From NCBI GenBank assembly GCA_021324435.1, contig JAJPIZ010000038.1:62001-126000 (forward strand): a stretch of DNA of 64,000 nt, written 5' to 3'. This document shows, piece by piece, positions 1 to 64,000 of this stretch. The position numbers and the translations under genes were made by a program. The notes beneath the pieces were generated by a model. That model had not been told where the DNA came from. It made no database searches and saw nothing but the letters and a program-made list of their open reading frames with translations. Position 1 is the stretch's first letter; every line of letters starts with the position of its first letter. Source of the stretch: Anaerolineae bacterium (GTDB lineage Bacteria; Chloroflexota; Anaerolineae; Anaerolineales; Villigracilaceae).

Positions 1-14
1 CTCTGCGAAAGATC

Positions 15-266
15 ATGCGCCTGATGTTGCGCGAACTGGAATTGAATTATCCCCAACTGAAGGAAGCCATCGCCTCTCTCCCCGACGCAGAGCGGCTCCC
101 GATGAATGAAGTGGATGAGGCGCTGGATGTTCTGACCCGACAAGCCTGGCTGATTCGAATCGGCGCGGGCGAGAAGGCCATCTACAAAGTCAATTTGCGG
201 CGCAAAGCCGGGAGCACTGTTGCCAGCGGAATCTGGAACACGCTGGATTCGAAATTGAAGAAATAA
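15..266 (+). CDS. C-terminal part of an uncharacterised protein, probably starting upstream of the window
   Basis: Open frame to TAA at 264-266; helical sequence, no recognised family. Confidence 0.5.
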   Translation: MRLMLRELELNYPQLKEAIASLPDAERLPMNEVDEALDVLTRQAWLIRIGAGEKAIYKVNLRRKAGSTVASGIWNTLDSKLKK

Positions 267-278
267 ACTGCAATGCCC

Positions 279-329
279 TCTTTCATCTTTCTTCTTTCCC
301 GCAAATAAAAAAAGAAGAAAGATGAAAGA
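279..329. terminator. Strong hairpin between convergent genes, built from TCTTTCA/TCTTTCT heptads
   Basis: 19-bp perfect inverted repeat TCTTTCATCTTTCTTCTTT (279-297) / AAAGAAGAAAGATGAAAGA (311-329). Confidence 0.6.
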
Positions 330-386
330 AAAAGACCGTCCTATCACGGCGATCTTTTCATCAACGTTTTTTCGCACCTTTACAAC

Positions 387-1922
387 TTATTCTTTTCTTC
401 CAAGCAATTCAAAGATCGGCATCTCGGCGCTTTTGCCTTTCAGCGCCACTGTCCCCAAAGATTTGGTCTCAAACTGCGACGCGATGGCCGCTTGAATCTT
501 TCCGCTCAGGATGATCTGGTCTTTGCTGGCCTTATTCATCAGACGCGCCGTGGTATTCACCGTGTCGCCCAGCACGTTGAACTCGCGCCGGCCGCGCGGC
601 TCACCGATCTCAGCCACGAAGGTCGCGCCCTGATTGATCCCGATCTGGCATGTCACTTCGGGTTGAACGCCTCCCACTGTTGGCGGCTTGATCTGACGAA
701 CGATGTCGCGAATCGCCAGCGCCGCTTCCACTGCGCGAGCAGGATCGTTGGTGTGGGCGGTCGGCACGCCGAAATAAATCACGATGTCTGAGCCGGAGAG
801 ATGGTAGGTAATTTTCTTCAACACGCCGCCACGCGCTTCCACCGCCGCGTTGATCAAAGCAAACGCCCGCGAAAAACTGTTGACTACTTTGAGTTCCTCG
901 CCGGGCAGGGCGCGATCCACCATTTCGGGCAGGCCGAGGAAGTTGACGAACATCACGGTCGGTTCGGGGAAGTCCGGCGGGATGCGGCGCTCGGCGGCGC
1001 TTTCGACAAGCAGGTTCAAAACCGGCGCGGGAATGAAACTAGCCAGCGGCTCGATGGACTTCATCATCTCATCAATCTGGTTGAGCAGACCCGCAACGCC
1101 GCGTTCGAACAAAACATTGCTGGCCTGTCGGCGGCGCGGTGTGATCTCGTACTCGCCGAGTTGTTCATCGGTCAAATCATCAACGACCAGCATGTAACCG
1201 GTCTTGCCGGCCTCGAAACGGAAATCATCCTTGACGCGGTCGAAGGCTTTCAACGAAAGATTGACGCGTTCGTTCATGCCGTTGGACTCGGTCAGTTTGG
1301 CTAACTGCACGGCAGTGCCGAGCAAAACATGTTCCATGCGGCGCGGCGTCCCGATGTCAGCAGTGAGGAAGCGTCCGGCGTGGATGCCGATGCGCATCCG
1401 GAGTTGAAGCGGGCCTTCCGGCGTCTCGATTTGGGAAAAGTGTTTCATGGCGCGTTGCATCCGAAGTCCCGCGCGAACCGCCTGGAGCGTATCGTTACGC
1501 CGATCCACTTCCGGGAAGAAGGCAAACAGCGCGTCGCCGGTAAACTCCATCAAGTCGCCGCCCGATTTGCTGATAGTTTCGATCATCTCCGCGAAATACG
1601 CGTTGAGCACTTTGAGAAGCGAAGCCGCGCCGGCGCGTCCTTGCGAAGCATTGGCTTCCATGAGACGGGTGAAACCGGCCAGGTCGGTGAACATCAGCGA
1701 ACCGCGTCGCCACTCGTAGCGCACCTCCCCCGGACGCGGGGCATTCTCCGAGATCAAACGCGAAGTGTAATCATGCAGAATGCGCTGGAGCGTTCGCAAA
1801 TGTTCGAAGACGCGCTCCAGCATTGTCGGCGAAGGATCCACCCACACCGAAGCATACAAATCCGCGGGCAATAAAGGTCTTAATCGAGTTTCTATGGACG
1901 ATAAAGGAGAGGACGGCAACAT
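387..1922 (-). CDS. Tandem class III adenylate/guanylate cyclase-domain protein
   Basis: Two cyclase homology domains: SLMFTDLAGFTRLM...GDLMEFTGDALFAFFP and TVMFVNFLG...SGSDIVIYFGVP...NVLGDTVNTTARL. Confidence 0.85.
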   Translation of the reverse strand: MLPSSPLSSIETRLRPLLPADLYASVWVDPSPTMLERVFEHLRTLQRILHDYTSRLISENAPRPGEVRYEWRRGSLMFTDLAGFTRLMEANASQGRAGAASLLKVLNAYFAEMIETISKSGGDLMEFTGDALFAFFPEVDRRNDTLQAVRAGLRMQRAMKHFSQIETPEGPLQLRMRIGIHAGRFLTADIGTPRRMEHVLLGTAVQLAKLTESNGMNERVNLSLKAFDRVKDDFRFEAGKTGYMLVVDDLTDEQLGEYEITPRRRQASNVLFERGVAGLLNQIDEMMKSIEPLASFIPAPVLNLLVESAAERRIPPDFPEPTVMFVNFLGLPEMVDRALPGEELKVVNSFSRAFALINAAVEARGGVLKKITYHLSGSDIVIYFGVPTAHTNDPARAVEAALAIRDIVRQIKPPTVGGVQPEVTCQIGINQGATFVAEIGEPRGRREFNVLGDTVNTTARLMNKASKDQIILSGKIQAAIASQFETKSLGTVALKGKSAEMPIFELLGRKE

Positions 1923-1985
1923 AAAAAGATTATACTTGAAGTTATTTATAAGCCAACAAAATCCAACTTACTCAGAGGAGACGAA

Positions 1986-2771
1986 ATGAAAAACAAATTC
2001 TTAATTGTTGTATTGATCACCGCCATGTTTGTATTGGCCGCCTGCGGAGGACAGGCAACGCCCGTCAGCAACAGCGGAGGCGGACAGTCTGCGCAGAGTT
2101 CATCCTCCAGCGCCGCCGCGCCGGCCGCGGGCACGCCGATTTCAAAGAGCATCATGCTCGATCCCGCGCAGGCCAGCGATACAGATTCGCTTATGATCAT
2201 TGGCTACGTGTATGAGACTCTGATCAAGAATCAAGATGGTACGGCGGTTCCAGGTCTCGCCGCTTCCGCGACGCCCTCCGAGGATGGCCTGGCTTACACC
2301 ATTGCCCTGCGCCCGGGCGTAAGGTCCCATGACGGCTATCCAATCAACGCGGATGCGGTGATTGCCAACTTCAATCGCTGGTTCGATCCGAAGGATGCCG
2401 CGCACGGCTCCGGCATGTATGACGCGTGGGTCGCGGCCTTCAAAGGCTTCAAAGGCGAGACCAGTGCGGATGGCAAAGCCAAGTCCACGTTCGACGGCGC
2501 GGAAAAAGTGGATGACCTGACCGTGATCCTGCACTTGAACACGCCCGACCCGGATTTCCTTACGAAACTGGCCAACCCAGCCTTCTCCATCGTCAGCCCG
2601 GCGGCGTTCGGCGGGGCAGGATTTGGAACTTCAAGCGGCAATGACGGCGGCACCGGCCCGTACATGATCAGTTCCTTCACCGCTTCAAGCCTGACCCTTT
2701 CGCCGTTCGCCGATTACTGGAATCCCTCCGCCGCCGCAAGCGGGAACATGGATTTCTCGTTGAGCAAGTAA
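1986..2771 (+). CDS. Short lipoprotein related to the N-terminal lobe of peptide/nickel ABC substrate-binding proteins (SBP family 5)
   Basis: Lipobox LAAC; DPAQASDTDSLMIIGYVYETLI...GTGPYMISSF; only 261 aa against the usual ~500+. Confidence 0.75.
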   Translation: MKNKFLIVVLITAMFVLAACGGQATPVSNSGGGQSAQSSSSSAAAPAAGTPISKSIMLDPAQASDTDSLMIIGYVYETLIKNQDGTAVPGLAASATPSEDGLAYTIALRPGVRSHDGYPINADAVIANFNRWFDPKDAAHGSGMYDAWVAAFKGFKGETSADGKAKSTFDGAEKVDDLTVILHLNTPDPDFLTKLANPAFSIVSPAAFGGAGFGTSSGNDGGTGPYMISSFTASSLTLSPFADYWNPSAAASGNMDFSLSK

Positions 2772-2879
2772 AGCAATCCTCCCTGAGCGAGTGGCGCACT
2801 TTGTCACGAAGCCGAAGGGCGGGTTAACTTGCGCTTCGACTTCGGTCTAACAGTCTCCGCTCAGTGCGAAACAACAAAA

Positions 2880-2903
2880 GAGCCGCCCTCAAATGGGCGG
2901 CTC
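2880..2903. terminator. Rho-independent-type hairpin
   Basis: GAGCCGCCC tcaaat GGGCGGCTC. Confidence 0.65.
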
Positions 2904-2910
2904 AATTTCT

Positions 2911-4038
2911 TTAATGCGCTGTCCAGGCCGGTTCGCCATCGTATTCCTGACTGTTGGTCAGTTGAATCACTTCGTGCGTGGAGATAACGATCTGGTAAAT
3001 CTCCATGTTCTTGCCCGCGTCGGCCTGATAGACGAGGCGATAACCATCCGGCGACCAGACCGGGTCGCCTTTGACCGGCGCGGTCGTGACCAAAGTCTTG
3101 AGTGTGCGGTCGTTGACGTTGACCAGATCAATGGCCGGGTCACCGCCGCGCTGGGAGCGGAAGGCCAGCCACTGTCCATCCGGCGACCAGGATGGGACAC
3201 CGTTCTCCCACTGACTGCTGGTGAGACAGCGGCTGTTGCTCCCATCGCGATTCATCACACAGATATTCGCCACGCCTTGCGAGGAAAAGGATCGGAACGC
3301 GATCAGGCGTCCGTCCGGCGACCAGATTGGGTCGGAGTCCGGAGGCGTTTCGCTGGTCAGCGCAGTCAGGCCGCTTCCATCCGGCGAAACCAAATAGATA
3401 TTCGCGTTGACGTTATCGCGACTGCTCATGAAGGCGATGCTGTTTCCATCCGGCGACCAGACCGGGTTGGTGTCGCCCGCTTCGTTGTTCGTCAAACGTA
3501 TGAGGCCGCTTCCGTCAGCATTGATCACATAAATTTCAAGGTTGCCATCGCGAAACGATTCAAATGCAAGGTGCGAACCATCCGGCGACCAGGCAGGCGC
3601 GGCATCGCGGGCAGGATCATCGGTGAGGCGCGTCAGCGCGCCGCTGGAAACATCCACGATATAAACATCTGTGTTGTCTTTGAGTGTCGAAGCAAAGGCC
3701 ACGCGGGTCCCGTCCGGCGACCAGACGGGCGTTTCATCTTCGGAATCGCCGCGGGTCAACGCGCGTTGATTCGATCCATCCGCGTTCATGACATAGAGTT
3801 TCTTTTTGCCGTCGCGCGCGGAGACGAATACAATGTGTCCGCTCGCGGGAGGCGGCGGTTCGGGTGTGGGCGTATCATTGGGCGTCGGAGAAACGGCTCT
3901 AAAAATTGGCTCCTCCGTGGACGAAACGCCGCCCGTGCCAACAAGGTCAACGATGCTGAAGTTACAAGCCATCAGCAACAATGCAGTGATTCCCATCGTG
4001 AAGAAGGCAGGCAAGTTTTTGGGTTTGAGTTTTTTCAT
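2911..4038 (-). CDS. TolB-like/PD40 beta-propeller lipoprotein
   Basis: Lipobox LLMAC; repeated PxWSPDGxxIAFxS motifs. Confidence 0.85.
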   Translation of the reverse strand: MKKLKPKNLPAFFTMGITALLLMACNFSIVDLVGTGGVSSTEEPIFRAVSPTPNDTPTPEPPPPASGHIVFVSARDGKKKLYVMNADGSNQRALTRGDSEDETPVWSPDGTRVAFASTLKDNTDVYIVDVSSGALTRLTDDPARDAAPAWSPDGSHLAFESFRDGNLEIYVINADGSGLIRLTNNEAGDTNPVWSPDGNSIAFMSSRDNVNANIYLVSPDGSGLTALTSETPPDSDPIWSPDGRLIAFRSFSSQGVANICVMNRDGSNSRCLTSSQWENGVPSWSPDGQWLAFRSQRGGDPAIDLVNVNDRTLKTLVTTAPVKGDPVWSPDGYRLVYQADAGKNMEIYQIVISTHEVIQLTNSQEYDGEPAWTAH

Positions 4039-4071
4039 TCATCTCCATGGAGCGTGCTTGGATTATTAACA

Positions 4072-4112
4072 CAAACGACGCTGTGATTATACATTTTCGA
4101 CAGCGTCGTTTG
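4072..4112. repeat. 12-bp inverted repeat, possible terminator or operator
   Basis: CAAACGACGCTG - 17 nt - CAGCGTCGTTTG. Confidence 0.45.
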
Positions 4113-4211
4113 AATTTCAGAGTTGTTAGTACAGATGGGGGAAAATCCCTCAGCCTTTATCTTAGTCGCAGGAGCACTACCTAAAGGGTTGGACTAACAG
4201 AAATGTTAATC

Positions 4212-5111
4212 TCATTTGTCCTTGCGCTGAGAGCGCATGTCCTTGGCCCGATCCTTCAAATTCTTGAAATATTGAGTGTCGGTGATCTCCGCCACCTGTG
4301 ACTCGCGGCGTTTCTCGTCAATCTCGATGCGAAGTTTGGCAATCTCAGCCCGCAGTTTTTCTTCGCGGATGTACCCATCCAGCGCGGCAGATGCGAGGAG
4401 AACAAGCGCCTCGAGCACATCATCCGAGCCAAACGGAACGATCTCGCCCGTGCTCGGGTCCTTGGCGTTGATCAGTTGCAGGACGCCGATGACCTCCTTT
4501 TCCTTGCCTTCGAGCGGGATGGTCATGAATGATTTGGAACGATAGCCCGTATTTTTATCGAACGATTTTGTCCCCGAAAAATCAAAACCAGCAGATGTTT
4601 CATACGCGTCGGCAATCGTGACCTTTTGGCGGGTCAACGCTGCGTACGATGCGATGTTGGCGCGGTTCTCACTTCCATCGGAATTGTATAAAGGAACAGG
4701 ATTGAACGCGATCTCTCTCCCGCTCGTCCCACCCATGTCAATTTTCAAGGAGGCATTGCGCAGGATCACAAATCGCAGGGCGTTATCTTCCAGCAGATAT
4801 AACGTCCCCGCGTCGGCATTGGTCACGCTCTGCGCCTCGACTACGAGCGACTCCAGCAGACGATTGAAATCTTTCTCTGCGGAAAGCGCCACGCCAATCG
4901 GAATCACTTTCCGCAGAAGGCGCAACTGCTTGTAGCGGAAGGCGACGCCGCGCCCCATCGTGTCAATGACGCGCGCCAATTGTCCGATGTCGTCTTTCTG
5001 CTCGATCAAGTCCGCGAGAAGATGGGGATTGTACTCGCCCTCTTCCACGGCGTTGACCGCCTGCATGATGCGCTCGAGCGGAGTGTTCTTTTTGGAAGAA
5101 GATGCGTTCAT
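4212..5111 (-). CDS. GAF-domain protein with HAMP-like N-terminal segment
   Basis: GAF-like LLESLVVEAQSVTNADAGTLYLLEDNALRF...SFMTIPLEGKEKEVIGVLQLINA; ORF extends to 5138, ATG at 5111. Confidence 0.8.
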   Translation of the reverse strand: MNASSSKKNTPLERIMQAVNAVEEGEYNPHLLADLIEQKDDIGQLARVIDTMGRGVAFRYKQLRLLRKVIPIGVALSAEKDFNRLLESLVVEAQSVTNADAGTLYLLEDNALRFVILRNASLKIDMGGTSGREIAFNPVPLYNSDGSENRANIASYAALTRQKVTIADAYETSAGFDFSGTKSFDKNTGYRSKSFMTIPLEGKEKEVIGVLQLINAKDPSTGEIVPFGSDDVLEALVLLASAALDGYIREEKLRAEIAKLRIEIDEKRRESQVAEITDTQYFKNLKDRAKDMRSQRKDK

Positions 5112-5145
5112 AAAAGCGGGCTTCGGAAAGTATACCATGCGAAAA

Positions 5146-5180
5146 AAGTCACGGAGAAAAATTTTTTTTCTCCGTGACTT
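5146..5180. repeat. 16-bp perfect hairpin, possible terminator
   Basis: AAGTCACGGAGAAAAA ttt TTTTTCTCCGTGACTT. Confidence 0.5.
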
Positions 5181-5227
5181 GCGTTTCCGCGGCTTCGATA
5201 TTCAGTACCGGCTTTCGGAATGAACGA

Positions 5228-5512
5228 TTATTTTGGAGCGCTCTGATTCCTGATGGCATTGTACAGCCAGATGATCGCCAGCACGATCAGGACCAACACA
5301 CCCAATTGAATCAGGCCGGAGAACAAACCAAAGCCGCCCATCATGTGTCCGCCAAAGCCAAAACCGTTGTGCATCGGCATGTGCCAGCCATAACCCATCA
5401 TTCCATAGCCGCCATACGGCAGGAAGAAGCCCATGAGAAACGGCGCAGCGAACCATCCGATCACGAACAGGGCCAGCAGAATTCCGAGGATCCATTTCCA
5501 AACAGGTTTCAT
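5228..5512 (-). CDS. Small membrane protein with Met/His/Gly-rich loop
   Basis: Two hydrophobic segments flanking GGYGMMGYGWHMPMHNGFGFGGHMMGGFG; SD-like aggaggc upstream. Confidence 0.65.
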   Translation of the reverse strand: MKPVWKWILGILLALFVIGWFAAPFLMGFFLPYGGYGMMGYGWHMPMHNGFGFGGHMMGGFGLFSGLIQLGVLVLIVLAIIWLYNAIRNQSAPK

Positions 5513-5617
5513 TTCAGCCTCCTTTGTTTTTCCACATCATAAATCCGGGAGGTGAACATTCGATGAAGCGATTACAAAGATTCTGTAAAGATTTTGGGTT
5601 GGGATATACTTCAGGGC

Positions 5618-6226
5618 ATGACGCAACGCATCGGCATCTTCGGCGGGACGTTCGATCCGCCTCATCTCGGACATTTGATTCTGGCCTCCGAGGCCTGCGC
5701 CCAACTCAACCTGACGCGTTTGCTGTGGGTGCTAACGCCCACGCCTCCGCACAAACTCAGCCAACCGATCAGTCCGCTCGAAGACCGGCTCGCCATGCTC
5801 AAGCTGGCGCTTCAAGATGAGCCTGCGTTCGAACTTTCCACCGTCGAGATCGAACGCGACGGCCCACATTACACGCTGGACACGCTTCGCTTGCTGGCAG
5901 AGCAAAATCCAGGCGCGGACTTAATCCTCCTGCTCGGCGGCGATTCTCTGCACGACCTCCCCGCCTGGCATCGTCCCGCGGACCTCGTAGCGGCGTGCCA
6001 TCAAATCGGCGTGATGCGCCGTCCCGCCGACTCGATTGACCTCTCAGCGCTGGAAAAGAAAATCGCGGGAATCACGGCCAAAGTCAAGTTTATTGACGCG
6101 CCGCTGTTGGAAATCGCCTCGCGTGAGATCCGCCGCCGCGCGTCCGAAGGTCTGCCCTTTCGATATTATCTGCCGCGGTCGGTGTATGACTACATCATCG
6201 TACATAAGTTGTATCGAACGACGTGA
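5618..6226 (+). CDS. nadD: Nicotinate-nucleotide adenylyltransferase
   Basis: IGIFGGTFDPPHLGHLILASEA, LLLGGDSLHDLPAWHRP, EIASREIRRRASEGLPFRYYLPRSV. Confidence 0.93.
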   Translation: MTQRIGIFGGTFDPPHLGHLILASEACAQLNLTRLLWVLTPTPPHKLSQPISPLEDRLAMLKLALQDEPAFELSTVEIERDGPHYTLDTLRLLAEQNPGADLILLLGGDSLHDLPAWHRPADLVAACHQIGVMRRPADSIDLSALEKKIAGITAKVKFIDAPLLEIASREIRRRASEGLPFRYYLPRSVYDYIIVHKLYRTT

Positions 6227-6314
6227 CGCGCTAGCATCGCGCAAAGGGGCAATGGTATAATTTCGCGGCCAAATTGTAATTTTCCACGAGAGTGGTTTTA
6301 AGTAAGGAGTTCCC

Positions 6315-7070
6315 ATGTCAGGTCATTCCAAGTGGTCCACCATCAAACGCAAAAAGGGCGCGGCAGACGCCAAACGCGGCGCGATCTTTACGCGTCTCAC
6401 GCGCGAAATCGTGATGGCCGCCCGCGACGGCGGCGGCGATCCTGAATCCAATTTTCGCCTGCGTCTCGCCGTGGACAAAGCGCGCGCCGAGAACATGCCA
6501 AAAGATAATATCGAACGCGCCATCAAACGCGGCACCGGCGAAGACAAGGATGGTGCTGCCTTTGAAGAACTCATGCTCGAAGGCTACGGTCCGCATGGTT
6601 CGGCGATTCTCGTTGCCTGCGTCACCGATAATCGCAATCGCACCGTGGCCGATCTGCGTCATGCGTTCAGCAAGGCCGGCGGCAACATGGCTGAAGCGGG
6701 CGCGGTCAGCTGGCAATTTGACCGCAAAGCGTATTTTTCATTTCCATCCAGCCAGTTATCTTATGAAAAAGCATTTGATCTTGCGGTTGTTGCCGGCGCG
6801 GACGATGCAATAGACAGCGGAGACACAATCGAAATTTATGGACCGGTCGAAACGTTCAAGACCATCGCCAACGCGTTGCACCAAGCCAAGGTGACGCCTG
6901 ATGAGGCCGGTCTGCGCATGGTCGCCAAGCAGGAATTGGAACTCAACACCGAAGCCACTCTGCAAGTGATGAAAATGATCGAAGCCATCGAGGAACTCGA
7001 TGACGTGCAGGAGGTGTATCACAACGTCAAGTTCTCCGAGGAAGCGCTGGCCGCTCTCGAAGCCGCGTAA
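6315..7070 (+). CDS. yebC: YebC/PmpR (TACO1) family transcriptional/translational regulator
   Basis: MSGHSKWSTIKRKKGAADAKRGAIFTRLTREI signature. Confidence 0.95.
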   Translation: MSGHSKWSTIKRKKGAADAKRGAIFTRLTREIVMAARDGGGDPESNFRLRLAVDKARAENMPKDNIERAIKRGTGEDKDGAAFEELMLEGYGPHGSAILVACVTDNRNRTVADLRHAFSKAGGNMAEAGAVSWQFDRKAYFSFPSSQLSYEKAFDLAVVAGADDAIDSGDTIEIYGPVETFKTIANALHQAKVTPDEAGLRMVAKQELELNTEATLQVMKMIEAIEELDDVQEVYHNVKFSEEALAALEAA

Positions 7071-7077
7071 ATTTTTT

Positions 7078-7105
7078 TGTATGGGTGGGCGGCCCTGCCC
7101 ATACA
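7078..7105. repeat. Palindromic intergenic element
   Basis: TGTATGGG...CCCATACA directly after the yebC stop. Confidence 0.5.
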
Positions 7106-7113
7106 TTATTTGA

Positions 7114-7593
7114 ATGACCATCGCACTCGGCATTGATCCAGGGACAGCCACGACAGGTTACGGACTCGTCCGCCTCGAACCGGACGGAAATTTGGTCACC
7201 GTTAAATTTGGCGTGATCACCACCCCTAAGGATTCGTCCGCGCCGGCGCGGCTCGAAATGCTTTACAACCAATTGAACGAGTTGATCAATCTCCACCGCC
7301 CCGATACCGCCGCGGTGGAGAAATTGTTTTTTCAGCGCAACGTCAGCACCGCCATCGCAGTGGGACAGGCGCGCGGCGTCGTCATGCTTTCGCTGGCACA
7401 ACATAAATTGGAGGCATTCGAGTACACACCGAACGAAGTCAAGCAGGCAGTCGCAGGTTACGGCTCCGCGGATAAACAGCAGGTGCAAGAGATGGTGCGG
7501 ACATTGCTTCAATTGGATTCCATTCCCAGGCCCGATGACGCCGCTGATGCATTGGCAATTGCCATCACGCATTTGAATACGAAACGATATTGA
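7114..7593 (+). CDS. ruvC: Crossover junction endodeoxyribonuclease RuvC
   Basis: TIALGIDPGTATTGYGLV, AAVEKLFFQRNVSTAIAVGQARGVV, DDAADALAIAITH. Confidence 0.95.
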   Translation: MTIALGIDPGTATTGYGLVRLEPDGNLVTVKFGVITTPKDSSAPARLEMLYNQLNELINLHRPDTAAVEKLFFQRNVSTAIAVGQARGVVMLSLAQHKLEAFEYTPNEVKQAVAGYGSADKQQVQEMVRTLLQLDSIPRPDDAADALAIAITHLNTKRY

Positions 7594-7599
7594 TGCCCT

Positions 7600-7628
7600 G
7601 TAGGGGCACAGCGACGCTGTGCCCCTAC
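7600..7628. repeat. REP-like palindrome, copy 1
   Basis: GTAGGGGCACAGC-GAC-GCTGTGCCCCTAC; identical copy at 34690-34718. Confidence 0.85.
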
Positions 7629-7658
7629 TTCATCCCGCATTTACGGTAAAATCAAATC

Positions 7659-8234
7659 ATGATCGCAACTCTGCGCGGCGAAATCACGCAAATCGAAGAC
7701 AACGCCCTCGTGCTCGAAGTCGGCGGCGTGGGACTGCGCGTCTTTGTCCCGGCGCCGCTACGAGGACGGATGAAAACCGGCGAAGCCGTATTTTTGTTCA
7801 CCCACCTCATCGTCCGGGAAGATGCGTTGACGCTTTACGGATTCGAGTCACAGGCCGAGCGCGAGTTGTTCAACATCCTGCTCGGCGTGGATGGAGTCGG
7901 CCCGAAAGTCGCGCTATCAGTTTTATCTTCAATGACATTGGACGCCGTTCAACGTGCAGTTTTCGCCGACGAAACAGATTTGTTCAGCCGCGTGCCCGGC
8001 GTTGGAAAAAAAACCGCGCAGAAGATCGCGCTTCATCTGAAAGATAAACTCAAACCCAGCGATGCGCTGGCGAAGGTCGCGGCCATGTCTGATAAAGACA
8101 GCGAAGTGCTGGCCGCGCTGACCGCCCTCGGATATTCGGTGGTCGAGGGCCAATCTGCGATCCAGTCCATTCCCAAAGACGCGCCCGACGACGTTGAGGA
8201 AAGACTGCGGATCGCGTTGCAGTATTTTCAATAA
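7659..8234 (+). CDS. ruvA: Holliday junction branch migration protein RuvA
   Basis: MIATLRGEITQIEDNALVLEVGGVG, GVDGVGPKVALSVLS, VPGVGKKTAQKIALHLKDKL. Confidence 0.95.
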   Translation: MIATLRGEITQIEDNALVLEVGGVGLRVFVPAPLRGRMKTGEAVFLFTHLIVREDALTLYGFESQAERELFNILLGVDGVGPKVALSVLSSMTLDAVQRAVFADETDLFSRVPGVGKKTAQKIALHLKDKLKPSDALAKVAAMSDKDSEVLAALTALGYSVVEGQSAIQSIPKDAPDDVEERLRIALQYFQ

Positions 8235-8309
8235 TCAGCATTCAGCGATCAAGTATCCAGTGGCGGACAAAACATCCGCCACTTTGTTTATAATGAAATC
8301 GGAGGCGTC

Positions 8310-9158
8310 ATGTCGAAAAGGAAAATTGCATTCATCGGTCCCGGCGTGATGGCGGAAGCCATGATCGCGGGACTGCTTCGCCAGAAACTTGCCCAGCCCG
8401 AGGACATCACCGCTTCGGGTCCGCGCTCGGAGCGGACCGCGGAACTCCATAAACGATACAACATCCGGGCCAGCACAGATAACGCATCCGCCGCGCATGA
8501 AGCGGACGTGATCGTGCTCTCCGTCAAGCCTCAGCGACTCAGCGAAGTGATGAAAGGTCTCAAAGGCATCCGCGCCGACGCGCTGGTGCTTTCGATTGTG
8601 GCGGGCGCATCCATCAAAAAGATCAGCGCGGGCTTGAAACATAAAGCCATCGTACGCTCCATGCCGAACACGCCGGGACAGATCGGCGAGGGCATCACGG
8701 TCTGGGCGGCATCGCACGAAACGACCGATGAACAACGCAAAACGGCGCGACGAATTCTGAGCGCGCTGGGCGAGGAGGTCTTTGTCGAAGACGAAAGTTA
8801 TCTCGACATGGCCACCGCGCTATCCGGCACCGGTCCCGCGTACGTCTTCCTGTTCACCGAGGCCCTGATAGACGCAGGCGTGCACATGGGATTCCCGCGC
8901 CGCATCGCCGAGCAGCTGGTTTTACAGACCATCAAAGGTTCGGCAGATTTTTACAAGCAGGCCGAGAAACATCCGGCTACGTTGCGGAATCAAGTCACGT
9001 CGCCGGGCGGGACCTCGGCCGAGGCGTTGTATTATCTGGAAAAGGCCGGTTTCCGCACCGCGATTTCGCGCGCCGTGTGGGCCGCATATCAACGCTCGTT
9101 GGAGTTGGGCAAGGAAAAACCCGGGCATATTGATACACACGATGAAGAAGAGAAATGA
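8310..9158 (+). CDS. proC: Pyrroline-5-carboxylate reductase
   Basis: KIAFIGPGVMAEAMIAGLL; VRSMPNTPGQIGEGITVWAA; ALSGTGPAYVFLFTEALIDAGVHMG; VTSPGGTSAEALYYLEKAGFRTAI. Confidence 0.95.
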   Translation: MSKRKIAFIGPGVMAEAMIAGLLRQKLAQPEDITASGPRSERTAELHKRYNIRASTDNASAAHEADVIVLSVKPQRLSEVMKGLKGIRADALVLSIVAGASIKKISAGLKHKAIVRSMPNTPGQIGEGITVWAASHETTDEQRKTARRILSALGEEVFVEDESYLDMATALSGTGPAYVFLFTEALIDAGVHMGFPRRIAEQLVLQTIKGSADFYKQAEKHPATLRNQVTSPGGTSAEALYYLEKAGFRTAISRAVWAAYQRSLELGKEKPGHIDTHDEEEK

Positions 9159-9365
9159 AACCGCCGGAGCGATTTGAAACCGAACGGCTTATCCTGCGCC
9201 AGCCATGCAGGGATGACGCGCCCGCAATCTTGCAGTTGTGAATTGGTCGCTGACACAACCCGATTTATCGTGTGTTTGCAACTTGTGATGTTGAAAATAT
9301 CGCCTCGGCACCCGAATGTCAGCGATAAACCGCGCGGTAGTTACATGTATGCAATTGTGAAATAG
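9155..9365 (+). pseudogene. Remnant of a RimJ/RimL-type GNAT acetyltransferase
   Basis: MKPPERFETERLILRQPCRDDAPAILQL* (9155-9241), HNPIYRVFATCDVENIASA after an in-frame stop (from 9254), HPNVSDKPRGSYMYAIVK* in another frame (to 9365). Confidence 0.8.
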
Positions 9366-9459
9366 CCCTACCTCGTCCTCCCCAAATCCATGGATTGGGG
9401 GATCGCGCATCAGTCGATGGGTGAGGCAATTCGTTTGCTTGTTTTATAATTCGGGGGCA

Positions 9460-9503
9460 TTCAATACTGATTACTGGTCACTATGTCACTGATCACTGTA
9501 AAC
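9460..9503. repeat. Degenerate 7-nt tandem array (ACTGATT/ACTGGTC/ACTGATC)
   Basis: tactgattactggtcactatgtcactgatcactgtaaa; overlaps the ABC-F start codon at 9483. Confidence 0.7.
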
Positions 9504-11483
9504 TCCCTCTCCAAATCCTTCGGCGCGGAAGATTTATTTTCCGGCGTCTCGTTTTCCGTCGCCAAAGGCGCGCGGCTGGCGCTGGTCGGGCCGAACGGCA
9601 TCGGCAAGACCACCCTCCTGCGCATCCTGATCGGCGAGGAAGAACCGTCCTCTGGCACTGTCACGCGCGCAAAGAATCTACGCATTGGCTATCTCTCGCA
9701 GGAAGCAGACTTTGAATTAAAAGGTGTTCTGTGGGACGTGTGCCTTGAGCCGTTCGCAGACCTGATCCGCATGGCTGGGGAACTGGAAAAACTCGAAAGC
9801 GAAATGTCCGATCCCATTAAACGGGAACCGGCTTTGGTCCGGTATGGCGCGCTTCAGCATGAGTTCGAGCGGCGCGGCGGATACGTTTATCAAGTCCGCA
9901 TCGAACAAGTATTGACCGGTCTCGGATTCGACAAATCCGATTTTCATATGTCGCTCGATCATCTCTCCGGCGGACAGCGCACGCGCGCTCATCTGGCGCG
10001 TCTGCTGTTGTCGAATCCAGATTTGCTGTTGCTTGATGAGCCGACCAATCACCTCGACATCAAAGCCGTTGAATGGCTCGAAAGTTATCTCACGCAATGG
10101 GAAGGCGCGGCGGTCATCGTTTCGCACGACCGTTATTTTCTCGACCATGCCTGCAACGCGTTGCTCGAGATGGCCGTGAGCGGCGCGGAATATTATCGCG
10201 GCAATTACAGCGCCTATTTGCAGGAGCGCGAGATTCGCTGGAACCATCGCTTTGAAATTTTCGAAAGCGAAAAAGAAAAGCTCTTGAAAGAAGTTGAATA
10301 CATCAAGAAAAATATTTCGGGGCAAAATACATTGCAGGCCAAGGGCAAACTCAAACGGCTCACGCGCGTCGTGCAAGCCATCGAGCAGGTCGGCATGGAT
10401 GCGGTCACCAGCGCGAACTGGTCGCAGTTGGACGTGGAAACGACGACTTCACCTTTTAGTGTGGATGAGGCCGAGCGACGCGTGCGCGCGCTGAGGCCGC
10501 CCGTCCGCGTCTTGCCGGACCTTCATCTGCATCTGCGTTCGACGGCGCGCTCGGGCGATTTGGTGATTCGCACGCGCAACATTGAAGTGGGTTACCCGGG
10601 CAAACTTCTTTTCCGCGCGCCGGATATCGAATTGCGACGAACGGATTGCGCGGCCCTGATTGGACCTAACGGCGCGGGCAAATCCACTTTTTTGAAAACG
10701 ATCCTCGGTCAAATCGGACCGTTGGCCGGCGAGGTGATTCTGGGAGCGAGTCTACACGTCGGCTATTTCGCGCAAGCTCACGAGGGACTCGATCCTGATA
10801 AAACGGTGCTCGATGAAATCCTCGATGCGTCGCCCGGTATGTTGCCGTATCAGGGACGCGACTATCTCGGCAAATATCTTTTCACCGGCGACGACGCGTT
10901 CAAAAAAGTGTCCATGCTCTCCGGCGGCGAACGCGGACGATTGGCTTTAGCAAAACTTGCGATGCAAGATACAAATTTATTATTGCTCGACGAACCGACG
11001 AACCATCTCGACATCACCTCGCAGGAAGTCTTGCAATCCGTGTTGGACACGTACAAAGGCACGATCCTGTTGGTATCGCACGACCGCTACCTCGTGGACG
11101 CGCTGGCAACGCAAATCTGGGAAATCAACCCGGACGAATCCCAGATGACCGTCTTCAAAGGCACGTATTCGCAGATGAAGGAAGAACGCGAAAAGGAAGC
11201 GGTGCGACTGTCGGCATCTCCAATTCCCGATTCACGAATTTCGGTTCCCGCCAAACGAAAAGCGCAAAACTCAGGAACGAAAGATGAAAGAAGAAAGATT
11301 GCCAAAGTGCAGGAACTCGAGAACGCCATCGCTGAACTCGAGGCGACGCTGTCTAATCTCAGCGCGCAACTTGAGAGTCCGCTTGTGAAACCGGACGAAG
11401 TTGCCATCATCGGAAAAGAATACGAACGGATTCAAAGAGAGATGGATGAGAAGTTAGGTGAATGGGAGAGGATGCAAGAATAA
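9483..11483 (+). CDS. ABC-F family ATP-binding protein
   Basis: Two ABC domains: GPNGIGKTTLL/LSGGQRTRAHLARLLLSNPDLLLLDEPTNHLD and GPNGAGKSTFL/LSGGERGRLALAKLAMQ..LLLDEPTNHLD. Confidence 0.95.
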   Translation: MSLITVNSLSKSFGAEDLFSGVSFSVAKGARLALVGPNGIGKTTLLRILIGEEEPSSGTVTRAKNLRIGYLSQEADFELKGVLWDVCLEPFADLIRMAGELEKLESEMSDPIKREPALVRYGALQHEFERRGGYVYQVRIEQVLTGLGFDKSDFHMSLDHLSGGQRTRAHLARLLLSNPDLLLLDEPTNHLDIKAVEWLESYLTQWEGAAVIVSHDRYFLDHACNALLEMAVSGAEYYRGNYSAYLQEREIRWNHRFEIFESEKEKLLKEVEYIKKNISGQNTLQAKGKLKRLTRVVQAIEQVGMDAVTSANWSQLDVETTTSPFSVDEAERRVRALRPPVRVLPDLHLHLRSTARSGDLVIRTRNIEVGYPGKLLFRAPDIELRRTDCAALIGPNGAGKSTFLKTILGQIGPLAGEVILGASLHVGYFAQAHEGLDPDKTVLDEILDASPGMLPYQGRDYLGKYLFTGDDAFKKVSMLSGGERGRLALAKLAMQDTNLLLLDEPTNHLDITSQEVLQSVLDTYKGTILLVSHDRYLVDALATQIWEINPDESQMTVFKGTYSQMKEEREKEAVRLSASPIPDSRISVPAKRKAQNSGTKDERRKIAKVQELENAIAELEATLSNLSAQLESPLVKPDEVAIIGKEYERIQREMDEKLGEWERMQE

Positions 11484-11541
11484 GAGGCCGTTGTGGAATC
11501 TTACGCGCTCAAAATGAAAATTGAATCTATCCCCCCAAAGA

Positions 11542-11751
11542 ATGGATGCAGTAGTAGACGAAAAATTCAAACGTTTTGTATGCGTGTTATTATATGGTGA
11601 TCTAAAGCTTGGCACAGGTAATCTTATAAAACATGATGAACAGTGGAGAAGGAAGGCTATTAGGTCAAGACCTGGCTCGATTTTGGAAAAAAGAAAGAGT
11701 CGAACCTGGGTCACCTTGCGAGCATTGAGGATGCTCAAAGCGGCGGGTTGA
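11542..11751 (+). CDS. Orphan small ORF of uncertain reality
   Basis: ATG-initiated 69-aa frame in a comparatively AT-rich intergenic stretch; no recognised family. Confidence 0.2.
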   Translation: MDAVVDEKFKRFVCVLLYGDLKLGTGNLIKHDEQWRRKAIRSRPGSILEKRKSRTWVTLRALRMLKAAG

Positions 11752-11775
11752 CGTATCAGAGTATAATGCTCCGAA

Positions 11776-12168
11776 ATGACAGACACTTTGACCATCACCC
11801 AAACTACAGGCCGCGTAATGATTTTCCATCTTGCAGGCAGGCTCGACGCGCAGACTCAAGAATCATTATTGAACGCCGCGCGTCAGGCTCACGAAGCGGG
11901 GGCAAAATTCCTGCTGTTCGATTTGCAAAATCTTGAGATGCTCACCAGCGCCGGACTGGGCGCACTGCACAACATTTACAAACTGTTCACATCTCACGAA
12001 GAAGCTGACGCATGGGAGCGCGCACATTCGGGCGAGGTTTACAAGTCGCCATATTTCAAACTGGCAGGCGCTTCCAGTAATGTTTATTATGTGTTGAGCG
12101 TTGCAGGCTTCCTGCGAAACATTCCAATTTACCCAACTCTAGATGAAGCATTGAAATCATTTTCCTGA
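11776..12168 (+). CDS. STAS-domain anti-sigma-factor-antagonist-like protein
   Basis: VMIFHLAGRLDAQTQESLLNAARQAHEAGAKFLLFDLQNLEMLTSAGLGALHNI. Confidence 0.85.
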   Translation: MTDTLTITQTTGRVMIFHLAGRLDAQTQESLLNAARQAHEAGAKFLLFDLQNLEMLTSAGLGALHNIYKLFTSHEEADAWERAHSGEVYKSPYFKLAGASSNVYYVLSVAGFLRNIPIYPTLDEALKSFS

Positions 12169-12183
12169 ATGAAACTGGTAATC

Positions 12184-12213
12184 AAAAAAGCCGAGGAAAA
12201 TTCCTCGGCTTTT
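12184..12213. terminator. Bidirectional intrinsic terminator
   Basis: AAAAAA GCCGAGGAA aa TTCCTCGGC TTTT. Confidence 0.9.
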
Positions 12214-12221
12214 GTCTTCAC

Positions 12222-13157
12222 TTAACGGTCGAGAGGAACGTCGTGCATGGAAATTTCGTCTTCGAGCGGTTCCAGGTGAGTCAAGACGTTTGCCGCCCCC
12301 AGCGCTTTGCGAATATCCCGTTCGAAATCTTCGGCCATGTGATGCGCATCGTGAACGGACCACTTGCCCGGCACAAGCATATGCACGGATACAAAGCGCC
12401 GCGCGGCTGCCTGACGTGTCCGAAGGGCATGGAAGTTTACGCCTTTTCTACGATACTTTGCCATTACCGTTTCAATTGACTCCTGATCCTGGCTTGAGAG
12501 CGAAGCATCCATCAGGCCAGCTACAGAGCGCCCCACCAGGTTCACGCCGGTCCAGATAATGTTCAAACTTACCAGGAAAGCCACAATGGGGTCAAGAATG
12601 TTCCAGCCAGTGACCGCGACAATGCCTACGCCTGCAATTACGCCCGCAGACGTCCATACGTCGGTCATTAAATGTTGCGCATCTGCTTCGAGCGTAATCG
12701 AATTATGCCTCCTGCCTGTTGACATCAGGATGCGCGCAACGATGAAATTGATCACGGATGCGGCGATGGATATTGCCAATCCAGCGCCAATTTCCTCCAA
12801 AGGACGGGGATTCAACACACGCTGGATGGCGGCGGCGATGATGCCGCCAGCCGCGAGGAGAATCAAAAGACCTTCGAGACTACTTGAAAAATACTCAGCT
12901 TTTCCATGCCCGTACATATGACTCTCATCAGGTGGACGGGCGGCAATTGTCAGCATCCCCAAAGCCATAGTTGCACCAATCAAGTTGACAATCGACTCAA
13001 CTGCATCCGAGAGCAGGCCAACCGAGCCTGTCAAAAAATAAGCCAGGGACTTCAGAGCGATAGTCAGAACTGCCGCGGCAATCGAGAGCCAGGCAAAGCG
13101 GGCGAGCGATCCATGATTTTTCTTAATTTCCTGATTCTGGGACTTTTTGTTGGACAT
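12222..13157 (-). CDS. Cation diffusion facilitator family transporter
   Basis: Multi-TM CDF protein: [44 protein letters not shown]. Confidence 0.92.
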
Positions 13158-13252
13158 GCTGAGAATAATACTTAGGCCTGCAACACCTGAAAAGGGACGA
13201 ATGTCACAGATTCGATGACGGACTTGAAAGGTGTTTCCTGCCGAGAAATCAA

Positions 13253-13281
13253 AAAGGCGGATACAGATTGTATTCGCCTTT
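13253..13281. terminator. Intrinsic terminator
   Basis: AAAGGCGGATACA...TGTATTCGCCTTT. Confidence 0.75.
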
Positions 13282-13303
13282 GGTTTCGGTGACGAAGTCC
13301 GGG

Positions 13304-14878
13304 CTATTTGTAGTCGCCCAGAATTTCGCCTACGACGCGCTCACCTGATTCAACCGCGCCATTGAGATAGCCTTGAAAATCTATGGAAGTATGCTCGCCT
13401 GCGAAGTGACAATTGCCCTGCCGCTCGCGTTCCATGCCGGAGAACTTTGTGTACTGACCGACTTTCCAATACGAGTATGAACCCTTCGTCCATGGATAGC
13501 CCTGCCAGTAATCAATGAAGGCTTTTCCATTCCACTTGGGCTTGATGCCTGGAAGGACCGGTTCGATTTGTGAAAGAAACTGTTGTGCGCGCGAAGACGG
13601 CGTGCCGGAGCCAAAGCTCGCGCCGATGTTCCCGCCCGTGTAATCCACGAGCAGGCCCGAGGTCCCGGCCTGCGCGCGGGAGACTTCCCATGTATTTTGA
13701 TAGCCGGTGTCCGCATAAGTCTCACCATTGCAACCAAGACTCACCCAATGCCGGTCTACAAACTGGACGTGCATTTTGGAATTGGTGCCCATGCCCAGTT
13801 CATTGATGGCCGTCTTCTTCAAATCCGAAAAACCAGCGCGGCGAAAGTCCACCGAGTCGCGCAGGATTGAGAAAGGCAGAGCCAAAACAACTTTATCGGC
13901 AGTTACATCGCGAACAGATTTGCCGCCCGCAAACGTGACGGTGTATGTGCCGTTGCTGTTAAGCTTGATGGCAACCAATTGTTGGCCGAAGTTGATCTGG
14001 CCGTTCAGCGCCTGCGCCATGCGTTGAGCGATTTGATCGTTGCCGCCGCGCGTATGATACTTTTCATTGGACGGACCAAAGATACGCAGTTGTCCCTGAC
14101 CGGAATAACCGAGCAGATATAACAAGTTGAGCGATGACTGCACATTGGACTCCGCGCCATATTCGATGTTATAGGCCACATCCAATAACTGTCCGAGTTT
14201 GGAATTGATTCCGCCGGGCACGCTCTCGTTGATCCAATCAATGATGGACATATGATCGAGTTCCCAGCCGCGCTGAGTGTAACTGTTATAGAGAGTTGGA
14301 TAAGACGCGGCGGAGACATCGCTGTGGAGTTTCTGCCAGACCTGTTTGAGATCATTCGTGGCCTGGGTGTATGAATAAGCCTGACCATCGAAATAATGGA
14401 ACGGTTCGGTTCCATTGACTTCGGCCTGCGCCAGATTATCGAGGTCCAGTCCCAACTCCTGAGCCAACTGCCGAATCTGCGTGTGTCCCTGGTCAATCAA
14501 TTCACCGCCATGCTCGAAGACTTGTCCATCGTTGAAGAAATTGGTGTTGCTCCAGCAACGGCCACCGACTCGGTCGGAGGCTTCATACAGACTCGCGATA
14601 TAGCCGTTCTGTTTTAGACGATAGGCCGTGGTGAGGCCCGCCAATCCTGCGCCCACAATGACGATGCGCGGCGCGGTCGCGGCCCGAACCGCCTTTGTCA
14701 GCGATGAAAAGGTCAGCGCCGCGGCGGAGGCCAGACCGAGTTTCAAAAAATCGCGTCGGGCAATTTGTGCGTTTCGGCGCTCCTCAATGATCTGATCCGT
14801 TGGGACATTTCGTTGGATAGACTCTTGCGCAATGGAAACCATCTCTTGTACCTGATTGGCGAGCGGGGTGCGGGGCAT
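13304..14878 (-). CDS. Flavin-containing amine oxidase with Tat-type signal
   Basis: [15 protein letters not shown] followed by [23 protein letters not shown]-terminal [24 protein letters not shown]. Confidence 0.9.
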
Positions 14879-15025
14879 ACTTCTTCTCTCCTCTGTTTGT
14901 TTGTCTTTTCAGATAAAGGCGACAAAAATACTATACAAATTCCGCCCATGAATTTCAATCCGAAAACGACAAGCACTTTCACATCCACCTTGTTAAATGA
15001 TTTGGCGGCGTCCCATCTCCGCCGC

Positions 15026-15060
15026 CAACTGATTCCCGATTACTGGCCACTGAACACTGG

Positions 15061-15065
<5 letters not shown>
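15026..15065. repeat. Degenerate 7-nt tandem array abutting the kbl stop
   Basis: CAACTGA TTCCCGA TTACTGG CCACTGA ACACTGG CTACTTT. Confidence 0.65.
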
Positions 15066-16242
<1,177 letters not shown>

Positions 16243-16343
16243 GGGAACTCCGTGATGAGGGAATGGTGAATCGTATCTTCATTATAGACCGATTGATGTA
16301 AATCAACAAAAACAAGTGTCACTGTTTGCTCGTGACACTTGCC

Positions 16344-18083
16344 TTAATTTTTTCCGCGTCGTTGCGAGGAGCCGCGTAGTGGCGACGAAGCAATCTCGTT
16401 TTTCGAGGAGATTTCCACGCCGTCTTCGGCGGCTCGCAATGACATGTCCGTATTATCCTCCGCCAGCAGACCCATCTCCGCCAGCGCGGCTATCACTTTG
16501 GATTGCGCGCCGGCTTTGACGACAACAGATGTTGGACCGAGTGCCTCGCCAAGGAAGCGACTCGCTTTCGATTTCCGCAACTCTTCCAGGACCTTGGAAC
16601 TGCTGACCCTCAAAACGACCTGGGTCTCGGCCCGCGCTTCGGTCCCGTTAACATCCCAGCGCTTGAGCGCCTCGACCAACGCCGGCGGGATGCCTGCATC
16701 GGCATGTTTGGCAAGCAAAACCAAGAGATGCTCGACTTTTAATCCCTGTTCTTTGGCTCTGGTCAACGAGCGCGGCGTGAGGTGATAGTGATATTCGTCC
16801 GGTTTTTCCTCGTCCCATTCGCAAAATCTTGCAAGCTGATAGCGGACTGAGCGAGGAGTCAACCGCGGCGCGACAATTTTTCCACTCGATGCGATCTTTA
16901 GTTTTCCATTTTCAACATTACCCATCGTGTAGGATGTGGGGAATCGGGAATTGGAGGCCGGAAGACGGAAGGCAGTAATTTCGCTATCGGGCTTCATGCT
17001 TGCCAGATCAACCATTCCCAGCCAATGCAGAATACCTGTGATAAAGAATCGAATCAATGCGCCATCTACTTCATCCCAGGATTCAAAGCCGCGCAGATAG
17101 CGCCCATCCGCGGCGCGCTTGATGAACCATGAATCGTAATCGCCCGCAGGACGTTGAAAGTCGGGTCGCTTTTGTTTTATCGCGCTCACGAAAGAATCCA
17201 GATTCCACCATTTGCCGGTTGGGATTGTTCCCAGGAATCCGAGTATCGAGTTTCGAGCATCGAGCGGCGAATTTTTCCACTCGCCTTCGCAGATCAGGCT
17301 GGGCAGAAGGCGCAACTCATTGAACATTTCGCTTTTCTTCCAGGCTTCGACGAGCAGTTTCAACGCGTCGGCGCGGGAGGCTTCGAGAAAGGTCTTAACT
17401 TCTTCGGCTTGCGGAATATTTTTTTTCAGCAGTCCGGCGGCATGTGAAAGTGAAAGCAATTTGCGTTCCGGTGTGATGTTGCGTCCGAGGCGGAGCGCGG
17501 CGAGCAGGGTTGTCATATCGTCGAGGACACGGTCAGTAGATGGAATGATGTAAGTCTTTTCGGGAGACCTGGCCTCCCGACCAAGAAATTCTTTTTTAAC
17601 CACAACGGGGACAAAAGACTCCAAGGTTTTCCCTTTGTGCTCTTCGTAACCTTCGGGGTTAATGATCCCGAATAAATCGTCAGGAATGTAGGCAAATTCC
17701 TGTGGGCCTTTATCGGTGTCGAAGAAGGCGCGGGCGATCAGGGCGCGATAAAAAAGAATCTCCGCGGTGGAGGCAGGTTTGAGATGCGGCTTCTCGCGGT
17801 CGCGGCGGCCCGCGCCCATCTCACGGATGTCGCCATAGTCGCGCGTAAATTGCGCCCACGGGATGCGCCCGCTGGAATCCGTCAGCGCGGAGAGGGCGGC
17901 GCGGGCAGAGGGAGGGAGAGAGTCGATTAATTCGGCGACCGTTTTAGGGTCGAGGAGAGAGGCGGCAAGTTCTTTTGCCGCGGATTCGATGTCAACGGAT
18001 TCGAGTTCGATGCCCCATAATTCCGCGACAATGCGCAGGTGTCCGATGTCGTGATGCTGAAGCGAGTGAAGTAAATCAGGCAT
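16344..18083 (-). CDS. Helicase-associated (XPB/Ssl2-like, Helicase_C_3-type) domain protein
   Basis: LHSLQHHDIGHLRIVAELWGIEL...; C-terminal ALKRWDVNGTEARAETQVVLRVSSSKVLEELRKSKASRFLGEALGPTSVVVKAGAQSKVIAALAEMGLL. Confidence 0.72.
   Translation of the reverse strand: MPDLLHSLQHHDIGHLRIVAELWGIELESVDIESAAKELAASLLDPKTVAELIDSLPPSARAALSALTDSSGRIPWAQFTRDYGDIREMGAGRRDREKPHLKPASTAEILFYRALIARAFFDTDKGPQEFAYIPDDLFGIINPEGYEEHKGKTLESFVPVVVKKEFLGREARSPEKTYIIPSTDRVLDDMTTLLAALRLGRNITPERKLLSLSHAAGLLKKNIPQAEEVKTFLEASRADALKLLVEAWKKSEMFNELRLLPSLICEGEWKNSPLDARNSILGFLGTIPTGKWWNLDSFVSAIKQKRPDFQRPAGDYDSWFIKRAADGRYLRGFESWDEVDGALIRFFITGILHWLGMVDLASMKPDSEITAFRLPASNSRFPTSYTMGNVENGKLKIASSGKIVAPRLTPRSVRYQLARFCEWDEEKPDEYHYHLTPRSLTRAKEQGLKVEHLLVLLAKHADAGIPPALVEALKRWDVNGTEARAETQVVLRVSSSKVLEELRKSKASRFLGEALGPTSVVVKAGAQSKVIAALAEMGLLAEDNTDMSLRAAEDGVEISSKNEIASSPLRGSSQRRGKN
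16357..16444. repeat. REP/MITE-like GTCATTGCGAG element lying inside the CDS
   Basis: Termini CGTCGTTGCGAG (16357-16368) and CTCGCAATGAC (16433-16443) with the GACGAAGCAATCTCG core. Confidence 0.75.
16938..16972. repeat. 7-nt tandem array inside the helicase-associated CDS
   Basis: GGGGAAT CGGGAAT TGGAGGC CGGAAGA CGGAAGG. Confidence 0.6.
17240..17274. repeat. 7-nt tandem array inside the helicase-associated CDS
   Basis: CGAGTAT CGAGTTT CGAGCAT CGAGCGG CGAATTT. Confidence 0.75.
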
Positions 18084-18084
18084 T

Positions 18085-18141
18085 TTACGAATCACGCATT
18101 GCGGATTATAAGCGTATTGCGTAACCCGTAATGCGTGATCA
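18085..18141. repeat. 7-nt tandem array between two minus-strand genes, with inverted halves
   Basis: TTACGAA TCACGCA TTGCGGA ... CGTATTG CGTAACC CGTAATG CGTGATC. Confidence 0.65.
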
Positions 18142-19059
18142 GCCGCGCACCACTTTCAGAGCATTCGGCAGAATCTCAAAACTGACTTTGCGAAGATTAC
18201 TGCCGAAACTGGTGAAGATTTCGCCATCAGCATGAATGTAAAGCGGACGGTCGGAGGTCATGCTGAATTTTTTGCAAGCGCCCATGCGAATCTGTTTGGT
18301 GAAGCGGCGATGCGTGCCGTTCATAAATTCAGGCACTAGGCGGAACATCATGAGGCGCGATACTTTGCGAACGAGGAGGAATTCCATGATGCCGTCGGTC
18401 ATTTTGGAATCAGGCGAGAGCATAAAACCGCCGCCCTCACGCCCGCCGTTGCAAAGGGTGGTCATCAAGACGCGTTCATCCAATGTTTCTGAGTCGGTTT
18501 GAATTTGCACGTGAGCCGGATCATGATTCAGCAAAATGGTTTGAATGACGGCAGTGAGATACATCAGGAAGCCGCGCAGAAGCGGAAGTTTATGTGAACG
18601 AATCGTGACTACTGCGTCGAAGCCGATGCCGAGAGTGTTATCGAAATATTCCTTGCGGCCATGTTCATCGGTCATCAATCCGAGGTCAATGCTGGAGGCT
18701 TCGCCTTTGAGCGCGTGAGCCAGCGCGTGATCAGATTGTTTGGGAACGCCGATAGCGTGAGCAAAATCATTGCCCGAACCGACCGGGACGACTCCAAGCA
18801 AAGGCCGTTTGTTTTCAGGAACCTGCATCAGTCCGTTGACCACTTCGTGCACCGTTCCATCCCCGCCCATGGCGACGACCATGTCATAGCCTTGTTCACC
18901 CGCCTGCCTTGCCAGTTCAATCGCGTGGCCCGGATAGACTGTCCCGCTCCAATCGGCGTTGCCATATTCCACAGTGATGGGACGCAGGTCGCGCGCCACG
19001 CGCCAGGAATTCCCCATGTCGGCCATGGGATTCAAAATAATTTTTACTTTACGGGGCAT
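18139..19059 (-). CDS. Diacylglycerol/lipid kinase family protein
   Basis: IILNPMADMG, DMVVAMGGDGTVHEVVNGLM, LGVVPVGSGNDFAHAIG. Confidence 0.92.
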   Translation of the reverse strand: MPRKVKIILNPMADMGNSWRVARDLRPITVEYGNADWSGTVYPGHAIELARQAGEQGYDMVVAMGGDGTVHEVVNGLMQVPENKRPLLGVVPVGSGNDFAHAIGVPKQSDHALAHALKGEASSIDLGLMTDEHGRKEYFDNTLGIGFDAVVTIRSHKLPLLRGFLMYLTAVIQTILLNHDPAHVQIQTDSETLDERVLMTTLCNGGREGGGFMLSPDSKMTDGIMEFLLVRKVSRLMMFRLVPEFMNGTHRRFTKQIRMGACKKFSMTSDRPLYIHADGEIFTSFGSNLRKVSFEILPNALKVVRG

Positions 19060-19123
19060 GATGCATCTCCTCAGTGGAAGGTTTCAGAAAAGTATAACCC
19101 CTGTCATTTCAAAGTGATGTCTT

Positions 19124-20428
19124 CTATGTTTCCTGCTGACGAAGTTCGCCTGTGAATCCGCGCGCCACCAGATACGAACCGCGGCGTTGTTTCTTGGCGC
19201 GATATAGAGCTTCATCCGCAGCGCGCAGGAGATCGGCAGGCGTGATGGCATGAATGGGATAGATGGCAATCCCGCTTGAAATTCCAACTTGAATCTTGCT
19301 TCCATCCGGCGCGGTGAAGAAAAACTGTTGAATCTTTTCCAGGATTTTCTCAACCACGATTCGCGCCGAGGTTGGATCAGTTTGACTCAGGATCAGAGTG
19401 AGTTCATCGCCTCCGTAGCGCGCCAGAAAATCCGAGGAGCGCAGGCCGGTCGAAAGATAATTGAAGAGAGTCCGCAGGACCTGATCTCCAACAGTGTGCC
19501 CGTACGTGTCGTTGACTGATTTGAATCCATCCAGGTCCATCATGATGACGGCAAAGGTGTTTCCCGAACGCCGCGAGCTCAGCACTTCCAGTTCAAGTTT
19601 TTCATCGAGGGCGCGGCGGTTCGGCAGACCAGTGATGGTGTCACTGTAGGCCTGCTGACTCACCAACTGATGCAGGCTGGCGTTCGAGATCGCCACCGCG
19701 GCCTGATCGGCAAGCAGGCCAAGCAGACGCAATTCGGCAGGAGCAAATCCGCCGACTGTGGAGCGCGACAAATTCATCACGCCGACAACGCTGTTGCCGA
19801 ATTTCAAAGGCATTCCAATGATCGAACCAGACCATTCTTCCGGCGCACTCGCATACAGAGGGTGATTGTGTATATCTTCAACGATCAATTGTTTCCCAGT
19901 ACGCGCCACGGTGTAGGTCAACCCATCATTGCGCGGCATGGAGATCGGTTTGTTGCGAACCCCATCTTCATTAAGCGCCGCGCCGAACTCAAGTTTTCCG
20001 TCTGTATAAAGGAAAATGTGTGCCGTACGCGCGTTCTTGACCAGGCGCATGGCTTCCGTGACAACTGCATCCAACACTGTGGGGAGGTCTAAACTGGACG
20101 TGAGGTTGAGGCTGAGCTTTTTGAGGGCATCCAGTTCATCGGCTTGTTGACGAAGCGCAACCAGCAAGCCCTGGTTGTTGACCAATTCCACAGCCATTAA
20201 TCGCGCCTGCTCTTCCGACATTTTTGGATCAATGTTTCTTTGAATCGCCTCGATGAGCACGTCCAGCAGTTTAAGAATCTCTTCGGACTCCGCAGAGGAA
20301 AGGTGGCTATCTTCCGTCAGCAAGTGGCGGGCCTGATCCAAAATCTCAAGCCGGAAATCGGTTTTGCTCATAGGGTAGGAATTTCTTTCTAGAACAAACC
20401 TGAACCCATCCTTATCCAAATCGGACAC
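19124..20428 (-). CDS. GAF-GGDEF diguanylate cyclase-like protein
   Basis: GAF segment then FAVIMMDLDGFKSVNDTYGHTVGDQVL...FLARYGGDELTLIL. Confidence 0.9.
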   Translation of the reverse strand: MSDLDKDGFRFVLERNSYPMSKTDFRLEILDQARHLLTEDSHLSSAESEEILKLLDVLIEAIQRNIDPKMSEEQARLMAVELVNNQGLLVALRQQADELDALKKLSLNLTSSLDLPTVLDAVVTEAMRLVKNARTAHIFLYTDGKLEFGAALNEDGVRNKPISMPRNDGLTYTVARTGKQLIVEDIHNHPLYASAPEEWSGSIIGMPLKFGNSVVGVMNLSRSTVGGFAPAELRLLGLLADQAAVAISNASLHQLVSQQAYSDTITGLPNRRALDEKLELEVLSSRRSGNTFAVIMMDLDGFKSVNDTYGHTVGDQVLRTLFNYLSTGLRSSDFLARYGGDELTLILSQTDPTSARIVVEKILEKIQQFFFTAPDGSKIQVGISSGIAIYPIHAITPADLLRAADEALYRAKKQRRGSYLVARGFTGELRQQET

Positions 20429-20494
20429 TTCCTACATTATACAGGAAAAGGTCTGTGTTAGAATGCTCACAAATCCGTCAGGGAGTTTTGCTCT

Positions 20495-21286
20495 GTGCCC
20501 TCCAAAAAGCCACTTTTTCCTCCAGCCACGCCTCTGAATCCACGCTTATGCGGCCTGATCATCGGCGCCTCCAGCGGAATGGGCGCGGCGCTTGCCCGCC
20601 GCCTTGCTCGCGAGGGATACGCCCTTGCGCTGGTTGCACGCCGCAAAAAAATGCTGGCGGCGTTGTGCGATGAAATCAATCAGACCAGCGGCGAGACGCG
20701 TGCACTGCCTTATGTTCACGATGTCACCGAGTATGACGCGGTTCCCAACCTGCTTCGCCGCATCGTTTCGGACCTCGGGGGGCTGGACGCCGTTATATAT
20801 GCGGCGGGCGTCAACTTTCCGCCGGGTCCCGGCAACTACAACTTCGACGGCGACCGTCAGATGCTCGAAGTGAATCTCATTGGCGCGTTTGCATGGCTCA
20901 ACCCCATCGCAGAAATGTTTCAATCCGCCAAACGCGGACAGATCGTTGGCATCTCATCCGTGGCTGGCGACCGTGGACGCGTTGGCAACCCAGGCTACAA
21001 CGCCTCCAAAGCCGGGCTGACGACGTACCTCGAAGCGCTCCGGAATCGGCTCACGCGTCACGGCGTGAACGTGTTGACGGTCAAGCCGGGCTTCGTTGAA
21101 ACCGAGATGCTCAAAGCCGCGCAAGGTCCAACGCCCTTCAAAATCACGCCGGAAAAGGCCGCGGACGATATTTATAAAGCCATGCGCGCCCGCAAACAAC
21201 AAATCTACACTCCATGGTTTTGGAAATGGGCAATGCTCATCATCCGCAACATCCCTTCAATTGTTTTCAGAAGAATGAATTTCTAA
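20495..21286 (+). CDS. SDR-family oxidoreductase (DprE2-like candidate)
   Basis: GLIIGASSGMGAALARRLAREGY, GISSVAGDRGRVGNPGYNASKAGL; GTG start; directly upstream of a DprE1-like gene. Confidence 0.85.
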   Translation: MPSKKPLFPPATPLNPRLCGLIIGASSGMGAALARRLAREGYALALVARRKKMLAALCDEINQTSGETRALPYVHDVTEYDAVPNLLRRIVSDLGGLDAVIYAAGVNFPPGPGNYNFDGDRQMLEVNLIGAFAWLNPIAEMFQSAKRGQIVGISSVAGDRGRVGNPGYNASKAGLTTYLEALRNRLTRHGVNVLTVKPGFVETEMLKAAQGPTPFKITPEKAADDIYKAMRARKQQIYTPWFWKWAMLIIRNIPSIVFRRMNF

Positions 21287-21289
21287 AAA

Positions 21290-21346
21290 GCCGATAATTC
21301 GATGTTCGAAAATACAATCATCGAATGTCGAATTATCGAATATCGT
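21290..21346. repeat. 7/8-nt tandem array (TCGAATG/TCGAATA) with inverted-repeat halves
   Basis: CGATAATTCGATGTTCGAAAATACAATCATCGAATGTCGAATTATCGAATATCG. Confidence 0.65.
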
Positions 21347-21348
21347 TT

Positions 21349-22767
21349 ATGGACATCGCAATGTTTTCCTTCAATAGATTCACATCCCTCGAAAACTTCG
21401 GCCATTCATTGCGCGCGCCGGCTTACGTCTTCAAACCGAAATGCGCGGAAGAAATTGCCGAGGCTTTTCAACTTGCAAAAAACACCGGACTCACCGTTAC
21501 TGCACGCGGCGCGGGGCGCAGTTACAATGACGCCTCGCTCAACGGAGGCGGCATCGTGCTCGACATGTCGGGCATGAATAAAATTATTAACTGGGATCCG
21601 GTTACCGGTCAAGTAAGAGCCGAGCCGGGCGTCACGCTTCAACAACTCTGGCAACACGTCGAGCCGCAAGGTTGGTGGCCGCCGGTCGTTTCCGGTACGA
21701 TGTTCACAACCCTGGGCGGATGTCTCGCCGCGAACATTCATGGAAAAAATAATTTCAAGATGGGCCCCATCGGCGAGCATGTTTTGGAATTCGCTGCGAT
21801 TTTGCCGACCGGCGCGGAAGTGACTTGCTCGCCGAAGAAAAACGCGGATTTGTTTTACGCGATGATCAGCGGGCTGGGAATGCTTGGAATTTTTACATCC
21901 ATCACGATGCAGATGAAGCGTGTTGAATCCGGATTATTGGAAGTCCATGCCTGGCCTGTGCACGATCTTCGCGAACATCTTTCCTTTCTGTTCGATAACG
22001 CACCCAATTATGATTACATTGTCGGCTGGATGGATACAATGAATGGCGGAAAGAGTCTGGGCCGCGGCCAGATTCACGCCGCCAATTATTTGCATGGCAA
22101 TGAAGACCCAAACCCGCAGAAAACCATGCAGTTGCAGAATCAGATTCTGCCGCCGCGTATTTTTGGCGTGTTTCCAAAGTCCATTTTGTATTTGTTTATG
22201 AAGCCGTTCGCGAACAACCTGGGCTGGCGGGGAGTCAACACAGCGAAGTACATTGCATCGCTTCGGCAACATACGTTCCGTCAATCTCATGCGGCATTTC
22301 ATTTTCTGCTGGATTATGTTCCGAATTGGGAATTGGCTTATGGGCGCGGCGGATTGATTCAATATCAATCGTTTTTGCCAAAAGAAACCGCCGAAGCCGC
22401 GTGGACAGAAATATTACGCCTCTCGCTCAAACGCGGACTTCCATCCTACCTCGGCGTAACAAAGCGTCACCGCCCTGATAAATTTTTACTGACCCACGCC
22501 GTGGACGGCTTCTCCCTCGCCCTGGATTTCAAAGTCACAAACGACAACCGCGCGAAGTTGAGCACCATGTTGCAGGACTTCGATCGTATCGTTCTCGATG
22601 CAGGCGGACGTTTCTATTTTGCAAAAAACTCTGAGACCGCACCAGAGACTGCCACGCGTTTCCTCGGTGCAGAGACGATTGCCAAGTTCAAGCGGTTGAA
22701 GAAGCGTTGTGACCCGAATGGAATTTTAGAATCCGATCTTTATCGGAGAGTATTTGGAGAATTGTGA
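21349..22767 (+). CDS. FAD-linked oxidase, DprE1-like
   Basis: ARGAGRSYNDASLNGGGIVLDMS, GGCLAANIHGKNNFKMGPIGEHVLEF, YGRGGLIQYQSFLP. Confidence 0.85.
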   Translation: MDIAMFSFNRFTSLENFGHSLRAPAYVFKPKCAEEIAEAFQLAKNTGLTVTARGAGRSYNDASLNGGGIVLDMSGMNKIINWDPVTGQVRAEPGVTLQQLWQHVEPQGWWPPVVSGTMFTTLGGCLAANIHGKNNFKMGPIGEHVLEFAAILPTGAEVTCSPKKNADLFYAMISGLGMLGIFTSITMQMKRVESGLLEVHAWPVHDLREHLSFLFDNAPNYDYIVGWMDTMNGGKSLGRGQIHAANYLHGNEDPNPQKTMQLQNQILPPRIFGVFPKSILYLFMKPFANNLGWRGVNTAKYIASLRQHTFRQSHAAFHFLLDYVPNWELAYGRGGLIQYQSFLPKETAEAAWTEILRLSLKRGLPSYLGVTKRHRPDKFLLTHAVDGFSLALDFKVTNDNRAKLSTMLQDFDRIVLDAGGRFYFAKNSETAPETATRFLGAETIAKFKRLKKRCDPNGILESDLYRRVFGEL

Positions 22768-23567
22768 AACGAGATTCGGAAATCGTCCACCGTCCGTCGT
22801 CCATCATCAATGTAATTGATCTCGGCCTGATCGAATACGAACAAGCCTGGAAATTGCAGGATGAATACGCGGCGGAGATCGCGGCGGGAACGCGGCCTCC
22901 GGCTTTGTTGTTGCTGGAACATCCACACGTGTATACGTTCGGGCGTAAAGGCCATGCAGAGAATCTTTTATGGGGCGAGGGAAAACTCAAAGAAAAAGGT
23001 ATTGAGATTCACTGGGTGGATCGCGGCGGCGATGTGACGTATCACGGGCCGGGACAATTGGTGGGGTATCCATTGATTCCACTTGCCCCCCTCCGTCTCC
23101 CCCCATTTTCTGCGAAAATGGGGGGAGAGAAAGAGGGGGGCGAGGGAATGCGAATTCCCGATGCCGATTACGTCGGCTACATCCGCAAATTGGAGAAAAT
23201 GCTGATCGTGGCGCTGGCGCGTCTTGGGGTCGGAGCCGGTCAAATGTCCGGAATGACCGGTGTGTGGGTGCAGGCGGATGTCTATTCGCGCTGTCCGCGT
23301 TGCAAGCCGGAAGATCGCGAGAAGCCTGCCAAGATCGCAGCCATCGGAGTCAAAGTGGATGTGAACGGCGTCTCGCGTCACGGGTTTGCGTTGAATGTGA
23401 ATCCGGACATGGAATATTGGGACGGCATTGTCGCATGTGGGCTGGCTGATTATCCGGTCGTGAGCCTGGCCGATCTTCTGCCACATCCGCCTGACATGAA
23501 AAAAGTGAAGCAGGAAATTGTCACTTCGTTTCGTGAAGCGTTCGGATATGAAATGATACTCGCCTAG
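22764..23567 (+). CDS. lipB: Lipoyl(octanoyl) transferase
   Basis: LLLEHPHVYTFGRKG, WVDRGGDVTYHGPGQLVGYP, KIAAIGVKVDVNGVSRHGFALNVNPDM; extra insertion PLRLPPFSAKMGGEKEGGEGM. Confidence 0.92.
   Translation: MKRDSEIVHRPSSIINVIDLGLIEYEQAWKLQDEYAAEIAAGTRPPALLLLEHPHVYTFGRKGHAENLLWGEGKLKEKGIEIHWVDRGGDVTYHGPGQLVGYPLIPLAPLRLPPFSAKMGGEKEGGEGMRIPDADYVGYIRKLEKMLIVALARLGVGAGQMSGMTGVWVQADVYSRCPRCKPEDREKPAKIAAIGVKVDVNGVSRHGFALNVNPDMEYWDGIVACGLADYPVVSLADLLPHPPDMKKVKQEIVTSFREAFGYEMILA
23085..23141. repeat. Nested palindrome inside lipB CDS
   Basis: Inner 15-bp stem TCTCCCCCCATTTTC-TGC-GAAAATGGGGGGAGA (23096-23128); outer GCCCCCCTC / GAGGGGGGC. Confidence 0.88.
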
Positions 23568-23658
23568 TCCAGATGGTGGACGCGATGGCAATTGACTTTT
23601 TCCAACGAACCCTTTACACTTGCCAAAGTTCATTCACTGTCTTGATGGAGGAGAAAGT

Positions 23659-24225
23659 ATGGCCGCTCAATTTCAGTTCGTGATGCGCTCCGGCCCAACC
23701 CCCGGCGCGACATTTTCGCTCGAAGGCGATCAACTCATCATTGGCCGCGATTCTTCCAGCGGTGTGGCGATTAACGATGCCGAAGTTTCCCGCAAGCATG
23801 CCCGACTCACATTCCAGGGCGGAAAGTATGTGCTGGAGGATTTGGGATCTACCAACGGCACCTTTGTCAATGGTCAGCGACTGGCCAGTCCCACCGTATT
23901 GAAGTCCGGGGATGTTGTCTCGCTGGGCGAGCAGATTGTCCTGATGTACGAGGCGCTTTCTGCTGATGCCGGCGCGACGGTCATCTCGGCCCGCAAAAGC
24001 GCACCGCGTTCTGCGCCTGCCCCGGCTCCCGCGCCAGCGGCTGCTCCGGCCCCCGCCCCTCAACAGTATTACGCTCCATCTGCCGCGCCGAAAAAGACCA
24101 ACATGACGCCGATCCTGATTGGCGCAGGTGTGCTGGTATTCATCTGCATCTGCGCCGTTGCATTCTGGTATATAGATGCGAATTATCTCTGGTGCACTTT
24201 CTTCCCCTTCATCACTGGTTGTTGA
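23659..24225 (+). CDS. FHA-domain protein with Ala/Pro-rich linker and C-terminal TM segment
   Basis: LIIGRDSSSGVAINDAEVSRKHARLTFQGGKYVLEDLGSTNGTFVNGQRL; APAPAPAAAPAPAPQ. Confidence 0.93.
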   Translation: MAAQFQFVMRSGPTPGATFSLEGDQLIIGRDSSSGVAINDAEVSRKHARLTFQGGKYVLEDLGSTNGTFVNGQRLASPTVLKSGDVVSLGEQIVLMYEALSADAGATVISARKSAPRSAPAPAPAPAAAPAPAPQQYYAPSAAPKKTNMTPILIGAGVLVFICICAVAFWYIDANYLWCTFFPFITGC

Positions 24226-24240
24226 TAAAACTGACTCCCG

Positions 24241-24271
24241 AACGCTCCCGCGAACTTAGTGCGGGAGCGTT
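24241..24271. terminator. Intrinsic terminator
   Basis: AACGCTCCCGC gaacttagt GCGGGAGCGTT + T-rich tract. Confidence 0.9.
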
Positions 24272-24348
24272 TTGTTTTTTTTGAGGACATTTCCTGTTGT
24301 AAATTTCCATCGCTTTGACTACAATCGTATTATCACAGGCGAGATGCC

Positions 24349-25560
24349 ATGACAGAACAACCGACTCCCACCTCCCCTCCATGGGGTTCGACCACCAAAC
24401 TGGTCGTTGCCCTGACCATCGTCGCCATCGCCGCCGGCCTGATCATCCAATTCCACGCCATCATCGGGCCTTTGCTGGTGGCATTTATTCTCGCGTATCT
24501 TTTTCACCCAATCGCCGGTTTCCTCCAGCGGGTCTTGCATTTATCCTGGCAGTTGGCTGTGGCGCTGATCTATTTCCTTGTCCTCATCTTTGTGCTCGGT
24601 ATGTTGACCCTGAGCGGGCTTGGCCTTTTCCAGCAAATCCAGAGTCTGATCAACGTTGTGCAAACCAACCTTGCCTCCTTGCCCGATGTTATCGAAAAAC
24701 TTTCCGGTCAGGTCTATCAGATAGGTCCATTTTCGTTCGACTTTCGCACGTTCGATCTAAATCAACTCAGCAATCAACTGCTCGGCATGATTCAGCCTCT
24801 GCTCGGACGCACCGGCACTTTGCTCGGCACAATCGCCAGCGGCGCAGCGCAGTTTCTTGGCTGGGCGCTCTTCGTTTTGCTTATTTCCTATTTCGTATTG
24901 GCGGAAAGCGGCGGGATACGACGCCGCATTGTCTGGTTTGACATCCCCGGTTACACCGAAGACATTCATCGCCTCGGCCACGAACTGGGTCTGATCTGGA
25001 ATGCGTTCCTGCGCGGTCAAATCATCATCTTCATTCTCACCGCCATCACATATACCATCGTCCTCAGCCTGCTCGGAGTTCGCTACGCCATCGGCATTGC
25101 TTTCCTCGCAGGGCTGGCAAAATTCGTTCCCTATGTTGGTCCTTTCGTCACATGGACTACACTCGGGCTGGTGGCTTATTTTCAACCGTCGCACATCTTC
25201 GGGCTTTCTCCGTTTGCCTTCACCGTCCTCGCGGTTGTGCTGGCGCTATTGATTGACCAAATCTTCGACAACATCGTTACTCCGCGCATCATAGCACAGG
25301 CACTGCGCGTCCACCCGGCGGCGGTGCTGGTCGCGGCGCTGGTTGCCGCGAATCTGCTTGGGTTGTTGGGCGTGGTGATCGCCGCGCCGATTCTGGCAAC
25401 GGCGGCCCTCTTCTGGCGCTACACCATGCGCAAAATGCTGGACCTCGATCCATGGCCCGAACCCAAAACAGAACCTTTGCCGCCTCCCGGCTCGCGTATG
25501 CTCGTCCGCGTCCGCCGCTTCCTGCGGGACCCGCGCGGGCGTTCTTCAAAATCAAATTGA
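24349..25560 (+). CDS. AI-2E (PerM) family transporter
   Basis: Multi-TM permease; IGIAFLAGLAKFVPYVGPFVTW; IDQIFDNIVTPRIIAQALRVHPAAVLVAALVAANLLGLLGVVIAAP. Confidence 0.9.
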   Translation: MTEQPTPTSPPWGSTTKLVVALTIVAIAAGLIIQFHAIIGPLLVAFILAYLFHPIAGFLQRVLHLSWQLAVALIYFLVLIFVLGMLTLSGLGLFQQIQSLINVVQTNLASLPDVIEKLSGQVYQIGPFSFDFRTFDLNQLSNQLLGMIQPLLGRTGTLLGTIASGAAQFLGWALFVLLISYFVLAESGGIRRRIVWFDIPGYTEDIHRLGHELGLIWNAFLRGQIIIFILTAITYTIVLSLLGVRYAIGIAFLAGLAKFVPYVGPFVTWTTLGLVAYFQPSHIFGLSPFAFTVLAVVLALLIDQIFDNIVTPRIIAQALRVHPAAVLVAALVAANLLGLLGVVIAAPILATAALFWRYTMRKMLDLDPWPEPKTEPLPPPGSRMLVRVRRFLRDPRGRSSKSN

Positions 25561-25605
25561 TCTATGCCCTGAGCGAAAGCCATTAACCTTTTCAAGGAGA
25601 ATCTC

Positions 25606-25788
25606 ATGTCTAACAATAACAACGACCCACGCACGGAAACTCTAGCCGAGACCGAAAACTTCCTCGTGTGGAAGGCTGAAGAGCCGGACGGCGAAACGAC
25701 CTATCACGTTGAACTCAACAATGTCACCGTTCATTTTTTTCAAGAAGAGTGGAATGAGTTTTTGGAATTGGCGCGCATTCTGAAATGA
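25606..25788 (+). CDS. Short uncharacterised protein (60 aa)
   Basis: Strong SD (aaggagaatctc ATG); ENFLVWKAEEPDGETTYHVELNNVTVHFFQEEWNEFLELARIL. Confidence 0.75.
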   Translation: MSNNNNDPRTETLAETENFLVWKAEEPDGETTYHVELNNVTVHFFQEEWNEFLELARILK

Positions 25789-25790
25789 CC

Positions 25791-25859
25791 GTCATTGCGA
25801 GCGATGGTCGGGTAGCTCCATGGTTTTCGGAGCATATCGAGACCGAGCGAAGCAATCCC
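25791..25859. repeat. GTCATTGCGAG-type REP/MITE-like element, second copy
   Basis: GTCATTGCGAGCGA...GAGCGAAGCAATCCC with internal GCTCC/GGAGC hairpin. Confidence 0.65.
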
Positions 25860-25884
25860 AAGCGATCAATATTGCAATATTGGT

Positions 25885-26880
25885 ATGAAACGCGCTAACT
25901 CCATCACCGACGTGCCCGGCATCGAGGTCGGCCACGCGCAAGATCACGCTGCGCTGACCGGATGCACGGTCATCTTGTGCCGCAAAGGCGCGGTCGCCGG
26001 CGTGGATGTGCGCGGCGGCGCGCCCGGCACGCGCGAAACGGATTTGCTCAACCCGGTCAATCTTGTTCAAAAAGTCCATGCGATCTTGCTGGCGGGCGGT
26101 TCGGCCTTTGGTCTTGACGCGGCCAGCGGGGTGATGAAATATCTCGAAGAACAGAAAATCGGATTCAACACCGGCATCGCCAAAGTTCCCATCGTCCCTG
26201 CCGCGATTTTGTTCGATCTGAATCTCGGTGATAAAAAAATCCGTCCCAGCGCGGAGATGGGATACAAAGCCTGCCTCACCGCGGCAAAGTCCGCGCCCGC
26301 CGAGGGCAACGCGGGAGCGGGTACCGGCGCGAGTGTTGGAAAAATGTTTGGAACCGCGCTCGCCATGAAGTCCGGGATTGGAAGCGTGAGTCTACGTATC
26401 GGCGGCGGGATCGTGATCGGAGCAATCGTCGCGGTCAATGCCTGGGGCGATGTCATCGAAGATGGAAAAATCATTGCCGGTTTGCGTTCGGGGAAAGTTG
26501 GGCCGTTGCGCGTGGGTGGAAAAAATTATTTTGCCGACACGCAGGAGATGATGAAGAAATCCATTGGCCGCGGAATTCTGGGGTTTGCTTCGCGCGCCAA
26601 CACGGTCATCGGTGTGGTCGCGACTAATGCAAAACTGACCAAAACCGAAGCGACCAAGGTCGCGCAGATGGCGCACGATGGCGTTGCGCGCTCGATCCGC
26701 CCCGCGCACACGATGCTGGACGGCGATACCATTTTTGCTCTATCCACCGGAAATAAGAAATCCGATGTCACAACCATCGGCGCGTTCGCGGCCGAGGCAA
26801 TGAGTCAGGCCATCGTTCGCGCTGTGAAAATGGCCCCGCCTGCCGGTGGTCTGCCGGGACTCAAGAACTCTTCGCGTTGA
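25885..26880 (+). CDS. P1 family (DmpA-like) peptidase
   Basis: NSITDVPGIEVGHAQD, LAGGSAFGLDAASGVMKYLEEQKIGF, ATNAKLTKTEATKVAQMAHDGVARSIRPAHTMLDGDTIFALSTG. Confidence 0.93.
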   Translation: MKRANSITDVPGIEVGHAQDHAALTGCTVILCRKGAVAGVDVRGGAPGTRETDLLNPVNLVQKVHAILLAGGSAFGLDAASGVMKYLEEQKIGFNTGIAKVPIVPAAILFDLNLGDKKIRPSAEMGYKACLTAAKSAPAEGNAGAGTGASVGKMFGTALAMKSGIGSVSLRIGGGIVIGAIVAVNAWGDVIEDGKIIAGLRSGKVGPLRVGGKNYFADTQEMMKKSIGRGILGFASRANTVIGVVATNAKLTKTEATKVAQMAHDGVARSIRPAHTMLDGDTIFALSTGNKKSDVTTIGAFAAEAMSQAIVRAVKMAPPAGGLPGLKNSSR

Positions 26881-26943
26881 CGCAAATTTATATTTCTTAT
26901 CTGTCCTTCGACCTCGCTACGCTCCACCCAAGGCGAAATAGAA

Positions 26944-26980
26944 AAAAGGACGGCTCTGCAAATACAGGCCGTCCTTTTTG
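26944..26980. terminator. Intrinsic terminator
   Basis: AAAAAAGGACGGC...GCCGTCCTTTTT. Confidence 0.8.
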
Positions 26981-26995
26981 ACCACTGAAAACCGA

Positions 26996-27442
26996 TCACT
27001 GTTTACCGGGACGAGGTCTGCTCTTCAACTCATCCTTCAAAATCAGCGTCAACACCACACTCACGATGCTCACGATCAGGCCGCCGAGGAAGGCAGGCCA
27101 GAAGCCGTTGATGGTGATGTCAATCCCAAAGGATTGACCGATCTGTCCCGTCAGCCAGAACATAAAGGTGTTGATGAGCAAAGTGAACAGACCGAGCGTC
27201 AGGATGATCAACGGACAGGTGAGCAGTTTGAGCACAGGCCGCACGAAGGCATTGACCAGCCCGAAGATCAACGCCAGCCAGAGAATCGAAATCCAGTCGC
27301 CGCCAAATTCGATGCCCCGTCCGTTCAGCAAAAGAATCGCCAGGTACAGCGCCACGCCGTTGATGATCAATCGCAAAATGAATTTTGTCATTGTAATTTT
27401 CCTTTCGTAAGTCAATACGAAAAATCTTTCACGCCGTTGCAC
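26996..27442 (-). CDS. Holin-IV-superfamily-like (YvlD-type) membrane protein
   Basis: Four TM segments: LRLIINGVALYLAILLL...ALIFGLVNAFVRPVLKLLTCPLIILTLGLFTLLINTFMFWLTG; likely start near 27390. Confidence 0.85.
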   Translation of the reverse strand: MQRRERFFVLTYERKITMTKFILRLIINGVALYLAILLLNGRGIEFGGDWISILWLALIFGLVNAFVRPVLKLLTCPLIILTLGLFTLLINTFMFWLTGQIGQSFGIDITINGFWPAFLGGLIVSIVSVVLTLILKDELKSRPRPGKQ

Positions 27443-28403
27443 GCATCCAGATCAACGTGCGCGACGCGCTGAAGCCTGCGGATTGAATCGCCTCGACCAT
27501 TTCACCCGCCGGATATTCGACCGTCAACTTGTGATGATACGCCAGATCGCGGCGGGCCGCCTCCAGCGCGGACCTCAAACCGGACGCGTCACCATCCGGC
27601 CTGGCCGCGGCCCACAGCATGTTCGCGCCGCGCGCCGTGAACATCCAACTCACGGTCGCCAGCAGTTGACCGTTCCGGGTCGCGGCCCACTGACGCACAT
27701 CATACTCCACGAAGGAACGATACAACCAATTCCACAAGCCGGGGCCGAGGATGTCCCAGTCCCAACGCGCGTACCAGCGCAATTCATCAGGATGCGCCCG
27801 CTCGAGCCAGGCGTGTTGAAGCGGCCAATCGCGTGCAGTCGGCTGGGAAACGGTCACACCGTTTGAGGTCCCGGATGGAAGCGGAGCGGAAGTGGAATGA
27901 TACGTCGTGCGCTTGGCGCGTTCCGCGAATCCCAAGTCAGTGTAAATTTTGATCGCGGTCGGGTTGTCATCGCGGACGTGAAGCCAGAGTTCGCGCGCAC
28001 CCTTCTGTCGCGCAGAAGCCATGACGCGCTCGGTCAACGCCCTGCCAATGCCGCGTCGGCGGTAATCTGGATGCGTGGCGACGTTTGCAATCAGCGCAAT
28101 CTTTTTTCCTTTGAATGTGTGAGGCACGAGGCTGGCATTGCCGATGATCCTGCCATTCTCCTCCCAAACAAAGCCGGTCAACGGCAGGGACGCGCTATCC
28201 ACCACCTGACCCGCCCAGCGCAGAAAACCGTTGTCGCGGCTGGCGCGGCGCATTTGCTGAAGATAAGATTGACCATCATCGTCCATCGTGGATGAAAAAC
28301 ACAATTCGATCAGGTCCGCCACTTGCGGCAGGTCGCGCAGAATATTCAACGGTCGGAGCGGACCGATCTGCGCGCTTTGCGTTTGGACGGTGATGGAGGC
28401 CAT
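27429..28403 (-). CDS. GNAT acetyltransferase, probably two-domain
   Basis: IALIANVATHPDYRRRGIGRALTERVMASARQKGARELWLHVRDDNPTAIKIYTDLGF. Confidence 0.88.
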   Translation of the reverse strand: MASITVQTQSAQIGPLRPLNILRDLPQVADLIELCFSSTMDDDGQSYLQQMRRASRDNGFLRWAGQVVDSASLPLTGFVWEENGRIIGNASLVPHTFKGKKIALIANVATHPDYRRRGIGRALTERVMASARQKGARELWLHVRDDNPTAIKIYTDLGFAERAKRTTYHSTSAPLPSGTSNGVTVSQPTARDWPLQHAWLERAHPDELRWYARWDWDILGPGLWNWLYRSFVEYDVRQWAATRNGQLLATVSWMFTARGANMLWAAARPDGDASGLRSALEAARRDLAYHHKLTVEYPAGEMVEAIQSAGFSASRTLIWMRATA

Positions 28404-28410
28404 GCGACGA

Positions 28411-29508
28411 TTATACCCACACGCGGCTGACGAATTCAACCAATTGCTCCATGCCGGAGGAGACAGGTTCAACGTTGATATATTCATGCACCGTGTGCGC
28501 ACCGCCGCCCGTTGTGATTCCCAAAACGATGGCGGGCAACCCGCGGCTCAATGGGATGTTGGCATCGGTCGAGCCGGAGGTAAGGACTGCCTTTATTTCC
28601 TGCGCGGTGAGACATTGTTCAGCGAGTTTCACCAGCGGATGATCCACCGAAATCTCGCCGGCGGGCCGCTGGCCGATGACATCCATTTGCACGGTCACAC
28701 CGTTTCGATTAGCCGCGACGATTTTCTCTTCCACTTGTGCGATCAACGAATTCAGCGTCTCCATGCTTTCCGAACGCAGATCCAGTTCAAAAGTCGCTTC
28801 GGAGGCCAGCACGTTGACTCCCGTCCCGCCAGAAATAAGCCCCACGTTCAACGTCGTGCGCGGCTGAGTCGGGAGGGGCAAAGCCGTGATCTGTGTGACG
28901 AGCCGAGCCAGTTCATGGACCGCGGAAGGCTGACCATAATCCGACCACGAGTGCCCGCCCGCGGTCCGCGCGATGACGCGGTAACGCCGCACGCCGACGG
29001 CACGATGATAAACATGACCGAGCGCCGTGCCTTCAAGAACCAGGTAAGCCTGAACATTGGCTCCAAAACGATCAGTCACTGCCCTCATGCCGCGCAAATC
29101 TCCAAGTCCCTCCTCACAGATGTTGGCAACAAACCAAATGTCACCGGCCAAATTGATTTTGCGCTCGCGCAACATCCAAAGCAGACCGAACAAGGCCGCA
29201 ACTCCCAAAGAGTTATCGCCAATGCCAGGCCCATAAATTCGATCTTCCTCACGCGTTACATGCAGACTTGTATTCAACGGGAAAACAGTATCGAGGTGGG
29301 CAGAGACAATCAGCGGCTTCGTATCCGCCCGTCGTCCGCGGTCAACCGTCCATCGTCCATACACATTGTTCAACGAATCCATCGAAACATCGCTCAGTTT
29401 CTCTTTGACAAACAAGCCGCGCACAAACTCGGCGCGCTGTTTTTCATCGAAGGTTGGCGCGGGGATTTGTTGAATTTGAATCGCAAGATCGAGAAGACGG
29501 TTGATCAT
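28411..29508 (-). CDS. M20/M28-type zinc metallopeptidase
   Basis: LIVSAHLDTVFPLN, YGPGIGDNSLGVAALFGLLW, CEEGLGDLRGMRAV, TSGSTDANIPLSRGLPAIVLG. Confidence 0.88.
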   Translation of the reverse strand: MINRLLDLAIQIQQIPAPTFDEKQRAEFVRGLFVKEKLSDVSMDSLNNVYGRWTVDRGRRADTKPLIVSAHLDTVFPLNTSLHVTREEDRIYGPGIGDNSLGVAALFGLLWMLRERKINLAGDIWFVANICEEGLGDLRGMRAVTDRFGANVQAYLVLEGTALGHVYHRAVGVRRYRVIARTAGGHSWSDYGQPSAVHELARLVTQITALPLPTQPRTTLNVGLISGGTGVNVLASEATFELDLRSESMETLNSLIAQVEEKIVAANRNGVTVQMDVIGQRPAGEISVDHPLVKLAEQCLTAQEIKAVLTSGSTDANIPLSRGLPAIVLGITTGGGAHTVHEYINVEPVSSGMEQLVEFVSRVWV

Positions 29509-29525
29509 TTTTTCAAAATCTGCTC

Positions 29526-29570
29526 TTTACGCATCACGTATCACGTAATACGTAATTCGTAATTTATACT
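29526..29570. repeat. 7-nt tandem array; carries the stop codon of the PfkB gene
   Basis: TTACGCA TCACGTA TCACGTA ATACGTA ATTCGTA ATTTATA. Confidence 0.75.
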
Positions 29571-30568
29571 TCACGCACTAAATCCTTCAACGCGCTCAAC
29601 CGCGCCTCGGCCAGGCCAGACAAAACATCCAGCGGGTAAAACGCGCCGCTTCCCTCCACTTTCAGCGACGCGGAGACATTCCCATGCAGCGCGGCTTGCA
29701 GTGGATCAAATGTTTTTTGATAGCCGGCGAGAAATCCGCCGCAGAACGCGTCGCCCGCGCCGGTTGGGTCGGCGAGGCGCGCGGGGTACGCGGGCACTTC
29801 CCATTTATGTTTGCCGGGCACGTCGAGGATACACTGTCCCTGCCTGCCGCGCTTGATCACCACGAACTCGCATCCATACGCGCCAACCGCGGCGGCCATG
29901 TCCCATATGTCGTGAGTCTCACCCCAAAAGAGTCCGCGCAATTCCTCCTCGGAGGGCAGGAAGGCCGTCAGCCCGGAAAGGACCACGCGCAGGTCGCGAA
30001 AAAAACCCGGGCTCATGTACCCCGGCGAAGGGTCGAGTGTGATCGTGGAAGCCAATCCGGCTTTGAACGCGGTGAAGAGTTGATTGTGGCTCACAAAGTC
30101 CATGGGACAAAGATGGACCGCACGCGCCTCGCGATAAGCAACTGGAATCTCCACCGGAAGCGGCGACAGCAAATCGGGCTTTCTCGCATCGCGCGGGACT
30201 TCTGCCGGAATCTGATACCCAAGCAACGCCTTTGGGAATGTGAGTTCGCGTCGCGCAAATTGCGAGACCGGCGTGCCGTGTGTGATCTCAAATTTTTCGT
30301 TGTAGGCATGAAAGTCGCGCAGGTCAATGCTTTGCTCGAGGATGTGAACGCCCTCTACATCCACGCCGCGCGACTCGATTTCCTTCAACCACGGGCGCGG
30401 ATAATCTTCTCCGATGCGCGCCAGCAAGCCGACATTCTGTTCCCAGACTCTGAGTCCGCCTGCGGCATACAGCGCGCTTCCCCCCGCCGCATCGAGCAGT
30501 GGTTTGCCGACGGGAGGCAGGATGTATTCGCGTGTGAGGTGACCGACAATGACGAAAGTGGGTTGCAT
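29564..30568 (-). CDS. PfkB-family carbohydrate kinase
   Basis: AGGSALYAAGGLRVW; LADPTGAGDAFCGGFLAGYQKT. Confidence 0.9.
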   Translation of the reverse strand: MQPTFVIVGHLTREYILPPVGKPLLDAAGGSALYAAGGLRVWEQNVGLLARIGEDYPRPWLKEIESRGVDVEGVHILEQSIDLRDFHAYNEKFEITHGTPVSQFARRELTFPKALLGYQIPAEVPRDARKPDLLSPLPVEIPVAYREARAVHLCPMDFVSHNQLFTAFKAGLASTITLDPSPGYMSPGFFRDLRVVLSGLTAFLPSEEELRGLFWGETHDIWDMAAAVGAYGCEFVVIKRGRQGQCILDVPGKHKWEVPAYPARLADPTGAGDAFCGGFLAGYQKTFDPLQAALHGNVSASLKVEGSGAFYPLDVLSGLAEARLSALKDLVREV

Positions 30569-30578
30569 GGAAAAAATC

Positions 30579-30650
30579 TAAACACAAAGGACACAAAGTT
30601 TTCCTTTCGAGTTTTTTCTTCCTTTGCGCCCTTGGTGTCCTTCGTGTTTA
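30579..30650. repeat. Imperfect 20-bp inverted repeat, possible terminator or dispersed repeat
   Basis: TAAACACAAAGGACACAAAG / CTTGGTGTCCTTCGTGTTTA (18/20 pairing). Confidence 0.6.
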
Positions 30651-30664
30651 AGTAATTTGAAAAC

Positions 30665-31903
30665 TTATGAAGCAGGTTCAGCCTGCACGTTGACCGGCAA
30701 AAGGAATGAGAACGTACTGCCTTTGCCTTCCTCGCTTTCAGCCCAAATGCGTCCGCCGTGCATTTCGACCATGGCCTTCGCCACCGAAAGGCCCAGCCCC
30801 ATGCCGCCATGCCGGCGCGTGAGATGAGACTCAATCTGGAAGAAACGTTCAAAGATACGCGGCAAATCTTTGGTGGGAATGCCAATGCCGTCATCCGCGA
30901 CCGACACTTTGATGTATCCCGGCACCGATTGCGCCGAGACGGTGATGTGCCCTCCATCGTCGGTGTACATGATGGCGTTTTTGATCAGATTGCCAAGAGC
31001 GATGGAAATCTTATTGGCATCCGCCTGCACAGACAGATCGCCGCGGCCCAGTTCGGATTTCAGGGTAATATTTCTCTGAGAGGCCATGTCCGCGAAGGAT
31101 GCGACTGCATCTTCGACAATGCGCCCCACCGACACCGACCGCTGGCGCAGGCGCGCCATGCCGCTCTGGTAATTGTCGACGCGGGAGAGAGTCTCGATGA
31201 TCTCCTTCAATTTGGATGCGTTCTTGATAATGGTCTCCACCTGCTCGCGATATTCCTTTCCCAGCAATTCACGCAGGAAGGTGGCATGACCCAGGATCAG
31301 GCCGAGCGGCGTGCGCAATTCATGGGATGTGATGGCGATGAAATCGTTTTTCAACCGATCCAGTTCGGAGAGTTCGGAGAGGCTGGCTTCCATGCGGCGC
31401 TGAAGATTGGCGTTATAAATGGCCAGCGCGGCGGGCGCGGCCAAAGTCTCTAGAATTGTGGTGTCTTCCTCGGTATAATCAGCCTTGTTCTTATTGACTG
31501 CTTCGAGTACGCCGATTGGTTTCCCCCTGACCATCAGTGGAACAGCCAGCAGGGAGCGCGTCTGAAAGGCCGAGGCCACATCCGCCGCGCTGAAGTGACG
31601 CGCATCCGTTTGCGTGTCCGGGATGTGGAGCGGTTTTGCCTCCCGATAGACCCAGCCTGCCGCGCTCGCATCCAACGGGACCTTGATATTGCGCAGAGCA
31701 TCCCAATGAAACCACGGCGCGGCCACGAATCGGAGCGAGCCGTCGGTCTCATCGAATTCCAGAACGGAGGCCGCCGTGCTGTCGGTCAATTCGCTGACTT
31801 CCGCGACGACCGTATGCAGGATGGATTCGAGATCGGGCGCAGTGCTCAAGTTTCGCAGGACCTCGGACAGGCGCTCGTAACGGAGCAGTCGTTCGTCTGA
31901 CAT
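30665..31903 (-). CDS. GAF-domain sensor histidine kinase
   Basis: NDFIAITSHELRTPLGLILGHATFL; KVSVADDGIGIPTKDLPRIFERFFQIESHLTRRHGGMGLGLSVAKAMVEMHGGRIW. Confidence 0.95.
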   Translation of the reverse strand: MSDERLLRYERLSEVLRNLSTAPDLESILHTVVAEVSELTDSTAASVLEFDETDGSLRFVAAPWFHWDALRNIKVPLDASAAGWVYREAKPLHIPDTQTDARHFSAADVASAFQTRSLLAVPLMVRGKPIGVLEAVNKNKADYTEEDTTILETLAAPAALAIYNANLQRRMEASLSELSELDRLKNDFIAITSHELRTPLGLILGHATFLRELLGKEYREQVETIIKNASKLKEIIETLSRVDNYQSGMARLRQRSVSVGRIVEDAVASFADMASQRNITLKSELGRGDLSVQADANKISIALGNLIKNAIMYTDDGGHITVSAQSVPGYIKVSVADDGIGIPTKDLPRIFERFFQIESHLTRRHGGMGLGLSVAKAMVEMHGGRIWAESEEGKGSTFSFLLPVNVQAEPAS

Positions 31904-31941
31904 AGCAACAAAATTATACTCGGTTAGAAGGAGACAATCAC

Positions 31942-33027
31942 ATGGCAAAGAAGAAAGTTCGTGTCGCGATCATCGGCGTGGGGAACTGCGCCTCCTCGCT
32001 CGTTCAAGGCGTGCAATTCTACAAGGATACTCCCGATGATGCGACCGTGCCCGGACTGATGCACGTCAATCTGGCGGGCTATCACGTGCGCGACATTGAA
32101 TTCACGATGGGTATTGACATCAACGTGACCAAGGTCGGCAAGGACCTTTCCGAAGCAATTTTTGCGGAACCAAACAATACCTTCAAATTCTGCAAAGTTC
32201 CAAATCTGAATGCGCCGGTTGTGCGCGGCATGACTCATGACGGTCTCGGCAAATATCTTTCGGATGTGATCAAGAAAGCGCCCGGCCCCACCGCCGACAT
32301 TGTCAAATTGCTCAAAGAAACAAAGACGGATGTGGTGGTCAGTTTCCTGCCCGTCGGTTCGGAAATGGCGACCAAATGGTATGTGGAGCAGATCATCGAA
32401 GCGGGGTGCGCGTTCGTGAACGGCATCCCGGTCTTCATCGCTTCGCAGGATTACTGGGCCAAACGATTCCGCGAAGCCAAACTGCCCGTGCTTGGCGATG
32501 ACATCAAGTCACAGGTCGGCGCGACCATTTTGCATCGCGTGCTCACCACGCTCTTTGTGGACCGCGGCGTGAAGATTGACCGCACCTATCAACTCAACTT
32601 CGGCGGCAACACCGACTTCCTCAACATGCTCGAACGCGAGCGGCTCGAATCCAAAAAGATTTCAAAGACCGGCGCGGTCACCAGCATGATTCCCTACGAT
32701 CTCGGCGCGGACAACGTCCACGTTGGGCCATCCGATTATGTGCCGTGGTTGAGCGACCGCAAGTGGTGTTACATCCGCATGGAAGGCACCACCTTCGGAG
32801 AAGTGCCGCTCAATCTCGAAGCCAAACTCGAAGTGTGGGACAGCCCCAACTCGGCGGGTGTGATGATTGATGCCATCCGTTGCGCCAAGATCGCGTTGGA
32901 TCGCGGTCTGAGCGGTCCGATCATTGGCCCATCCTCCTATTTCTTCAAGACTCCTCCCAAACAATTCCGCGACAGCGTGTGCCGCGAAATGGTGGAAGCC
33001 TACATCAAAGGCGAATCAAACGAGTAA
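31942..33027 (+). CDS. ino1: Inositol-3-phosphate synthase
   Basis: [41 protein letters not shown]-type segment; [48 protein letters not shown]. Confidence 0.95.
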
Positions 33028-33050
33028 TTCGTAAATCGTAATTCGTAAAA
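33022..33050. repeat. 7-nt tandem array carrying the ino1 stop
   Basis: TAATTCG TAAATCG TAATTCG TAAAAAG. Confidence 0.7.
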
Positions 33051-33078
33051 AGATGGAGAGATACAACTCCATCTTTTT
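33047..33078. terminator. Intrinsic terminator
   Basis: AAAAAGATGGAG agatacaa CTCCATCTTTTT. Confidence 0.88.
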
Positions 33079-33095
33079 CGATTAAAATCCAAACC

Positions 33096-34271
33096 ATGCC
33101 TACTTACGCATCACGCATCACGCATCAGGCTTTGACCTTGATTCTTGCCACCGTTTTACTGAGCGCGTGCCAGCCTTCAACCCCTCCCGTTGACATCAAC
33201 GCGCAATTGACTCAAGCGGTGCAGACTGCCTTCGCTTCGATTCAACAAACGCAGATTGCATCCACCCCATTCGCTCCGCTTGCGACAGACACGCCGTCAG
33301 CCTCGGCGACACTCCCTCCGCGCACGCCGCCCGCTTTACCGTCCACGTTCGCCGCGGCTTCGTTGAATCCGCTCGATACACCGCATACATATATTCAAGA
33401 TCAATGTCAATATCTCAAAGATAAATGGACGTCAACCAATTCTGCGCCGGGGACGATTGTGATGGTGGTCATGTTCCACTCCATCAGCAAAGGCAAAGCC
33501 GAAGACGCCAACCAGATCAGCGCCGCAGATCAGGAAAACCTGATGAACGATTTGCACGATCAGGGCTTCATGGCTATCAACATGCAACAGTTCAGCGACT
33601 TTATGTACCACAACGCGAAGATTCCGCAACGTTCGGTTTTACTTGTGGTGGATGATCGTCATTTCGCGGAGTATTTCAACGATCACTTTCGTCCTTTTTA
33701 CAAGAAGTGGGGCTGGCCTGTGGTCAACGCTTACATCGCAAAAGATGAACGTCCCGATCTGTGGGCAGAGAACGCCGCGCTCTCTGCGGAAGGCTGGGTG
33801 GATTATCAGGCACATGGCGTGATTCATAACATTCCAATCACATCTGATTCGAGCGACGATTACATCATGAGCGAACTGCAGGGCGCGATGACCAACATTC
33901 AAAAATATTTCAACAAAACACCCATCGCATATATCTGGCCGGGCGGCGGATTTACGCCTCACGCGGCGCAACTGGCGCGACAGGTGGGGTATAAACTCGG
34001 CTTCACCGTCAACCCGCGCGGACCCGTGATGTACAACTGGGTCCCGCTGGCAGACCTGGCTGATCCGGGACGGCCTTATTCGTTGGCGGATGGACCGGTC
34101 AATGATCCGTTAATGGTCATTCCTCGATTCTGGGATGTGGATGCCCGCGCCCACCTCGACGAAGTGCGGCAGATCGGCAATGACGCCGCGACGTATGCCG
34201 AACAAAATAAAGCCACTGAATTAGAATATTATGACATCATGTGCGCGCCCGCGTACGGGCCCATTCCATAA
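33096..34271 (+). CDS. Polysaccharide-deacetylase-like lipoprotein
   Basis: Lipobox VLLSAC; VVMVVMFHSISKGK, LLVVDDRHFAEYFNDHFRPFYKKWGWPV, IAYIWPGGGFTPHAAQLARQVGYKLGFTV. Confidence 0.8.
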   Translation: MPTYASRITHQALTLILATVLLSACQPSTPPVDINAQLTQAVQTAFASIQQTQIASTPFAPLATDTPSASATLPPRTPPALPSTFAAASLNPLDTPHTYIQDQCQYLKDKWTSTNSAPGTIVMVVMFHSISKGKAEDANQISAADQENLMNDLHDQGFMAINMQQFSDFMYHNAKIPQRSVLLVVDDRHFAEYFNDHFRPFYKKWGWPVVNAYIAKDERPDLWAENAALSAEGWVDYQAHGVIHNIPITSDSSDDYIMSELQGAMTNIQKYFNKTPIAYIWPGGGFTPHAAQLARQVGYKLGFTVNPRGPVMYNWVPLADLADPGRPYSLADGPVNDPLMVIPRFWDVDARAHLDEVRQIGNDAATYAEQNKATELEYYDIMCAPAYGPIP

Positions 34272-34328
34272 ATGTTCAGAGCACTGGCCGCTCATTGGTT
34301 TGCAAAATTTTCCGCGTTGAAAGCCACC

Positions 34329-34676
34329 ATGACCGATTCCTGTATCTTCTGCAAAGTGATAAACGACGAAGCCAAAGCGACCATCGTCTATCGCGATGAA
34401 CAAGTCACCGCGTTCCGTGATATTCATCCAGTTGGCCCGGTGCATATTTTGATCGTACCCAACAAACACATCCAATCTGTGAACGAAATGGACGAGGCGG
34501 ATAAACCCCTTGTTGGTCACATGATCTTTACCGCCAAGCGGATCGCCGCGCAGGAGCATATCGCGGAGGGCGGCTATCATTTGATCATGAACACCGGTCC
34601 GAACGGCGGTCAGACCGTGTTCCACATGCACTTGCATTTGATCGGGGGAGACCGAATGAAACACCCGATGGGTTAA
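34329..34676 (+). CDS. HIT-family hydrolase (HINT-like)
   Basis: CIFCKVINDEAKATIVYRDEQVTAFRDIHPVGPVHILIVPNKHI...GGQTVFHMHLHLIGG. Confidence 0.95.
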   Translation: MTDSCIFCKVINDEAKATIVYRDEQVTAFRDIHPVGPVHILIVPNKHIQSVNEMDEADKPLVGHMIFTAKRIAAQEHIAEGGYHLIMNTGPNGGQTVFHMHLHLIGGDRMKHPMG

Positions 34677-34689
34677 ACAATTAAACAAT

Positions 34690-34718
34690 GTAGGGGCACA
34701 GCGACGCTGTGCCCCTAC
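34690..34718. repeat. REP-like palindrome, copy 2
   Basis: Identical to 7600-7628: GTAGGGGCACAGCGACGCTGTGCCCCTAC. Confidence 0.85.
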
Positions 34719-34736
34719 TGTATTCACCCAAAATTT

Positions 34737-35588
34737 TTATCTCTTCAACAACCCGCTCTGTTGCAGTTTACTACGCGGGTTTCTCATTCTCAACGCGTAC
34801 CAGCCGAGACCCAAGCCTCCAAGCAGAAGCAGACCGCCGAGGAATCCCAACCACGGAGACGTTCCACCTCCGCTCTCGGATGGAGTCGTCTGCACGCCTG
34901 TATCTTTGGATTGCCCGCCGAATCCCACGGTGGCGGTATCACCATCTTTGACTTCGATGGTGGAGTTCAACTGTGTGGTTGGATTGTAATCTGGCGGGAG
35001 GGCCGCGCCGATCTGATATGTCCCTTCGGGCACGTCCGTGAGACAGGTTCCCGCGTACGCATTCGGGTCCGGGTTGACCGCGGTTTGAAACGTCCTGGAG
35101 TATTTGCCGCTGGTCTCGGTCACGCTGATCGCGCCGCCCACGATCACCGGTTCGCTTTCTTCGCGGAGCGCATCACCGTTGAGGTCATTATATAAAAGCA
35201 CACAGATCTCGGTTGTTCCGGCAATCGGAGTGGGCGTGATGGTGGGAGGCAAAGACGTGGGCGAGGGACCCGGAGTCGGGGAGGCGCCGAGCGGCCCGCC
35301 CGTGCCGATGAGGAGCATTGTTCCGGGAATCAGGTTGGAGCAGTCCTTGTTGATGTTGGTGTTCAATTGCATCAGTTGTTCAACTGTAATTTGATTAAGA
35401 AGCGCAATCCGAACACAGGATGTATCGCTTGGTTGAACTTGATACATGATGCGGCCATCGGGCAATGGTGTGTTGGTTGCGAATTGAACTCCCTGCGGCG
35501 CGGGCGCGGCCTGCGCAGGAAGCGAAATGCCGAAGAGCACAAGTACAACAAGAAGGAAACTAATGACAACAATCGGTCGAATTTTCAT
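34737..35588 (-). CDS. Secreted LysM-like protein with Sdr/Cna-B-like domain and C-terminal TM anchor
   Basis: Signal peptide; YQVQPSDTSCVRIALLNQITVEQLMQLNTNINKDCSNLIPGTMLLIG; VCVLLYNDLNGDALREESEPVIVGGAISVTE; C-terminal LLLGGLGLGWYAL. Confidence 0.75.
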   Translation of the reverse strand: MKIRPIVVISFLLVVLVLFGISLPAQAAPAPQGVQFATNTPLPDGRIMYQVQPSDTSCVRIALLNQITVEQLMQLNTNINKDCSNLIPGTMLLIGTGGPLGASPTPGPSPTSLPPTITPTPIAGTTEICVLLYNDLNGDALREESEPVIVGGAISVTETSGKYSRTFQTAVNPDPNAYAGTCLTDVPEGTYQIGAALPPDYNPTTQLNSTIEVKDGDTATVGFGGQSKDTGVQTTPSESGGGTSPWLGFLGGLLLLGGLGLGWYALRMRNPRSKLQQSGLLKR

Positions 35589-35683
35589 CGTCAAAATTAT
35601 ATCAGGAATCAAAATCGGCCTTCCTCGCGGACGACCGATTTCAACCTCCACATTACTCAAGACTCCCCGCTTTCGACTCACTG

Positions 35684-36721
35684 TTATTTACTCACCATTT
35701 TCATTTCACTCTTTCCATATCTTTTTCGTATCTCCGGCAAAAAATATTGATCGAAGAACGCGTCCGCATCATAATCAGGTTTCCAGCCCCAATCGGCGCG
35801 GGCGAGGGAATCATCCACATCTTCCGGCCATGAATCGACGATGCCCTGCCGGCGCGGGTTCGGCTCGAAGGTGATCTTTGCGCCAGGAAAGGCTTTCAGC
35901 GCGCGCTCGCGGAATTCGCCCGCCGTCAACGCGAACGATGCAACGTTATACACCGTGCGCGAAAGTTTCTCGCGCGGCACATCTGCCAGCATCAACAGCG
36001 ACTTGATCGCGTCCGGCATCGCCATGAAAGAAATTTTGGTATCTTCGCGCACAAAACAGACATACGGTTTTCCCTGCGCCGCGGCATGAAGCATCTCGGG
36101 GCCATAATCGCTCGTCCCGCCGCTGGGTAAAGTGAAGGCGGAGATGAGGCCTGGGAAGCGAATCGCTCGAAAGTCCAGCATGACCGGCGGGTTTAAATCC
36201 AAATGTCGTTGCCCGTTGTATTTGCTGTAATATGTCCCCAGTTTTTCGCAGTAGAGTTTATTGCATCCATACATGGTGTGGGGATTGTTGTATTCGTCTT
36301 CCTTCACGCACCCCGCCGATCGTTTCGCTTCAAGCGTTGACATTCCATATGCGGCAATCGAACTGGGAAACAAAAACTTTACAGCCTTCTTGTATTTCTC
36401 CGAGCGATATGCGGCCAGCATCAATAATTGCATTGTGCCTTCCACGTTGATACGATGCGCTTCTTCGGTCGCCACTTCGGCCTTGGATGAAAGCGAAGCC
36501 GCCAGATGAAAAATCATTTGAAAATCGTAATCGTAAAAGGTCTTGATCTTATAAATCAAATCCCCCTGCACATGCTCTGAAACCAAATCCTTGATCGTAT
36601 CGGGCAGAGGCGCAATGTCCGCCGTCACCATTTTATATCCGCCGCGTTTCGATAATTCCTGCACCAGCGCCTGGCCGATTTCCCCGCACGCGCCCGTTAC
36701 CAGCACAGTTTTTTCCGTCAT
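35684..36721 (-). CDS. NAD-dependent epimerase/dehydratase
   Basis: TVLVTGACGEIGQALVQELSKRGGY; YGCNKLYCEKLGTYYSKYNG. Confidence 0.88.
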   Translation of the reverse strand: MTEKTVLVTGACGEIGQALVQELSKRGGYKMVTADIAPLPDTIKDLVSEHVQGDLIYKIKTFYDYDFQMIFHLAASLSSKAEVATEEAHRINVEGTMQLLMLAAYRSEKYKKAVKFLFPSSIAAYGMSTLEAKRSAGCVKEDEYNNPHTMYGCNKLYCEKLGTYYSKYNGQRHLDLNPPVMLDFRAIRFPGLISAFTLPSGGTSDYGPEMLHAAAQGKPYVCFVREDTKISFMAMPDAIKSLLMLADVPREKLSRTVYNVASFALTAGEFRERALKAFPGAKITFEPNPRRQGIVDSWPEDVDDSLARADWGWKPDYDADAFFDQYFLPEIRKRYGKSEMKMVSK

Positions 36722-36786
36722 TATTCACTCCTTGTATGCTAGAATCGGAAAGCGAGTTTATTTTACAACACCTTGTGGTTTTCTAC

Positions 36787-37578
36787 ATGAATCGACGCGC
36801 TCTCATTTTTCTGATCGGGATGATTTTTTTCCTGTTGACTTCCTGCACCGGTTTAGCAAATGCTCCGATTCCAGAAATCTCAACCGCCACAGAAACCCCT
36901 CCGCCTCCAACGCCGACCATTGACTGGTTTCCCGCTTCAGCCACGCCCACACGTCAGGCTTTCTCCACTCAAGCGCCCACGCCCGAACAAAAACCCGGCG
37001 TGGGAAATGTGATTCTCACCGACGATTTTTCCAATCCCATCTTGTGGAACACCGCCGTCTCCGATGACGCCACCATTGACGTGAGCCGCAACCGCCTGAC
37101 CATCGCTGTCCAGCCGGGAATCTACGCCATCAGTCTGCGGCAGGACGCGGCCTTCACAAATTTCTACGCCGAGATCACGGCGCGACCGAGTCTTTGCAAA
37201 GGCAAAGATGATTATGGCATTCTGGTGCGCGCCAGCCCCGCCGCTTACTATCGCTTCGCGCTGTCATGCGACGGCACCGCGCGCGCCGAACGAGCCAGTG
37301 TGCGCTCTCGTACCCCGCTTCAAAATCCGATCCCCAGCGGCGACGTTCCGCTGGGCGCGCCGGGAGAAGTCCGCATCGGCGTATGGGCCGTCGGCACAGA
37401 GTTGCGATTCTTTTTGAATGGCCGCTATCAATTCAGTGTGAGCGACAAAAATTATGCCAGCGGCGCGATCGGAGTCTTTGCCCGCTCGGCGGCAGACACG
37501 CCCGTCACCATTACGTTTTCGGATTTCGTCGTTTATGATGTGACCTATTTGCCGCCAACGAGGACACCCAAACCATAA
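36787..37578 (+). CDS. Lipoprotein with concanavalin-like (DUF1080/LamG-type) C-terminal domain
   Basis: LLTSC lipobox; AEITARPSLCKGKDDYGILVRASPAAYYRFALSCDG. Confidence 0.7.
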   Translation: MNRRALIFLIGMIFFLLTSCTGLANAPIPEISTATETPPPPTPTIDWFPASATPTRQAFSTQAPTPEQKPGVGNVILTDDFSNPILWNTAVSDDATIDVSRNRLTIAVQPGIYAISLRQDAAFTNFYAEITARPSLCKGKDDYGILVRASPAAYYRFALSCDGTARAERASVRSRTPLQNPIPSGDVPLGAPGEVRIGVWAVGTELRFFLNGRYQFSVSDKNYASGAIGVFARSAADTPVTITFSDFVVYDVTYLPPTRTPKP

Positions 37579-37580
37579 AC

Positions 37581-38408
37581 ATGCCTACCAACAAACTCAA
37601 CGACCTCGACCCAAAGACCTGGCTCAAGTTCCAGAAATCATGGTTCATCCACAACCCGCCGCCGCGCAAAAAGGGCGTGTTGGTGCATCCGGCCAAATTC
37701 CCGGAGACGATGGCGCAGGAGTTCATCGAATTCTTCACCAAAAAAGGCGAGATCGTGCTTGACCCGATGGCGGGAACCGGTTCGACTTTGGTTGCGGCCC
37801 TGCGCGCCGGACGCAATTCGTACGGCATCGAGTTGAATCCCAAATATGCAAAGATCGCCAAGCAGATCATCGCGGATGAAAGATCATCGCTCGGCGCGTC
37901 GGTCGAAAATTTGAAATCCGAGATCATCAATGGCGACGCGCTGAACGCTGTCAACTTCCAACTTCCAACCATCAACTATATCCTCACCTCGCCTCCCTAC
38001 TGGGACATGCTCCACGCCAAAGGCGCCGAGACTCAAAAGAAACGCCGCACCTCCGCCGATTTGGACGTTCACTACTCCGACGATCCAAATGATCTCGGCA
38101 ATATCCATGAGTATGAAAAATTTCTGGAACAACTCGTTGCCATCTACGCGGGGTTGAAGCAGATTCTATGCGAGCGCGCCTATCTCACCATCATCGTCAA
38201 GAACGTGAAGAAGGGCGGGAGGATTTATCCGCTGGCCTGGGACTTGGCGCGCGAACTCGGCAAGGTTTACACACTGAAGGATGAAAAAATCTGGTTGCAG
38301 GATAATCAACGCCTCGCGCCGTTCGGGCTGGGGTCGGCGTGGGTGAGCAATACATTTCATCATTATTGCTTGCAGTTTAGGAATGAACGATTGGAAAATG
38401 GAACATAG
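37581..38408 (+). CDS. DNA methyltransferase (N4-C/N6-A type), motif X-I before motif IV
   Basis: HPAKFPETMAQEFIEFF...VLDPMAGTGSTLVAALRAGRNSYGIELNPKYAKIA then ILTSPPYWDML. Confidence 0.87.
   Translation: MPTNKLNDLDPKTWLKFQKSWFIHNPPPRKKGVLVHPAKFPETMAQEFIEFFTKKGEIVLDPMAGTGSTLVAALRAGRNSYGIELNPKYAKIAKQIIADERSSLGASVENLKSEIINGDALNAVNFQLPTINYILTSPPYWDMLHAKGAETQKKRRTSADLDVHYSDDPNDLGNIHEYEKFLEQLVAIYAGLKQILCERAYLTIIVKNVKKGGRIYPLAWDLARELGKVYTLKDEKIWLQDNQRLAPFGLGSAWVSNTFHHYCLQFRNERLENGT
37952..37979. repeat. 7-nt tandem array inside the methyltransferase CDS
   Basis: CAACTTC CAACTTC CAACCAT CAACTAT. Confidence 0.72.
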
Positions 38409-38444
38409 GCCATAGTCGCCGCGTTGAACTATTCGCCCTTAACC

Positions 38445-39458
38445 ATGCTTAATTCTTCCGACCTTATCCGTTTGCCTTACACTCCCGATCTCACCGAAGG
38501 CGGCATTGCTTATGCCTGCCGTTCCCTGCCGCATACCTATGATCGCATGGGCGGCTCGCCCTTCGACCGTCTGCGGCGTATTGTGGCGGGCGTGGCCGTT
38601 GAACTCGCCTTTCGCCGCTACCTCGCGCAGGAAAACATTCCTTTCGACGTCAAAGGCGCGACGCCGTTTACCGATCCGGATCGGTACGATGTTTCGCTCG
38701 GCGGTCATCGCTGTGACATTAAATCGTTTTTGATTTCGTATCGCGACCAGATCGCCTCGCTTCGCGCGGACCTCGGGCTGGCGCTCAAAGCCCCGGCTTT
38801 GGTTCCGCTCGATCAATATTCCGCGGACGGTCATTCGCCGAATGATCTTTATCTTTTTGCTTTTCTCACCGGTCTGATCGCGGCCTCGCCCGACGATATG
38901 CAAAAAGCCTCCGAAGCCGGGCAACCGACATATTTGATTCACACCATGCCAAAGACGTGGACGCGTCCGCATCAGTGGATTCCGCTTGGGGCGCTGGCAT
39001 TGAAATCCGAATCGGATGAAACACTCAGCCTCGAAATCGGGGGCCAGGACAAAGGTCGAGAATTTATGACGCGCTCACTGGAACTGCCGCCGCGCACGCG
39101 TATGGAAGTCCATGCAGATTTTTATTCGCTGGCCTATGTCCACGTCAGGTCGCGGCCGCGCGGGAGAATCGGAATTTATTCTCCGATACGCAAAGAGACG
39201 TATCTCATCGAACCGGTGACATGGAGCAACATTTGGGTGTATGGCATGGAAATTTATCTGGCCGGGTGGATTTCGCGCGAGGAGTTCCGCCAACGCGCCA
39301 GCCTGATTGCCGAAGGAAGCCGCGTCTTTCAATACAATCTGACACGCACCAAAAATCTGGCCGTGCCTGTTTCCGATCTCAGACCTCTGCCTGAACTATT
39401 CGAGCGCGTACGAACATGGGATCAATCCAACATCAACGATCAACTTAAAGGTGAATAA
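38445..39458 (+). CDS. Uncharacterised protein with PD-(D/E)XK-like motif, candidate restriction endonuclease
   Basis: VAVELAFRRYLAQENIPFDVKG...DRYDVSLGGHRCDIKSFLISYRDQI; next to the methyltransferase on the same strand (ORF extends to TTG at 38424). Confidence 0.65.
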   Translation: MLNSSDLIRLPYTPDLTEGGIAYACRSLPHTYDRMGGSPFDRLRRIVAGVAVELAFRRYLAQENIPFDVKGATPFTDPDRYDVSLGGHRCDIKSFLISYRDQIASLRADLGLALKAPALVPLDQYSADGHSPNDLYLFAFLTGLIAASPDDMQKASEAGQPTYLIHTMPKTWTRPHQWIPLGALALKSESDETLSLEIGGQDKGREFMTRSLELPPRTRMEVHADFYSLAYVHVRSRPRGRIGIYSPIRKETYLIEPVTWSNIWVYGMEIYLAGWISREEFRQRASLIAEGSRVFQYNLTRTKNLAVPVSDLRPLPELFERVRTWDQSNINDQLKGE

Positions 39459-39459
39459 C

Positions 39460-40836
39460 ATGAAAATCAGCCGCATCCTTCTTGCCCTCGTTCTTCTTTT
39501 TTCACTCGCATGTAATTTTATAACCCGCGCTTTGCCCTTCGCGCCGACCCCAACGCCCACCCCCACTTCCACACTCACGCCCACTCCACTCACACCCGCT
39601 TATATTCCAACCGATTGTCAAAATACTGCGCTCGCCACGCAACCGGCTTCGACCCTGCTGGCCAAGCCAACTTCCTTTTTGCAGGCCAACCCCGAAATTT
39701 CTGCTGACTTGCAAAAAAGGGTCTTTGAAAGCGTGGTAAAGACCGTGGACAAAGTATATGTCTATCCTGATTTCAACGGCAAAGACTGGTCTGCAATCGC
39801 AGACAAGTATCGCGCAACGCTGAATGCCGGGTTGACCACCGAAGAGTTTTATCAAAACATGGAAGACATGATCACCGAACTCGGTGATGACCATTCGCGC
39901 TTCGAGTCGCCGGTCGAAGTGGCCGAAGAAAACGCCGAGTTGAGCGGCACAAATAATTTCGTTGGGATTGGAACCTACGTATTGCCCCAACCCCAAAAGG
40001 GACAGGCCACCATCGTCTTGAACTTTCCCAATTCCCCCGCGGACCTCAGCGGCTTGAAACCGCATGACAGCATTTTGGCTGTGGACGGTTACCCAATCGT
40101 GGATCAAAACACGCTTTACACAAGCCGCATCCGCGGCCCGGAGTGCTCGGCTGTGGTGCTGACGGTGAAATCGCCGGGCGAAAATCCGCGGCAGGTAATG
40201 TTGGTGCGCGAACGCATTCAGAGTCCGTTGCTGATTGATGCGAGGCTGGTGGATACAACCGACGGCTCACGCATCGGTTATATCCTTTTGCCGTCCTTCT
40301 TTGACGAAACGATTCCAAATCAGGTGGTGGATGCGCTGAATGGGTTTGGTGAACTCGACGGCTTGATCATTGACAACCGCTTGAACGGCGGCGGTAGCAG
40401 TAGCGTTTTACTTCCCATCCTAAGTTACTTTGCCTCCGGCACACTGGGGAATTTCACGAGTCGAACCTCATCGCGTCCTCTGAAGGTTGTGCCGCATGAC
40501 ATCCAAAATTCGCAGACCGTGCCGCTGGTTGTTCTAGTCGGAGAAGATACAGTCAGTTTCGGAGAAATCTTCTCGGGCGTTCTTCAGGATTCGGGCCGCG
40601 CCAAGATTGTCGGTCAAACCACACTTGGCAACGTGGAAACTTTGCATGGATACAAACAGGACGATGGCTCTCTGCTTTGGATCGCGCAGGAAACGTTTGT
40701 CCCGGCGCACTCCCGCGCGAATTGGGAAGACACCGGCATCGTCCCGGATGTGGAAGCCTTCGCCGATTGGGACACCTTCACATTCGAGACCGATCCTTCC
40801 GTCGCCGCGGCGCTAAAACTTTTAGGCCATCAGTAA
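39460..40836 (+). CDS. S41-family (C-terminal processing) peptidase lipoprotein
   Basis: FSLAC lipobox; LGDDHSRFESP, PDZ-like SPADLSGLKPHDSILAVDGYPI, VLVGEDTVSFGEIFSGVLQDSGRAKIVGQTTLGNVE. Confidence 0.9.
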   Translation: MKISRILLALVLLFSLACNFITRALPFAPTPTPTPTSTLTPTPLTPAYIPTDCQNTALATQPASTLLAKPTSFLQANPEISADLQKRVFESVVKTVDKVYVYPDFNGKDWSAIADKYRATLNAGLTTEEFYQNMEDMITELGDDHSRFESPVEVAEENAELSGTNNFVGIGTYVLPQPQKGQATIVLNFPNSPADLSGLKPHDSILAVDGYPIVDQNTLYTSRIRGPECSAVVLTVKSPGENPRQVMLVRERIQSPLLIDARLVDTTDGSRIGYILLPSFFDETIPNQVVDALNGFGELDGLIIDNRLNGGGSSSVLLPILSYFASGTLGNFTSRTSSRPLKVVPHDIQNSQTVPLVVLVGEDTVSFGEIFSGVLQDSGRAKIVGQTTLGNVETLHGYKQDDGSLLWIAQETFVPAHSRANWEDTGIVPDVEAFADWDTFTFETDPSVAAALKLLGHQ

Positions 40837-40855
40837 ACGATTTAGATTCACTTGA

Positions 40856-40888
40856 AAAACAGGAGGCGCACGCGTCGCCTCCTGTTTT
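40856..40888. terminator. Intrinsic terminator
   Basis: AAAACAGGAGGCG cacgcgt CGCCTCCTGTTTT. Confidence 0.88.
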
Positions 40889-40930
40889 AGGCTTAATGAC
40901 CTCTTAGAAAGGCATGGTAGACTCTTCGCC

Positions 40931-42169
40931 ATGTTTAAACAAAAACGAACCATCTTCCTCTCTATTGGAGGGTTGTTTCTGCTCGGTGTTTTGCTTTATC
41001 AAATCCCGGCCATCAAAAGCCGCGTCGATTGGCGCATGGAACGCACGATAACTTATGTGAACGGGGTTATTCATCCCGCGGGACCTGTTCCCACGGCCTT
41101 GCCCGAAACCGCAGTCGTCAAGCAGGAGACGAACACACCGCTTCCCACCCGACCTGTGACCGTCGTCCCGCAAATCACAGCGACTGCCACGCCCGTGCCG
41201 CTTCCACTGCAAGTTTTTCTACCTCCTCCTGCCTTTGAGGACGAGAAAAAGTTTCCCAACAACTGCGGCCCCGCCACATTGACCATGGCCCTGCGCGCCT
41301 ATGGCTGGACCGGCGATCAATTCAACATCAGCAAAGTCATCAAGCCTTTACCCGATGATCGCAACGTCAACCCGGATGAACTCGTGTATTGGGTGCGTAA
41401 TTACGCCGGCTGGCTGAACGCGGATTATCGCGTCAACGGGAACTTGACTCTGCTCAAACAACTGCTCGCGGCGGGATTTCCTGTGATGATCGAAGAGACG
41501 TTTATCTTCGACAAGCCCTTCTGGCCCAATGATGATCTGTGGGCCGCGCATTATGTTCTCGTCACAGGCTATGATGATTCCGCGCAGACTTTTGTCGTGC
41601 AAGACGCATATCACGGCCCCGATCAGATCATCTCTTACGAAAAACTTGAACAGGACTGGGAGCCGTTCAATCATTTATATCTGCTTGTCTACCTGCCCGA
41701 TGAAGAGGCCCAACTGAGTAACATCATCGGTGCGGACTGGGACCCCGAGGTCAACCGTCAGAACGCGCTGAATGATACTCGGGCCGCGACCGTTTCAAGT
41801 CCGAAGGATGCGTTCGCGTGGTTCAATTACGGGTCGAATCTTGTCTACTTTGAACGATATGAGGAGGCCGTCGCCGCGTATGACACAGCGCGAAAGATCG
41901 GTCTGCCTCAGCGCATGTTCCGCTATCAGTTCGGGCCTTTCATCGCCGATTTCAACACAAACCGACTCGATGATTTGATGGAGATCACAAAATACACAAT
42001 TGACCTTGCCAATACATACTCCGAGGAGTCCTGGCTGTGGCAAGGTTGGGCGCTTTATCGAAGAGGAGACACACAGGGCGCCATCGCAAAATGGCGCAAA
42101 GCGCTATCCATTCGTCCCGGTTATTTCGATGCCATCAACGCGTTGAAGTCGGTCGGCGTGGAACCATGA
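40931..42169 (+). CDS. C39-family peptidase with C-terminal TPR region
   Basis: FPNNCGPATLTMALRAYGW...HYVLVTGYDDSAQTFVVQDAYHG; C-terminal TPR-like GWALYRRGDTQGAIAKWRKALSIRPGYFDAI. Confidence 0.87.
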   Translation: MFKQKRTIFLSIGGLFLLGVLLYQIPAIKSRVDWRMERTITYVNGVIHPAGPVPTALPETAVVKQETNTPLPTRPVTVVPQITATATPVPLPLQVFLPPPAFEDEKKFPNNCGPATLTMALRAYGWTGDQFNISKVIKPLPDDRNVNPDELVYWVRNYAGWLNADYRVNGNLTLLKQLLAAGFPVMIEETFIFDKPFWPNDDLWAAHYVLVTGYDDSAQTFVVQDAYHGPDQIISYEKLEQDWEPFNHLYLLVYLPDEEAQLSNIIGADWDPEVNRQNALNDTRAATVSSPKDAFAWFNYGSNLVYFERYEEAVAAYDTARKIGLPQRMFRYQFGPFIADFNTNRLDDLMEITKYTIDLANTYSEESWLWQGWALYRRGDTQGAIAKWRKALSIRPGYFDAINALKSVGVEP

Positions 42170-42329
42170 AGTGGGTGTGGTATCAGCACAATAGGGGAAT
42201 CCGTCCCAGGGTCAAAGCACGAAGCGATGTGAAGTGTCGTCTCCTCAACAAAGAAGCGTGCCATTTTAATTGACTCGCAAAATGACCTGTGGTATTATCT
42301 CGCAACAAATCAATAGCCCCCACACGGCG

Positions 42330-42500
42330 CTCTTATCCAGAGAGGCGGAGGGACCGGCCCTGCGATGCCTCGACAACCTGCCAGTGCGCAGTAATCAGAA
42401 GTCAGTCATCAGTATTCAGTCTCTTCTGAATACTGATGACAGATAACTGAACACTGAAAAGGTGCCAATTCCGACAGACGGATGTTCTGGGAGATGAGAG
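42330..42500 (+). ncRNA. SAM-I (S-box) riboswitch upstream of metK, with expanded P3
   Basis: CTCTTATCcAGAGAGGCGGAGGGACCGGCCCTGCGATGCCTCGACAACC ... GGTGCCAATTCC ... GATGAGAG (P1 arms 42330-42337 / 42493-42500). Confidence 0.93.
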
Positions 42501-42582
42501 GGTAACATTAGCATCACGCGTAAATTGCCCTTTCTGCACGTCGGAAGGGGCAATTTCATTTGCAAAGGAGAAATCAAAAACA

Positions 42583-43794
42583 ATGAGCAATACCTTTATG
42601 ACATCGCCCAAACTGATGTTCACATCCGAATCGGTGAGCGAAGGCCACCCGGATAAGATGTGCGATCAAATCTCGGACGCCGTGCTGGACGCCTGTCTCG
42701 AACAGGACCCCACCTCGCGCGTTGCCTGCGAAACCGCGACCAAGACCGGGTTCGTGGCTTTGCTGGGCGAAATCACCACCCGCGCCAATTTCAATTACGA
42801 TGAACTGGCGCGCAAAGTCATCAACGAGATTGGATATGACTCCAGCGAAAAAGGTTTCGATGGAAATTCGTGTGGCGTTCTGGTTGCCATCGCGAAACAG
42901 TCCGGCGACATCGCCATGGGGGTGGACAAAGCCCTCGAAGCAAAAGCCGGTGAGATGACCGAGGCGGAGGTCGAGGCGATTGGCGCAGGCGATCAAGGTA
43001 TGATGTTCGGCTTTGCCTGCAATGAAACCCAAACTCTCATGCCGCTTCCCATTTACCTCGCGCACAAACTCACTCGCCGCCAGAGTGAACTTCGCAAGAG
43101 TGGAGCCATTCCGTGGCTTCGTCCGGATGCAAAAAGTCAGGTCACGATTGAATATTCAAAAGGCAAGCCCAGGCGCGTGGACACGGTGCTCATCTCCACG
43201 CAACATGCGCCGGATGTTTCTCACGCTGAAATTGCCGAAACAGTGACTGAACAGATCATCATGCCTACACTTCCAGAAAATATGGTGGATAAAGATTTGA
43301 AAGTCTTTGTCAATCCTACTGGACGGTTCGTAGTGGGCGGCCCCATGGGCGATGCAGGCGTGACAGGCCGCAAAATTATTGTTGATACCTATGGCGGCAT
43401 GGGCCGTCATGGCGGCGGCGCGTTCAGCGGGAAGGACCCAACCAAAGTGGATCGCTCCGCGGCCTACGCGGCGCGCTATGTGGCAAAGAACATCGTCGCC
43501 GCAGGATTGGCAGACCGCGTTGAAGTGCAGCTGGCGTACGCCATTGGTGTGGCGCACCCGCTTTCGGTCAATGTGGAAACCTTCGGCACCGCCAAAATTG
43601 CAGACGAGAAAATCGCATCCCTCATCAACGAATATTTCGATCTGCGCCCGGGCGCGATCATCCGCGATTTGAAACTGCGTCAGCCTATTTATCGCAAGAC
43701 AGCGGCCTATGGTCACTTCGGCCGCGATGACATTGAATTTCCATGGGAAAAAACAGACAAGGCCGCGGCGTTGAAGAAAGCCGCAGGACTTTGA
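42583..43794 (+). CDS. metK: S-adenosylmethionine synthetase
   Basis: [75 protein letters not shown]. Confidence 0.98.
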
Positions 43795-43807
43795 TGGTTT
43801 TCGGTGC

Positions 43808-43845
43808 AACAAAAAAGAGTCTTCCATTGAAGACTCTTTTTTGTT
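43808..43845. terminator. Intrinsic terminator
   Basis: 17-bp stem AACAAAAAAGAGTCTTC catt GAAGACTCTTTTTTGTT. Confidence 0.9.
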
Positions 43846-43863
43846 TATCGTGCTCTGCGTCTG

Positions 43864-44589
43864 TTACGGCCTTTCCAACCCATGCGCTTCGAGCAAAGCC
43901 GCATCGGACAAAATCTGAGCCGTCATTCCATCCGCGACGATTTTTCCCTCGTCCATCACAATTGTGCGAGGGAAACATTCCTTGACCAAGGCCATATCGT
44001 GTGTGGACACCAGCATCGTGATCGGCATTTCGTGCAGAAGGTTAATCAATTTCCGGCGCGCACGCGGGTCAAGCCCGGCGGAGGGTTCATCCAAAATTAG
44101 AATCTGCGGGTGCATCGAAAGCACGGTCGCGATGGAAATTCGTTTTTTCTCACCGACGCTCAAATGATGGCACAGACGGTCGCGATAATTCGTCATATGC
44201 ACCATCCTCAACGCCTCATCCACGCGGGCGCGCACTTCGTCTTCGCTCAAACCCATGTGGAGCGGACCAAAAGCCACGTCCTCGAACACCGTCGGGGAAA
44301 AGAGTTGGTCGTCCGGGTTTTGGAACACGAGTCCGACCATTGCGCGGATGACCGGCAAATTGTCCGGATTGAGGCGCATACCGCCCACTTCGATCTCGCC
44401 GCGCCCGGTCAAAATCCCATTCAGGTGCAACATCAAGGTTGATTTCCCCGCGCCATTCGGCCCAACTAACGCGACTTTGTCTCCCGCGCAAAGATTGAAC
44501 GAGACGCCGCGCAAGGCTTCGTTTCCATCCGGATATGAAAAATGCAAGTCATTCACTTTAACCACATCACCATCACATTCAAGTTCCAT
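43864..44589 (-). CDS. cbiO: Cobalt/nickel ECF ABC transporter ATP-binding protein
   Basis: FSYPDGNEALRGVSFNLCAGDKVALVGPNGAGKSTLML; LSVGEKKRISIATVLSMHPQILILDEPSAGLDP; ORF extends to 44691. Confidence 0.92.
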   Translation of the reverse strand: MELECDGDVVKVNDLHFSYPDGNEALRGVSFNLCAGDKVALVGPNGAGKSTLMLHLNGILTGRGEIEVGGMRLNPDNLPVIRAMVGLVFQNPDDQLFSPTVFEDVAFGPLHMGLSEDEVRARVDEALRMVHMTNYRDRLCHHLSVGEKKRISIATVLSMHPQILILDEPSAGLDPRARRKLINLLHEMPITMLVSTHDMALVKECFPRTIVMDEGKIVADGMTAQILSDAALLEAHGLERP

Positions 44590-45380
44590 CACAGCCTTCC
44601 CACAATTTGCATCACAATGAGTCCGCAGACAGCGGCCACACCGACCAGCCAGTCGCGCAATTGGATTCTCTGCACGTGCATGGCCATCCATTGACCTTTG
44701 TATCCACGCGATAACATGGCATTGTAGATGCGATCACTGCGTTCGTAACTGCGCAGAAAAAGTTGACCGGCCATGTTGCCCGCGACGCGCGCCTGCCACC
44801 ACACGTTCCCACCGGACCTCGAGCCGGGCGCGGCCGCGCTGCGGGCTTGTCTCGCCCTCATCAGACGCATTACTTCATCGGTCAACACAAACAAGTAGCG
44901 ATAAAGAAAGGCGATGATGGTTGTGATGATAGACGGCACATACAAGTGAGTGAGCGCGTGAATGATGTCCGGAAATTCCGTGACCGACACCAGCAGGATC
45001 GCCATCTGCACCGACAACCACGAACGAACCAAAATACTGACGAAGCGCAACAAGCCCGCGTCGGTTGGGATGAGCGTGATCATGCCAAGATGCCACTCGG
45101 CCAATGCATGGCCGGGGATGGAAAAAACGGCAGTTACGGCCGCCAACGCAAAAGGCAGAGCCACGAAAGAACGTTTCAGCGTAAAACCAAAACCAAGTTG
45201 AGAAAGCGCGTTGGCAATCAACAAAAAGATGAACGCCAAACCAAAAGCCGCCCAGGCTCCATCCGGCAAAAGCACATTGGACAGGATGAACGCAACCGTG
45301 ACCACCACTTTGATGCGCGCATCCAGATGGTGAAGCAGACTGTGTCCATGATGATAACGATCAAAGGCGTCGGCGTGCAT
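44589..45380 (-). CDS. cbiQ: Cobalt/nickel ECF transporter T component
   Basis: HLDARIKVVVTVAFILSNVLLP; LMRARQARSAAAP; AMLSRGYKGQ. Confidence 0.9.
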   Translation of the reverse strand: MHADAFDRYHHGHSLLHHLDARIKVVVTVAFILSNVLLPDGAWAAFGLAFIFLLIANALSQLGFGFTLKRSFVALPFALAAVTAVFSIPGHALAEWHLGMITLIPTDAGLLRFVSILVRSWLSVQMAILLVSVTEFPDIIHALTHLYVPSIITTIIAFLYRYLFVLTDEVMRLMRARQARSAAAPGSRSGGNVWWQARVAGNMAGQLFLRSYERSDRIYNAMLSRGYKGQWMAMHVQRIQLRDWLVGVAAVCGLIVMQIVGRL

Positions 45381-45383
45381 AGG

Positions 45384-46295
45384 CTACGATTTTTTTCGCA
45401 GAGCGCGCCCGGCAAGAAAGGCTAATCCTAGGACGACCAAAACGCCGATGGCGCCGGCTGCAATTCTGGATAAAGGCGTCTTGCCCAGAAATGGAAGGTT
45501 GTATCCTGCCAGCGGACCGGTCGCAGTCTGTGCTGTAGTGATGAAACCCAAATCCATCGCGACGCGATTCAATCCATCCGGGTTCACCGAGGCTAACGGC
45601 GAAAGCAATACGACGATCAGGGTAACGAGGATGCCAGCCAGAGCCCAACCGCGCCCGCCTTTGGCTGAGACCGATTCTTCGCCGAGCAGATCGGGCCGGG
45701 TGCGGAAGATAAAAGCCAGCGCGGCAACGGTAATCAATGCTTCGCCAATCCCGATCAACGCATGGACACTCAACATGGCCGGAATCACAATGTCGAGTTT
45801 GGCCGTGCCGCTTAACCAGAGTTCAAGTGAGGTAAGCAGTGCACCGCCCATGACTGAAAGCCAGGCGGCGAGTCCAGCGATGACAAGTTTCATCGTCTGA
45901 TTGCGTCCAAGCACGCTTCGGTAGAGTCCATAGCCAATGACGACAGTGACCAACCCCATGTTCAAAATGTTGGCGCCCATCACGGTCAGGCCGCCGTCTT
46001 GAAATAATAAACCTTGAACGGCGATTACCGAAGTCATCACCAGCATCGCGGCCCATGGCCCCAGCGTAATCGCCGCCAACGCTCCCCCGAGCAAATGGCC
46101 GGAGGTCCCGCCCGCGACGGGGAAGTTGATCATCTGCGCCGCAAAAATAAAAGCGGCCATGATGCCCATCAATGGGACTTGTCGTTCGCCAAGAGATTTG
46201 TTGGTGCGTGAGATGGCAACTCCATCCAAGATAATTGTAAAAGCCCAACAAATGATCGAGATGGCCAGACTCAGAAATCCATCCGGGATGTGCAT
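45384..46295 (-). CDS. cbiM: Cobalt/nickel transport protein CbiM with fused CbiN/PDGLE-like C-terminus
   Basis: MHIPDGFLSLAISIICWAF; NFPVAGGTSGHLLGGALAAITLGPWAA; C-terminal SVNPDGLNRVAMDLGF. Confidence 0.92.
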   Translation of the reverse strand: MHIPDGFLSLAISIICWAFTIILDGVAISRTNKSLGERQVPLMGIMAAFIFAAQMINFPVAGGTSGHLLGGALAAITLGPWAAMLVMTSVIAVQGLLFQDGGLTVMGANILNMGLVTVVIGYGLYRSVLGRNQTMKLVIAGLAAWLSVMGGALLTSLELWLSGTAKLDIVIPAMLSVHALIGIGEALITVAALAFIFRTRPDLLGEESVSAKGGRGWALAGILVTLIVVLLSPLASVNPDGLNRVAMDLGFITTAQTATGPLAGYNLPFLGKTPLSRIAAGAIGVLVVLGLAFLAGRALRKKS

Positions 46296-46379
46296 GTGCA
46301 GTGGCGACAAGTGCATGGCTCTCCTTGTTCCTGATAATTATTTTAGCCTGAAATCGAGAGACTCTGCTTATTGAAATCA

Positions 46380-46406
46380 AACGGCGGGTAATTCTTACCC
46401 GCCGTT
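46380..46406. terminator. Intrinsic terminator
   Basis: AACGGCGGGTAA ttc TTACCCGCCGTT. Confidence 0.8.
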
Positions 46407-46435
46407 GTCATCGAATCAATTCAAGAAATGTTTTT

Positions 46436-47218
46436 TTACGGCTCCCAGAAGAATTGCATGATGGCATACAGATAAGGTTTACCGTTGACATATTCCATAC
46501 CAATCGCCCAGGTATGCCAGTCCATGTTGCCGTTGGCCTGTGTGCCTGTGAAGTAAACGGAATAGAAATTAATCCCAGGATATGGCCAAACCGCGTTATA
46601 CGTCGTGCCACCGACCTGGACTTGATTGCAAGTCAATGTGTAATTCTTGCTGAAGAGATCAAGCAGAGAAGGAATGATGACTTCGTGGAAAGAGCCTTTG
46701 GTCATCTGACCACTTCCGGGGGCGAGGCCCCATTCCACTTGAAAGGTTGACTCGAACAGAAACTTTGCATGGGTCTGGTCATAGTTGACGACGCGGCCAT
46801 CGCGATAGTAACGCGCGTCCATGCCATGCACAGGACTCACCAGGGATGCCAGCAGTTCACCATTCGAGGCTTGCAGTGCATTCCTGAAACTATTGATCAA
46901 GGCCGTGGCCTGATCATCTGCGCAGAAGTTGACCGGGGGTGGTTGAGTTGGAGGGATGCGCGTCGGTGGCACAGCGGTGGGCGGGAAGGATGTAAGCGGA
47001 ACAAACGTCGGAGGAACAGTTGTGGGAAGATTCGGGGTGACGCCGATTGCCGTCGAGGTGGGCGGAACAGCCGTGGGCGGCAGACGGGTGAGGGTGGGGA
47101 TGAACAGCACAGTCGGGGTCGGAAGCGGCTGATTATAAAGAGAGAGCGTGCATCCCGATGTCTCCAGCAAAATCAAAGTCATTAACGCAAAAATCCAGCG
47201 AATCCTTCGCATTTCCAT
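46436..47218 (-). CDS. Lipoprotein with Pro/Thr-rich linker, unknown function
   Basis: Lipobox-like ETSGC; PPTAVPPTSTAIGVTPNLPTTVPPTFVPLTSFPPTAVPPTRIPPTQPPP. Confidence 0.7.
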   Translation of the reverse strand: MEMRRIRWIFALMTLILLETSGCTLSLYNQPLPTPTVLFIPTLTRLPPTAVPPTSTAIGVTPNLPTTVPPTFVPLTSFPPTAVPPTRIPPTQPPPVNFCADDQATALINSFRNALQASNGELLASLVSPVHGMDARYYRDGRVVNYDQTHAKFLFESTFQVEWGLAPGSGQMTKGSFHEVIIPSLLDLFSKNYTLTCNQVQVGGTTYNAVWPYPGINFYSVYFTGTQANGNMDWHTWAIGMEYVNGKPYLYAIMQFFWEP

Positions 47219-47364
47219 CTCCTTTCCAAGAAGAAAGCGGCGGAGCCTCATATTCTTTCCTCTCTATTTTACTTCTGTTCCGCATGAGTAAACGCGTAGT
47301 TCGTCTCACCAAAGGCTTGACAGTCAAAGAAACCCGCATATAATCACACGAAATATTCAAAAGC

Positions 47365-47712
47365 AGTGACGAGGACGAGTACGCGCTGGACGACGGTTTA
47401 GAGAGCAGGCGGTTGGTGGAAGCCCTGCCCGAGACGACAGCGCTGAATGGACCTCCGAGCTTCAAGGCGAAATCCTGAGAAGGAGAGTATCCGAGACGGA
47501 ACGCCACCGTTATCAAGGCTAGGTCACTTAGTTTTGAAAACTAGCTGACCAAAAGAGTGAAGCTGGCTTGAATCCCGTTGCATCACGACGGGATTTTTTG
47601 TTCGATAGCAAGCCGCTTAAATCGGGTGGCACCACGGACGTTGAAGCGTTCGTCCCTTTGGCAAAGCAGGATTCTTTTGCCATGAGGACGAACGCTTTCT
47701 TTTTTTTTCATA
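47365..47712 (+). ncRNA. T-box leader, predicted tRNA-Trp specific
   Basis: AGAGAGC (GA motif region), T-box GGGTGGCACCACGG (47624-47637), terminator AAGCGTTCGTCC (47644-47655) / GGACGAACGCTT (47686-47697) + T-tract; specifier loop TGAA-TGG-A at 47444-47451. Confidence 0.93.
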
Positions 47713-47727
47713 CGAAAAGGAGAAAAG

Positions 47728-47886
47728 ATGAACACACAAACTGCATATACGGAATCAACGGAATCGAGCCTGCAGGAATATTTTGTAGAGCAGGTCGAAG
47801 ACGAGTCTCTGCCCGCCGCGCAGGTGTTGAGCGATCAACAGGAAAACCGCGAGGCGGATAGTAACGCGTCTCTTTTTGTGCCGTGA
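47728..47886 (+). CDS. 52-aa acidic small protein between the T-box and trpB
   Basis: ATG with SD aaaggagaaaag; MNTQTAYTESTESSLQEYFVEQVEDESLPAAQVLSDQQENREADSNASLFVP; below the ORF-track length cut-off. Confidence 0.6.
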   Translation: MNTQTAYTESTESSLQEYFVEQVEDESLPAAQVLSDQQENREADSNASLFVP

Positions 47887-48001
47887 GGGAAGAATGATAC
47901 CGATCACTTTCCATCCACCTTGAAGGACAAACGCTTTTTGATTTACGATTTTAGATCGAGATTGACGATCAATGAATTTACCCTCAACAAAGGAGAAGAT
48001 T

Positions 48002-49375
48002 ATGTCTGACCAAACCCGGTTTTTACTGAACGAATCTGACCTGCCCAAGTCCTGGTACAACATCAACGCCGACAGCCCGGTCGCGCCCGCGCCCGTACTG
48101 AGGCCGGATACCCTCGAGCCGGTCACACCAGACTTTCTGGCGGTGCTATTTCCAATGGATCTAATCATGCAGGAAGTCTCAACCGAACGATACATCCAAA
48201 TCCCGGAGGAAGTGCGCGAGATTTATAAACTTTATCGCCCCACTCCGTTGATCCGCGCCCGACGCCTTGAAAAAGCGCTCGGCACAACCGCGCACATTTA
48301 TTACAAAAACGAAGGCGTCTCGCCTGCTGGAAGTCACAAGCCAAACACAGCCATCCCTCAAGCCTTCTACAACAAGATCGCTGGGACGAAGGCCCTCACC
48401 ACCGAGACCGGAGCCGGTCAATGGGGTTCGGCTCTCGCGCTGGCCGGAAATTTCTTCGACATTGACGTGGAAGTATACATGGTCAAAGTGTCTTACACAC
48501 AAAAGCCATATCGCCGCGTCTTCATGGAATCGTTCAGCGCGCAGGTCTTTGCCAGTCCCACTGACCGCACGAACTATGGCCGCTCGATTCTCGCCTCTGA
48601 TCCAAACAGCCCCGGCTCACTGGGCATTGCCATCTCGGAAGCGGTGGAGGTTGCGGCTACGTCCGGCGGCAAGAAGAAATACAGCCTCGGCTCGGTGCTG
48701 AATCATGTACTGATGCATCAAAGCGTGATCGGCGAGGAAGCACTTAAGCAAATGGATATGGCCAATGAATATCCCGACGTCGTCATTGGATGCGTGGGCG
48801 GCGGCTCGAACTTCGCGGGCATTGCCTATCCGTTCCTGCGGGAGAATTTGAAGAACGGACGCAAGACGCGTCTCCTCGCAGTCGAACCCACCGCCGCTCC
48901 TTCCTTGACCAAGGGCGCGTACACCTTCGATTACGGCGACACCGCCAAGATGGCCCCCATCGTCAAGATGTATACGCTGGGACATGGCTTTGTTCCACCC
49001 TCCATCCATGCCGGTGGACTCCGCTATCATGGCATGGCGCCCAGCCTGAGCGCATTCTACGACACCGGCCTGATCGAGGCGAAAGCCGTCAAGCAGAAAG
49101 CCACCTTCGAGGCCGCGCTCCAATTCGCAAAAGCGGAAGGCATCATCCCCGCGCCAGAATCAGCGCACGCGATCCGCGCCGCGATTGATGAAGCCCTGGA
49201 TGCAAAAGCCAAAGGCGAGAAGCGTGTGATTCTGTTCAATCTTTCCGGTCATGGAAATTTTGACATGGGCGCCTACGAGGCCTACATCAATGGGAAACTG
49301 GAAGATTACGAGTATCCTGCCGAGGCTGTCCACGCCGCGATGAGCGAACTCCCGAAGGTGAGTATCCTCGCGTAG
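48002..49375 (+). CDS. trpB: Tryptophan synthase beta chain, TrpB2 type
   Basis: GVSPAGSHKPNTAIPQAFYNK; ETGAGQWGSALALAG; VVIGCVGGGSNFAGIAYPFL; preceded by Trp T-box. Confidence 0.92.
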   Translation: MSDQTRFLLNESDLPKSWYNINADSPVAPAPVLRPDTLEPVTPDFLAVLFPMDLIMQEVSTERYIQIPEEVREIYKLYRPTPLIRARRLEKALGTTAHIYYKNEGVSPAGSHKPNTAIPQAFYNKIAGTKALTTETGAGQWGSALALAGNFFDIDVEVYMVKVSYTQKPYRRVFMESFSAQVFASPTDRTNYGRSILASDPNSPGSLGIAISEAVEVAATSGGKKKYSLGSVLNHVLMHQSVIGEEALKQMDMANEYPDVVIGCVGGGSNFAGIAYPFLRENLKNGRKTRLLAVEPTAAPSLTKGAYTFDYGDTAKMAPIVKMYTLGHGFVPPSIHAGGLRYHGMAPSLSAFYDTGLIEAKAVKQKATFEAALQFAKAEGIIPAPESAHAIRAAIDEALDAKAKGEKRVILFNLSGHGNFDMGAYEAYINGKLEDYEYPAEAVHAAMSELPKVSILA

Positions 49376-49383
49376 CATCAAAA

Positions 49384-49477
49384 AGGCTTCCGAGATTTTT
49401 CAATCTCCGAAGCCTATCTTGCTATTGTCGTTCTCCTCCTTGTGAAGAGGCCGGTGACTTTATAAGTCACCGGCCTC
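49384..49477. terminator. Two tandem terminator hairpins between convergent genes
   Basis: AGGCTTCCGAGATT/AATCTCCGAAGCCT and GAGGCCGGTGACTT tat AAGTCACCGGCCTC. Confidence 0.85.
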
Positions 49478-49484
49478 GGCAATT

Positions 49485-50642
49485 CTACTTCTCTTCCCCA
49501 AACGCAATGACGGCGATATGTTGATTCAAAAATCGCGGACTGGCGCCATCTTTGCCGGGCACAATTTGTCCAAGCGTATATCCGCCTGCGAGTTGAACAC
49601 CAGCGCCCAAAATATCCTGCACCGCGTAAACCTCTGTTCCGGGATTGGACTTCAAAAGCATCTGCCAGGCAATGTCCACCAGCACAAGCGCAAACACCGG
49701 TTTGACATCTCCCAACGCGTGCAAAGCCTGTTGCGCGGCTTGCATAGCCGCCTTATCGCAAGAAGCGCGGCTGCCAACAAGCAGGTACGCGTCAATGCCA
49801 TCGCGAATAGAGGCGTTCATGCGGAAACTTCCATCCGCCTCCACGCGGATTGGTGCGCGCACAATCAAATCTTCGCCCTGCTCCACGCCGAGCGGATAGA
49901 GCCGCGCCAGATAACTCAGTGGAGGAAAAGCCCAGTCGCGTGCGGGGTGGCCGAAGAGTTCCGCGTAAGTCTCCGAAGCCGGACGCCCGTCCAGGGTCCG
50001 GAGCCAGAAGCCACGCGAACGTGTCACACGAAACTGACTGCCCACCGGGTCCCAGCCGTGAGCGTATCCGACACCCATGCGGATATTCCCGCGCAGAAGC
50101 GCCGCGGCCAGACTGCCCGTCCCGACTTGATTGCCAATCATTTGATAAGTATTGCCCGTATGCAGATCCCCACTGGAGAGACCGCCCGCCATTGAAATGG
50201 AACCGGGTTGAATTGCGGCACATAATTGTTCTGCGTCGCCGTTGAATCCATCCGCAAAAAAGATCGCGGCGCGATTCTCTTTGTTGGCCGCCGCGGCCTG
50301 TAAAAGGCGATTTGCCGTCTCACGACCCGACTGGGCATAGCCCGGATACCATTGCGCCTCGGCCTGGAAATCGCCGCTCAACAAAGCCAGCGTCACCGAA
50401 TGCGGGTGCTGACCTTCACTGGATAAACTGGCGGGGGCGCTAAAACCAATCAACGGCGCATCGCCCAAGAGACTCGCCACTCCGCTCATGACTTCGCGCG
50501 CTTGATATTGATTCGAGGCAATCATGATGCCCAGTCCCGGCGCGCCGACCCCCAACTGATTCAGCGCCTGATGCACGGCCTGCAGACCGGCTTCGCGGCC
50601 ATCCAGCGCCTGAGCAGTGCCAACAGCAACATGAAGCGTCAT
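49485..50642 (-). CDS. FIST N/C-domain sensory protein
   Basis: GVASLLGDAPLIGFSAPASLSSEGQHPHSVTLALLSGDF; AAIFFADGFNGDAEQLCAAIQ; VRAPIRVEADGSFRM; AGVQLAGGYTLGQI. Confidence 0.85.
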   Translation of the reverse strand: MTLHVAVGTAQALDGREAGLQAVHQALNQLGVGAPGLGIMIASNQYQAREVMSGVASLLGDAPLIGFSAPASLSSEGQHPHSVTLALLSGDFQAEAQWYPGYAQSGRETANRLLQAAAANKENRAAIFFADGFNGDAEQLCAAIQPGSISMAGGLSSGDLHTGNTYQMIGNQVGTGSLAAALLRGNIRMGVGYAHGWDPVGSQFRVTRSRGFWLRTLDGRPASETYAELFGHPARDWAFPPLSYLARLYPLGVEQGEDLIVRAPIRVEADGSFRMNASIRDGIDAYLLVGSRASCDKAAMQAAQQALHALGDVKPVFALVLVDIAWQMLLKSNPGTEVYAVQDILGAGVQLAGGYTLGQIVPGKDGASPRFLNQHIAVIAFGEEK

Positions 50643-50644
50643 GA

Positions 50645-53600
50645 TTAATTCTCCGCAACCGGAATTGTAAAGTGGAAGGTCGTACCTTTGCGGAATTCAC
50701 TCTCGAACCAGATGCGCCCGCCCTGCATTTCGATCAGGCTCTTCGTGATGTTCAAACCGAGACCCGTACCAGGAGATTCACGCGCTTTTTGATCTTCAGA
50801 GCGGAAGAATTTCTGAAAGACTTTTTGCTGATCTTCGGGGCTGATGCCAATGCCATTATCCTTCACCCAAACATGCACCACATTGCCAGCGCCTTCGGGG
50901 TCCCAACGATTTGCTGTCGCTTCCGCGCCGACCACAACCACGCCGCCCTCCGGCGTGTATTTGTTCGCGTTGCTGACGAGATTCGTCAGAACCTGCCCAA
51001 GACGCGTGGGGTCGCCCCATACCTTGGGAAGCAATGGCGGCAATTCGGCTTGAATGATCTGTTTCTTATCTTCAATTTGGCGTTTCGTCGAACGGATAAC
51101 ATCGTCCACCAGGTCATTCACTTCCACCGGCTTGAACTCGAGTCGCAAACGTCCGGCCTCGATCTTGGAATTATCATTCAGGTCCGAAACGAGCGTGGAC
51201 ATGCGCTCAACATTCGAGCGGATCGTGTTCAGGAAGTTGGTCTGCATTTCATTAATCGCGCCGACCGCGCCTGCCGCGAGAAGTTCGGTATAGCCCTTGA
51301 TGGAAGTCATCGGGTTTTTCAACTCGTGCGCAACGAACGAGACGAAATCGCTCTTGGCAAGGTTGGCGCGTTGCACTTCACCATACAGTTGCGCGTTCGA
51401 AATCGCGATGGCGGCATGATCGCTCAAACGATTGAGGAAGGCCAGGTCCTCCTGCGAATCGCTGGAGGTTTCCAACATCAGCAAACCGATGACGGAGGCT
51501 TCACGCCGAATTGGGATGACAATCTGAACGCGCGCCGCGGGCAGCAAAGTCCGGCGGACACCTAGCGCACCTGTGCCAAGCGCAGTCGCCGCATCTAACG
51601 CGACCCTTTGCGGGAGTCCCGTTTCGACAGCCGTTCTCAATGCCGGAATTTCCAGCGGCATTGCCTGTTCCTGATAATTGCCAAGATAATTTTCGTAACC
51701 CTGCTGGGCCACCACTCGCAGTTTGCCCTCTTCGAGCATTCCAATCAAACCTGCATCCGCATTGGACTGGCGCATGGCCCATTCCAGCGTGATGCGCATG
51801 GCGCGATCCATTTCGAGGCTGGCGTTTAGTTCGCGGTCAATGCGCTGCATCACCGAAAGTTCTTCCACGCGCGCGGCCAGTTCCTGATCGGTCAGGGTAT
51901 ACAAGCGCGCGTTTTCCATCGCAACCGCGGCCTGGCCTGCGAAAGCGGTCAGCAGATTTTGATCTTCTTCCACGAACGGTAGGCCGTCGCGGCGATTGAT
52001 CACTTCGATCACGCCGATCACATTATCTTTTACCAGCAGAGGCACGGCCAGCAACGCACGCGTCGCAAAACCGGTCTGCTTTGAGACATCCGCGTTCCAA
52101 TCACCGGCGCGGCTCACATCATTCTCAATCACCGGTCCGCGCGTCGCTACGGCGCGCCCGACAATTCCACTACCGGCAGGCAGACGCTGACCAAGCAAAT
52201 CCTTCGCCACCGGCCCGACCGTAACACGGAAGACCAGTTCATTGGTCTGTTCATCCACCAGGAATAAGCTGCCCGCCTCGCAGTTCAAAATGCTGAGCGC
52301 GCTCTCGAGGATATTTTGGAGCAGAGGCTCCAACTCCAGCGTGGAGGTGAGTTGACGCGTGACATCGTTCAACGTGCTGAGCTGATGCGCGCGCTGTTGG
52401 GTTTCCTGAAGCAACCGAGCCTTGACGATAGCGCCCGCCGTTTGATCTGCAATGGCTTGCAACAATTCCAACTGACCGCGCGTGTACGCCGTGCCGGGGT
52501 CGCGGCTGCTAACGCTCAGCGCGCCAATGGATTCCGCGCCCGCGTTGAGGGGCACGCCCATCCACGCAAAGACTCCCTCCATCTCAGGTGAGACGCCGCG
52601 CGCCTGACATTCACGCGCGTAATCCTGCGTTTGAATTGGACGGCTTCGTTTAATGACTTCCGGCGCGAGGCCGGTATTGGCCGGGAAAGGAACGTTCTCG
52701 CGCGAGCCGATGCGGTCATTGTTCTCAACCGCAAAGCCATAATAGTAGTAATCGTTGTCTTTGTTGTAGAGCGTGATATGAAAGTGGGAGGTCGGGATAA
52801 TCTGCGCCGTCTGGGCATAGATCAGTTCGAGCACATCGTCAAAAGTCAACGTGACGTTCACACCCTGTGAGACGCGCGTCAGCGCGTTCATTTCCTGCAC
52901 GCGGCGTTCGAGGTTGGCCACTGTTTGCACACGCTGGATCGCGACCGAGGCCTGGTCTGCGATGTTCTCGAGGAACATCAGATCACGCGGCGCATATGCC
53001 TGACCCGAAAGGCGCGGTCCCAGCGCCAGCCAGCCAACCGGTTGATCGCGGCCCGGCAGAGCGATAAACAAACGCGCGCCAAGTAAAGCCAAACGCGCCT
53101 GTTCAAGTTTCAGACTCTCTGGCAGAGATGCGCCATCTAAGTACAGCGGCAATTTTTCCTTGATGAAATACTGCGCCAGCGGACTGCTTGAGGAGAACCG
53201 AATATCGGTGCTGGCGCGGCTGTCTTCAGCAGGCAAGGATACGAATTGATCATTCAACGCGTCGTACGTGAAGATGTGAATGCGATCAGGCGTCAGCGTG
53301 GAAATAATGTGCTGGCGCAGAGTCCGGCCAATGGTCCCAAGATCGAGCGCTCCCGTCAATTCATGAGTGAAGTTTTGCAGGCTCTCGGTGTAAGCACGCT
53401 GACCACGGAAGAATGTTGCATCCACAAAAGTTTGCAGGCGCACACGGATCGGATCGAGCAGGATGGCAACAATGAAGACGAGCGCGCCAATCCAAAATGG
53501 ATTGCTGGCAGGCATGGCCGTTGTGAAAACGATGCTTAACCCGGTAACGATAAGGCCGTATCCAACGACAATGAAGAAGGTCAATAAAAGATAAACGACG

Positions 53601-54721
53601 CCCTGCCGCACCCAATCATCTGTGCGCAGGAAGCGGAAGCGCAAAATGGTATAGCCCAGTGTCAATGGGAAGAGGACGATGGGCAGAAACATATACGGCG
53701 TGAAAGGCAAGCCCGGAAGACCTGAGACGCCGGAGATGAATGAGCTCAATAACCACGCAACCATCCATGAAAACGCAAAGATCGTGCCGGTGAGAATCAT
53801 CCGTGCTTGAGTCTTGATCACCGGCGACTGCGCCGTGTACGCGTAATAAATATTCATCAGCAAATAGATCATGCTGGACAAGCCAACAAACAGGTAAACC
53901 CAGCGCCAGGCGGCGAAGTAAGCCGCGGGCTGATTAAAATTGAAGAGTGCGGTAAACGCGTACAGGCTGAGCAGAAGCGCGACAAGATAACCAAGCCAGC
54001 GCAAGTAAGGCCGCCCCACCACGGCGCGAACTTCCTGCGGGAAAGATAACGCCAAATCAATCAGCGCGCCGCCGGTCATGGCGAGGCCGAGGGTCCACAG
54101 ATAGGTCAGATGGTGAGTCGTGAACAGGTCGAAGAGAGAGCCGGAGGTGAGGCTGAGTGACGAAGCAAAAATCGCAAAGGCGCGTCCCGCGGATTCAGTG
54201 CGGCGCATTCCGAAAATCCACAGGCTGAGAGAGAGGAACAGCAAACTGATAAAAGTGGGCAGGACGAAGTACGCCGTTCGGTCCACAGACGGGAAAGCGT
54301 TCAGTGTGACATCCAGCGTTTTCTCCTCGCCGGCCATGGTGCGGATTGTGATCGGAATCGTCTCGCCGGGGAAAAATCCGCTGAGGATATTTTGAACTTC
54401 GGAGGCGGAATGGACTGGAATGTTATTTACGGCGATAAGTTGATCGCCTAAATGAACATCCGCTTCGTGGAGTTCCCATTCCGGCGCGTCCTCCTCGGTC
54501 GGGCCGGCTCCGTTGAAGAGCATGGTGTGTTCGTAAAACGCCCCCAAAAACGGAGTCTTGAGCCAGGATGCGGCGAAGACCAGCGCGGCGACAAACGCTG
54601 CCACAGCGATAAATTGATAAGTAAACACGAGGACCTGAAGCGACCGGCTCAAAAGCCGCGAACGCTCCAACCTCAATGGCGGAGTTATAGGTGTACGCAA
54701 TACGCCGGTGGTCTTAGCCAA
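50645..54721 (-). CDS. Large membrane-bound multi-GAF sensor histidine kinase with N-terminal PDZ-like domain
   Basis: PDZ-like ADVHLGDQLIAVNNIPVHSASEVQNILSGFFPGETIPITI; multiple TM; several GAF domains; FVSFVAHELKNPMTSIKGYTELL; HVWVKDNGIGISPEDQQKVFQKFFRSED...GTGLGLNITKSLIEMQGG. Confidence 0.93.
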   Translation of the reverse strand: MAKTTGVLRTPITPPLRLERSRLLSRSLQVLVFTYQFIAVAAFVAALVFAASWLKTPFLGAFYEHTMLFNGAGPTEEDAPEWELHEADVHLGDQLIAVNNIPVHSASEVQNILSGFFPGETIPITIRTMAGEEKTLDVTLNAFPSVDRTAYFVLPTFISLLFLSLSLWIFGMRRTESAGRAFAIFASSLSLTSGSLFDLFTTHHLTYLWTLGLAMTGGALIDLALSFPQEVRAVVGRPYLRWLGYLVALLLSLYAFTALFNFNQPAAYFAAWRWVYLFVGLSSMIYLLMNIYYAYTAQSPVIKTQARMILTGTIFAFSWMVAWLLSSFISGVSGLPGLPFTPYMFLPIVLFPLTLGYTILRFRFLRTDDWVRQGVVYLLLTFFIVVGYGLIVTGLSIVFTTAMPASNPFWIGALVFIVAILLDPIRVRLQTFVDATFFRGQRAYTESLQNFTHELTGALDLGTIGRTLRQHIISTLTPDRIHIFTYDALNDQFVSLPAEDSRASTDIRFSSSSPLAQYFIKEKLPLYLDGASLPESLKLEQARLALLGARLFIALPGRDQPVGWLALGPRLSGQAYAPRDLMFLENIADQASVAIQRVQTVANLERRVQEMNALTRVSQGVNVTLTFDDVLELIYAQTAQIIPTSHFHITLYNKDNDYYYYGFAVENNDRIGSRENVPFPANTGLAPEVIKRSRPIQTQDYARECQARGVSPEMEGVFAWMGVPLNAGAESIGALSVSSRDPGTAYTRGQLELLQAIADQTAGAIVKARLLQETQQRAHQLSTLNDVTRQLTSTLELEPLLQNILESALSILNCEAGSLFLVDEQTNELVFRVTVGPVAKDLLGQRLPAGSGIVGRAVATRGPVIENDVSRAGDWNADVSKQTGFATRALLAVPLLVKDNVIGVIEVINRRDGLPFVEEDQNLLTAFAGQAAVAMENARLYTLTDQELAARVEELSVMQRIDRELNASLEMDRAMRITLEWAMRQSNADAGLIGMLEEGKLRVVAQQGYENYLGNYQEQAMPLEIPALRTAVETGLPQRVALDAATALGTGALGVRRTLLPAARVQIVIPIRREASVIGLLMLETSSDSQEDLAFLNRLSDHAAIAISNAQLYGEVQRANLAKSDFVSFVAHELKNPMTSIKGYTELLAAGAVGAINEMQTNFLNTIRSNVERMSTLVSDLNDNSKIEAGRLRLEFKPVEVNDLVDDVIRSTKRQIEDKKQIIQAELPPLLPKVWGDPTRLGQVLTNLVSNANKYTPEGGVVVVGAEATANRWDPEGAGNVVHVWVKDNGIGISPEDQQKVFQKFFRSEDQKARESPGTGLGLNITKSLIEMQGGRIWFESEFRKGTTFHFTIPVAEN

Positions 54722-54964
54722 AGTGGTTCCTCGCAGGAGGGAATAATGAAAAAATTTTACTCATATTATATGGAAAAAGCGTGGTACTTTCATAACAAAG
54801 ATGAGAACAAACTGGGGCAGACTTGGCAAGTCCGCCCCAGTTCACCCAATTAAGGAATTCCCATCCTCTCGAAACGCTTGGAAGATGTGAATGTAGCGGC
54901 GAGTCTGTCTCTCTACCAAAAACGCAGATGTTTCGTCGCTTTACTCCTCAGCATGACATTTTTT

Positions 54965-56899
<1,935 letters not shown>

Positions 56900-56902
56900 T
56901 TA

Positions 56903-57907
56903 TTATGATGCTCGCTGTGCCGGCGGCTGTGTATGCAGGCGTTCGAGCACAGCCTGAAGCCAGACAGTCATATCGCGATAGTAAACAAAGGAAGATGCCA
57001 GCAATGCGGTGGAGATGAAAGCGTGACCCAAAATCCCAACCAGCGCCAGCCATGTGTCCGCGGCGGGGAAGGCCCACAGTACGTTCAAGCCGACGCTGAG
57101 CAGGAAAACCGTCATCACAAAGAGACTACTGGCCGGCATCGTGAAACGCGTCATCTGAAAACTACTGAGAATGGAAATCAACGCATTTTGTTTTCTGATG
57201 AACATTCCATGCGGCGAGAAAAAGATCGGAACGATCACCCACATGGACAAGAACCCGAGGAACAACAAAATTCCCTGGGCGATTAACGAATTAAGCGCAA
57301 AAAGGAAATAAAATACGAAAAACGCAGGCAGGCCGAAGGTCACGAAAAGAAGCGACCAAATCGCCGAGTAAAGAAACGTCTGCGATAAAGCGCGTCCCAC
57401 CGGAACCGAAACGTTCGGCACGGCCAATCCGGCCACCCAGCGAAAATATAAAGCGCCGAGCGCCCAGCCAATGAAACTCAGGAGCAATATCCACAGGAGC
57501 AAATCGAAAGGACCCACTTCGAAAAAGGGCGGCGCGCCGAGCGGAGAACCCGCCGGTCTGGCGCCAGCCATCAAACTGGAAATGCCGATGGGAAGTGTCC
57601 GTAGAAACGCAAAGATATTCACTCGCTGTAGGTATACAATAAAATCGGGCGTGTAGGAATCTTTGATCTGGGCAATCTGTTCCGGCGTGGCTCCAAAAGC
57701 AGGCGCGTTTTGAATTGAATATTTATAGAAACGATCATAGAGTTGATCCACTCGTAGCCGAGGGCCAAGCCACAGGAGCAGGTCAAGCGCCAGCGGCAGA
57801 ACGATGGCTGTGACATGAGCCGCAATGGCATCGAACCCCGTACGAAGCGAGCCAATGATGCCGGGCGGAGGAGGTAAGGTTTCAGTGATTGTCTTCGGTT
57901 CTTGCAT
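56903..57907 (-). CDS. Multi-TM protein of unknown function
   Basis: 334 aa, about six hydrophobic segments. Confidence 0.7.
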   Translation of the reverse strand: MQEPKTITETLPPPPGIIGSLRTGFDAIAAHVTAIVLPLALDLLLWLGPRLRVDQLYDRFYKYSIQNAPAFGATPEQIAQIKDSYTPDFIVYLQRVNIFAFLRTLPIGISSLMAGARPAGSPLGAPPFFEVGPFDLLLWILLLSFIGWALGALYFRWVAGLAVPNVSVPVGRALSQTFLYSAIWSLLFVTFGLPAFFVFYFLFALNSLIAQGILLFLGFLSMWVIVPIFFSPHGMFIRKQNALISILSSFQMTRFTMPASSLFVMTVFLLSVGLNVLWAFPAADTWLALVGILGHAFISTALLASSFVYYRDMTVWLQAVLERLHTQPPAQRAS

Positions 57908-58135
57908 AGCCAGTTGATTCTACCATACCGACCTACGCACCCGCAAATATGTTCTAAGTTTAGAAGCGGTATAAGAGCGGATGAAACACTTCTTTGCCAC
58001 AAAGATCACAGAGTTCTCTGAGGGATAATCTCAAAATCTCAATATGCTCTGTGGTTAAATCCACGACATCAACCACTCCCCTACATGTAGGTGGGACAAA
58101 TGTGGTTTTCATAAATCTTTAGTAGAATCTACATC

Positions 58136-58951
58136 ATGCAGGAAGAAGCACGTTACTTGCCCAATTCTGACCGCCTCGGCGTGCTGACCGCGGCCGTCTT
58201 GCTGACCTACGCCCTGACTCGTCTCGTCAACGCGCCGGGCCTGATTCTTTCCCTGCAATTCCCGGGGTTTTACTTTTCCTATCCCATCACCCTCGGCACC
58301 GCCATGACATTGGTGGCCGCGGGTCTCACCGCCACCGGCATGGACTGGTTACTACGCGGACATGCCTCACTTCAAGGCCAACGCACCATCGAACACTGGT
58401 TATTGCCCGCACTGACGGCTTTCATCACAGGCGTCGTGCTCGATATCCTTCCATCCGGTTCGGTGTGGTGGATTGGTTTCGCTTTCGGCGCGGGATTATT
58501 GGTCGCCGTCTGCCTCGCGGAATATGTCTCAGTGGACCCGGGCGCTCCGTCGTACGCCCTGGCCTCTGCAGGGCTTATCGCACTTTCTTACGCGCTCTTC
58601 CTTTTATTTGTGATTGCTTTGCACATCGCAGGCGCCCGCCTTTTTCTCCTCGTTCCGGCGATTTTTCTCGCGGGCGGGTTGGTCGCGTTGCGAACTTTGC
58701 ATTTGCGCCTGAGCGCGCGCTGGGAATTTCCGTGGGCCATCGGCATCGGCCTGGTCAGCGCGCAGTTGGCCGCGGGCTTGCATTATTGGCCGGTGTCCTC
58801 TCTCCAGTTCGGATTGATCCTGCTCGGTCCGCTCTATGCGTTGACCACGCTTGCGTACAATCTCGATGAGGATATCCCTCTGCGCAACGCGATCAGCGAA
58901 TCGAGCGTCATCCTCGCGGCCATGTGGGTTGCCGCGATCTTTCTCCACTGA
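58136..58951 (+). CDS. Multi-TM protein of unknown function
   Basis: 271 aa, many hydrophobic helices; stop overlaps the next start. Confidence 0.75.
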   Translation: MQEEARYLPNSDRLGVLTAAVLLTYALTRLVNAPGLILSLQFPGFYFSYPITLGTAMTLVAAGLTATGMDWLLRGHASLQGQRTIEHWLLPALTAFITGVVLDILPSGSVWWIGFAFGAGLLVAVCLAEYVSVDPGAPSYALASAGLIALSYALFLLFVIALHIAGARLFLLVPAIFLAGGLVALRTLHLRLSARWEFPWAIGIGLVSAQLAAGLHYWPVSSLQFGLILLGPLYALTTLAYNLDEDIPLRNAISESSVILAAMWVAAIFLH

Positions 58952-59364
58952 TGCAACTGGATTTAAAACAAGAGCATCTCGATATTATGCGCGCTCATGT
59001 CGAATCCCACGCGCCGCTCGAGGCGTGCGGCTTGTTGGCAGGAAAAAATAATTCGGTGGAGAAAGTTTTGCTGATCGCGAATCAGGCGCAAAGTCCAGTA
59101 AGGTTTCGGATGGACCCGGCTGAACAGTTGGAGGCCTTCAATTGGATCGAATCCAATGAAATGTATCTGCTCGCCATCTTTCATTCGCATCCCGCGGGAC
59201 CCGAAACGGTTTCCGTTACCGACATCGCGGAGGCGACGTATCCCGTTGTGCAAATCATCTGGTCGCGGCCAAACGGAGTTTGGCAGGCGCGCGGTTTTTG
59301 GATTCAAGACAAGCAAGTCAGTGAAGTACAATTGCAAATCACAGGAAGCCAGCAACCTTCATAA
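58951..59364 (+). CDS. M67-family JAMM/MPN+ metallopeptidase
   Basis: HAPLEACGLLAGK...LLAIFHSHPAGPETVSVTDIAEATYP. Confidence 0.9.
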   Translation: MQLDLKQEHLDIMRAHVESHAPLEACGLLAGKNNSVEKVLLIANQAQSPVRFRMDPAEQLEAFNWIESNEMYLLAIFHSHPAGPETVSVTDIAEATYPVVQIIWSRPNGVWQARGFWIQDKQVSEVQLQITGSQQPS

Positions 59365-59408
59365 TTATCCTGTGTTACCAGAAGTAGCCTAACTCGGAGG
59401 ATCAATCC

Positions 59409-60203
59409 ATGCAAATGCTAATAGGAGCCGGCATCATCCTGCTGGCTTATATTTTCGGTTCAATCCCGTTCGGTTTGGTTATTGTATGGCTGACCACCGG
59501 CAAGGATATTCGTCAGGTCGCCAGCGGGCGCACCGGCGGGACAAATGCCATGCGCGCCGCGGGATGTGGGGCGGGAGTGGCGACTGCCTTGCTCGATATT
59601 TTCAAAGGGACCGCAGCCGTCCTGGTCGCGCGCGCAGTTATGCCAGACAATATTTGGATTGAGGTGCTTGCTCCCATTGCGGCCGTGCTCGGACACAATT
59701 ATTCCATCTTCCTCGCCGAACGCGAGGAAAGCGGGCGGTTTCGTTTGCGCGGCGGGGCAGGCGGCGCGCCAACGGCCGGCGGAGCAATTGGGTTGTTATG
59801 GCCTTCGTGGTGGTTGATCCTGCTCGGCGCGCCCATACCTCTTTTGATGTTCTTTGGTGTGGGTTACGCCTCATTGACCACACTCAGCGTCGCATTGACT
59901 ACTTCTGTTATCTTCGCGGTGCTTTATTTCCTTGGATATTCCACCCATTGGCAATACATCATCTATGGCATAGTGACCTTCTTCATTCTGCTTTGGGCTT
60001 TGCGTCCAAACATCAAAGCATTGATGGAAGGCCGCGAACGATTCCACGGCTGGCGTCCATGGCGAAAGAAAGAATCGGAAGCGGCTGAAAAAACAAAACA
60101 GCCGGCGGGGCAAACAGAAACAGACAGCAAAACAAAACCGACCGCGAAAAGAAAAGCGCCTGCATCAAAAAACAAAAAGTCTGCGGCGAAAAAGAAGAAG
60201 TAA
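59409..60203 (+). CDS. plsY: Glycerol-3-phosphate acyltransferase PlsY with Lys-rich C-terminal extension
   Basis: YIFGSIPFGLVIVWLTTGKDIRQVASGRTGGTNAMRAAG; ALLDIFKGTAAVLVAR; tail TKPTAKRKAPASKNKKSAAKKKK. Confidence 0.9.
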   Translation: MQMLIGAGIILLAYIFGSIPFGLVIVWLTTGKDIRQVASGRTGGTNAMRAAGCGAGVATALLDIFKGTAAVLVARAVMPDNIWIEVLAPIAAVLGHNYSIFLAEREESGRFRLRGGAGGAPTAGGAIGLLWPSWWLILLGAPIPLLMFFGVGYASLTTLSVALTTSVIFAVLYFLGYSTHWQYIIYGIVTFFILLWALRPNIKALMEGRERFHGWRPWRKKESEAAEKTKQPAGQTETDSKTKPTAKRKAPASKNKKSAAKKKK

Positions 60204-60235
60204 AAAAGCGGCGACCGTTCCGGTCGCCGCTTTTT
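60203..60235. terminator. Bidirectional intrinsic terminator
   Basis: AAAAAAGCGGCGACCG...CGGTCGCCGCTTTTT. Confidence 0.9.
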
Positions 60236-61062
60236 CATTCCTCGCGCGCTCGCTTCACGAGAGTTTGTATATTCCGCTTGTGCAGGGCATCTGCCAGACC
60301 GCCCAAATACACGCGGCTTTTGCCGCTCTCCTCGATTCCGGCAGGTTCCACATCGCCATCTGACTTGCGGCGCGCCGCGGCTTTGGCAAACTTTTTGATG
60401 TTGGAAAGATAGGTCAGGTTCTCTTTGACCGCGGCATCAATTTCGCCACGCAAGATAATATCTCCGTGGCCCTGTACGATGTTCTCCAGGCCCATGCGCC
60501 CGATCTTTTTGATCGAGGATACGATATCGTCAACGTCACCGTCCACAATGTAGGGAAGCGGCATGAACGCATCGCCCGCGAATAGAACGCGGTCCTCTTC
60601 CACCAGCACTGCGATTCCGTCATGGCTATGGCCGGGGACAGGGACAATGGTCAGATTCTTTTTTCCAACGCGCAGATTCAACTCACCGCTGTCAAACGTA
60701 AGATGAGGCAGGACGATCTTCACCTGCCTCAGCGCCGGGTTTTGTTTGCGCGCCGATTCAAGAGAGGGTTTGCCGCGCTCGTCCAGCAAATCGCGGCAAC
60801 GCGCGTGGGCCACAACCGTCGCGCCGGGGAAGAAACAATTGCCCCAGGCATGATCTGCGTGATAATGAGTGTTGATCACATAGCGAACGGGAACGCCCAA
60901 TTCATGTTCAATGAACTCGCGCATCCCCAAAGTCTCGTCAGGGAGAGCCAATGTATCAATCACCACCGCCCATTGCGGCCCGGCCACAACACCGGCTGTC
61001 ACTTGAGCATAGACCTCGCTTTGGAACCAAAACACATTTTCTGAAATACGTTCTCGATGCAT
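60235..61062 (-). CDS. MBL-fold metallo-hydrolase
   Basis: VINTHYHADHAWGNCFFPGA; VPVPGHSHDGIAVLVEEDRVLFAGDAFMPLP; VQGHGDIIL. Confidence 0.92.
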   Translation of the reverse strand: MHRERISENVFWFQSEVYAQVTAGVVAGPQWAVVIDTLALPDETLGMREFIEHELGVPVRYVINTHYHADHAWGNCFFPGATVVAHARCRDLLDERGKPSLESARKQNPALRQVKIVLPHLTFDSGELNLRVGKKNLTIVPVPGHSHDGIAVLVEEDRVLFAGDAFMPLPYIVDGDVDDIVSSIKKIGRMGLENIVQGHGDIILRGEIDAAVKENLTYLSNIKKFAKAAARRKSDGDVEPAGIEESGKSRVYLGGLADALHKRNIQTLVKRAREE

Positions 61063-61264
61063 GTACCGGCCTCTAAAAAATTTCTTGGAAAAATAGCACA
61101 AGCAGAGGTCAATGTCAAGTTGTGTAGACTGATTTTGGTTGTTCGAGATCATGGCCGAGACTTGTTCGGCAAACTGTTCTCTTCTTTCGGGGATTTCCCA
61201 ACCGCTTTCGTCGCTGTAAAGTCTCTTGCTCGTGCGAGCCTGCCGTGATAAACTCAAGGCAGAG

Positions 61265-62926
61265 ATGGCTACAAATCTGCTGGTGGTGACGCCCAGTCCA
61301 AATTTTGGAGATTTGATTCGCCGCTCCCTTGAAGAGACGGGGAATTATCGCGTGTTCGTTGTGAACAGCAAAGCTTCTGCTATCGTTCGCGCAGACGAAG
61401 AATCCTGCAAGATGGCCTTCCTTGATCTTGACATGGGTGAGCCGTGGGTGGAAGACGTTGGCAGATCTCTGCGAACCGTTTTGCCCAGCATTGACCTCTT
61501 CGTTCTGACTCAAAACGAAACTCCTCCCGCGCTCGATAACATCCGCCCGTGGACACTGGTCCGCAAGCCATTCCAGGTGCAGGAACTGCTCCGGGCTGTA
61601 GCGCAGCCTGAGCAGACCTCTGCCCCTTCGACACCCTCAATTCCATCAAATACAGAAAACGACATGCCGTGGATGAACGACGTCAGCAAGGCCGCGCAAC
61701 ATCTCACCAGACTCACATTAGAGTCTTCCTCTCAAGCGGCGCTGATCACGCGCAAAGGTGAACTGTGGGCCTATGCCGGGCAACTTCCTCAGGATACCGC
61801 GCACGAAATCGTTCAGACTCTGGTTCGAAATTGGAAAGCACAAAAAGGCAGTGACCTGTTACGTTTTGTCCGCTTGGAAAGCACAAAAGCCGAGCACATG
61901 TTGTACGCGACCGAACTTGCACCAGATGTGTTGCTCGCCATGGTTTTCGATGCCGAGACGCCGTTCAGCACCATTCGTTCGCAAGCCAGCCAATTGGTGA
62001 CATCGCTCGATGAAAATGGAACCAGGGAAGAGAAGAACGACAACTTTACCTCACCGAAAAATGCGAGGCAGGAAACCCTCGAACAGGTCACCAGCGAAGT
62101 CGAGGGCGACGATGACGTTGACGTCCCATCAATTTCTGAAATCCTAACAGACATCCCATCGCCAGATCCGAAGAAACCAGTGGCCGCGTCGAATCAATTG
62201 CCGGTCGCCCCCGCTTCAAGTCCGGACCTGAAGCGGCCAGCCGATCTCACGCAGACTCGACCCTCGATCTTCTCCTACGAATCTTCACGGCCCGTCCCCC
62301 TCAAAGATATATTGATCGCGGACCAGCAACCCACCCCGAATACTCTTGCTGAAACGCGCGCCTCGAAGTCTACGCTGGATGGACTCGAAGTCACTGCGCC
62401 ATCCAAATCACAGCCGCGGCCCGAAACGCCGATCCGCATGCCCAAGCCTGGCGAACTCGATGAGACGCGCCCACATTCTGCCAATGAAGCGGCGGAACAT
62501 GTCGTCCTCGAACCGGTCTCAGCCGGCATGTATCATTTGACGTATGCGTGCCTGCTGGTGCCGCGCTTTACATCGCATTATCTGACCGGCGACATCGCCG
62601 ACAGACTCTCGGAATGGCTTCCTCAAATCTGCCTCTCGTTCGGATGGCGGCTTGAGCATCTCGCCGTGAGACCTGAATATTTGCAATGGGTGGTGAACGT
62701 GCCGCCTGCGGCATCGCCCGGTTATCTGATGCGCATCATGCGCCAGCAGACCTCCGACAAAATTTTCAACGAGTTCCCGCGTTTGACAAAGGAAAATCCC
62801 TCCGGCGATTTCTGGGCGCCCGGTTATCTCATCATGGGCGGGACTCAGCCTCCTCCTCCGCAACTCGTCAAGGACTACATCAAACAAGTTCGCACGCGGC
62901 AGGGGATCGAAAAGCCACGTCATTGA
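61265..62926 (+). CDS. Pseudo-receiver / roadblock-like / degenerate Y1 (IS200-type) transposase-fold fusion protein
   Basis: N-term LLVVTPSPNFGDLIRRSLEETG...AFLDLDMGE...LVRKPF; middle SSQAALITRKGELWAYAGQLPQDTAHEIVQTL; C-term YHLTYACLLVPRFTSHYLTGDIADRLSEWLPQICLSFGWRLEHLAVRPEYLQWVVNVPPAASPGYLMRIMRQQTSDKIFNEFPRL...FWAPGYLI...VKDYIKQ. Confidence 0.75.
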   Translation: MATNLLVVTPSPNFGDLIRRSLEETGNYRVFVVNSKASAIVRADEESCKMAFLDLDMGEPWVEDVGRSLRTVLPSIDLFVLTQNETPPALDNIRPWTLVRKPFQVQELLRAVAQPEQTSAPSTPSIPSNTENDMPWMNDVSKAAQHLTRLTLESSSQAALITRKGELWAYAGQLPQDTAHEIVQTLVRNWKAQKGSDLLRFVRLESTKAEHMLYATELAPDVLLAMVFDAETPFSTIRSQASQLVTSLDENGTREEKNDNFTSPKNARQETLEQVTSEVEGDDDVDVPSISEILTDIPSPDPKKPVAASNQLPVAPASSPDLKRPADLTQTRPSIFSYESSRPVPLKDILIADQQPTPNTLAETRASKSTLDGLEVTAPSKSQPRPETPIRMPKPGELDETRPHSANEAAEHVVLEPVSAGMYHLTYACLLVPRFTSHYLTGDIADRLSEWLPQICLSFGWRLEHLAVRPEYLQWVVNVPPAASPGYLMRIMRQQTSDKIFNEFPRLTKENPSGDFWAPGYLIMGGTQPPPPQLVKDYIKQVRTRQGIEKPRH

Positions 62927-62944
62927 TTCAACGTATAATTGAAG

Positions 62945-62985
62945 AGCGCAGAGATCGCAGAAAATCAATTTCCGCGCTCTGCGCT
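62945..62985. terminator. Intrinsic terminator
   Basis: AGCGCAGAG...CTCTGCGCT + T-tract. Confidence 0.75.
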
Positions 62986-63007
62986 TTTTTATTATGCAAT
63001 CACCTCT

Positions 63008-63052
63008 ACCGCATACTGCCTACTGCTCACTGAATACCGATTACTGACCATG
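63008..63052. repeat. 7-nt tandem array ending in the polA start codon
   Basis: GCATACT GCCTACT GCTCACT GAATACC GATTACT GACCATG. Confidence 0.75.
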
Positions 63053-64000
63053 CCTCCCACTTTCTACCTCATTGACGGACACGCCCTCGCCTACCGCATG
63101 TATTTCGCATTGACAGCCGGCTCCAGCACGCAACGCTGGCAGACATCCAAAGGCGAACCCACCGCGGGCATCTACGGTTTCGCGCGTGAACTGCTCCGCA
63201 TCCTCGAACAGGAAAAACCCGAATACCTCGCGGTCGCGTTCGACACAGGCAAAACTTTTCGCGATCAAATCTTCCCGGAATACAAAGGCACACGCGCCAA
63301 AATGCCCGACGACCTGCGCCCGCAGATGGAGCGCATTCGCCAACTCGTGGATGCCTTCAACATTCCGCGCCTCGAAATGGAAGGTTACGAAGCCGACGAT
63401 GTATTGGGTTCGGTGGCGCGCCTCGCCAATGAGCAGGGGCTTGGCGTGAAGATCATCACCGGCGACCGTGATCTTTTGCAACTCGTCAACAAACGCACCG
63501 CGGTCTATCTTGCGGGCGATGATCAGAATTACATCACCGATGAAGATGTGACGAAAAAACTGGGCGTACCTCCCGCCCAAATCGTGGACTACAAGGCCAT
63601 CGTCGGCGACAAATCCGATAACATCCCCGGCGTGCCGGGCGTCGGCGAGAAGACCGCCATTTCATTGCTCCAAAAATTTGGCTCGCTCGATTCGATTTAT
63701 CAAAACATAGATCAAGTCGAGAACCGCTGGAAATCAAAACTCGAATCGGGCAGGGCCTCCGCGTTCATGAGCCGCGATCTGGCGCAGATCAAGACCGATC
63801 TCAAAGTGAAACTCGACCTCGAACACGCCAAATCCCACGACTTCGACCCGGACAAGATCGAAGCCTTCTTCACGGAATTGGAATTTCGCTCGCTCATCAA
63901 GACCCTCAAACGGCTGACCGGCAAAGAAGACTCATCTTACTCTGCAAACACTTCCGCCAAACAGCCCGCGGGACAACTTTCGATGTTCGTCAACGAGCCG
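63050..64000 (+). CDS. polA: DNA polymerase I, N-terminal 5'-3' exonuclease part (truncated by window end)
   Basis: FYLIDGHALAYRMYFAL; LAVAFDTGKTFRDQIFPEYKGTRAKMPDDL; VGDKSDNIPGVPGVGEKTAISLLQKFGSLD. Confidence 0.93.
   Translation, partial: MPPTFYLIDGHALAYRMYFALTAGSSTQRWQTSKGEPTAGIYGFARELLRILEQEKPEYLAVAFDTGKTFRDQIFPEYKGTRAKMPDDLRPQMERIRQLVDAFNIPRLEMEGYEADDVLGSVARLANEQGLGVKIITGDRDLLQLVNKRTAVYLAGDDQNYITDEDVTKKLGVPPAQIVDYKAIVGDKSDNIPGVPGVGEKTAISLLQKFGSLDSIYQNIDQVENRWKSKLESGRASAFMSRDLAQIKTDLKVKLDLEHAKSHDFDPDKIEAFFTELEFRSLIKTLKRLTGKEDSSYSANTSAKQPAGQLSMFVNEP

Follow-up and report, generated by a model that had tools for sequence, protein, structure and literature searches.

A transposase fold without its catalytic centre is conserved in a receiver-roadblock protein encoded beside polA in Anaerolineae

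The DNA analysed here, called the window, is a stretch of 64,000 nt from an Anaerolineae bacterium of the Villigracilaceae (GCA_021324435.1, JAJPIZ010000038.1, positions 62,001-126,000). Close to its end, between a divergent gene for an MBL-fold hydrolase and the 5' part of polA, lies a gene whose product joins four parts: a degenerate receiver, a roadblock/LC7-like domain, a linker and the fold of a Y1 transposase (Table 1). A full-length AlphaFold2 model built with 55 orthologues is confident over residues ~1-113, 136-250 and 422-546. The region between the last two, which the first-pass annotation had described as a long Ser/Pro-rich linker, has the properties of one: residues 253-419 are modelled with low confidence and evolve fast.

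Table 1. Features of the polA end of the window (positions are those of the window)
Feature	Position	Strand	Basis and remarks
Divergent MBL-fold hydrolase	60235..61062	-	Identified from sequence; neighbour in 34/71 orthologues
Receiver-roadblock-linker-HUH-less Y1 gene	61265..62926	+	553 aa; ATG 61265, stop 62926
Degenerate receiver, residues 1-115	61265..61609	+	AlphaFold2, Foldseek; weak by sequence
Roadblock/LC7-like domain, residues 136-252	61670..62020	+	Foldseek to MglB and Rag C-terminal domains; weak MglB NCBIfam match
Ser/Pro/Thr linker, residues 253-419	62021..62521	+	pLDDT mostly <50; highest dN of the four parts
Y1-transposase fold without catalytic residues, residues 422-547	62528..62905	+	Pfam, NCBIfam, phmmer, AlphaFold2, Foldseek; lowest dN of the four parts
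Codons Y472-L473-Q474, HUH metal-site position	62678..62686	+	2ec2 alignment, orthologue alignments
Codon Y538, catalytic Tyr position	62876..62878	+	Tyr here; Phe in 47/77 relatives
G+C-rich hairpin then T6, probable terminator between the gene and polA	62941..62990	+	Fold; missed by simple scan
polA (DNA polymerase I, 5' part, runs off the window)	63050..64000	+	Identified from sequence

The C-terminal part matches Pfam Y1_Tnp over residues 423-541, with E values of 1.7e-13 (whole protein) and 1.3e-14 (domain alone) and a cut-off of 23 bits, and the protein also scores over the cut-off of the NCBIfam IS200 model. Among solved transposases, phmmer matches 2ec2 (E 2.2e-11), 2f4f, 2fyx and 2xm3. 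A Foldseek search with the Y1 part of the AlphaFold2 model returns 2ec2 (E 1.8e-9) and 2fyx (TM 0.80, rmsd 2.8). Modelled alone from a shallow alignment, the domain reaches a pLDDT of 57.6; in the full-length model the same domain lies at ~77-93. The first-pass annotation had read this part as a Y1 transposase fold and had staked that reading on a structural match to Y1_Tnp. The four methods agree with it, and the structural matches are to IS200/IS605 transposases.

The catalytic centre of the transposase has been lost. In the phmmer alignment, Y472-L473-Q474 sits under the HIH of 2ec2, which confirms the codons at which a replacement of HUH by Y-L-Q had been placed at first reading. Both HUH histidines together are found in none of 77 HUH-less relatives (fused and standalone proteins, compared over the Y1-like part only), as opposed to 13 of 13 Chloroflexota transposases in the same alignment. 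The loss of the two histidines, proposed earlier as a point to check in orthologues, is therefore conserved. The first HUH position is Tyr in 64 of the 77 relatives, with Phe, Trp, Leu, Cys or His in the rest, and the second is mostly Gln. At the position of the catalytic Tyr there are 47 Phe, 29 Tyr and 1 Leu, and the +4 Gln, the third metal ligand, is replaced in 74. The comparison transposases from the same phylum (n=13) all have HUH and Tyr, and 10 of them have the +4 Gln. The Y-x-x-x-Q motif is thus missing across the relatives, since its Tyr is mostly Phe and its Gln is gone. The earlier remark that a Tyr remains in the terminal helix holds for the window protein, in the form of Y538, but it does not hold for most of the family. 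On these losses of HUH, third ligand and Tyr an active transposase was rejected, and they support the earlier prediction that the protein would lack cleavage activity. Trp451, Trp461, Tyr472 and Trp475 are new relative to the transposases and are conserved.

A match is present in 96 of 100 family genomes, nearly always as a full-length open frame of ~490-630 aa, and only a few orthologues contain a stop. Y472 and Q474 are invariant in 55/55 named orthologues, a count biased by the partial use of the motif P[ED]Y[LV]QW in fetching that set; the 96/100 genome survey and the HUH count in the 77 relatives are free of this bias. Nei-Gojobori estimates with seven orthologues give a dN of 0.07-0.15 for the Y1-like part versus 0.33-0.67 for the linker. 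The dN/dS of the Y1-like part is 0.06-0.12 where dS could be estimated, with synonymous sites near saturation. Near-universal orthologues, low dN and the invariance of Y472 and Q474 together indicate, at the level of sequence, that the replaced HUH site is under constraint and is not decaying. As a rule, the fused gene is present once per genome and is fixed beside polA, and the survey of the genome and the family found no multiple copies at varied sites. Highly mobile orthologues, which had been named as evidence against a recruited fold, did not appear; single copy and fixed synteny prevail. The domain is an old domestication rather than a case of local decay.

The N-terminal part matches the Pfam receiver over residues 6-112 with an E value of 4e-5, under the Pfam cut-off, and Foldseek relates this part of the model to the Spo0F receiver 1srr (TM 0.80). 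The middle part has no meaningful Pfam match, and Robl_LC7 gave no match over the cut-off for the 553-aa protein. Its Foldseek matches are MglB (6hjm, 6izw and 6h5b, TM ~0.6) and the C-terminal domains of Rag GTPases. AlphaFold2 and Foldseek thus confirm both the receiver and the roadblock/LC7 assignments of the first reading. Receiver residues D54 and K101 are retained in 53/55 rows of the alignment, and the acidic metal-binding pair is changed to Thr, Pro or Ser. The full residue set of a response regulator (acidic pair, phospho-Asp, Thr/Ser and Lys) is incomplete, the acidic pair being absent. Several orthologues of ~430 aa have no receiver and retain the other parts, and D54 is lost in some distant members. 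Phosphorylation of the receiver is probably not essential, because the acidic pair is lost and the receiver itself is missing in some orthologues. Small Arf-like GTPases and other roadblock genes elsewhere in the window's genome are candidate partners; no GTPase gene was seen in the conserved neighbourhood of the fused gene.

In 72 of the 78 named orthologues with enough flanking sequence, the next gene downstream is polA, on the same strand. The upstream MBL-fold gene is conserved in 34/71, and genes further off in about a quarter. polA also adjoins relatives that are only ~24-30% identical and belong to other families (f2, f11, f21, f49, f57). Terminator-like hairpins are present in 44 of 70 orthologous gaps before polA. 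As a result, a simple operon with polA was rejected, and co-transcription of the two genes appears unlikely in most genomes. Since a terminator usually separates the two genes, their linkage could reflect position and not function. Some family genomes have a second, more divergent full-length paralogue (L058, L059, L060, L061, L062, L072), with no polA match in the fetched flanks.

The HUH-less Y1 domains apparently have a single origin. In a tree of 90 domains, obtained by a quick search without bootstrap and rooted with Chloroflexota transposases only, all HUH-less sequences fall on one side of a branch with an SH-aLRT of 99, or 98 when the motif columns are left out. Searches with roadblock and Y1-part profiles found fusions in further families of the class (f21, f35, f36, f47, f49, f56) and, within the same order, in f2, and the roadblock profile had no match outside the class in the sampled genomes of the phylum. 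At the polA locus of G543 (L296) and G108 (L297), receiver-roadblock proteins are present without the Y1 tail, so the tail was either gained by such a protein or lost there.

HUH-less Y1 genes also occur as free-standing genes of ~145-230 aa in the window's genome and in further family genomes. These standalone copies form two main clades in the 90-domain tree and have two gene settings. In one setting (9-11 loci), the genes that follow the Y1 gene code for an Mrr-like endonuclease homologue, a TPR protein, a 7TM histidine kinase and a NarL-type regulator. In the other (up to 7 loci), a methyl-accepting chemotaxis protein (MCP) is encoded alongside, and several of these loci also encode CheW, MotA and MotB. 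The fold is thus found repeatedly in the company of signalling proteins. The copy in the window's own genome (L033, C16:21001-41000, 1-10346) is followed by Mrr-like and TPR proteins, a 7TM histidine kinase and NarL-type regulators, and the Mrr catalytic residues appear degenerate by eye in some relatives of this cluster. In other family genomes, L034, L035, L037, L038, L040, L045 and L049 have a standalone copy beside MCP genes, several of them with CheW, MotA/MotB and DUF1521. The window's genome encodes two Y1 proteins, both HUH-less, and no HUH-bearing one. A PADLOC defence search gave no match for the Y1 proteins and candidate matches only for the Mrr-like and TPR neighbours of standalone copies.

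Known Y1 transposases are dimers and bind hairpins through basic surfaces. At 15 positions that are mostly Lys or Arg in the sampled transposases, the fused domains have lost most of the basic residues, and the standalone and distant relatives almost all of them. The mean net charge is +7.8 in the transposases, +2.6 in the fused domain of the family, and -0.7 and -5.6 in the other HUH-less groups; standalone and distant members are neutral to acidic. Arg434, Arg462, Arg469, Arg493 and Arg543 are still conserved in the fused domain. In a 464-kb sample of the window's genome, palindromes are mostly singletons and many are terminator-like, and neither a REP-rich organisation nor an abundant REP-sized palindrome family was found. 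The only dispersed palindrome family found, GTAGGGGC...GCCCCTAC, has 12 copies in this genome. Its stems vary with pairing kept, and the genome has no Y1 transposase to explain the copies. One near-perfect member, GTAGGGGCACAGCGACGCTGTGCCCCTAC, is identical at window positions 7600-7628 and 34690-34718. A different repeat, at window positions 3029-3729, has six copies of 35 nt with a spacing of 132-135 nt and probably marks a gene for a repeat-containing protein. Across the class, the palindrome family has 0-23 copies in gene-bearing family members and up to 110 in a class genome without a match to either domain profile of the gene, and palindrome abundance has no association with the fused gene. 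The proposal that dispersed palindromes are the ligands thus finds no support in the 464-kb scan, the genome count or the class-wide count. The first-pass annotation had offered hairpin binding or oligomerisation as the role of the module. The former is weakened by the lost basic positions and the fall in charge, and the latter, as dimerisation or protein interaction, now leads. Dimerisation or partner binding is favoured because basic positions are lost, the charge falls and the palindromes do not follow the gene.

The protein is probably a host signalling scaffold with a non-catalytic Y1 module for dimerisation or interaction, and not a transposase. The earlier proposal that a transposase fold was recruited into a signalling protein agrees with the architecture and with the conserved orthologues. 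In an Anaerolineae ancestor, a receiver-roadblock protein encoded beside polA would have acquired the fold of an IS200/IS605 transposase as its C-terminal part. HUH and the third ligand Gln, which form the metal site, would then have been lost, the nucleophile would no longer have been selected (Tyr or Phe), and strong purifying selection would have preserved the fold itself. Known transposases with the Y1 fold are dimers; in the scaffold, the fold may now act as a dimerisation or partner-binding module, and the family-specific patch W451/W461-R462/Y472-x-Q474-W475 is its likely interaction surface. The roadblock domain may engage an MglA-like GTPase, and the receiver would probably not rely on phosphorylation. 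A broader proposal is tentative: the HUH-less Y1 fold may form a class of its own among signalling domains, derived a single time from a transposase in Chloroflexota and used both as the tail of the receiver-roadblock scaffold beside polA and as a free-standing adaptor in two-component and chemotaxis clusters, and the polA-linked form may report on or regulate replication or repair.

The HUH-less domain might instead still bind structured ssDNA (hairpins, forks) without cutting it, and the protein would then link a signal to replication or repair, perhaps together with the product of the neighbouring gene, DNA polymerase I. Such a role would fit a fold known from a hairpin-binding transposase that targets the lagging strand, and IS608 TnpA is thought to interact with the sliding clamp (PMC6006769). 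It would also fit the conservation of the polA neighbourhood across the class, the conserved arginines that are left and the remaining positive charge of the fused domain. However, this role is unlikely when most of the basic positions of the transposases are gone, standalone and distant members are neutral to acidic and the few dispersed palindromes do not track the gene. The standalone copies adjoin kinases and chemoreceptors and not replication genes, and a terminator-like hairpin usually lies in the gap to polA. In a mechanistic variant of the scaffold explanation, a phosphorelay has its output in the Y1-like tail, and receiver phosphorylation controls the dimerisation of that tail. The retention of D54 and K101 favours this variant, but the changed acidic pair, the ~430-aa orthologues without a receiver and the distant members without D54 make it rather improbable.

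The other two alternatives are much less probable. An enzyme that cleaves through other residues (Y472, Q474, Y538) could account for the invariance of the first two among the named orthologues and for the Tyr at position 538 in the window. It is very improbable, since the nucleophile position is mostly Phe in the relatives, the +4 ligand is lost and the gene is single-copy with fixed synteny. In the last alternative, a signalling gene reads through into an IS200 copy in decay, and the fusion is recent, accidental or an artefact of annotation. Decay is common among IS200 copies, and a survey of Y1 proteins dropped members of unexpected length, taking them for fusions or annotation errors (PMC6006769). 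Nevertheless, the full-length open frames in nearly all of the 96 genomes with only a few interrupted orthologues, the strong purifying selection, the fixed neighbourhood and the single origin in the tree refute this explanation, and its probability is negligible.

In the open-access literature, we found no description of a signalling protein that has a HUH-less Y1 domain, or of a receiver-roadblock-Y1 fusion. The 2018 classification defines the Y1 family by its HuH/Y core and left out members of unexpected length, which it regarded as gene fusions or annotation errors (PMC6006769). The case described here is family-wide and apparently of single origin: the catalytic centre is gone, the fold is retained, and it has spread into signalling systems by fusion and as free-standing genes. 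It is also a warning for annotation, as HUH-less signalling genes score above the cut-off as IS200 transposases. Because polA is a constant neighbour, a link of a roadblock scaffold to DNA replication or repair can be tested directly.

The protein resembles several known systems in part. It shares the fold of IS200/IS605 TnpA (2ec2, 2f4f, 2fyx, ISDra2 2xm3, IS608 2vhg) and is clearly homologous to it in sequence along ~120 aa, but it has lost HUH, Y-x-x-x-Q and mobility, and it is fused to a receiver and a roadblock domain as a single-copy gene with fixed synteny. With response regulators it has the N-terminal receiver fold in common; in contrast to them, its acidic pair is lost, it has no known output domain, and its receiver is dispensable in some orthologues. 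Roadblock proteins work with small GTPases and kinases (PMC4316618). MglB-type roadblock/LC7 and conservon systems have the same roadblock fold, and the standalone paralogues here likewise have signalling neighbours. Unlike in those systems, the roadblock domain shares one polypeptide with a receiver and a Y1 fold, and no GTPase gene was seen in the conserved neighbourhood. TnpA-REP/RAYT proteins are likewise domesticated, low in copy number and vertically inherited, but the HUH/Y core is lost in the family described here, and in the window's genome neither a REP-sized palindrome family nor a HUH-bearing Y1 protein is present. TnpA-REP is the recognised domesticated form of a prokaryotic Y1 protein, and it retains HUH and Tyr and acts on REPs (PMC8266576). 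In contrast to that form, which keeps its catalytic core, the family described here is a domesticated transposase that keeps only its fold.
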